From Actinomycetes bacterium (GTDB lineage Bacteria > Actinomycetota > Acidimicrobiia > Acidimicrobiales > Bog-793), in NCBI GenBank assembly GCA_021798985.1, contig JAJZBI010000035.1, positions 1-33,603 of the forward strand: 33,603 nucleotides of DNA, given 5' to 3'. Positions within the stretch are counted from its first letter, which is position 1. Every line of letters begins with the position of its first letter. The notes under the pieces were generated by a model. The model saw only the letters and a program-made list of their open reading frames with translations, was not told the origin of the DNA and did not search any database. Positions 1 through 33,603 of the stretch are shown piece after piece. The position numbers and the translations under genes are program-made.

Positions 1-126
1 GGGTGAAGACCGCCGACCAGATCCTCGCCAGCCTCGCCCGCTACTGCGAACGGGTCTCTGCGGCAACATCGGCTGAATCGGAGGCGTGATGACACTTATT
101 AATCGAATCTCTGGCTCAGGACACTA
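1..126 (+). mobile_element. Right end of an IS630-family insertion sequence (truncated by the window start)
   Basis: The window opens inside the 3' end of a transposase gene (stop 87-89). After it comes a short AT-richer tail ending in GGCTCAGGACAC, followed by TA at 125-126. IS630-family elements insert at TA dinucleotides, and ends of the form CTCAGGACAC(TA) are what I would expect for the terminal repeat. The left end is outside the window, so the repeat pairing cannot be checked here. Confidence 0.6.
3..89 (+). CDS. IS630-family transposase, C-terminal 28 residues (partial)
   Basis: Frame 3 is open from the window edge to the TGA at 87-89 and reads VKTADQILASLARYCERVSA followed by a short tail. 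The pattern 'KTADEILxSLxRYCxRxS' close to the stop is typical of the C-terminus of IS630-family DDE transposases, just after the catalytic domain. None of the catalytic residues is inside the window. The assignment rests on this short tail and on the IS-end-like sequence just downstream. Confidence 0.6.
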   Translation: MKTADQILASLARYCERVSAATSAESEA

Positions 127-174
127 GCATCGCTTGCACTTTTGTAGGCAGGGCGAGCCAGCAGGAGGTGCCCG

Positions 175-255
175 ATGACAACGACGATCGACACCGCCGG
201 CACGACAGGGCGCGCGCGCCCCGCCTGCTTCGTTTTTCTTGTGGCGATGCGCTGA
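175..255 (+). CDS. Small ORF of 26 codons with a perfect ribosome-binding site; possible remnant of a broken gene
   Basis: An AGGAGG Shine-Dalgarno sequence at 163-168 lies six bases before ATG 175. The ORF starts MTTTIDTAGTTG, ends in a short hydrophobic run (CFVFLVAM) and stops at TGA 253-255. A ribosome-binding site this good is rare in the window and suggests a real translation start. The hydrophobic run could be the beginning of a first membrane helix cut off by a frameshift or deletion next to the IS630 end. It could also be a genuine small protein or a leader peptide for the ABC transporter. I recognise no family. Confidence 0.35.
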   Translation: MTTTIDTAGTTGRARPACFVFLVAMR

Positions 256-433
256 ACCACCGCCCATGTCGCCGGAGCGAAGCTCCGGTCAAGGTCGCAC
301 CGACCACCTGAGGCCCTGCGCCGCGCAGCTGCCCTTCTCACCGCTCGGCGCGGCCGCGCTGTGCGCCGGTCGCGCCGGCCCTGTACGGGCTCGCGGCCTC
401 CACCTCGACCACCCTTTGACCCGGAGCCCTGTC
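256..433. other. Gene-poor stretch between the small ORF and the ABC transporter
   Basis: No recognisable gene. The ABC transporter frame stays open back to 239, but that extension is Pro/Arg/Gly-rich and resembles no exporter N-terminus. A perfect small hairpin, CCGGAGC-GAA-GCTCCGG, lies at 272-288 and has no T-tract. The region may be the decayed remains of the gene that began at 175. Confidence 0.4.
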
Positions 434-2230
434 TTGGGAGAACACAAGCTCTTTCCGTCATCATCGACCGCCGCGACCCTCGCCTATTGCTGGCGCCAGG
501 TCGGCCACCAGCGCCGTCCGCTGGTCGCTTCGTGGCTTGCCATCACCCTTGGCACGCTCGCCCAGTCGGTGGCGGCGCCACTCGTGTTCGCAGCGGTGCT
601 CACCGACGTCGCCGCGATGGGATCCCGAGCGAGCTTTGGTCGTGACTTCGCGCCCTTGGTCGTGGCGTACGCGGGCGTGCTGGTCGCCTCGACCTTGGTA
701 TGGCGACTTGCCGGCTGGGTGCAGTGGGGCGCGGCCGTGCGCGCTTTCGCCAACGCCGCGACCGAGGGCTACAACCACCTCCTCCAGCTGAGCCACCGCT
801 GGCACACCGATCGCCCTTCGGGCGAGGTCATCTCCACCCTCGAGACCTTCTCGTGGTCCTTTGTCCAACTGCTCGACACGGCGTCGTGGGGCTTCTTGCG
901 CATCGTGATCACCACGGGCGGCGCCATCGTCGTGCTCGGCGTGATGGCCTGGCCCGTCTCCCTCGTCGTGGTCGCCGTGATCGCCGCCTTCGCCCTCGTG
1001 TTGAAGCGCCGGATGGGCAAGGTGGTTGCTGCGGCAAAGGAGTTCTCCGAGGCCCACACGCGCGCCACCGGGGTAATCGCCGACACGATTGCGAACCTCA
1101 CGACCGTCCGGAGCCAGGCGGTCGAGCCGCTCGAAGAGTCCCACGTCGCTGCCCTGGTGGCGGACTCGGTCGCCGCGGATTTGCGGGCGCGCAAGGTCTT
1201 CTCCTCGACGCGGTTGCAGATGGAGTCCTCGCTCGCTGGGTTCAGCTGGCTTGCCGTGGTGGTCGGCATTTTGTTGGCGCTCGATCACCGCGCGGCGGCG
1301 GGCACCGTCTATCTGATCTTGTTCTACGTCCAGCAGGTCGTCGCCAACCTCGAAGAGTCCTTCGAGCACCTGCGCCAGGCCTCGCGCGACCTCGGCCGGT
1401 GCGCGAAGTTCGCCGGGATCGCCGCGACGGCACCAGAGATTGTCGACGCGCCGCGCGCTGGCGACCTCGTCGTCCGTGCCGGGCGCATCGACTTCTGTGA
1501 CGTGCACTTCGCCTACCGCGGGGGACCGCCGCTCTTTTCGGGCCTCAACCTGCACATCGCCCCGGGCGAGCACATCGGTCTGGTCGGCTCGTCGGGATCG
1601 GGCAAGACGACCTTGACCAAGTTGCTCTTGCGCTTCATGGACGTCGATTCAGGGACGATCCTCGTCGACGGCCAGGACATCGCGGGCGTGGCCCAGCACT
1701 CGCTGCGGCGCCAGATTGCGCATGTCTCCCAGGACCCCCAGCTGTTGCACCGGACGATTGCGGAGAACATCTGCTACGGCCGCGGTGCGCTCGATGAGGT
1801 CGATTTGGCATTGGTCGAGCGGGTCGGCAAGGCGGCGCATGTCGACGAGTTCGTCTCCGGGTTGCCCGACGGCTACCGCACCGTGGTGGGCGAGCGCGGG
1901 CTCAAACTGTCCGGGGGTCAGCGCCAGCGCGTCGCCATCGCACAGGCGATGGCGAAGGCGGCGCCGATCCTGCTCCTCGACGAGGCCACCTCGGCACTCG
2001 ACTCGCAGTCGGAGTCGCTGGTGCAAGACGCGCTGTGGCGGCTGATGGATGGCGTGACGGCGATCGTCGTTGCGCACCGCCTGGCGACGATCGCCCGCCT
2101 CGACCGCATCGTCGTCGTGGAGCACGGCCGCATCGTCGAGCAGGGGACCCACGCCGAGCTCCTCGGGATCGACACCGGCGTCTACCGGCGCCTGTGGGAG
2201 CACCAGTCCGGCGGCTTCCTGGCCGCGTGA
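434..2230 (+). CDS. ABC exporter half-transporter (membrane domain fused to ATPase)
   Basis: A 598-residue type I exporter, the usual length for a half-transporter that works as a homo- or heterodimer in the cytoplasmic membrane. The N-terminal ~330 residues hold hydrophobic helices (for example around 'LVVVAVIAAFALV'). The C-terminal nucleotide-binding domain has Walker A GSSGSGKT (about residue 385), the signature LSGGQRQR (about 492), Walker B ILLLDEA (about 512), the D-loop SALD and the switch histidine in VAHRLAT. I start it at TTG 434, which has GGAG at 423-426 seven bases upstream. The frame is open to 239, but those extra residues look non-coding. The substrate cannot be deduced, and no partner half-transporter is adjacent. 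A strong terminator follows, so it is probably monocistronic. Confidence 0.85.
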   Translation: MGEHKLFPSSSTAATLAYCWRQVGHQRRPLVASWLAITLGTLAQSVAAPLVFAAVLTDVAAMGSRASFGRDFAPLVVAYAGVLVASTLVWRLAGWVQWGAAVRAFANAATEGYNHLLQLSHRWHTDRPSGEVISTLETFSWSFVQLLDTASWGFLRIVITTGGAIVVLGVMAWPVSLVVVAVIAAFALVLKRRMGKVVAAAKEFSEAHTRATGVIADTIANLTTVRSQAVEPLEESHVAALVADSVAADLRARKVFSSTRLQMESSLAGFSWLAVVVGILLALDHRAAAGTVYLILFYVQQVVANLEESFEHLRQASRDLGRCAKFAGIAATAPEIVDAPRAGDLVVRAGRIDFCDVHFAYRGGPPLFSGLNLHIAPGEHIGLVGSSGSGKTTLTKLLLRFMDVDSGTILVDGQDIAGVAQHSLRRQIAHVSQDPQLLHRTIAENICYGRGALDEVDLALVERVGKAAHVDEFVSGLPDGYRTVVGERGLKLSGGQRQRVAIAQAMAKAAPILLLDEATSALDSQSESLVQDALWRLMDGVTAIVVAHRLATIARLDRIVVVEHGRIVEQGTHAELLGIDTGVYRRLWEHQSGGFLAA

Positions 2231-2302
2231 GCCCGAGGCGCCGCGGCGATCTCGCGGCGGCTAACATGAGCGACGGCAGAGTCGACCCAGTCGGCATGGA
2301 AG

Positions 2303-2333
2303 CGCCCCGGGTTCGCCCGGGGCGTTTCCTTTT
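2303..2333 (+). terminator. Rho-independent terminator of the ABC transporter gene
   Basis: A perfect 9-bp GC stem, CGCCCCGGG (2303-2311) with CCCGGGGCG (2316-2324), is closed by the very stable loop TTCG. It is followed by the T-rich run TTTCCTTTT. This is the clearest intrinsic terminator in the window and separates the ABC gene from the cyclase gene. Confidence 0.85.
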
Positions 2334-2366
2334 GGGCCGCCGCGAGCGGCCAGCGACGCGCTCGCG

Positions 2367-2378
2367 TAGGCTCGCCTT
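2367..2378 (+). promoter_or_regulatory. Candidate -10 box for leaderless transcription of the cyclase/AAA gene
   Basis: TAGGCT at 2367-2372 fits the actinobacterial TANNNT -10 consensus and ends six bases before GTG 2379. There is no Shine-Dalgarno sequence. Transcription would start on or next to the start codon. No clear -35 is visible. Confidence 0.4.
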
Positions 2379-5300
2379 GTGCGGCTCGACTGCGGTGTCT
2401 GCGGCGGAGCCAACCAAGCCGGCAAGCGCTTTTGTCGCCATTGCGGTGCCCCGCTCTCCTCCAGCTGCCCACGTTGCGGGTTGCCCGTCGATCTCGAACA
2501 GCGCTTTTGTGACGAGTGCGGCGCCCCCCTGCCCGCCCGCGAGGCCAACACGGCGGGCGGCCTCGCCGTCGACCCGGGCGGCCTCGAGGAGTCGGTGCAC
2601 GCCGAGCGGCGCCGGGTCTCGGTGTTGTTCGCCGACCTCGTCGGTTTCACGACCATCGCCGAAGGGCGCGATGCCGAGGAGGTGCGCGAGCTGCTCTCCT
2701 CCTACTTCGAGGTGTGTCAGTCCGCCGTCGCGCGTTATGGCGGCACGGTCGAGAAGTTCATCGGGGATGCGGTCTTCGCGCTGTGGGGCGCGCCAGTCGC
2801 CCACGAGGACGACGCCGAGCGCGCGGTGCGGTGCGCACTCGAGCTCCTCGAGGCAATCGAGCGGCTGGGTGGCGAGCACCGCCTTGTGGCGCGTGCCGGA
2901 ATCTTGACGGGGGAGGCCGCGGTCAACCTCGGGGCGCGGGGCCAAGGTCTCGTTGCCGGAGACCTCGTCAACAGCGCCTCGCGCCTGCAGGCCGCCGCCC
3001 GGCCGAACACGGTCCTCGTCGGCGAGGGCACCTACCGGGCCACGAACCATGCAATTGCCTTCGCCGAGATCGGCGACCTCGTCGTCAAGGGCAAGGAGGA
3101 GCCGATCGCCGCCTGGCGCGCGTTGCGCGTCGTCGCAAAGCGCCGGGGCATCGGGCGCAGCGAGGGAATCGAGGCGCCGCTTTCTGGGCGCGACCGCGAG
3201 CTCAAGAGCCTGAAGGACGCGCTGCACGCGCTCGCGAGCGAGCATCGACCGCGGCTCATCTCGGTCACGGGCATTCCCGGCATCGGCAAGAGCCGGCTTG
3301 CCTGGGAGTTCTTGAAGTACGCGGACGGCCTAGCCGAGGACGTCTATTGGCATCAGGGCCGGAGTCCCGCGTACGGCGAGGCGATCAGCTTCTGGGCGCT
3401 CGCCGAGATGGTCCGCATGCGGGCGGCGATCGGCGACGACGACGAGGACGACGTCGCCCGCCAAAAGCTGACGCGCGTGCTCAGCGAGTTCGTTCCCGAC
3501 GTCGAGGACGCGGCGTGGATCGAGCCCCGACTCGCGCACCTGCTCGGCTTGGCCGAGGCGCCTCCTGGCCAGCGCGAGGAGACGTTCGCGGCGTGGCGGG
3601 CATTCTTCGAGCGCATCGCGCAGCGCGCGCCGCTCGTCATGGTCTTTGAGGACCTGCAGTGGGCGGATCAAGGGACCATGGACTTCATCGAGTCGATCCT
3701 CGAGTGGTCGCGCCAGCACCCGATCCTCATCGTCACCTTGGCCCGGCCCGAGCTCCTCGAGCGCCGCGCGACGTGGGGCGCGGGCCAGCGCAGCTTCGCC
3801 TCGCTGCACCTGGAGCCGCTCGCGCCCGAAGCGATGCGCTCCCTCGTCGACGGGCTCGTGCGCGACCTGCCGGAGGCGTTTGCGGCCGAGCTCGTGGAGC
3901 GCTCCGAGGGGGTGCCGCTCTATGCGGTCGAGACGGTGCGGATGCTTGCGAGCAAGGGCCTGCTCGTCGAGCGGGCTGGCGCCTATGACGTGGCCGGTGA
4001 GCTGGCCGGCTTGGACGTGCCCGAGAGCCTGCACGACCTCATCGCGTCGCGACTCGACACGCTGCCGGCGCTCGAGCGGAGCGTGCTGCAAGAGGCTGCC
4101 GTGCTCGGCAAGACCTTCCATCTCGACGCGCTTGCCGCCATGTCGGGTCGTCCCCAGAGCGAGCTCACGAGCGCGCTGCGCGACCTGTGCCGACGCGAGA
4201 TCCTGTCGATTGACAGCGACCCGCGCTCGCCAGAGCGCGGCCAGTACGGATTCTTGCAGGCCCTGCTGCGCGACGTCGCCTACTCCACGATGGCACGAAA
4301 GGACCGCCGCGCCCGGCATCTTGCGGCGGCGCGCTACCTCGAAGGTCTTGGCGACGAGGAGCTTGCCGGGCTCGTCGCGGCGCACTTTCTCGAAGCAGCC
4401 CAAAACACCCCCGACGGAAGCGAGCGCGACGAGCTCGGCGCCGAGGCGCGTGGGCGACTGGCGGTGGCTTCCCGGCGCGCGCTCTCGCTCGGCTCACCCG
4501 CCCAGGCCCGCTCGTACGCCGAGCAGGCTCTTGAGACCGACCCCCCACCGGCCGAGTGTGGCGATCTGTCTGAGCTTGCCGCGACCGCCGCCGATCGCAT
4601 GGGTGCCGACGTCGCGGCGCGCCGGCTTTTCCAAGATGCGCTCGCCGCCTACGAGGCCGTATCTTCACGCGCCGGCATGGCACGCGTCAGCGCTGCCCTC
4701 GCCCGCGTGCTCGGGAACAGTTTCGGCGATTATGAGGGAGCGATCGCGCTCGCAAAGCAGGCGCTCGCCCGCCTCGGAGCGGGCGACGACGCCGTGGTCC
4801 AGTCCCCGCTCGCCTTGGCCATCGCCGGGCTGCAGGCGCGCGTCGGGCGCCCGGCGGAGTCGCTGAGCTGGGCCGAGCGGGCGCTCGTGCTCATCGAGCA
4901 GACCGACGACGCCGGCCAGCTCGCCCACGGCATCCTCACCAAGGCGGCGGCGCTGTTCAGCCTCGGCCGCCACCGCGAAGCGGTCATGCTCTGCCGCGGC
5001 GCGCTTTCGACCGCCGAAGCCGCCGGCCTGCACTTCGAGCAGTGTCGGGCGCTGCAGCTCCTCGGACTGTGCCTCGTCGACGACGATCCCCGCGAGGCGC
5101 TCTCGGTCACGATGCGAGCGATCGAGGTGATGCGCCGAACCGGCGATCGCCCGCTCTTGGTGATGCAGATCTCGAACGCCCTCGAGGCGTCGTTGTTGGT
5201 GGGCGAGCTCGAGCTGGGCGCGCGCCTGTTGGCCGAGCTCGATGAGGCACTCGCGGATCGGCGCAGCCCGGGCGAGGAGACCGGGGTCGGCGACGAGGTC

Positions 5301-5897
5301 ACGCTGATCGCCGGCGCGATTCTTGCGGCACTGCGCGGCGAGCACGAAGCCGCAGCCGCCAAGGTCGCGGCGGTCGAGGCAGCGGCGCGCGAAAGCCAGT
5401 GGCTGCACGCGCGCGCCACATTATTGCAGGCAAAGGCGGTGCTCGCGTTGGCGCAAGGCGACGACGAAGTGGCCTATGCGCTCGCCGGTGAGGTGGTGGC
5501 CGAAGACCCCTCGGGCATCAACAGCCCCTCGGCGCTCGCGATCCAGGCGCACAGCGCGCTCTTGCTCGGCGATACCCGCCGCGCGACCGACGTGCTCGGC
5601 GGGATGGCGCGCTTTCGCGGCCGCTCGATGCGGGCCCTGCAGCGGGCGAGCGAGGCGGCCATCGCCTTGGCGTCGGGCGAGGATCCTGACCAGGCGCTTG
5701 CCGCCCACCGCGTTGCCCAAGAGCGCCTGGGGGCGCTCGGTGCTCGCCTCGAGCAAGGGCTCTGCCAGCTCGACGTCGCCGCCATCTGGCGCGGCCGGCC
5801 CGGTGGCGAGCAGGCGGCCGCGGCTGCCGCCGCCATCTTCACCGAGATCGGTGCGCGGGCGCTCGTCCGGCGCGCCAATGCCCTGCGCGCCCATTAG
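2379..5897 (+). CDS. Double zinc-ribbon / class III adenylyl cyclase / AAA ATPase / TPR signalling protein
   Basis: A 1172-residue multidomain regulator. Residues 5-47 hold two CxxC...CxxC zinc ribbons (C5, C8, C19, C22; C30, C33, C44, C47). Residues ~80-250 are a class III nucleotide cyclase domain with both metal aspartates (D86 in FADLVGFT, D130 in KFIGDA), the lysine K126 and the transition-state pair N198/R202. The second purine-specifying position, usually Asp, appears to be Leu191. Residues ~268-560 form an AAA/STAND ATPase with Walker A GIPGIGKS (298-305) and Walker B LVMVFEDLQWAD (419-430). The remaining C-terminus is Ala/Leu-rich helical repeat of TPR type. This layout is common in actinobacteria and is thought to couple a sensed signal to cAMP production or protein binding. 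Its stop codon overlaps the stop of the convergent GAF-ANTAR gene by 4 bp. Confidence 0.88.
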   Translation: MRLDCGVCGGANQAGKRFCRHCGAPLSSSCPRCGLPVDLEQRFCDECGAPLPAREANTAGGLAVDPGGLEESVHAERRRVSVLFADLVGFTTIAEGRDAEEVRELLSSYFEVCQSAVARYGGTVEKFIGDAVFALWGAPVAHEDDAERAVRCALELLEAIERLGGEHRLVARAGILTGEAAVNLGARGQGLVAGDLVNSASRLQAAARPNTVLVGEGTYRATNHAIAFAEIGDLVVKGKEEPIAAWRALRVVAKRRGIGRSEGIEAPLSGRDRELKSLKDALHALASEHRPRLISVTGIPGIGKSRLAWEFLKYADGLAEDVYWHQGRSPAYGEAISFWALAEMVRMRAAIGDDDEDDVARQKLTRVLSEFVPDVEDAAWIEPRLAHLLGLAEAPPGQREETFAAWRAFFERIAQRAPLVMVFEDLQWADQGTMDFIESILEWSRQHPILIVTLARPELLERRATWGAGQRSFASLHLEPLAPEAMRSLVDGLVRDLPEAFAAELVERSEGVPLYAVETVRMLASKGLLVERAGAYDVAGELAGLDVPESLHDLIASRLDTLPALERSVLQEAAVLGKTFHLDALAAMSGRPQSELTSALRDLCRREILSIDSDPRSPERGQYGFLQALLRDVAYSTMARKDRRARHLAAARYLEGLGDEELAGLVAAHFLEAAQNTPDGSERDELGAEARGRLAVASRRALSLGSPAQARSYAEQALETDPPPAECGDLSELAATAADRMGADVAARRLFQDALAAYEAVSSRAGMARVSAALARVLGNSFGDYEGAIALAKQALARLGAGDDAVVQSPLALAIAGLQARVGRPAESLSWAERALVLIEQTDDAGQLAHGILTKAAALFSLGRHREAVMLCRGALSTAEAAGLHFEQCRALQLLGLCLVDDDPREALSVTMRAIEVMRRTGDRPLLVMQISNALEASLLVGELELGARLLAELDEALADRRSPGEETGVGDEVTLIAGAILAALRGEHEAAAAKVAAVEAAARESQWLHARATLLQAKAVLALAQGDDEVAYALAGEVVAEDPSGINSPSALAIQAHSALLLGDTRRATDVLGGMARFRGRSMRALQRASEAAIALASGEDPDQALAAHRVAQERLGALGARLEQGLCQLDVAAIWRGRPGGEQAAAAAAAIFTEIGARALVRRANALRAH

Positions 5898-6604
5898 GCG
5901 AGGAGTCGCTTGGCGACCACCTCGGCGGCGATCTCGCGGACGCTCTTGCGACGCGACCTCGCCGCGCGCCGGATCTGCTCGAAGGCCACCGGCGCATCGA
6001 GCTGCTCGGTGGCCATCACGATCCCCACGGCGCGCTCGATCTCGACGCGGGCGGCCAGCGCGTGCTCGAGCTGGGTGACGAGCGCCTCCCGGCGCTCGCC
6101 GAGGATGGCATCGGCCAGCAGCCGCTCGATGAGGCGCTCGAAGGCGCCGAGCGCTCGGCGGTCGCTCTCGTCCCAGTCGTGTGCCGCGGCACGGTAGACG
6201 TTCAGGCTCCCCACCGGTGTCCCGGTGAGGTGCAGCGGGATGCCGAGCACCGAGCGGATGCCGTTCGCGACGAGCACCGCCGAGAGGTCCGGCCAGCGCT
6301 GATCGGCGAGGAGGTCGTCCACCTGGACGAGGTCGTTGTCGACGAGCGACTCGACGCACGGGCCGCGGCCCGAGGACTCCTGGACCGCCTCGAGGAGCCG
6401 GGCGCCGGCGTCGGTCGAGGCCACATAGCGCAGCACCTGCTGCTCGTCGAGCAGCAAGATGCCGGCGCCGTCCACCGCGAAGAGCGCGGGGAGTGCCGCG
6501 ACGATCTCCCCGAGCGCCGCCCCGAGGCCGAGCCGGGCGAGGTCGTGCGACGCGAGCCGACCCATCGCGCGCTCGAGCGCCGCTTGTTCGATGTGCACGG
6601 CCAT
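5894..6604 (-). CDS. GAF-ANTAR domain protein (RNA-binding antiterminator)
   Basis: 236 residues. A GAF sensor domain spans about 20-165 (it includes GILLLDEQQVLRYVAST and GIPLHLTGTPVGSLNVY). A C-terminal ANTAR domain spans about 176-232 and carries the typical 'L..AL..RVEIERAVGIVMA' and 'AFEQIRRAAR' helices. ANTAR domains bind paired hairpins in mRNA and prevent transcription termination; the GAF part presumably senses a small ligand or redox state. The ATG at 6604 gives a normal family length; the frame runs on upstream, but only as the antisense of the phosphatase gene. It is divergent from the SpoIIE-type phosphatase gene 102 bp away, so the two may share a promoter region and a pathway. 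Its RNA target is not evident in this window. Confidence 0.85.
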   Translation of the reverse strand: MAVHIEQAALERAMGRLASHDLARLGLGAALGEIVAALPALFAVDGAGILLLDEQQVLRYVASTDAGARLLEAVQESSGRGPCVESLVDNDLVQVDDLLADQRWPDLSAVLVANGIRSVLGIPLHLTGTPVGSLNVYRAAAHDWDESDRRALGAFERLIERLLADAILGERREALVTQLEHALAARVEIERAVGIVMATEQLDAPVAFEQIRRAARSRRKSVREIAAEVVAKRLLA

Positions 6605-6640
6605 GCCTCTACCCAGGGACGCCGCAGGACGTGCGTCGGC

Positions 6641-6706
6641 TAACCTCGCTGCGGCCGCCTTGCCCCCGCGGCTTTCGTGCCGGTTCGTGCCCAGGGAGCG
6701 GCGAAG
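6641..6706 (+). promoter_or_regulatory. Candidate promoter and leader of the SpoIIE-type phosphatase gene
   Basis: TAACCT at 6641-6646 fits a TANNNT -10 box. It would give a leader of about 55 nt that includes AGGGAG (6693-6698), a good ribosome-binding site eight bases before GTG 6707. Confidence 0.3.
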
Positions 6707-7846
6707 GTGGAAGCGCACGACCTCCAGAACAACCGAACCGCCTCGCGCATCTTGAGCGGCGTCCTCGCCCAGCTCGCCGCGGCCGATCCCGCCGCGCTGC
6801 TCAGCGCCGCCCGGCGGGCGCTTCGACCCGCCGAGGTCGTCGCCTGCTGTCTTGAGATCCTCGATGCTTCGGGGGTCCGTCAGATCGCCGCGCCCGACAG
6901 CTCCGCCCCGCACCGCCTCGCCGAGCTCGCCGCGGCGGCCCGACGGCGGGGGGTCCTGGTCGTTGAGAAGAACGGCGACGCCAGCCTGTGCGCGCTGCCG
7001 CTCATGGTCGCCGGCCGCCCGCTCGGCACCTTGGCGCTGGCCGTGGCCGCCGCCGAGGTGCCTCACGACGCGCTGGCGCGACTCGGGGAGGCGGTGGCGA
7101 CCCTCTCCGACGCGAGCGGTACCGGCGTCGCCGCGATCGCCGAGGCGCTGCAGGCGGCGCTGCTCCCAAGCGCCCTGCCGACGGGCGAGTGGTTCGACCT
7201 CGCCGCGCTGTACGTGCCGAGCGGGGCGCACCTGCAAGTCGGCGGCGACTGGTACGACGCGCAGATCCTCGACGACGGCACCTTGGCCCTGAGCGTCGGC
7301 GACGTCGCCGGCCACGGCCCTGAGGCGGCGGCGCGCATGGGTGAGCTGCGCAGCGCGACCACGGCCCTCCGCCTCGTGCGGCGGGCGCCCGGGGACCTGA
7401 TCGCGGTCCTGCACCGCCTCGCCCAGCGCACGGGGCACTTCGCCACGGCGATCTGCGTCCGCATCGATCCGACGGGCCAGCTGGTGTGGGCCTCCGCCGG
7501 CCACCTGCCCCCGATCCTCATCAGCCAAAGGGACGGCGCGGCGCCGCTCATCGACGTGCACAGCCCGCCGCTCGGCGTGGGCTTTGTCGGTGAGGTCGCC
7601 ACGAACCACCGCCGCCTCAGCCCCGGCGATGTGCTGTTGCTCTACACCGACGGCCTGGTCGAGCGCCGCGGCGTGCCGCTCGACGAGAGCATCGAGCGCC
7701 TGGTCGAGGTGGCGGCCGCCCGGGCCGACGGCAGCCCTGCCGAGCTAATGGAGCACCTGGTGGAGCAGCTCGCCGGCTCGGTCCCGGCGCGCGACGACAT
7801 CGCCGTGGTCGCGGCGCGCTGGCTTGGCGCGCCGGCGAGCAGCTGA
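6707..7846 (+). CDS. SpoIIE/PP2C-type serine phosphatase with an N-terminal GAF-like domain
   Basis: 379 residues from GTG 6707, chosen because AGGGAG sits eight bases upstream; GTG 6677 is in frame but lacks a site. Residues ~10-130 resemble a small GAF-like sensor. Residues ~145-375 are a PPM/SpoIIE phosphatase domain with the metal-binding motifs GGDWYD (about 179-184) and GDVAGHG (198-204), then YTDGLVE and a final RDDIAVV. Such enzymes usually dephosphorylate anti-anti-sigma (STAS) proteins in partner-switching stress pathways. No STAS or anti-sigma gene lies in the window, so the partner must be elsewhere. It is divergent from the GAF-ANTAR gene. Confidence 0.85.
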   Translation: MEAHDLQNNRTASRILSGVLAQLAAADPAALLSAARRALRPAEVVACCLEILDASGVRQIAAPDSSAPHRLAELAAAARRRGVLVVEKNGDASLCALPLMVAGRPLGTLALAVAAAEVPHDALARLGEAVATLSDASGTGVAAIAEALQAALLPSALPTGEWFDLAALYVPSGAHLQVGGDWYDAQILDDGTLALSVGDVAGHGPEAAARMGELRSATTALRLVRRAPGDLIAVLHRLAQRTGHFATAICVRIDPTGQLVWASAGHLPPILISQRDGAAPLIDVHSPPLGVGFVGEVATNHRRLSPGDVLLLYTDGLVERRGVPLDESIERLVEVAAARADGSPAELMEHLVEQLAGSVPARDDIAVVAARWLGAPASS

Positions 7847-7892
7847 GCCAGCCATCAGGGGTCAGGCGCGGGAGACATTGGGTACCTAGCTG

Positions 7893-7916
7893 CGGGCGGC
7901 ATCGTCGCGCCGCCCG
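7893..7916 (+). terminator. Hairpin between the phosphatase and radical SAM genes
   Basis: CGGGCGGC (7893-7900) pairs with GCCGCCCG (7909-7916) around an eight-base loop. No T-tract follows. It could be a T-less actinobacterial terminator for the phosphatase gene or structure in the hpnR leader. Confidence 0.35.
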
Positions 7917-7936
7917 AGAGCGAGGTCGGCCAGGCA

Positions 7937-9442
7937 ATGGCGAATCCGATGCGGACGCTGCTCGTGCACCCGAGCACCTTGATGTACTCCGAGCTCTACC
8001 TGCGCCTCGAGCCGCTCGGTCTCGAGCGCGTGGCGGCGGCGGTGCGCGCCGCCGGGCACCCCGTGGCCATGGTGGACCTGCAGGTGTACTCACCCGAGGA
8101 GCTCTGGGAGACCTTCGAGCGCTTCCGACCCGACGCGGTCGGCTTCAGCCTCAACTACCTCGCGAACGTGCCCGAGGTGATCGACCTCGCCAAGTCGGTC
8201 AAGGCCCGCCGTCCCGACTGCGTGGTCTTCGTCGGGGGCCACAGCGTCTCGTTCATCGCCGAGCACGTGCTTGACGAGGCGAATGGGGCGATTGACGTGA
8301 TCCTTCGCGGCGAGGGCGAGCTCGCCGCCCCGGCACTGCTCGCCGCGGCACGCGACGGCGCCTATCGCGAGGTGCCCGGGGCCGTCACCGGCGACGGGCT
8401 CGGTCCGCCGCCCAAGGCGGCCGAGCACCTCGACGACGTCCTGCCAGCACGCGATCTCGGGGGTCGCCGCCGCCGCTATTTCATCGGCGTCCTCGACCCG
8501 GCGGCGTCGGTCGAGTTCTCGCGCGGCTGTCCTTGGGACTGCTCGTTCTGCAGCGCCTGGACGTTCTATGGGCGCAGCTACCGCCGCCTTCCGGCCGAGG
8601 CAGCCGCCGAGGACCTCGCACGGGTGCGCGAGCGGGGCGTGTTCTTAGTCGACGACGTCGCCTTCATCCATCCAAGCGACGGCTTTGAGATCGGCCAGGC
8701 GATCGAGCGCCGGGGCATCAAGAAGCAATTCTACCTCGAGACGCGCTGCGACGTCCTCGTGCGCAACGAGGAGGTGTTCGCGTACTGGCGCCGGCTCGGG
8801 CTCACCTACATGTTCCTTGGCATCGAGTCGCTGACGAGTGAGGGACTCGAGGCCTACCGCAAGCGCTCAAGCACCGACGTCAACGCCAAGGCGCTCGAGG
8901 TCGCGCGGCGGCTCGGCATCACCGTCGCGATCAACCTGATCGCGGATCCCGACTGGGACGAGCGCCAGTTCGAACGCGTCCGCCGCTGGGCGCTCGAGGT
9001 ACCCGAGATCGTGCATCTCACCGTGCAGACGCCCTATCCAGGAACCGAGACCTGGCTTACCGAGGCCCGCCGGCTGACGACGCGGGACTACCGCCTCTTT
9101 GACGTGCAGCACGCCGTACTCCCGACGCGCCTTCCGCTCGAGCGCTTCTACGCCGAGCTCGTCACGACCCAGTCGGTGCTCGCCCGCAAGCACCTCGGGG
9201 TCGCGGCGCTCAGCGAGACGCTCGGCATCGCCGCCAACCACTTGCTCCACGGCCAGACCAACTTCCTTCGGATGCTGTGGAAGTTCCCGAGCGTCTACAA
9301 CGCCAAGCGCCAGCTCGCCGACCACTACGCGCCCACCCACTACGAGCTGCCCGAGCCGCCACCGGCCGTCAGCGCCCCGGCGCGCGAGGACCTCTACGTG
9401 CACGTGCCGGCGCGCCTCGCGCGCCGCAGCGCCGCGAGCTGA
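7937..9442 (+). CDS. hpnR: Hopanoid C-3 methylase HpnR (B12-binding radical SAM protein)
   Basis: 501 residues. An N-terminal B12-binding Rossmann domain (about 1-150, starting MRTLLVHPSTLMYSELYLRL) is followed by a radical SAM barrel with the [4Fe-4S] motif C198-x3-C202-x2-C205 in RGCPWDCSFCSAWTFYGRSY. Stretches such as VGFSLNYLANVPEVIDLAKS, FLVDDVAFIH, LIADPDWDE and LFDVQHAVLPTRLPL match what I know of HpnR, which methylates C-3 of hopanoid ring A using SAM and cobalamin at the membrane. The start may instead be ATG 7949, which aligns better with the usual MK.LLVHPS opening. No squalene-hopene cyclase or other hpn gene is nearby. The family is secure as B12-radical SAM; HpnR itself is recognised by memory of the sequence. 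Confidence 0.8.
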   Translation: MANPMRTLLVHPSTLMYSELYLRLEPLGLERVAAAVRAAGHPVAMVDLQVYSPEELWETFERFRPDAVGFSLNYLANVPEVIDLAKSVKARRPDCVVFVGGHSVSFIAEHVLDEANGAIDVILRGEGELAAPALLAAARDGAYREVPGAVTGDGLGPPPKAAEHLDDVLPARDLGGRRRRYFIGVLDPAASVEFSRGCPWDCSFCSAWTFYGRSYRRLPAEAAAEDLARVRERGVFLVDDVAFIHPSDGFEIGQAIERRGIKKQFYLETRCDVLVRNEEVFAYWRRLGLTYMFLGIESLTSEGLEAYRKRSSTDVNAKALEVARRLGITVAINLIADPDWDERQFERVRRWALEVPEIVHLTVQTPYPGTETWLTEARRLTTRDYRLFDVQHAVLPTRLPLERFYAELVTTQSVLARKHLGVAALSETLGIAANHLLHGQTNFLRMLWKFPSVYNAKRQLADHYAPTHYELPEPPPAVSAPAREDLYVHVPARLARRSAAS

Positions 9443-9451
9443 GGCCGCGAT

Positions 9452-9470
9452 CCCGGCGCGCCGCGCCGGG
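9452..9470. terminator. GC-rich inverted repeat downstream of hpnR
   Basis: CCCGGCGCG and CGCGCCGGG form a near-perfect palindrome at 9452-9470, ten bases after the hpnR stop. No T-tract follows, so termination is only plausible. Confidence 0.35.
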
Positions 9471-9525
9471 CGGCATCGGTGTCGAGCGCGGCCCGTCGCG
9501 CTCAAGCGTCGCGCCCCGGTGCCGT

Positions 9526-9543
9526 TAGATATACACAAGCTGA
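9526..9543 (+). promoter_or_regulatory. Candidate promoter -10 region of the MFS exporter gene
   Basis: TAGATATACA (9526-9535) is the most AT-rich -10-like patch in this part of the window. TATACA ends eight bases before GTG 9544, so a leaderless transcript from that GTG, or a ~40-nt leader before ATG 9583, would both fit. Confidence 0.45.
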
Positions 9544-11004
9544 GTGACACAAACCTTCCCCTGGCGCGACGAGTCGGTTAGCATGTCTCACCAAATGACG
9601 CTCCCCAGCCCTCGCCGGCCGGCACCCGCGGGCGAAGCGCGGGGCGTCCCGCGGATCGCCATCTTCTTGATCGTCTCGATGGCGCTGTTCATGTCTGCGG
9701 TGGACGGCACCATCGTCGCCACCGGCCTGCCGACCGTTGGGCACGCCTTGCACGTGCGGCTCAACTGGACGAGCTGGACGATCACCGCCTACCAGCTCGG
9801 CCTCGTCGTGGCGATGCCGCTTGCCGGGCGCCTCGCCGACCGGCTCGGTCGAAAGCGCGTCTTCCTTGCCGCGGCGGCGGTCTTCTCCCTCTCCTCGCTG
9901 GCGTGCGGCTTCAGCCACTCCATCGCCTGGCTGATCGCCTTTCGCGTCATCCAGGCGCTCGGCGGCGGTGCCTTCGTGCCGGCGGCCACCGGCATCGTCT
10001 CTGACGTCTACGGCGAGCGGCGCAGCCAGGCGCTCGGGCTGTTCTCGAGCATCTTCCCTCTCGGGGCGCTCGTCGGCCCCATCCTTGGCGGCGTGATCAT
10101 CGCCGAGTGGTCCTGGCGGGGGATCTTCCTTGTCAACGTGCCGATCGCGGCATTGTTCGGTCTGTTGGGAGTGCGCTACCTGCCGCACAGCGAGCCCCAG
10201 GCGAACGGTCGCATGGACCTCGTCGGCGCGGCGCTGCTCGGCGCCACGGTCCTCGGCGTGATGCTCGGGATCACCGCCCTCGGCGATCCCGGCACCCGAC
10301 TCTTCTCGCTCGCCGACCTCGGCCCGGGTCTGATCGGCGTCGGCTCGGGCGTCGCCTTGTTTTACCGTTGCGCCCGCCACGACGACCCGGTGATCCCGAT
10401 CGCGCTCTTGCGCGAGCGGAGCTTCGCGGCGATGAACGGGATCAACTTCGTGTGGGGCGCGTGCGCGATCGGCTTCGGCTCCCTCGTCCCGGTCTTTGCC
10501 GAGGACCGCTTCGGGATGCGCCCGCTGGCGGCCGGCACCTTGCTCACCGCCCGGGCGCTCGGCGAGATCGGCGTGGCCGCCCTGGCGTCGATCTTCATCC
10601 GCCGGACCGGCTACCGCATGCCGATGGTCGTCGGCTTCAGCCTGATCGCCGCCGGCCTGGCGCTGATCGCGGTCCGCCCGATCGGCCTGTCGCCCTATGC
10701 CTGGCTCGCCCTCGGCGCGGCGCTGACCGGGCTCGGGACGGGCGCATCCGCACCGGCTGCCAACAACGCCACCTTGCAGCTCGCCCCCGACGACATCGGC
10801 GCGCTCGCCGGCCTGCGCGGCGCCGCACGCCAGGCGGGAGCGATCATCGCCGTGGCGCTCACGACCTCGCTCGTCTCGCGCAGCGGCGCCCACCTCGCGA
10901 CGCTCGGCCACGCCTTCTTCGTGCTCGCTGCGCTGTTGATGCTCGTCACCCCGCTCGTCGGCATCGTTCCGAACACCGACGAGGAGCTGGCGACGGCGCT
11001 GTGA
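9544..11004 (+). CDS. MFS drug exporter, DHA2 (EmrB/QacA) family
   Basis: A polytopic membrane protein of 486 residues (473 if ATG 9583 is the start). After a short Pro-rich cytoplasmic tail the first helix leads into SAVDGTIVATGLPTVGHAL, the DHA2 motif 'D.TIV..ALP.I'. The motif-A loop GRLADRLGRKRVFL and the motif-C-like helix ALVGPILGGVI follow, and regularly spaced hydrophobic helices run to the end. DHA2 proteins export drugs or metabolites in exchange for protons. I list GTG 9544 because it sits eight bases after a strong -10 box; ATG 9583 has only a weak ribosome-binding site, so neither start is certain. It ends 12 bp from the convergent FAD/Fe-S dehydrogenase gene. The substrate is unknown. 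Confidence 0.85.
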   Translation: MTQTFPWRDESVSMSHQMTLPSPRRPAPAGEARGVPRIAIFLIVSMALFMSAVDGTIVATGLPTVGHALHVRLNWTSWTITAYQLGLVVAMPLAGRLADRLGRKRVFLAAAAVFSLSSLACGFSHSIAWLIAFRVIQALGGGAFVPAATGIVSDVYGERRSQALGLFSSIFPLGALVGPILGGVIIAEWSWRGIFLVNVPIAALFGLLGVRYLPHSEPQANGRMDLVGAALLGATVLGVMLGITALGDPGTRLFSLADLGPGLIGVGSGVALFYRCARHDDPVIPIALLRERSFAAMNGINFVWGACAIGFGSLVPVFAEDRFGMRPLAAGTLLTARALGEIGVAALASIFIRRTGYRMPMVVGFSLIAAGLALIAVRPIGLSPYAWLALGAALTGLGTGASAPAANNATLQLAPDDIGALAGLRGAARQAGAIIAVALTTSLVSRSGAHLATLGHAFFVLAALLMLVTPLVGIVPNTDEELATAL

Positions 11005-11016
11005 GGCCGCCCCGCC

Positions 11017-13908
11017 TCAGCTCGAAGCGGGCGCCCTCAGCTCGCTGAGCAACAGCTCGGCGAGCGTCGTCCCGCTACGGCCCTCGAGCTGGCTGGCCTG
11101 GGTGATGCAGCTGAAGCCGTCGATCACGACCGGCGTGTCCGGGTCGAGGCCGCGCAGCGCCGGGAGGAACTTCCCCTCGGCGATCGTGCGCGAGACCGCG
11201 TCGTGTCCGGCGTGGAAGCCGAAGGAGCCGGCGAGCCCGCAGCAGCCGGCATCGAGCATCTGGACGGCAAAGCCCCAGCCGGAAAGGACCTGTTGTTCGG
11301 CGCTCATGCCGACGATCGCGCGCTGGTGGCAGTGCGGGTGCACCGCCACTTTGCGAGACGGCGTCGGGGGCGGCTGATCGAGGCTGGCGCCGTGCGGCCC
11401 GCGGTCGGTCGCCACGAGGTGCTCGGCGAGGCTGCGCGCCAGCGAGGCGAGCTTGGCGGCGCGGGGATCCTCGGGGAGCAGGTTCGGGAGCTCGTCGCGG
11501 AAGGTGGCGAGGCAGCTCGGCTCCAGCACGACCACCGGCGTGCCGGCGGCGATCGCCGGGGCGAGCACGTCGAGGACGCGCTGGAGGGTCCGGCGCGCCA
11601 GGGCGAGCATCCCGCTGTCATACAGCGGCCGGCCGCAGCACGCCCAGCGCTCGGGGACGCTGACGGTGTCGCCGAGACGCTCCAGGAGCTCGATCGCGGC
11701 CTCGGCGCGCGCCGGCAGGTAATCGTCGCTGAAGGTGTCGAGCCACAGCACGACCGAGCCGGCGGCACCCTTGCGCTGGCGCAGCGACGGACGGCGCCGC
11801 GCCGCACGGCGCGCGAAGCGGGGGGCGGGCCGGGTGGTGGTGATCCCCGACAGCGCCCGGGCGCGCCGGCCGAGCGCGTGCTCGCCGAGCACGGCGTTCG
11901 CCAGCCGGGGGACCGTACTCGCCGGCCGGGCGAGCCAGGGCAGCAAGCTGAGGAGGTAGGAGGCGAGTGGCCGGAGCTTGCGGGCGTAGTAATGGGACAA
12001 GAACTCGGCTTTGTAGGTCGCCATGTCCACGTGGGTGGGGCAGTCGCTCACGCAGCCCTTGCAGGAAAGGCACAGGTCCAGTGCCTCAAAGACGTGCTCG
12101 TTGTTCCAGCTGGCGGGCGTCGTGTCGCCCTGGAACATCTCGACGAGCAGCTTCGCCCGCCCCCGCGTCGAGTGCCGCTCGTCCAAGGTGGCCCGATACG
12201 AGGGGCACATCACGCCGGTCTTGTCCTGGCGGCAGCGCCCGACCCCGACGCAGCGCTCGGCTGCCTTCTGCAAGCTCGCGTGGTCGTCGCGGAGCGCGAA
12301 GGTCGTCTTGCCGAGCGAGACCTCGCGGTAGTGGGGGCCGAAGTGCAGGTCTTCGTCGAGCGGCCGGGCGTGCACGACCCGGCCCGGGTTCATCTTGGCG
12401 TCGGGATCGAAGATCTCCTTGAAGCGCCCGAAGTGGCCGACGAGCTCGGGGCCGAACATCTTCTCGAGCAGCTCGCCGCGCGCCTGGCCGTCGCCGTGCT
12501 CGCCCGACAGCGAGCCGCCGAGCGATACGCACAGCTCGGCGGCGGACTCCACATAGGCGCGGTAGTTGGCGACCCCGGCGGGGCTCGAGAAGTCAAAGGG
12601 CTGGCGCGTGTGCACGCACCCCTCGCCAAAATGCCCATACCAGGCGCCGGAGTAGCCGTGCCGTTCCCAGAGCCGCTCGATGCCTCGCAGGTACTCCCCA
12701 AGCCGCTCGGGCGGCACGGCCGCGTCCTCCCAACCCTCCCGGTTGGGCGGCTGGCCCGGCGGGCGGGCGGTTGCGCCGAGACCCGACTCGCGGATGCGCC
12801 ACACCGCGGCCTGGTCTGCCGGGTCGCTGAAGATGGCCGCCTCGCCGCCGCGATGTGCCGCCGCGACGCGCCGTGCCAGCGCGTCGGCCTCGTCGGGGTC
12901 GTCGGCACCGACCTCGGCGAGCAGCCAGCCGGCGCCGGCGGGCAACAGGGCGAGGTTCGCCACGTTCAGGTTCGACCGGCGCATCTGACGGGTGAGCGTG
13001 TCGTCGATGCCCTCGAGGCCGAGCAGCGGCAACTCCAACAGCTCGGGGACGGCGTCGGCGGCGGCGAGCACGTCGGAGAACGAAAGGACTACGAGGCGGC
13101 GGTGCCGGGGGCTCTCGACGAGCTGGAGGGTCGCCTCGAGCACGACGGCGCAGGTGGACTCCGTGCCGACGAGGGCGCGGGCGAGATGCGGCCCGCCGTC
13201 GCGCACGAGATCGTCGAGGTTGTAGCCCGAGACGCGCCGGCGCAGCGTCGGGAAGCGCTCGGCGACGAGCGCCCGGCTCGCGACGGCCAGCTCGGCGAGC
13301 TCGCGGTGGATGCGCCCGACCTCGCCGGAGGCCGCAGCGCGGCGGGCGAGCTCGTCGCTCGAGATCGCCCCGAGCTCGAGCCGCGTGCCGCGGTAGGTGA
13401 GGACGTCCAGGCGCTCGACGTTGTCGACCGTCTTGCCGGCGTAGATCCCATGGGTTCCACAGGAGTTGTTGCCGATCATCCCCCCGAGGGTGCACCAGGC
13501 GTGCGTGGCCGGGTCGGGCCCGAAGGTCAGGCCGTGGCGTTCCGCCGCGGCCCGCAGGTCGTCCAGGACGACGCCGGGTTGGACCCGGGCGATGCGCCGC
13601 TCGGGGTCGATCTCGACGATGCGGTTGAGGTGGCGCCCAGTGTCGAGGACCACGGCCTCGTTGCAGCCCTGCCCGGCGAGGCTCGTCCCGCCGCCGCGCA
13701 TGAGCACGGGCGCGCCGGCCTCCTTGCAGCACGCCACCGCGGCGACGAGGTCATCGGGGTCGGCCGGATAGGCGACCCCGAGCGGCACGTGGCGGTAGTT
13801 CGAGGAGTCGGTGGCATAGATGGCGCGGGTCCCGCCGTCAAAGCGCACCTCGCCGCGCAGCGCGCCGCGCAGGGATGCCTCGAGCTGTCGCCGATCGGAC
13901 TCCTCCAT
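11017..13908 (-). CDS. FAD-binding and [4Fe-4S] 2-hydroxyacid dehydrogenase (YdiJ / D-lactate dehydrogenase-like, GlcD-GlcF fusion)
   Basis: 963 residues. The N-terminal half is a PCMH-type FAD domain (RGGGTSLAGQG at 71-81, LGGMIGNNSCGTHGIYAGKT at 141-160) with a following FAD-oxidase C-domain. The C-terminal half has two cluster-binding regions, CVGVGRC...GVMCPSY from about residue 553 and CLSCKGCVSDCP from about 613. Two CCG-type regions follow (HPHCHQ, AGCCGLAGSFG). This fused layout matches E. coli YdiJ (D-2-hydroxyglutarate dehydrogenase) and related D-lactate dehydrogenases, which pass electrons from a 2-hydroxyacid to the respiratory chain; the true substrate is not visible. ATG 13908 is chosen because a TATCGT box lies eight bases upstream. 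An in-frame TTG at 13944 would add 12 residues. Confidence 0.85.
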   Translation of the reverse strand: MEESDRRQLEASLRGALRGEVRFDGGTRAIYATDSSNYRHVPLGVAYPADPDDLVAAVACCKEAGAPVLMRGGGTSLAGQGCNEAVVLDTGRHLNRIVEIDPERRIARVQPGVVLDDLRAAAERHGLTFGPDPATHAWCTLGGMIGNNSCGTHGIYAGKTVDNVERLDVLTYRGTRLELGAISSDELARRAAASGEVGRIHRELAELAVASRALVAERFPTLRRRVSGYNLDDLVRDGGPHLARALVGTESTCAVVLEATLQLVESPRHRRLVVLSFSDVLAAADAVPELLELPLLGLEGIDDTLTRQMRRSNLNVANLALLPAGAGWLLAEVGADDPDEADALARRVAAAHRGGEAAIFSDPADQAAVWRIRESGLGATARPPGQPPNREGWEDAAVPPERLGEYLRGIERLWERHGYSGAWYGHFGEGCVHTRQPFDFSSPAGVANYRAYVESAAELCVSLGGSLSGEHGDGQARGELLEKMFGPELVGHFGRFKEIFDPDAKMNPGRVVHARPLDEDLHFGPHYREVSLGKTTFALRDDHASLQKAAERCVGVGRCRQDKTGVMCPSYRATLDERHSTRGRAKLLVEMFQGDTTPASWNNEHVFEALDLCLSCKGCVSDCPTHVDMATYKAEFLSHYYARKLRPLASYLLSLLPWLARPASTVPRLANAVLGEHALGRRARALSGITTTRPAPRFARRAARRRPSLRQRKGAAGSVVLWLDTFSDDYLPARAEAAIELLERLGDTVSVPERWACCGRPLYDSGMLALARRTLQRVLDVLAPAIAAGTPVVVLEPSCLATFRDELPNLLPEDPRAAKLASLARSLAEHLVATDRGPHGASLDQPPPTPSRKVAVHPHCHQRAIVGMSAEQQVLSGWGFAVQMLDAGCCGLAGSFGFHAGHDAVSRTIAEGKFLPALRGLDPDTPVVIDGFSCITQASQLEGRSGTTLAELLLSELRAPASS

Positions 13909-13922
13909 GTCGACGCACGATA
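13909..13922 (-). promoter_or_regulatory. Candidate -10 box for leaderless transcription of the FAD/Fe-S dehydrogenase
   Basis: On the minus strand TATCGT (13922-13917) ends eight bases before ATG 13908, with no Shine-Dalgarno sequence between. It lies between this gene and the TraR/DksA-like gene upstream, so the dehydrogenase could be transcribed on its own. Confidence 0.4.
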
Positions 13923-13962
13923 GGCGACGGGAACTTCGCGCCAACAGCTGTGGTGGGGACGC

Positions 13963-14328
13963 TCAGGCCCGGTCGGCCTCGACCTGGTGGGCGGCGCAGC
14001 GCCGCGTGGCGGGCATCGCCTCGAGCCGTTCGGGCGGGATCGGTTCGCCGTCGACCTCGCAGCGGCCATAGGTGCCGTCCTCGACGCGCCCGATTGCGGC
14101 GCGCACCTCGGCGAGCTCGCTCTCGACCGATTCGGCGATCGCCTGGTCGCGCTCGAGGTCGTGCACCTCGGAGCCGATCTCGGAAGGGTGCTGGTCCAGC
14201 AACGAGAGCTCGCGCTCGACGCCGTACTCTTCGTCGAGCAGGTCCTGGGAGATGTTGGCGCGCAGCGCTTCGAGGCGGGCGAGCTCGTCTTGGAGCCGCC
14301 CGAGCGCGTGGTGTTGATCGAGCGTCAT
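13963..14328 (-). CDS. TraR/DksA-like protein with a variant zinc site
   Basis: 121 residues from ATG 14328. The N-terminal two thirds are a charged helical hairpin (about 1-80, many Leu/Glu/Arg heptads), and the C-terminus has the TraR/DksA motif YGRCEVDGEPIPPERLEA followed by a downstream CAAH. Classic DksA uses four cysteines; here the pattern is C-x2-D...C-x2-H, so zinc, if bound, would have Cys/Asp/Cys/His ligands. The coiled-coil tip 'VESELAEVRAAIGRVEDGTYG' is of the usual kind. Family members act in the RNA polymerase secondary channel or are of unknown role in actinobacteria. It lies in the same direction as the FAD dehydrogenase, with a hairpin separating it from glnII upstream. Confidence 0.8.
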   Translation of the reverse strand: MTLDQHHALGRLQDELARLEALRANISQDLLDEEYGVERELSLLDQHPSEIGSEVHDLERDQAIAESVESELAEVRAAIGRVEDGTYGRCEVDGEPIPPERLEAMPATRRCAAHQVEADRA

Positions 14329-14389
14329 GGGCAACGGACTACCCGCGCCGGGCTCCGCCCACCCCTCGGGCGCCCGTGCCCGGACGCGA

Positions 14390-14418
14390 GACAGCCCCCG
14401 GCACCGCCGGGGGCTGTC
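14390..14418 (-). terminator. Strong hairpin terminator downstream of glnII
   Basis: A perfect 13-bp stem, GACAGCCCCCGGC with GCCGGGGGCTGTC, has a three-base ACC loop and begins 17 bp beyond the glnII stop. There is no T-tract on the minus-strand side, as is common for actinobacterial terminators. Confidence 0.7.
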
Positions 14419-14434
14419 ATCGGTCCGGGGCTGC

Positions 14435-15439
14435 TCAGTCGATCGTCGCCGCCGAGCAGACCGTCTCGGTGATCAAGCGGGCCACGACGTAGGGATCGGC
14501 GTTGGCATTCGGGCGCCGGTCCTCGAGATAGCCCTTCTTGTTCTTCTCGACCTGCCAGGGGATGCGCACCGAGGCACCGCGGTTGGACACGCCGTAGCTG
14601 AAGCGGTCCCACGGCGCCGTCTCGTGCGCGCCGGTCAGGCGGTTGCGGATCCCGTGGCCGTAGTTCTCGATGTGCTCGTCGGCGTTCTTGCCGAGCGCCT
14701 CGCAGGCGGCGACGATGGCGTCGTAGTTCTCCCGCATCAGCTTCGTCGAGAAGTTGGTGTGTGCCCCGGCGCCGTTCCAGTCGCCGGCGACCGGCTTGGC
14801 GTCCAGGCTGACCTGCACGCCGTAGTCCTCGGCGATGCGCGCGAGGAGCCAGCGTGCCAGCCAGATCTGGTCCCCGATCGCCGGCGGGGCGAGCACGCCG
14901 ATCTGGAACTCCCACTGGCCCTTCATCACCTCGGCGTTGGTCCCCTCGATGGACAGGCCGGCGTCGATGCAGGCTTGGGTGTGGCGCTCGACAATGTCGC
15001 GCCCGGCGATGTAGTCGCCGCCGACCGAGCAGTAGTAGGGGCCCTGGGGCGCCGGGAAGCCGACCTCGGGCCAGCCGAGCGGTCGGCCGTCGCGGAAGAA
15101 GGTGTACTCCTGCTCGATCCCGAACATCGGTTCGTGGTCGGCGTAGCGCTTAGCGACCTCGGCGCAGGCGGCCCGGGTGTTCGTCGGGTGCGGCGTGAAG
15201 TCGGTGAGCAGCACCTCGCAGAGCACGAGCACGTTCTTGGCGCCGCGCAATGGGTCCGGCACGATCAGCACGGGGCGCAAGACGCAGTCGGACGCGCTGC
15301 CGGGTGCCTGATTGGTGCTCGAGCCGTCAAAGCCCCAGATGCCCGGCTCTTCGCCGTCTTTCAAGATGTTCGTCTTGCAGCGGAGCATGGGACTCGGCTC
15401 GGTGCCGTCGATCCAGATGTACTCGGCCTGGTAGCTCAC
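14435..15439 (-). CDS. glnII: Glutamine synthetase type II (eukaryote-like GSII)
   Basis: 334 residues, the short length typical of GSII rather than the ~470 of GSI. It makes glutamine from glutamate, ammonia and ATP in the cytoplasm. Diagnostic stretches are GIWGFDGSSTNQAPGSASDC near the N-terminus, FGIEQEYTFF (metal-binding glutamates), EGTNAEVMKGQWEFQIG, and the NGAGAHTNFSTKLMR and RNRLTGAHETAPW loops. The GTG start at 15439 has an excellent AGGAGAAG site and overlaps the stop codon of a 26-codon upstream ORF (GTGA). A T-less terminator hairpin follows the gene. GSII in Streptomyces, Frankia and rhizobia is usually nitrogen-regulated; I could not find a convincing GlnR box upstream. Confidence 0.92.
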   Translation of the reverse strand: MSYQAEYIWIDGTEPSPMLRCKTNILKDGEEPGIWGFDGSSTNQAPGSASDCVLRPVLIVPDPLRGAKNVLVLCEVLLTDFTPHPTNTRAACAEVAKRYADHEPMFGIEQEYTFFRDGRPLGWPEVGFPAPQGPYYCSVGGDYIAGRDIVERHTQACIDAGLSIEGTNAEVMKGQWEFQIGVLAPPAIGDQIWLARWLLARIAEDYGVQVSLDAKPVAGDWNGAGAHTNFSTKLMRENYDAIVAACEALGKNADEHIENYGHGIRNRLTGAHETAPWDRFSYGVSNRGASVRIPWQVEKNKKGYLEDRRPNANADPYVVARLITETVCSAATID

Positions 15440-15516
15440 GGACTTCTCCTACGGTTGAGGGCCGCCCCGGCGCACTGGGCGCAACGCGCTCGGCCAGGTG
15501 GGCTCGCGATGGGCAT
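15436..15516 (-). CDS. Small upstream ORF translationally coupled to glnII (possible leader peptide)
   Basis: ATG 15516 is preceded six bases upstream by GGGAGGAG, one of the best ribosome-binding sites in the window. The 26-codon ORF begins MPIASPPGRARCAQCAG and ends in an Arg-rich tail. Its TGA overlaps the glnII GTG as GTGA, and the glnII ribosome-binding site lies inside its last codons. Ribosomes finishing this ORF would be delivered onto glnII, so it may be a leader that tunes glnII translation. It has a single CxxC pair and no recognised family. It could also be chance, given the high GC content. Confidence 0.5.
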   Translation of the reverse strand: MPIASPPGRARCAQCAGAALNRRRSP

Positions 15517-15601
15517 CGGTCGCTCCTCCCAGCCTTCCAAAAGCGCGTTGCACCGCAGTGTCCGGCATGTAAACGCTGTGTGAATTCCCTGTTCAGTGGC
15601 C
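15517..15601 (-). promoter_or_regulatory. Probable promoter region of the glnII transcript
   Basis: The only AT-richer patch upstream of glnII is at 15566-15587 (CATGTAAACGCTGTGTGAATTC on the plus strand). On the minus strand it contains GAATTCACACAGCGTTTACA. It is the likeliest promoter or operator site, but I cannot assign -10/-35 boxes or a regulator with confidence. Confidence 0.3.
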
Positions 15602-16564
15602 TCAGCCGGCCATCGCCGCCTCGATCTCGGCGAGGACGTCGTCGTCGAGGCGCTCGAGGACCTCGAGGGCGGCGAGGTTCTCGTGCACCTGCTCGACCCG
15701 GCTCGCCCCCAAGATGACCGTCGAGACCCGCGGGTTGCGGGCGCACCAGGCGATCGCCAGCTGGGCGGTGCTGCAGCCGAGCCGGGCAGCGATCGGCTGC
15801 AGCCGGCGCACCGCGGCGTTGCGCTCCTCGTTGAGCACCCGGTCGCGCAGCCACTCATAGCCACTCAGGCTCGCGCGCGAGCCCTCGGGCACGCCATCGA
15901 GGTACTTGCCGGTCAACAGTCCCGAGGCGAGCGGACTCCAGGTGGTGAGGCCGAGGCCGAAGTCCTCATAGAGCCGGGCGTAGTCCTGCTCGACCTTGGT
16001 GCGGTTGAACAGGTTGTACTCGGGCTGCTCCATCACCGGCTTGTGCAGGTGGTGCCGCTCGGCGATCTCGAAGGCCGCCCGCAGGTCGGCGGCCGGCCAC
16101 TCCGAGGTCCCCCAGTACAGGGCCTTGCCCGAGCTGACGATGTCGTGCATCGCCCACACCGTCTCCTCGATGGGGGTGTTGGGGTCCGCCCGGTGACAAA
16201 AGAGCAGGTCGACGAAGTCGAGGCCGAAGCGCTCGAGCGAGCCGTCGATCGCCTGCATCAGGTACTTGCGGTTCAAGGTGTTGCGCATGTTCGGCGCGTC
16301 GTTGAGGCCCCAGAAGACCTTGGTGGAAACGACATAGGACCACCGTGGCCATCCGAGCTCGCGCAGCGCCCGCCCCATGATCTCCTCGGACTTGCCACCG
16401 GCGTAGGCCTCGGCATTGTCGAAGAAGTTGACGCCGGCCTCGTAGGCCGCGCTGAGGCATGCCTTGGCGAGATCGCCGTCGAGCTGAGGGCCGAAGGTGA
16501 CCCAGGAGCCAAAGGAGAGCACGCTCACCTTCAGTCCCGATCGGCCGAGTCGCCGGTACTCCAT
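15602..16564 (-). CDS. Aldo/keto reductase (Kv-beta / YghZ-like subgroup)
   Basis: 320 residues, a TIM-barrel NADPH-dependent oxidoreductase of the aldo/keto reductase superfamily. The catalytic tetrad is complete: D49 and Y54 ([14 protein letters not shown]), K82 (VVSTKVFW) and H124 ([12 protein letters not shown]). The late [19 protein letters not shown] and [14 protein letters not shown] (NADP phosphate-binding region) are typical of the Kv-beta-like branch. ATG 16564 has GAGGAGG five bases upstream. It is divergent from idi with 81 bp between. The physiological substrate is unknown; related enzymes reduce small aldehydes or methylglyoxal. Confidence 0.9.
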
Positions 16565-16630
16565 CGAGTCCTCCTCACGTCGTCACTGGCACAAGGGCGC
16601 GAACGACCAAGGGGGTCGGTCGCGCTGCCC

Positions 16631-16645
16631 TAACATTCTGCCTCG
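16631..16645 (+). promoter_or_regulatory. Candidate -10 box for leaderless transcription of idi
   Basis: TAACAT at 16631-16636 ends nine bases before GTG 16646 and there is no ribosome-binding site. No -35 sequence is recognisable. Confidence 0.4.
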
Positions 16646-17218
16646 GTGCAAGGGTCGAGCGAGCGGGGCAGCGTCGTGCTCGTCGCGCCTGACGGCTCGC
16701 CTGTCGCCAGCGTGCCGAAGCTGGTGGCCCACCAGCCGCCCGGCAGCTTGCATCTCGCCTTCTCGGTCTTCTTGCACCGAAGCGACGGCGCGCTCTTGCT
16801 GCAGCGGCGCGCGCTCGGCAAGTACCACTTCCCCGGCGTGTGGGCGAACGCCTGCTGCAGCCACCCCCAGCCCGGCGACGACCTCGTCGCCTCCGCCGAG
16901 CTGCGGGTGAAAGAGGAGCTCGGCGTGAGCTGCGCGCTGCGCGACGTCGGCGTCTTCACCTACCGCGCCACCTGCCCCGACAGCGGGCTGGTCGAGCACG
17001 AGCGCGACCACGTGCTCGTGGGGAGCTGCGACGGGGCGCTCGCGCCGAATCCCGACGAGGTCGCCGAGCTGGCCTTCGTCGATCTCGCCCGGCTGAGCGC
17101 CGCGCTCGGCGCGCCGCGCGGCGCGCCCGACGCGCTCGGCCTGGCGGGCCGCTTCGCGCCCTGGCTGCGCGCCGCGCTCCAGATCGCGACGCCGCACCTG
17201 CGGCAAGGTGCCGGGTAG
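16646..17218 (+). CDS. idi: Isopentenyl-diphosphate delta-isomerase type I (Nudix fold)
   Basis: 190 residues. It interconverts IPP and DMAPP in isoprenoid synthesis. Diagnostic features are WANACCSHPQPGDD with the catalytic Cys (C71) just before the metal-binding histidine, the Nudix-like helix AELRVKEELGV, and GLVEHERDHVLVG with the acidic residues (E117, E119) that bind metal and protonate substrate. The length matches the family. Its stop codon TAG at 17216-17218 is also the start of the TAGCCT box before bioY, 11 bp upstream of that gene. With hpnR in the same window it is another step of isoprenoid metabolism, although the two are not in one operon. Confidence 0.92.
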   Translation: MQGSSERGSVVLVAPDGSPVASVPKLVAHQPPGSLHLAFSVFLHRSDGALLLQRRALGKYHFPGVWANACCSHPQPGDDLVASAELRVKEELGVSCALRDVGVFTYRATCPDSGLVEHERDHVLVGSCDGALAPNPDEVAELAFVDLARLSAALGAPRGAPDALGLAGRFAPWLRAALQIATPHLRQGAG

Positions 17219-17229
17219 CCTCGGCGCCC
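17216..17229 (+). promoter_or_regulatory. Candidate -10 box before bioY, overlapping the idi stop codon
   Basis: TAGCCT at 17216-17221 includes the idi stop TAG and ends eight bases before ATG 17230. No Shine-Dalgarno sequence is present. The two genes may also simply be read on one transcript. Confidence 0.3.
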
Positions 17230-17823
17230 ATGAGCATGACCGACCCCCTCAGCCTGCGCCGCCGCCCGGCGGTGCTTGCCGATCTGGTCCCCGGCGAGCT
17301 CGCCGCCGACCTGCTGCTCATCGCCCTGGCGGCCGGTCTGATCGGCGCCCTCGCGCAGCTGAGCGTGCACCTTCCTGGCACCCCGGTGCCCGTCACGGGC
17401 CAGACGCTCGGCGTGCTGCTCGCTGCCCCGGCGCTCGGCCGGCGCCGAGCGGTGGCGGCGAGCGGCGCCTACTTGGTGCTCGGTTTCCTCGGCGTGCCCT
17501 GGTTCGCCGGTCACGCCGCCGGTTGGGCGGGGGCGACGAGCGGCTACCTGTTCGGCTTCGTCGTCGCCTCGGCGGCCTGCGGGCGCCTCGCCGAGCGGGG
17601 GGCGGACCGTACGGTGTGGCGCGCCATCCCGACGATGCTCCTCGGCGAGTGCTGCATCTTCGCCTGCGGGGTCGGCTTCCTCGCCCTCGACCTGCATCTC
17701 GGCGCGGCCCAGGCGATCGCGCTTGGCCTCACGCCCTTCCTCGTCGGTGAGGTGACCAAGCTCACCCTGGCGGCGGGGGCGCTGCCCGCCGCCTGGCGCC
17801 TCGTCGCCCGCGTCCGGCGCTAG
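17230..17823 (+). CDS. bioY: Biotin transporter BioY (ECF S-component)
   Basis: 197 residues, almost entirely hydrophobic with about six membrane helices. The BioY signature is clear: VHLPGTPVPVTGQTLGVLLA followed by GRRRAVAASGAYLVLGFLGV and PWFAGHAAGWAGATSGYLFGF. It binds biotin and imports it, alone or with the shared EcfA/EcfT energy module, which is not encoded here. The start ATG 17230 lies 11 bp after idi in the same direction. Its stop overlaps the stop of the convergent quinone reductase gene by 4 bp (CTAG). Confidence 0.9.
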   Translation: MSMTDPLSLRRRPAVLADLVPGELAADLLLIALAAGLIGALAQLSVHLPGTPVPVTGQTLGVLLAAPALGRRRAVAASGAYLVLGFLGVPWFAGHAAGWAGATSGYLFGFVVASAACGRLAERGADRTVWRAIPTMLLGECCIFACGVGFLALDLHLGAAQAIALGLTPFLVGEVTKLTLAAGALPAAWRLVARVRR

Positions 17824-18776
17824 CGCGCCGGCTCGGCCGTGTTGACGAGGAGCACCTTGCCGAGCTTCGCGCCCTTGGTGAAGCGCTCGTAGGCCGCGGC
17901 GGCGTCGTCGAGCGGGTAGCTCGCCTCGACCAGCACGCGCACGACCTGGCGCTCGAGGAGGGGGAGCACCTGGCGCTCGACGCGCCGGGCGACGATCGCC
18001 TTCTCCTCGAGTGGCCGATTGCGCAGCGTCGTGCCGAATAGCCGCGCCCGGCGCTGGAGGAGCAGGCCGAGGTCGAGGCTCGTCGCCGCCCCGCCGCCGA
18101 GGCCGATGACGACGACGCGGCCCCCGAGCGAGAGGCTGGCGAGGTCGCGGGGCAGGTTCGGCCCCCCGACGAGTTCGGCGACCACGTCGAAGGGGCCGTG
18201 CGCCGCCACCTCCTCCGGGCCGACGGCCGTGGCGCCGAGTGCGCCGACTGCCGCCCGCTGGAGCGGGTTGCGCACCTCGGCGACCACCTCGGCGCCGAGC
18301 GCGGCCGCCAGCTGGACGGCGGCGGTGCCGACGCCACCGGCGGCGCCCGTGACGAGCACGCGCTCGCCGCTCGTCAGCTGGGCCTGGGTGACCAGCGCGT
18401 CGTGGGCGGTGAGGAAGACCTCGGGGAAGCCACCGGCCACCTCGAGGGGCAGCGCCGCGGGTACCGGCATCGCCACGCGCTCGTGGATCACGGCCAGCTC
18501 GGCTTGCCCCTCGCCCCCGACGATGCCCATCACCGCGTCGCCGAGCGCGAATCGCCGCGCTCCGGCACCGAGGCCGACGACGCGGCCGGCGATCTCGAGG
18601 CCGGGTCGGTCCTCGCGATGCCCCGGTGGGGGCGGGTAGTGCCCGGCGCGCTGGAGCAGGTCGGCGCCGTTCAGCCCGGCCGAGCTGACCGCCACCAGGA
18701 GCTCTCCCGCCCCTGGTTCGGGTTCAGGCACCTCACTGCAGACGGTGGTCCCAGCGGAGAAGACGACGGCGCGCAT
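17820..18776 (-). CDS. Zinc-independent NADPH:quinone reductase, MDR family (PIG3-like)
   Basis: 318 residues. The N-terminal GroES-like domain (MRAVVFSAGTTVCSEVPEPE, then SSAGLNGADLLQRAGHYPPP) lacks the zinc ligands of alcohol dehydrogenases. The Rossmann domain has VLVTGAAGGVGTAAVQLAAA. The pattern FPEVFLTAHDAL and the length fit quinone oxidoreductases of the PIG3/Qor type, which reduce quinones or enones with NADPH in the cytoplasm. The ATG start has no ribosome-binding site, but TAGCCT lies exactly six bases upstream, so it is probably leaderless. It is convergent with bioY, sharing the tetranucleotide CTAG for both stops. Confidence 0.88.
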   Translation of the reverse strand: MRAVVFSAGTTVCSEVPEPEPGAGELLVAVSSAGLNGADLLQRAGHYPPPPGHREDRPGLEIAGRVVGLGAGARRFALGDAVMGIVGGEGQAELAVIHERVAMPVPAALPLEVAGGFPEVFLTAHDALVTQAQLTSGERVLVTGAAGGVGTAAVQLAAALGAEVVAEVRNPLQRAAVGALGATAVGPEEVAAHGPFDVVAELVGGPNLPRDLASLSLGGRVVVIGLGGGAATSLDLGLLLQRRARLFGTTLRNRPLEEKAIVARRVERQVLPLLERQVVRVLVEASYPLDDAAAAYERFTKGAKLGKVLLVNTAEPAR

Positions 18777-18788
18777 GGGGCCAGGCTA
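18777..18788 (-). promoter_or_regulatory. Candidate -10 box for leaderless transcription of the quinone reductase
   Basis: On the minus strand TAGCCT (18788-18783) ends six bases (GGCCCC) before ATG 18776. No ribosome-binding site is present. Confidence 0.4.
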
Positions 18789-18827
18789 GGGGCGTCGCCC
18801 CGGCGGCGCGAAGGGGCGACGCGGCGA

Positions 18828-20093
18828 TCAGGGTCGGCCGTAGCCGTAGGCGCCGGGCCAGACCGGTGTGATCTGGATGCGCGTCCCGGTGTCCATCGCC
18901 TGCACGGCTTGGCCGCCGCCGATGTACATGATCACGTGGTAGATGTAGCCGCCCGAGGCGTAAAAGATCAGGTCGCCGGGCTGGAGCTCGGACGCCGAGA
19001 TGTGCTCGATGCTGTCGTACTGCGCCTGGGCGCTGTGGGGGAGGTTGACGCCGACCTGGCCCCAGGCCCACATCGTGAGGCCCGAGCAGTCAAAGCCGGC
19101 GCCGGGCGTCGCACCGCCCCAGACGTAGGGCACGCCGATCTGGGACTCCGCCGCGTGCACGGCGGCGAGCCCTCCGCCGCCGCCGCTCAACTGGGGCGTC
19201 GGGGGCGTCGTGGCCGCGGGCGCGGGTGGCGTCGTGGTTGTGGCGGTCGGCCCGGCGACCGGGGTGCCGACGACCTGCGCGGCGTTCGCCTGCGCGCTGG
19301 TTGCCTGCGCGCTGGTTGCCTGCGCGCTGGCCGCGGCGGCGGCACGTGCGGCGGCCGCAGCGGCGCGGGCGGCGGCCTCTTGCTGGGCGACCTCCTGGGC
19401 GCGCACGGCGGCAGCGAGCTGGCTGTCGATCCCTGACTGCACGGCGGTCAGCTGCCCCTCGAGGCGCTGCGCCTCGGACTTGGACTGGGCCAGCTGGCGG
19501 GTCGTGCGGGTCGCGGCGAGCTCGTTGGCCGCCAGCGTCGCACGGCGAACGCTGAGGCGGTGCTCGGAGTCCTTCAGGCCCGAGACCGCCGCGTCGAGGC
19601 TCGAAGACGCCGCAGCCAGATAGGCCTGCTGCATGGGCAGCGCGCTCTCGTTGCTCGACAAGATGCTCGAGATGCCTGCCGCCGAACCACCGCTCACGTA
19701 GGCCTCGATCGCCTGCTGGCGCAGCACGAGGCTGTCGTGGCGCACGGCCGAGCGAGACCCGCCAAGCGCCTGCTCGTCGCTCGCGATCTTGGTCTTGAGG
19801 CCGGCCTGGCGAGAACGCGCCTGGTTGTACTCCTCGTCCAGGATCTGCAGCCTGACCTGCACGGTGTCGATTTGGCGGGCGATCGCTGCGGCCTTGGCCT
19901 TCAAGGTGGCGACCGAGTACGCCTCGGCTGGCGAGCCGGCCGAGAGCACCGGGGCAACCACGGCGCCCAAGGCGGCGAGAGGAAGGCCGATCCAAGCGAC
20001 CCTCGCCCGGTGGTCACGCGACGAGGAGGAGCGAACGATCCCCTCCGGTGGCGTTGCCTCGCGGCGCGCGAGGTGGCTTTTGGCCGACGTCAC
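18828..20093 (-). CDS. Secreted NlpC/P60 peptidoglycan hydrolase with N-terminal coiled coil (RipA-like)
   Basis: 421 residues from GTG 20093 (ATG 20156 would add 21). A hydrophobic signal segment (WIGLPLAALGAVVAPVLSA, about 34-52) ends in an AEA-type cleavage site. A long coiled coil (about 58-240, Gln/Ala/Leu/Arg-rich) follows, then an Ala-rich and a Pro/Thr-rich linker. The C-terminal NlpC/P60 domain contains IGVPYVWGGATPGAGFDCSG with catalytic C336, and catalytic H386 in YHVIMYIGG. Such enzymes cut gamma-D-Glu-mDAP bonds in cell-wall peptides during division; the coiled coil usually blocks or docks the enzyme. It is divergent from fumC, with 221 bp between. An alanine-linker repeat is listed separately. 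Confidence 0.88.
   Translation of the reverse strand: MTSAKSHLARREATPPEGIVRSSSSRDHRARVAWIGLPLAALGAVVAPVLSAGSPAEAYSVATLKAKAAAIARQIDTVQVRLQILDEEYNQARSRQAGLKTKIASDEQALGGSRSAVRHDSLVLRQQAIEAYVSGGSAAGISSILSSNESALPMQQAYLAAASSSLDAAVSGLKDSEHRLSVRRATLAANELAATRTTRQLAQSKSEAQRLEGQLTAVQSGIDSQLAAAVRAQEVAQQEAAARAAAAAARAAAAASAQATSAQATSAQANAAQVVGTPVAGPTATTTTPPAPAATTPPTPQLSGGGGGLAAVHAAESQIGVPYVWGGATPGAGFDCSGLTMWAWGQVGVNLPHSAQAQYDSIEHISASELQPGDLIFYASGGYIYHVIMYIGGGQAVQAMDTGTRIQITPVWPGAYGYGRP
19288..19332 (-). repeat. 15-bp tandem repeat in the linker of the NlpC/P60 protein
   Basis: Three consecutive copies of GCCTGCGCGCTGGTT (plus strand), the last differing at its final two bases, encode repeats of the type AQATS in the Ala-rich linker. 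Slippage here could change linker length between strains. Confidence 0.8.
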
Positions 20094-20314
20094 AACGCCG
20101 AGAGACCGTACCGGTGCGGTCACCTTAGGGCAAGCCTTTGCGCGTCCTTCCTTCATCGGCGCGCTCGCGTGCTGCCGTATTGGCGAGTCGGTGCCCCGAT
20201 GGGCTGAACTGGCGGGGCGAGTGCTGCGCGCCAGGTGGCGACGCAGGTCGCGACGGTCAAGAAGGACCAGTGGTGCCGGGCGCGTACCGTCGCGCCGGGC
20301 GGGAAGGAGCACCG
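20094..20314. promoter_or_regulatory. Divergent intergenic region between the NlpC/P60 gene and fumC
   Basis: 221 bp serving both genes. On the minus strand TACGGT lies 11 bases before GTG 20093. On the plus strand fumC has AAGGAG at 20304-20309. I looked for the c-di-AMP (ydaO-type) riboswitch that often precedes actinobacterial cell-wall hydrolase genes and did not find its conserved elements. Nothing else is recognisable. Confidence 0.3.
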
Positions 20315-21718
20315 GTGAGCGAGGTCGTCGGCGCCGAGGAATTCCGGGTCGAGAAGGACTCGATGGGCGAGGTCCGCGTGCCCGCAGCGGCGCTTTGGGG
20401 CGCGCAGACCCAGCGCGCGGTCGAGAACTTCCCCATCTCTGGCCAGCGGGTCGAGCCGGCGCTCGTGCGGGCGCTCGCCCGCATCAAGGCCGAAGCGGCG
20501 GCGGTGAACGCCGAGCTCGGCCTCATCGACGCCGAGGTCGCCGAGGCCGTGCGGGAGGAGGCGCTCGCGGTGGCCGACGGCTCGCACGGCGACGCGTTTC
20601 CGATCGACGTGTTCCAAACCGGCTCCGGGACCTCGACGAACATGAACGTGAACGAGGTGCTCGCGCACCTCGCGGGCGAGCGACTCGGCCGCAGCATCCG
20701 GCCGAACGACGAGCCCAATGCTTCGCAGTCCTCTAACGACACGTTCCCCTCCGCGATCCACCTCGCGGCGGTCGACGAGATCGTCAACCGGCTGATTCCT
20801 GCCCTGTCCAACCTCGAGTCCGCCTTCGCCGAGAAGTCGGCAGCCTTCTCCGGCGTCGTGAAGTCGGGCAGGACGCACCTGATGGACGCCACGCCGGTGA
20901 CCCTCGGCCAGGAGTTCGGAGGCTATGCGGCGGCGATCGCCAATGGCATCGAGCGCCTGAAGGCCGTCCTTTCCCGCCTCGGGGAGCTCCCGCTCGGCGG
21001 GACGGCCGTCGGGACGGGGCTGAACGCCCCGGCGGGATTCGCCAAGGCGGTGATCGAGCGGATCGCGGCGAGCACCGGCCTGCCGGTTCGCGAGGCGCGC
21101 AACCACTTCGAGGCCCAAGGGGCGCGCGACGGGCTCGTCGAGGCGTCCGGCGTGCTGCGCACCGTGGCGATGTCCCTCTACAAGGCGGCGAACGACCTGC
21201 GCTGGATGTCCTCAGGGCCGCGTTGTGGTCTCGGGGAGATCCACCTCCCCGACCTCCAGCCCGGATCGTCGATCATGCCCGGCAAGGTCAACCCGGTCAT
21301 CCCAGAGGCGGTCTGCCAGGTCGTCGCCCAGGTGGTCGGCAATGACGCAGCGGTCGCGTTCGGCGGCAGCGCCGGCAACTTCGAGCTCAACGTGATGCTT
21401 CCGGTGATGGGTCGCAACCTGCTCGAGTCGATCCGCCTCCTCGCCGCAGTGGCGAACGCGCTCGCCGACAAGTGCGTCCGCGACATCACCGCCGATGAGG
21501 AGCGGTGCCGAACCTACGCGCTCTCCTCGCCGTCGATCGTGACGGCACTGAACCCGGCGATCGGCTACGAGGCGGCGGCCCAGGTGGTGAAGGCGGCGCT
21601 CAAGGAGAACAAGGACCTGCGCTCGGTGGTGCTCGAGCGGGGGCTGCTCAGCGAGGCCGAGGTCGACCGGGCGCTCGACGTCTTGGCGATGACCGAGGGC
21701 GGCATCGTCGGCTCGTGA
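20315..21718 (+). CDS. fumC: Fumarate hydratase, class II
   Basis: 467 residues, normal for the family. It interconverts fumarate and malate in the TCA cycle as a homotetramer. Clear motifs are [51 protein letters not shown] and the superfamily signature [11 protein letters not shown] at 317-327, whose mobile loop carries the catalytic serine (S318). The GTG start at 20315 has AAGGAG six bases upstream. Its stop codon lies inside the left arm of a bidirectional terminator hairpin shared with the convergent gene. The related aspartate ammonia-lyase is less likely because of the sequence around TGLNAPAGF and [10 protein letters not shown], which fits fumarases. Confidence 0.93.
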
Positions 21719-21740
21719 GGTGGCGCCGACGCCACCTCAC
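21715..21740. terminator. Shared terminator hairpin between fumC and the convergent gene
   Basis: A perfect 11-bp stem, GTGAGGTGGCG with CGCCACCTCAC, has a four-base loop CCGA. It contains the fumC stop codon, and the opposite gene's stop begins at the very next base (21741). It can serve both strands. No T-tract. Confidence 0.7.
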
Positions 21741-22529
21741 TCATCCCCCCGCGGGGTGGTAGGCGAGCTCGGGAGGGCTCGGCACCCCACCGGCTGCAAG
21801 GGCTGCGGCCGGCTCGGCGGGCCCACCCGGGCCGATGACGGCCGCGATGTCCTCGACGGCAAGCAGACGATGGACCGACTCGCCGCTCAGGCAGTTGGCG
21901 AACAGCGGTGCTGGGAGCACCTTGCCGACCCCGGCGACGAGCCAAAGGTCGACCCCCATCGCCTTGCCGGCCTCGGCCAGGGTCGCTGCGCTCTCGCTCA
22001 GGATCGCCCCGCTTGGCCCGGCGACCGCTGGCTCGACGATGAGCAGGCTGGCGCCGTCGAGGACCTCGTCGGGTTGGGAGGGGCTGTAGCCGAGGACCTC
22101 GGCGCCCCCGGCCGCGCCCTGGCCGATCGCGCGCAGCGCCCGCCGGAGCGCCAGCGGGTCGCCGACGAGGTGGGCGTGGCAGTCCGGTCGCGCCGCGAGG
22201 GCGTCGCAGACCGTCGCCGAGCAGGGCGCGGCGACAACGGCGGCGCCCGGCAGGCACCCGGCGAGCTCGTCGGCGGTCGGGTCCTCGATGAGCTGGGCGG
22301 CCGCGTGCTCGGCGGCGCCGGCCGGGTCGGGGGAGCCCAGCACCTGCGCGCACAGCCACCACAACGGTCCGGCGAGGCGGTGGTGCTCGAGGAGGCGCCG
22401 GCACGCCGGCACGAGCGCGCGGGGCTCGCTCGCAAGCTCGGCGAGCGCGTCCGCCGCCTCGATCGCCAAGAAGGCGTGGTCAATGTCGCCCGACCGTGCG
22501 ATCGCGCGCAGCTGCTCAATGGGATGCAT
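21741..22529 (-). CDS. Hypothetical protein, possibly eIF2B/ribose-bisphosphate-isomerase fold
   Basis: 262 residues, not confidently recognised. The N-terminal ~90 residues are helical. The C-terminal half alternates beta-like and helical segments. The stretch at about 158-208 (DGASLLIVEPAVAGPSGAIL, then LAEAGKAMGVDLWLVAGVGKV) resembles the eIF2B-alpha/ISOCOT pattern 'GAD.IL.ng.v.nkvGT..LA..A...g.p..V', where a sugar phosphate binds. The usual Asn-Lys motif is not obvious, so a changed or lost ligand site is possible. ATG 22529 has no ribosome-binding site; TACCTT lies seven bases upstream. It is convergent with fumC and divergent, by only 23 bp, from the DUF885 gene. A role in sugar-phosphate metabolism is inference. 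Confidence 0.6.
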   Translation of the reverse strand: MHPIEQLRAIARSGDIDHAFLAIEAADALAELASEPRALVPACRRLLEHHRLAGPLWWLCAQVLGSPDPAGAAEHAAAQLIEDPTADELAGCLPGAAVVAAPCSATVCDALAARPDCHAHLVGDPLALRRALRAIGQGAAGGAEVLGYSPSQPDEVLDGASLLIVEPAVAGPSGAILSESAATLAEAGKAMGVDLWLVAGVGKVLPAPLFANCLSGESVHRLLAVEDIAAVIGPGGPAEPAAALAAGGVPSPPELAYHPAGG

Positions 22530-22552
22530 CGGGGCGAAGGTACCGTTCGCGC
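22530..22552. promoter_or_regulatory. Compact bidirectional promoter with overlapping -10 boxes
   Basis: Only 23 bp separate two divergent start codons. On the plus strand TACCGT (22541-22546) ends six bases before GTG 22553. On the minus strand TACCTT (22542-22537) ends seven bases before ATG 22529. The boxes share the central TA of a GGTACC palindrome. Both genes lack Shine-Dalgarno sequences, so both are probably leaderless. Confidence 0.5.
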
Positions 22553-23767
22553 GTGCTGATCGAGCGCTACCTCATGTTGGGACTGGCCGTCGGACGTCAC
22601 ATCGACGGCTTCGTGGACGCCTACTACGGCCCCGCCGCCCTGGCCGCGGCGGCGGCCGAGGGCCCGCCCCTTCCGCCGGAGCACCTGGTCGCCGAGGCGC
22701 GCTCCCTGCTCGCCGCGATCGACGCCGGCGAGCCGCTCGGTGCCGTCGGGGCGGACATCGGCGCCCCGGAAGAGACCGGCTCGGACGCCGCGGCGCGCCG
22801 GCGCTGGCTGCGCGGCCAGGTGCGCGGGGTGCACACGACGGCGCGGCGGCTCGCTGGCGAGCCGATCGGCTACGCGGACGAGGTCGAGTCCTGCTACGGC
22901 GTCCGGCCGAGCCGGCTCCCCGAAGAGCGCTTTGTCGCCGCCCGCAAGGAGCTCGAGGCGGCCGTCCCGGGCACGGGCCCCATTGCCGAGCGATTGATCG
23001 CCTGGCGAGAGCGCCAGGCGATCCCACCCCACCGCCTGGAGGCGGCGATCGCCTCGCTCTGCGAGGACCTGCGCGCCCGCACCGCGGCGCGCTTCGGGCT
23101 GCCCGAGGGCGAGTCGGTCGAGTTCTCGCTCGTCACGAACAAGCCGTGGTCGGGCTTCAACCACTATCTGGGCGACCTTGCGTCGCGCGTCGAGATCAAC
23201 GTCGATCTGCCGGTGCTGTCGGTGAGCATCGCCCACCTCGTCGCACACGAGGCCTATCCCGGGCACCACACCGAGCACTCCCGCAAGGAGGTCGGCCTCG
23301 TCCGTTCCCGCCAGTACCTCGAGGAGTCGATCTTCCTCGTCGGCACGCCGCAGTGCCTGATCGCCGAGGGGCTCGCTGACCTCGGCCTCGAGATCGTGGT
23401 CGGCGCCCGGCCCGAGCGGGTGGTCGCCGAGCACCTGCGCCCGCTCGGCATCGACTACGACCCCGACACCGTCGCCGTCGTGGCGCAGGCGAGCGAGATC
23501 CTCGGGCGGGTGCGCGCGAACGCCGCGTTCCGCCTGCACGAGGACGGCGCCGACCCCGACACCGTCGCCGCCGAGGTGGCCGAGCTCGCGCTCTTGCCCG
23601 AGGCCCGGGCGAAAAAGCAGGTGGAGTTCTTGATGGACCCGACGTGGCACTCCTACATCAGCTGCTACACCGAGGGTCTGCCGCTTTGCCGCGCGTTCGT
23701 CGGTGGCGACCCGGCGCGCTTCTCCCGCCTGATCACCGAGCAACTCACTCCCGCCGAGCTGGCGTGA
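22553..23767 (+). CDS. DUF885-family putative zinc metallopeptidase
   Basis: 404 residues. The diagnostic motif HEAYPGHH lies at residues 232-239 and is the HExxPGHH zinc-binding pattern of DUF885 proteins, predicted metallopeptidases or carboxypeptidase-like enzymes. Further on, AEGLADLGLEI matches the helix that normally supplies a third ligand (compare EGWA.Y.E). There is no signal peptide, so it is probably cytoplasmic. Shorter than the ~550-600 residues of many secreted DUF885 members. It starts at GTG 22553 six bases after a TACCGT box. Its stop overlaps the start of the first glycosyltransferase (GTGA), so the peptidase and the glycan cluster are likely co-transcribed. Its substrate is unknown. 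Confidence 0.75.
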   Translation: MLIERYLMLGLAVGRHIDGFVDAYYGPAALAAAAAEGPPLPPEHLVAEARSLLAAIDAGEPLGAVGADIGAPEETGSDAAARRRWLRGQVRGVHTTARRLAGEPIGYADEVESCYGVRPSRLPEERFVAARKELEAAVPGTGPIAERLIAWRERQAIPPHRLEAAIASLCEDLRARTAARFGLPEGESVEFSLVTNKPWSGFNHYLGDLASRVEINVDLPVLSVSIAHLVAHEAYPGHHTEHSRKEVGLVRSRQYLEESIFLVGTPQCLIAEGLADLGLEIVVGARPERVVAEHLRPLGIDYDPDTVAVVAQASEILGRVRANAAFRLHEDGADPDTVAAEVAELALLPEARAKKQVEFLMDPTWHSYISCYTEGLPLCRAFVGGDPARFSRLITEQLTPAELA

Positions 23768-25755
23768 AGCAGCCCGACGCCGGGCCGGGCGCGTGCCAAG
23801 CGACGGTGATCATCGTCGGATGGCGCCGGGCGCGCCATCTGCGTGGCTGCCTCGCCGCGCTCGCCGCCCACCGCTGTGGCGTGCCCTTCGACGTGGTGGT
23901 GGCGCTGAACGAGCCCGCCGACGAGCTCGCCGACGAGCTCGACGCCGCGCCGGTGGCGGTGCGCGTCCTTGAGAGCGATGCGAACCTGGGCTTCGGCGCG
24001 GCGTGCAACCGCGCCGCCGCCGTGGCGAGCGCGCCGCTGCTGGTCTTTTTGAACGACGACGCCACGGTCGAAGACGGCTGGCTCGATGCGCTCGTCGACG
24101 CCGCGGCCCGACGCCCGGCCGCGGTCGCGATCGGCGGCGCGGTGCGCTTTTGCGACGGCCGCTGGCAAGAGGCGGGCTCGGTGATCTGGCGCGACGGCTG
24201 GACGAGCGGGGTCGGCCGCGGCCTGGTGCAGGGCGACGCCCGGTTCTTCTTCGAGCGCCGCGTCGAGTACTGCTCGGCGAGCTCGTTGCTCGTGCGCTCG
24301 GAGGACTTCGTTGCCGTCGGCGGGTTCGACGAGGAGTACTACCCGGCGTACTTCGAGGACTGCGACCTGTGCCTGCGCCTGGCGGCGCGCGGCGAGATCT
24401 GGTTCACCCCGCTGGCATCGGTTCGCCACCTCGAGTCCCAGAGCACCACTGGCACCTACCGCCAGTACCTGATGGAACGCAACCACGAGCTCTTTCTCCG
24501 TCGCTGGGGCACCGAGCTTGCGTCGCGCCCCGAGCGGCGCCAGGACGAGGTTGGCATCGACCAGGCGCTGCGGTCCGCGGCCGGGGCGCGCTGGCGGGTG
24601 CTCGTGATCGACGACCGGACACCGGACCCAAGCCTCGGCTCCGGCCTCGGCCGCATGGCCGACGTGCTCGAGGAGCTGACTGGCGACGGTGCCGCGCTCG
24701 TGACCTTCTTCGCCGGCTCGGAGGGCGGGGCCGTCGCGCCCGAGCGCCTAGCTCGGGCCGGCATCGAGCTCGTCCGCAACGACCTCGTCGAGTACCGGGG
24801 CCGCCTTGGGGAGGCGATCACCGACCATCTCGCCGAGCGGCCGTTCTGCTACGACGCCGTCATCGTGTCGCGGCCGCACAACTATGAGCGCTACGCCGAG
24901 GCGCTGCGTGCGGCGATGCCGGAGACGCCGATCATCTACGACGCCGAGGCCGTCTACTCCCGACGCATCGAGCGCCAGCTCGCCCTCGCCGTCGACCGCT
25001 TCGCGCGCGTCGCGCTCCAAGACGAACTTGCGGCGATGTCCCATCTCGAGGCGACGATCGCCGCCGACGCCGACGCGATCGTCTGCATCAGCGAGCAAGA
25101 AGCCGAATTCTTCCGCCGCCGCACGACCGCCCCGGTCGTCGTCAACCCGCCGCTGCTCTCGGCGAGCTCACCGAGCGGCGCCGGCTTTGACGAGCGCGAC
25201 GGGATGGTCTTTGTCGCCGGGTGGGGGGCGGGGGCCGACTCACCGAACGCGGACGGCCTCGTCTGGTTCGTGCGCGAGGTGCTCGGACGCGTCCTCGCCC
25301 GCCTTGGCTCCGCCACGCTCGTGGTCACCGGAGCGAACCCCCCGGCGAACGCGCGCCGCCTCGCCTCCGACGCGGTCCGTCTCGTCGGCGGCGTCGAGGA
25401 TCTCGCAGCGCTCTATCGCAGGGCGCGCCTCGTGGTGGTGCCCTTGCGCTACGGCGCCGGGGTCAAGTTGAAGACGGTCGAGGCGCTCCAGCACGGGGTG
25501 CCGGTCGTAGCGACGAGCGTCGGGGCGGAGGGGATCCCCTTTGCCCCGGGCGTGGTCGCGGTCCGCGACGACCCGGCGGGCTTTGCCGACGCGGTGGTCG
25601 AGGCGCTCGCTGACCGCGACGCCTGGCGGGCCCTCCACGCCAAGGTGCTCGCCCAGCTCGAGGCCTGGCAGCGCGAGCCGCCGCCCCGGATCTGGGCGCA
25701 GCTGGTGCGCGAGGTGATCGCGGCGCACCGGCGCACCGGCGCGAGCGCGCGATGA
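23764..25755 (+). CDS. Bifunctional glycosyltransferase, GT2 (GT-A) plus GT4-like (GT-B)
   Basis: 663 residues with two transferase modules. Residues ~12-250 are a GT2 domain: VIIVGWRRARHLRGCLAAL, the donor/metal motif FLNDDAT (NDD 97-99), then GGFDEEYYPAYFEDCDLCLR with the acidic catalytic-base region at ~198-201. Residues ~277-650 are a GT-B fold: Rossmann start RVLVIDDRTPDP, SRPHNYERY, IIYDAEAVYSRRIE, and the donor site YGAGVKLKTVEALQHG followed by VPVVATSVGAEG. No membrane helix, so it works on the cytoplasmic face. It probably adds two sugars in succession to a surface-glycan precursor. GTG 23764 overlaps the preceding stop. It is clearly paralogous to the gene at 26255. Confidence 0.88.
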   Translation: MKQPDAGPGACQATVIIVGWRRARHLRGCLAALAAHRCGVPFDVVVALNEPADELADELDAAPVAVRVLESDANLGFGAACNRAAAVASAPLLVFLNDDATVEDGWLDALVDAAARRPAAVAIGGAVRFCDGRWQEAGSVIWRDGWTSGVGRGLVQGDARFFFERRVEYCSASSLLVRSEDFVAVGGFDEEYYPAYFEDCDLCLRLAARGEIWFTPLASVRHLESQSTTGTYRQYLMERNHELFLRRWGTELASRPERRQDEVGIDQALRSAAGARWRVLVIDDRTPDPSLGSGLGRMADVLEELTGDGAALVTFFAGSEGGAVAPERLARAGIELVRNDLVEYRGRLGEAITDHLAERPFCYDAVIVSRPHNYERYAEALRAAMPETPIIYDAEAVYSRRIERQLALAVDRFARVALQDELAAMSHLEATIAADADAIVCISEQEAEFFRRRTTAPVVVNPPLLSASSPSGAGFDERDGMVFVAGWGAGADSPNADGLVWFVREVLGRVLARLGSATLVVTGANPPANARRLASDAVRLVGGVEDLAALYRRARLVVVPLRYGAGVKLKTVEALQHGVPVVATSVGAEGIPFAPGVVAVRDDPAGFADAVVEALADRDAWRALHAKVLAQLEAWQREPPPRIWAQLVREVIAAHRRTGASAR

Positions 25756-26258
25756 GCCTTCGGGCGCCCGCAGCGACGTCGGTACACTCGCGCGCCGTGC
25801 GGGGCGGCGAGCTGGGCGAAGCGGACCTGCGCGCCGTGCTCGAGCGGGCCGACACGGCGAGTCGCGAGCAGCTCGCCCACGCACTCGGGGCGGCCCTGCT
25901 CATGGCGCGCGAGCGCCAGTGCACCATCGAGCTGTTGCGCGGCGAGCTGGCGGCACTGGAGGCCGACCTGCGCGCGCTCGATCGCCACGTCGGCAGCCTC
26001 GAGCACGACCGCCTCGTGATGGAGATCGAGCGCGAACAACTGCGCGGGCGCGCCGCCGAGCTCTTCGTGGACCTCGAGCGCGACGAGCAGGCGATCGCGT
26101 CGCTGCGGGCCGAGCTCGCCCGCTCCGGGCGACCGGCCGGATCCGGTGCGCGAAGCGAGGGGGCGGCACCGCAGCGGCGGGACTTGTGGCGGGCGTTGCG
26201 CAGCCGCTTGACTTCGGGCCAAGGGACGCGTCCGCCCGGCGCGCGAGGGGAGCGATGA
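25752..26258 (+). CDS. Small coiled-coil protein between the two double glycosyltransferases
   Basis: 168 residues (153 if GTG 25797 is used). About residues 25-125 are predicted coiled coil, with Leu/Ala heptads and alternating Glu/Arg (for example AALEADLRALDRHVGSLEHD). The C-terminus is basic and Gly/Pro/Arg-rich. No catalytic motif, no signal peptide and no recognised family. ATG 25752 overlaps the upstream stop (ATGA), and its own stop overlaps the next glycosyltransferase start (ATGA), so translation is coupled on both sides. TACACT at 25783-25788 could give an internal leaderless start at GTG 25797. A scaffold or length-control role for the transferases is inference from position and shape. 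Confidence 0.65.
   Translation: MSLRAPAATSVHSRAVRGGELGEADLRAVLERADTASREQLAHALGAALLMARERQCTIELLRGELAALEADLRALDRHVGSLEHDRLVMEIEREQLRGRAAELFVDLERDEQAIASLRAELARSGRPAGSGARSEGAAPQRRDLWRALRSRLTSGQGTRPPGARGER
25783..25796 (+). promoter_or_regulatory. Possible internal promoter before the first coiled-coil gene
   Basis: TACACT (25783-25788) is a good TANNNT box eight bases before the in-frame GTG 25797. It lies inside the operon, so it would allow the coiled-coil protein and downstream genes to be expressed separately. Confidence 0.3.
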
Positions 26259-28237
26259 GCAACCACGTCGAATTCCAGCCCGAGCCGGCGCCGCTCGCGT
26301 CGGTGATCGTGGTCGCCTGGCGCCGCGCCCCCTACCTCCTCGCCTGCCTACGCGCGCTCGCCGCGAGCGTGCGCGACGCCGCCTATGAGGTGATCGTCGT
26401 CTTGAACGAGACCACGCCGGAGCTGCGCGCCGAGGTGCACGACAAGGTGCACGGCGCGACGCTGCTCACGAGCGCGGTGAACCTGGGCTTTGCCGGCGCC
26501 GTGAACCTCGCGGCGGAGCGGGCGCGCGGCGCCTACCTCGTGCTGTTGAACGACGACACCGAGGTCGAGCCGCTGTGGCTCGAGCACCTCATCGAGACCG
26601 CCGAGCGCCGGCCGCTGGCGGGCGCGGTCGGCAGCACGATGCTGTTCCCCGACGGCACGATCCAAGAGGCCGGCTCGATCCTGTGGCACGACGGCTCGAC
26701 GCTCACCGTCGGCCGGGGGCTGCCTGGCGACAGCCGGCGCTATGACTTCGAGCGGCAGGTGGACTTCGCCTCCGGCGGCTCGCTGCTCGTGCGGCGGGCG
26801 ACCTGGGAGGCGCTTGGGGGCTTCTCGTCGGACTACTTCCCGGCTTACTACGAGGACACCGATCTGTGCCTGCGCATCCGCCAGCTCGGCCAGCAGGTCT
26901 GGTTCCAGCCGCGCTCGCGCGTCATGCACCACGAGTCGACGAGCACCAACTCGACGTATCGGAACTTTCTCTTTGAGCGCAATAAGGTCGTGCTGCAGGA
27001 GCGCTTTGCCGACCTGCTCGCCGAGCGCGTGACCGCTGCGCCGTGGGACCCCGCCGCCATCGAGGAGGCCGTGTGGCGGGCGATGGGCGCGCCGGCGCGC
27101 GTGCTGCTCGTCGACGACCAGCTGCCGATGCCGGCCAAGGGATCGGGGATGCCGCGCATGGCCGAGGTGGTCGCCTCGTTGCAGCAGACCGGTCGCTACC
27201 AGGTCTCGGTCTGGACCTCGCTGTATGGGGGGAGCAACGACAACGACCTGATGGCACGGCTCGGCATCGAGGTGATCGACGGCCCGCTCGAAGAGCACCT
27301 CGCCACCGCCGGGCGTCGCTACGCCGCGGCCATCTTCTCGCGCCCGCACAACTTCGAGATCCGCGCCCCGCTCGTGCGCGCCGCGACGCCCGAGACCAAG
27401 CTCATCTACGACGCCGAAGCGCTATTCTTCCGCCGCATCGAACGCGAGGCCGACCTTGCCGCGGGCACCCCCCGGGAGGAAGACCTGCGCGCCGCGGCGG
27501 CGGACATGAAGCGGACCGAGGAGCAGATCGCCGCCGAGGCGGACTATGTCGTCACGATCTCCGAGGAGGAGGCCGCGGCGCTCGTTCCCTCGGCCAAGGG
27601 GCCGGTCGTCGTGCACGGCCCGCTGCTCGCCGGCATCCAGCCGACGACGACGCCCTACCTCGAGCGGCGCGACCTCGCGTTCGTCGCCGGCTGGGCGGCC
27701 GGTCCCTCCTCGCCCAACTTCGACGCCATGTTCTGGTTCGTGCGCGACGTCTTGCCCAAGCTGCGGGCCCGCGTCGCCGGGGCCCGCCTACTCGTCACCG
27801 GCATCGGCCCGCCCGAGCAGCTCGAGCGCCTCGCCAGCCCGTCGGTGGTCTTCGTCGGATCGGTCGACCTCGCCGAGTTCTACGGCCAGATCCGCGCCGC
27901 GGTGGTCCCGATGCGCTTCGGGGCGGGCGTGAAGAACAAGACGATCGAGGCCCTCCAGTTCGGTGTGCCGACGGTCGCGACCTCCGTGGGGGCAGAAGGC
28001 GTCCCCCTCGAGGACCCCGACGCTTTGATCGTCGCCGACGACTCGTGGGGCTTCGCGGACGCGCTCGAGGCCTTGCTCACCGACCAGGCCGCCTGGCAGC
28101 TGCAGCGGCGGCGCATCCTCGCCCAGATCGCCCGCTGGGGGGAGGCGCGGCCGCCGTCGGTCTGGCTGGCGGCCCTCGACGCCCTGACGGGCGCCCGGAG
28201 CGAGCCCCACCTGCTCGAGGGCGCCACCGCCGAATGA
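26255..28237 (+). CDS. Bifunctional glycosyltransferase, GT2 plus GT4-like, paralogue of the gene at 23764
   Basis: 660 residues with the same order of domains as its neighbour. The GT2 part runs ~13-270: SVIVVAWRRAPYLLACLRAL, the metal motif LLNDDTEVE (NDD 99-101) and GGFSSDYFPAYYEDTDLCLR. The GT-B part runs ~290-650: RVLLVDDQLPMPAKGSGMPR, FSRPHNFEIR, LIYDAEALFFRRIERE, FVAGWAAGPSSPNFDAM and FGAGVKNKTIEALQFGVPTV. ATG 26255 has GAGGGGAG immediately upstream and overlaps the preceding stop. The two paralogues must stem from a duplication, perhaps together with the adjacent coiled-coil genes, and have diverged enough to use different donors or acceptors. Cytoplasmic; the sugars cannot be predicted. 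Confidence 0.88.
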   Translation: MSNHVEFQPEPAPLASVIVVAWRRAPYLLACLRALAASVRDAAYEVIVVLNETTPELRAEVHDKVHGATLLTSAVNLGFAGAVNLAAERARGAYLVLLNDDTEVEPLWLEHLIETAERRPLAGAVGSTMLFPDGTIQEAGSILWHDGSTLTVGRGLPGDSRRYDFERQVDFASGGSLLVRRATWEALGGFSSDYFPAYYEDTDLCLRIRQLGQQVWFQPRSRVMHHESTSTNSTYRNFLFERNKVVLQERFADLLAERVTAAPWDPAAIEEAVWRAMGAPARVLLVDDQLPMPAKGSGMPRMAEVVASLQQTGRYQVSVWTSLYGGSNDNDLMARLGIEVIDGPLEEHLATAGRRYAAAIFSRPHNFEIRAPLVRAATPETKLIYDAEALFFRRIEREADLAAGTPREEDLRAAAADMKRTEEQIAAEADYVVTISEEEAAALVPSAKGPVVVHGPLLAGIQPTTTPYLERRDLAFVAGWAAGPSSPNFDAMFWFVRDVLPKLRARVAGARLLVTGIGPPEQLERLASPSVVFVGSVDLAEFYGQIRAAVVPMRFGAGVKNKTIEALQFGVPTVATSVGAEGVPLEDPDALIVADDSWGFADALEALLTDQAAWQLQRRRILAQIARWGEARPPSVWLAALDALTGARSEPHLLEGATAE

Positions 28238-28257
28238 GCGATCCGAGCCGGTGTGGC

Positions 28258-28270
28258 TACCATGGCCGGC
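28258..28270 (+). promoter_or_regulatory. Possible internal promoter before the second coiled-coil gene
   Basis: TACCAT (28258-28263) lies seven bases before an in-frame GTG at 28271. It mirrors the internal box before the first coiled-coil gene. The -10 would overlap ATG 28262. Confidence 0.28.
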
Positions 28271-28867
28271 GTGTCCGAAGCGGAGCGAGCGACTGAGGAG
28301 CAACGCGCCCAGGAGTCGGGGCTCAGCGCGCTCGTGGTGAACGACCAGAGATCGCCCAGCCTTCCGAGCGAGCGCGAGGTGCCGGGCGAGCTCCGCCGCG
28401 AGGCGCGGCCCTCGGAGATCGTCGAGCGGGCGAGCGTCGCCGAGCGCCGGATCTTCGCGCTCGAGGAGCGGCTCCACGACGTCGAGCTGCGCCTGCGCGA
28501 GCAGGTGGAGTCCGAGCGGCAGCGGGCGCTCGAGATGCGGGCGGTCGAGCGCGACGTCGCCGTCAAGGAGGCCTACGCCCAGCGGCTCGAGGTCGAGCTG
28601 GCGTCGGTGAAAGAGCAGCTGCACGCGCACGTCCTCGAGGTGCAGCGCCTCGACACCCACATCCGGGCCCAGAACGACGTGATCGCGCAGCACACCGCCG
28701 CCCGCGAGGCCGCCGAACAGCGCGCCGCCGAGCTCGGGGCGCTCGTCGGGACGATCCAGCAGCAGGCGAGCTACCGCGCCGCGGTGGCGCTCAACAACCG
28801 GCTGCGCCGGGCCGGCCCGCTCTATGGCGTGGCCCGCCGCGTGGCCCGCAGCGCGCTCGGGCGCTAG
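28262..28867 (+). CDS. Second coiled-coil protein of the glycan cluster
   Basis: 201 residues from ATG 28262 (GTG 28253 and GTG 28271 are alternatives; none has a ribosome-binding site). The centre (about 55-175) is an uninterrupted charged coiled coil, for example RIFALEERLHDVELRLREQV and further ELASVKEQL heptads. The C-terminus, NNRLRRAGPLYGVARRVARS, is an amphipathic basic tail of the kind found at the ends of glycan-cluster transferases and could contact the membrane. No catalytic motif is seen. It follows the second double glycosyltransferase by 24 bp and precedes the FkbM-fusion gene by 20 bp. A structural or scaffolding role is inferred. Confidence 0.65.
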   Translation: MAGVSEAERATEEQRAQESGLSALVVNDQRSPSLPSEREVPGELRREARPSEIVERASVAERRIFALEERLHDVELRLREQVESERQRALEMRAVERDVAVKEAYAQRLEVELASVKEQLHAHVLEVQRLDTHIRAQNDVIAQHTAAREAAEQRAAELGALVGTIQQQASYRAAVALNNRLRRAGPLYGVARRVARSALGR

Positions 28868-28887
28868 CGCGACCGCCGGCACCGGCC

Positions 28888-30474
28888 GTGATCTCCTACG
28901 CCCAGAACGCCGAGGACGTCATCCTCGCCCGTGCCCTCGAGCGGGACCGTCCCGGCTTTTACGTCGACGTCGGCGCGGCCTCGCCGACCGAGGCGACGGT
29001 CACCCGCCACTTCTACGAGACGGGCTGGAGCGGAATCAACCTCGAGCCGGTGCCCAAGTGGGCGGCGGCGCTGCGGGCGCTTCGTCCCCGGGACCTCACG
29101 ATCGAGGCGGCCGCCGGGGCGAGCCCGGGCGAGCTCGTCTTCTACGAGGTGCTCGACGACCCGGCGTTGTCGACCAGCGACGCGTCGGCCGCCTCCCGCC
29201 TCGTGCGGGAGGGTCACGAGCTGCGAGAGCTCTCCATGCGCGTCGTCACCTTGGACGCCGTGCTCGCCGAGGCGGCGCCGGAGACGATCGACTTCTTGAA
29301 GATCGACGTCGAGGGCGCCGAGCGTGAGGTGCTCGAGGGCATCGATCTCGCGCGCTGGCGACCCCGCGTGATCACCGTGGAGGCGACCGAGCCGAACTCG
29401 CTGCGCCCGGCGTATCGGACCTGGGAGCACCTCGTCACCGGTCGCGGCTATGCCTACGCCGCGACCGACGGCATCAACCGCTACTACGTGCGCGAGGAGG
29501 AGGCGGCCCTCGGCGAGCTCCTCGTCCCGGCGAACTCCCTCGACGAGTACGTACCGATGCGCGAGCAGCTGCTGTTGGACGAGATCGAGCGGCTGCGGAC
29601 CTACGCGCACTCGCTCGAGCTCGGCCGCGCCGAGCTGGCGGACGACCTCGCGCAGGCCAAGGGCGAGATCGACGCGCTCGAGCGCCGTGCCCGGCTGGGG
29701 CGCCGCCACGGCGCGGCCGGGGGGCGGCCGGATCGCCCGGCGCTGCCCACGAGCCCTCCCATCGAGCGCATCGCCGTGCTCAGCACGCCTGGGACCGGCG
29801 CGCCGGCCTTTGCGGCCGCCTTGGCGCGCGAGCTCGGCTGCGGCGAGGCTGCAGCAGAACACCCTGCCGACCTGCGCTTTTCTGAGCTGCCCGAGCGTCT
29901 CGTCGTGCAACTCGCCTGGCCGCGCAGCTCGCTGTGGCGCAGCCAGCTCGTCGCGCACGGCTTCCAGGTCGTGACGATCGGCCGCCACCCCTTCGACGCG
30001 CTCTTGGCGATGCTGCGCCTGGTCCAGGTCGAGCCGGCGGCGAGCCAGTGGCTCGAGGCGAGCGACGCCGAAGCGCTCGAGGGGCTCCGCCCGACGAGCG
30101 AGGCCTTCGTGGCCTGGGCCACGAGCGAGCGTGCCGGGCTGCTGGTCTCGATCAGCGCCGGGTGGTGGCTCGACCCGGGCTGCTGGAACGTCCGCTTCGA
30201 CGAGCTCGCCCGCGACCTCGACGCGGTCGTCGGGCGCGCCGCGAGCCTCTTCCGCCCCGGCCGGCCGGCGACCGCCCGCAGCCGTGGCGCCGAGCTCGGC
30301 CTCGAGTCGGTCCCGGGCGGGTGGCGCCGCTACCTCACGGCCGAGGTCGCGGCCGCGCTCGGATCGGCCCATGCCGGCGCGCTCGCGACCTTCGGCTTCG
30401 GCGAGGAGGCGACCGCCGACCTGCCGAGCGCCGCGGCCGCCGATGCGGCCTGGCGCGAGCTCGCCGACGCCTAA
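28888..30474 (+). CDS. FkbM methyltransferase / coiled-coil / sulfotransferase-like fusion protein
   Basis: 528 residues in three parts. Residues 1-~205 are an FkbM-family SAM methyltransferase: the typical start ISYAQNAEDVIL, the SAM loop FYVDVGAASP (24-33), and FLKIDVEGAEREVL (136-149). Residues ~224-272 are a short charged coiled coil. Residues ~293-490 resemble a sulfotransferase P-loop fold: a 5'-phosphosulfate-like loop LSTPGTGAPAFAAAL (298-312) after a beta strand, and a 3'-phosphate-binding-like VTIGRHPFDALLAML (362-376). The Lys/Arg normally present in the first loop is missing, so activity is doubtful. FkbM enzymes O-methylate sugars, so this protein probably modifies or caps the glycan made by the upstream genes. 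An IS5-family element begins 3 bp after its stop. Confidence 0.75.
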   Translation: MISYAQNAEDVILARALERDRPGFYVDVGAASPTEATVTRHFYETGWSGINLEPVPKWAAALRALRPRDLTIEAAAGASPGELVFYEVLDDPALSTSDASAASRLVREGHELRELSMRVVTLDAVLAEAAPETIDFLKIDVEGAEREVLEGIDLARWRPRVITVEATEPNSLRPAYRTWEHLVTGRGYAYAATDGINRYYVREEEAALGELLVPANSLDEYVPMREQLLLDEIERLRTYAHSLELGRAELADDLAQAKGEIDALERRARLGRRHGAAGGRPDRPALPTSPPIERIAVLSTPGTGAPAFAAALARELGCGEAAAEHPADLRFSELPERLVVQLAWPRSSLWRSQLVAHGFQVVTIGRHPFDALLAMLRLVQVEPAASQWLEASDAEALEGLRPTSEAFVAWATSERAGLLVSISAGWWLDPGCWNVRFDELARDLDAVVGRAASLFRPGRPATARSRGAELGLESVPGGWRRYLTAEVAAALGSAHAGALATFGFGEEATADLPSAAAADAAWRELADA

Positions 30475-30477
30475 CTG

Positions 30478-30493
30478 GGTGTGTCCCATTTCG
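30478..30493 (+). repeat. Left terminal inverted repeat of the IS5-family element
   Basis: GGTGTGTCCCATTTCG. It matches the right end at 14 of 16 positions in inverted orientation, including an unbroken nine-base block GGTGTGTCC. Confidence 0.7.
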
Positions 30494-30513
30494 CGAGACG
30501 ACACCGGCTCCCC

Positions 30514-30760
30514 TTGACCGCCGGCGAAGGACCTGCGGTACTTGGTTGCCGTCCGGATTCCGAGCATCCCTGCTCGGCCGGTTCCGACCCAGAGCCCTGC
30601 CCGGCCGAAGCCGGATTGCACGGGTGACGATCGGCTCTTCCCGCCCCCATGGCGGTGCAGACCCTGTTCCTTCGGGCGGCGAAGGCGAGGCCGGAGCTTC
30701 GCCCGCCACCTGCCGCCGGGTCAAGCGGCTGCGGTCTTCGGTGAGGCTGTCGCGGCCCGG
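30514..30760 (-). ncRNA. Candidate omega-RNA (guide RNA scaffold) of TnpB
   Basis: In tnpB elements the guide RNA comes from the 3' end of tnpB and the right end of the element. Here this 240-bp gene-free region has a strong hairpin CCGAGCA-GGGA-TGCTCGG (30577-30560), a larger GGGCGAAG/CTTCGCC pairing nearer tnpB, and a final ACCGC...GCGGT pairing next to GGTCAA. The adjoining 20 nt (30513-30494, minus strand) would be the guide. The 5' limit is a guess. Confidence 0.45.
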
Positions 30761-32088
30761 GCGCCGGGCCAGCGGGCGAGGTTGATCGCAGCGTTCACGT
30801 CCCGGTCGAGCTCGAGACCGCAGTGCTCGCAGGCATAGACGCGTGTCGACAACGACAGCTGCTCCTTCACGCTTCCACAGCGCGAGCAGGTCTTGGAGGA
30901 GGGGTAGAAGCGCTCGACGAGCACGAGCTCGGTGCCATACCAGGCCGCCTTGTAGGTGAGCTGGCGTCCGAGCTCGCCGAGCGCGGCGTCCGAAAGCGAT
31001 CTCGCCAGATGGCGGTTGCGCACCATCCCGGCAACGTGCAGGTCCTCGAGCGCGAGCCTCCTCGTGCCTCTCGCCAGTGCGAGCGACGCCTCGTGGGTCA
31101 CGTGGCGTCGCTTCCGGGCGATCTCGCCGTGCAGCCTGGCGAGCCGAGCCTTCGCCTTCTTGCGGCCAGCCGACCCGGGCTTGGTCCTCGCCAGGGCCTG
31201 GTTGGCACGCTTGAGGCGCTGCTCAGCGCAGCGCAGTGTGTTCATCTCCTCGAAAGATGCGACGAGAGCGCCGCTTGCATCGGCGGCCACGAGGAGGGAC
31301 TTCACGCCGCGGTCGACCCCGACGGTCGAGGGATGCCGACCCTTCAGGGACCGACGCGCCGGGTGCAGTTCGGCCGCCACGCCCGTCAGCGCTACGAACC
31401 AGCGCCCGGCGGAGTAGGTGAAGCTGGCCGAGTAGACGTGGAAGCGGCCGGCGGCGATCATGCGGGCGATCTTCTTCCCCGAGCCCGAGATGCGCAGTTC
31501 ACCGAGCTTTGGAACGCGCAACGTCCGCGCCCCGACGAAGCGAATCGGAGCCGTCTCCCCGGGCCGGCACTTCGAGCGCAGCCGGAAACGCGGCGTGTCG
31601 CGGTGCTTGGCGGCAAAGCGCGGAAAGCCGACCCGGCGGCCCTTGCGGGCGCCCGTCGCGGATTCGCGGTAGTTCTTCAGCGCTGCCGCAGCGTCGACGG
31701 ACGCGCACTCAAAGACGTCCGCGGAGACCTCCTCGCGCCAGGCAAGCCCGCGAGTGCCATCCGCGTTCACCGGCGAGTCCTTCGTGCGGCCGGTCTTGTA
31801 GGCGTTGAACTCGTTGATGAAGCTCACCTTCGACCAGGAGGGCGACGGCGTGAGCTCGTCGCAGCCGAGTCCGGCGTCGAGCTCCTTGGCGCGTCGCTCG
31901 AGGTTCTTTTTCACCCGCGCCAGGTGGTGGTTGTAGGCGAGGCGACGAGCGCCGGCGAACATGAAACAGCGCTGCGACTGCTCGGCGGTGAGGTCGAGCG
32001 CGAACCGGAAGGCGACGGGGCGCGAGAGCACGGCGCCGCTGTGCGAGACAATGGGATCCCCCGCAGAAGTGTTCTTCGACCACGCCAT
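30721..32088 (-). CDS. tnpB: TnpB RNA-guided nuclease (IS200/IS605-group)
   Basis: 455 residues from ATG 32088; ATG 32097 or GTG 32031 are possible starts. The frame is open further upstream only because it runs on from the interrupted IS5 transposase. N-terminal wedge region AFRFALDLTAEQSQ, then FAGARRLAYNHHLARV. The RuvC triad is complete: D259 (VGVDRGVKS), E348 (LALEDLHVAGM) and D430 (LDRDVNAAINLARW). The zinc finger has C401-x2-C404...C420-x2-C423. So the nuclease looks functional. TnpB uses an omega-RNA from its own 3' end to cut DNA next to a short target motif and helps retain the element. Family length is 350-450, so it is complete. Confidence 0.88.
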   Translation of the reverse strand: MAWSKNTSAGDPIVSHSGAVLSRPVAFRFALDLTAEQSQRCFMFAGARRLAYNHHLARVKKNLERRAKELDAGLGCDELTPSPSWSKVSFINEFNAYKTGRTKDSPVNADGTRGLAWREEVSADVFECASVDAAAALKNYRESATGARKGRRVGFPRFAAKHRDTPRFRLRSKCRPGETAPIRFVGARTLRVPKLGELRISGSGKKIARMIAAGRFHVYSASFTYSAGRWFVALTGVAAELHPARRSLKGRHPSTVGVDRGVKSLLVAADASGALVASFEEMNTLRCAEQRLKRANQALARTKPGSAGRKKAKARLARLHGEIARKRRHVTHEASLALARGTRRLALEDLHVAGMVRNRHLARSLSDAALGELGRQLTYKAAWYGTELVLVERFYPSSKTCSRCGSVKEQLSLSTRVYACEHCGLELDRDVNAAINLARWPGARAATASPKTAAA

Positions 32089-32099
32089 CGCCACCATCG

Positions 32100-32949
32100 T
32101 GCCCGGCAGGTGTCTCACCGCCAGGGTTCGGCGGTCGCTCGATGTCGTCAGTGCGCGCAGCACCAGCGCGGCGCACGCCACCTGCAGCCAGGCGCTTGCT
32201 GAGCCACACGTGTTCTGAGAAGAGCGCGCCAGGCGGCGCTGGCGCCCGAGGAGCCCGTATGCGACCTCGACGCGCCAGGCGTGCGCGATCGGACGGAAGA
32301 TCCTCTGGCCCTTGTCGTCGCGTGGTGGCTCGTCTCAGCCGACACGACGGACCTCACAGCCGTGAGTGGCCGAGAGCTGTCGGGCTCGCCCTTTCGAGGT
32401 GCCCCGGTCGACGAGCACCAGCTCGAGCCGCTCGTTCTGCCCGCTCGCGGCGAGATCAGCAAGCAGGAGCTCGACGGTCTCCGGCTCAGGGGTCGAAGCG
32501 GAGACGACCCGGCCGACGAGCGGCAAGCCGGTGACGTCGACCGCCACGATGCGCTTCGCACCGTTGGTGTAGCCGTAGGGTCCGCCGCGGCGATGGAAGG
32601 TGACACCACCGTTCGAGGCGCCGCGCGCGAGATGGGTGTCGATCACCACCATCGAGGGCTTCGCTTGCATGCGGCCGAGTGCAAGACGCGCCTGCGCGTG
32701 GAGCTCGGCGAGCACGAGCGCCCACGTGCCGTTGCGCGACCAGCGGTGGAACTGGGACCAGACCGGTGTCCACGGGCCGAACTCAGCCGGCAGGAAGCGC
32801 CACTGACAGCCCGTGTGGGCGATGTAGCACATGCCGTCGACGACGCGCCGCAGGTCAGCGCCGAATCAAGGGCCGTGCTTTCCCGGTGTGACGAGCAACG
32901 GCTCGAGGAGATCCCAGTGCTCGTTGCTCAGATCGCTCGCATACGCCAT
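32100..32949 (-). pseudogene. IS5-family transposase, broken by two in-frame TGA codons and a tnpB insertion
   Basis: One reading frame begins at ATG 32949 (MAYASDLSNEHWDLLEPLL) and continues through ADLRRVVDGMCYIAHTGCQW, RFLPAEFGPW, the DDE-type segment MVVIDTHLARGASNGG, ELVLVDRG, and then FRPIAHAWRVEVAYGLLGRQ to WLQVACAALVLRAL. TGA interrupts it at codon 28 (32868-32866) and again at codon 205 (32337-32335), where relatives have Trp-Asp-Asp. The 3' end runs without a stop into the frame of the inserted tnpB element. Both stops can arise by single base changes, so this is a decayed transposase. Confidence 0.82.
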
Positions 32950-32991
32950 GCCTCAAATCATCGGCCGCCGCGGTGGGGACACGCTTGAGAT

Positions 32992-33007
32992 CGCAATAGG
33001 ACACACC
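32992..33007 (-). repeat. Right terminal inverted repeat of the IS5-family element
   Basis: Read on the minus strand, GGTGTGTCCTATTGCG. It lies 43 bp upstream of the transposase start codon and pairs with 30478-30493. Confidence 0.7.
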
Positions 33008-33010
33008 GTT

Positions 33011-33048
33011 GCAGCGTGAGTGTGTTCTAGTAACACGGCTCACGCTGC
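33011..33048. repeat. Long imperfect palindrome at the junction of the IS5 end and a tnpB remnant
   Basis: GCAGCGTGAG (33011-33020) pairs with CTCACGCTGC (33039-33048), and an inner GTGTT/AACAC pair surrounds the loop CTAGT. The right arm contains the stop codon of the minus-strand tnpB fragment. It could be the subterminal palindrome of that element's right end, or a terminator. Confidence 0.6.
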
Positions 33049-33399
33049 ACCCCTTGCGGGGTTCCTCGCCTGACGGTCGTCAGGTTCGGTTCTCGCCTCA
33101 CCGCGACTGGCCTTCCCTGACGGGTAGGTCTTACGGTCGCTCCTCCGGCCGTGGGTCGTCCCACGGTCCGAGCCCGGGTCTGTACCGCCAGGAGTGGCGG
33201 CCCGAGTGTCCACGGGGGCGCTGGTCTCGACTAGACCAGGACTGGCAGATGTCTCCGGCCAGTCACGGAGGTTCTTCGCGGCATTGATGTCTCGGTCCAC
33301 CGCCTCGCCGGTCCGCTCGCACACGAGGTGCTTGGCGAGCCGCCCGGCGGCGTGCAGACGGCAACCACAGCCGTGATGGACTTGGCTGGAGGGGAACCA
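33040..33399 (-). pseudogene. C-terminal fragment of a second, different TnpB
   Basis: On the minus strand the frame reads WFPSSQVHHGCGCRLHAAGR, then LVCERTGEAVDRDINAAKNL RDW, and a Pro/Gly/Thr-rich tail to a TGA at 33042-33040. This is the zinc-finger/third-RuvC-Asp end of an actinobacterial TnpB of another subfamily than the intact one. Similarity stops abruptly at about 33399, and the N-terminal three quarters is missing. Small hairpins at 33069-33084 (CCTGAC/GTCAGG) and 33149-33166 (CCGTGGG/CCCACGG) would belong to its old omega-RNA region. Confidence 0.72.
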
Positions 33400-33603
33400 A
33401 GACGGACCCGACCCACGCGAGCGTGGCGTGGAACCTCGCTGCGCTGCGCCGGCGGTGGAACCAGGAGAAGGCCGAGATCGCCCCGTGGTGGGCGGAGAAC
33501 TCAAAGGAGTGCTACAGCTCGGGGATTGCCGATCTGGTGGATGCTCTCGGCAACTGGTCGGCATCGAGGAACGGCGGGCGCAAGGGTCGCAAGGTCGGCT
33601 TCC
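33400..33603 (+). pseudogene. N-terminal fragment of a TnpB on the opposite strand (runs off the window)
   Basis: From about 33400 the plus strand, frame 3, reads KTDPTHASVAWNLAALRRRW, then KAEIAPWWAENSKECYSSGI, and GRKGRKVGF at the window edge. This is the N-terminal region of TnpB, upstream of RuvC-I, but it lacks the first ~40 residues and a start codon. It joins directly to the minus-strand C-terminal fragment, the two pointing away from each other. Whether the rest of the gene is intact cannot be seen. Confidence 0.7.

Follow-up and report, generated by a model that had tools for sequence, protein, structure and literature searches.

A duplicated glycosyltransferase and coiled-coil gene module with an FkbM methyltransferase fusion: a candidate split, WbdD-like glycan-assembly system in an actinobacterium

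We show here that five genes on the forward strand of an actinobacterial contig, in the order GT2-GT4, coiled coil (CC), GT2-GT4, coiled coil and FkbM-coiled coil-sulfotransferase-like, make up a module that recurs in related genomes. The most likely reading of the module, with about an even chance of being right, is a split, WbdD-like and membrane-tethered complex for glycan assembly that would contain all five products. The DNA analysed (the window, 33,603 nucleotides) is contig C68 of a 3.76-Mb genome that is 97% complete. From the gene content, its conservation, the predicted helix, the homology of a coiled-coil tail, the gene fusions and a degenerate loop, we infer a physical complex, its tethering to the membrane, O-methylation of a glycan and the order of the steps. 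The module would be cytoplasmic and membrane-facing and would assemble a surface glycan, built by the four intact-looking glycosyltransferase domains of the first and second GT2-GT4 proteins (GT-A and GT-B). The first and second coiled-coil proteins (CC-A and CC-B) would serve as rod-shaped adaptors that keep the transferases and the FkbM methyltransferase in one assembly; their basic tail, where kept, would be located at the membrane or attached to a partner. The FkbM domain would O-methylate the glycan, probably in a late step or at the chain end, and the sulfotransferase-like domain would probably be a degenerate, non-sulfating appendage with a binding or structural role. The whole would resemble a WbdD layout, in which a methyltransferase, a coiled coil and a tail for binding the membrane or a partner adjoin a multi-GT polymerase, but split into separate genes and with the GT-CC half doubled.

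Gene content and start signals of the module

The genes and signals of the module and its flanks are given below; L003 and L004 are loci of the same genus, and L041 (genome G007) is from another genus.

22553..23767, forward strand: upstream gene, first of the overlapping gene run, with box TACCGT before GTG 22553 and a GTGA overlap with GT-A
23764..25755, forward strand: GT-A, with GT2 at about 23803-24171 (PF00535, 2.7e-15) and GT4 at about 25240-25614 (PF13692, 7.3e-23)
25783..25788, forward strand: TACACT box, 8 nt before the in-frame GTG 25797, kept in L003 and L004
25797..26258, forward strand: CC-A, 153 aa, heptad core at about 25896-26132, alternative start ATG 25752, at the same place in L003, L004 and L041
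26255..28237, forward strand: GT-B, with GT2 at about 26300-26686 (PF00535, 4.2e-21) and GT4 at about 27710-28084 (PF13692, 2.6e-22)
28258..28263, forward strand: TACCAT box, 7 nt before the in-frame GTG 28271, kept in L003 and L004, and in L041 with 6-nt spacing
28271..28867, forward strand: CC-B, predicted single helix at about 28409-28810, then a short basic C-terminal helix (AlphaFold2)
28730..28864, forward strand: basic tail of CC-B, 45 aa, Q-SYR...P-LYR..RR.AR, with tail-profile matches in relatives
28888..30474, forward strand: FkbM-helix-sulfotransferase-like gene, with FkbM at 28966-29451, a short helix at 29557-29703 and the sulfotransferase-like domain at 29767-30471
29782..29799, forward strand: degenerate PAPS (5'-phosphosulfate) loop, STPGTG as against STPRSG in the intact relative G051 (alignment)
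30721..32181, reverse strand: IS605-type TnpB gene (Pfam), flanking the module and not part of it

The five-gene order read in the first-pass annotation was found in full. Pfam places both GT2 and GT4 in GT-A and in GT-B, all well above cut-off, and GT-A contains LNDD and ED.DLC motifs; the same search gave no match and no catalytic domain for CC-A or CC-B. That the GT+CC unit is duplicated is plain for the transferases, which are 45-47% identical, but CC-A and CC-B of the window share only about 23% identity, a soft value because coiled coils match one another by composition. Their kinship becomes visible through L041, whose CC-A retains a CC-B-type tail; the CC-A of the window has a recognisable family tail no longer, through loss or divergence.

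The 4-bp overlaps noted previously (GTGA 23764-23767, ATGA 25752-25755 and ATGA 26255-26258) are all real. However, the first joins GT-A to the upstream gene, so the overlapping run begins earlier than had been described, and the second probably does not mark the start of CC-A. The upstream gene has no Pfam or NCBIfam match; it carries a HEAYPGHH motif, is DUF885-like by eye, and has syntenic counterparts in L003, L004 and L041.

In L003 and L004 both box-and-GTG patterns are retained although adjacent bases vary. Given this conservation, together with the loss in L004 of the CC-A ATG while box and GTG are kept, GTG 25797 is the likelier start of CC-A, in which case the overlap at 25752 is not its translation start. 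GTG 28271 is likewise the likely start of CC-B, since L004 has ATT for the ATG that overlaps the box. Across the window, nine of the eleven matches to TANNNT-N5-9-RTG fall at plausible gene starts (2379, 16646, 17230, 22553, 25797 and 28271 on the forward strand; 22529, 18776 and 13908 on the reverse strand), and TANNNT is therefore the general leaderless start signal here, in line with the leaderless genes of Actinobacteria (PMC3160421). Thus each CC gene does have its own conserved box and in-frame GTG, as had been pointed out, but these are the ordinary leaderless start of the organism, and a special regulatory role for them is ruled out. As a consequence of these signals, CC-A/GT-B and CC-B/FkbM could each be transcribed as a pair of their own.

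Conservation and fusions of the coiled-coil proteins

Searches with tblastn and our own profiles recovered the five-gene order in two genomes of the same genus (77-90% identity to the window module in L003, 48-68% in L004) and in one other genus, represented by L041, where the GT-A orthologue is reduced to its GT4 half. An HpcH/HpaI aldolase gene stands in front of this GT-A without GT2 half, with a 4-bp overlap (L041:6764-8856). The genus g7 (G008-G010) has a single unit of one GT2-GT4, one CC and one FkbM, the last with its own coil and without the sulfotransferase-like half. Within the family, CC genes accordingly adjoin transferases in three genera; a further family has them fused to a methyltransferase. 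In a tree, the A copies group together and so do the B copies, each with an L041 protein (support 84/89 and 86/96), which places the doubling probably before the split of the two genera. Among order-level GT2-GT4 relatives (L075-L085), most are without an adjoining CC gene, which restricts the pairing to certain lineages. One GT2-GT2-GT4 protein of 1461 aa (L084:2912-8325) lies beside a protein resembling a flagellar rod protein by eye.

The AlphaFold2 model of CC-B, a single chain counted from 28262 with any oligomer beyond its reach, has one continuous helix over residues 50-183 (about 134 residues, pLDDT mostly 94-98) followed by a short helix. Mean pLDDT is 81, with block means of 94-98 over residues 61-170, so that the prediction is a confident long helix and not disorder. 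Heptad scoring picks out about 78-96 residues in the majority of CC proteins and at most short stretches in the GTs; within each copy the core length is fairly steady in most members while the sequence drifts. Searching the sequences of solved structures with the CC and FkbM-ST profiles returned no useful relative, only generic coiled coils.

The last ~45 residues are common to CC-B-type proteins (SYR...P.LYR..R..AR) and strongly basic, with a net charge of +8 over the last 35 residues of CC-B; taken tail by tail, the amphipathic moment is mostly not beyond that of shuffles (p 0.01-0.26). A profile of the tail matches CC proteins of three genera and also the C-ends of proteins from another family of the order, in G056 and G264. 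Among 4881 ORFs the G056 match has an E-value of 6e-8, obtained with a profile built without the G056 sequence, and the next match outside the family stands at 0.011. The G056 protein is a Methyltransf_23 (class-I methyltransferase)-coiled coil-tail chain whose gene directly follows a homologous GT2-GT4 gene and overlaps its end. In G264, found in a search of 298 genomes with a later profile that included the G056 sequence, FkbM, coiled coil and tail form one chain, with no GT2-GT4 close to the gene. Since FkbM and CC, neighbours in the window, are joined in one polypeptide elsewhere, the idea that coiled coil and methyltransferase act together is supported. These fusions are the strongest new evidence for an assembled complex, an idea that we consider well supported at the level of sequence. 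A different methyltransferase-coiled-coil protein (L076:1856-3562) ends in SSRLWRVATPYR, another tail motif, and adjoins double GT2 genes.

If the CC genes lay here by accident and had an unrelated function in the cytoskeleton or in division, it would be natural for them to have start boxes of their own. Yet their pairing with the transferases is kept over genera, and the tail is fused to methyltransferases elsewhere, once beside a GT2-GT4. We regard a chance neighbourhood as extremely improbable and reject it on the strength of this conservation and these fusions.

The FkbM methyltransferase and its sulfotransferase-like domain

The last gene had been described as a modifying fusion enzyme, which fits its methyltransferase half. 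The N-terminal domain belongs to the FkbM family (PF05050, E=1e-24, 88 bits against a cut-off of 22.7, with a TIGR01444 match too), aligns with structure 2py6 (Z 13.1, rmsd 2.4, 154 aligned) and has intact SAM-binding residues, YVDVGA and DVEGAE being invariant. VIA-align covered this half only and is therefore silent on the other. In contrast to the FkbM family at large, the last gene adds a short helix, about 49 residues in the AlphaFold2 model, and a degenerate sulfotransferase-like domain.

It is this second half that is doubtful as an enzyme. Its likeness to PAPS sulfotransferases (PF13469/PF00685) lies in fold and in homology: AlphaFold2 gives a sulfotransferase-like fold at moderate confidence, the top Foldseek matches are sulfotransferases (E 1.6e-4, modest TM), and the domain is homologous to a G051 protein (E 8e-12) that has an intact-looking loop, STPRSGNTF, plus RHPIDVLCS, and that scores under the cut-off in a weak match to Sulfotransfer_3. 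With the sulfotransferase-like domain as the sole query, Pfam gave no family up to E 10. PAPS sulfotransferases have a basic residue in the 5'-phosphosulfate loop. In contrast, each of the four fused copies of the module has G or Q where this R/K would stand (STPGTGAPA, STPGSGAPA, SAPGTGGLA and ATPQSGGER), making sulfation unlikely. The domain is thus a true relative of sulfotransferases but probably inactive as one. A literature search on FkbM, coiled coil and sulfotransferase together found nothing relevant.

FkbM methyltransferases also occur in flagellin glycosylation islands of enterobacteria (PMC4875605), and the present genome encodes a flagellin, as would suit a flagellin glycosylation and methylation island. 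However, the flagellin is encoded on a different contig (C38:41-42 kb), next to a large GT gene of its own, and G056 has GT2-GT4 and methyltransferase-CC with no flagellin match, leaving such an island very improbable.

Neighbouring genes, export and comparison with known systems

Within the window, the module has no linked genes for sugar nucleotides or for export. The window is collinear with L003 only as far as 30472, where the last module gene has its stop codon, indicating that an insertion or rearrangement abuts the module; at the place of the TnpB gene, L003 and L004 have a GT2 and a multi-TM gene, and tblastx of the window end against these loci gave high-GC noise only. Multi-TM proteins, some weakly GT-C like, are among the module neighbours in g7, L041 and L003/L004, and in g7 they include PMT_2 upstream (E 4e-4) and YfhO downstream (8e-7). 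Such neighbours would fit a short, non-repeating glycan on lipid or protein, in which a lipid-linked oligosaccharide is made for GT-C membrane enzymes and the coiled coils only keep the enzymes together. We consider this unlikely: the neighbours vary between genera, their Pfam matches are weak and below cut-off, and in the window a transposon gene is found where GT-C-like neighbours would be expected. A second FkbM gene lies together with an ABC2-type membrane protein and a GT2 in a separate glycan locus of the genome (L050, G000:C47:44055-47315).

Coiled-coil terminators have been characterised in Gram-negative O-antigens exported by ABC transporters. A true polymerase-terminator system of this kind, with the coiled coils as length rulers, FkbM methylation as the cap and export through a Wzm/Wzt encoded elsewhere, would draw on the genome's only Wzt_C, which lies on contig C35 with a Wzm-like protein and a GT4 as neighbours. 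G121, which has Wzm, Wzt (Wzt_C) and GT2-GT4 in one run, points in this direction, as do both methyltransferase-CC-tail fusions and a steady core length with drifting sequence, as for spacers (PMC5082667). Nevertheless, the exporter here is unlinked to the module, CC-A and CC-B are separate proteins, and there is no terminating domain at the far end of the coil; a full system of this type is in our judgement improbable.

The split, membrane-tethered complex that we favour shares some features of the WbdD type. A multi-domain GT beside a coil is present in the two GT2-GT4 proteins, with polymerisation putative. Neither CC-A nor CC-B joins a terminating domain and a coil with a distal catalytic end, the FkbM protein offers just its helix of ~49 residues, followed by the sulfotransferase-like domain, and no Wzm/Wzt with a glycan-binding Wzt_C stands beside the module. 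The assembled complex with WbdD-like logic proposed in the first-pass annotation is thus supported by the conserved pairing, the helix and the fusions, but not by a terminator on the CC proteins or a linked exporter, and its ruler-and-cap picture may serve as a reasonable analogy. Neither of the findings that the annotation had named as refuting it, coiled-coil genes not kept next to the transferases or a prediction of disorder, came up, the latter as judged on CC-B. A more specific idea, which we hold to be improbable, is that the duplicated free-standing coils act as rulers or adaptors in trans, CC-A coupling GT-A with GT-B and CC-B coupling GT-B with the FkbM cap, so that the actinobacterium would control the length or sequence of a surface glycan in two stages.

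In WbdD, catalytic sites at the N-terminus are followed by the coiled coil and then by a C-terminal region that contains a membrane helix and a polymerase recruitment site (PMC11231755), so that in WbdD-WbdA the coil stands between the terminator and a membrane tail by which the polymerase is recruited (PMC11231755, PMC3482155). Measured against WbdD-WbdA of E. coli O9a and Klebsiella O3, the likeness is the fused form present in relatives G056 and G264. In contrast, the coil and tail of the module are a separate small protein, present twice; the methyltransferase is of the FkbM type with no kinase, the GTs are GT2-GT4, and Wzm/Wzt is unlinked. Klebsiella O4 and O7 are similar in that polymerase and terminator modules are distributed over one or several proteins with a coiled coil as marker, but there the coil is within the terminator protein, and the available part of that account describes no free-standing coil proteins (PMC11231755). 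With coil and tail as separate small proteins here, fused to a methyltransferase in sister lineages, the ruler idea becomes testable piece by piece, and the length of a free coil could be altered while every enzyme is left as it is.
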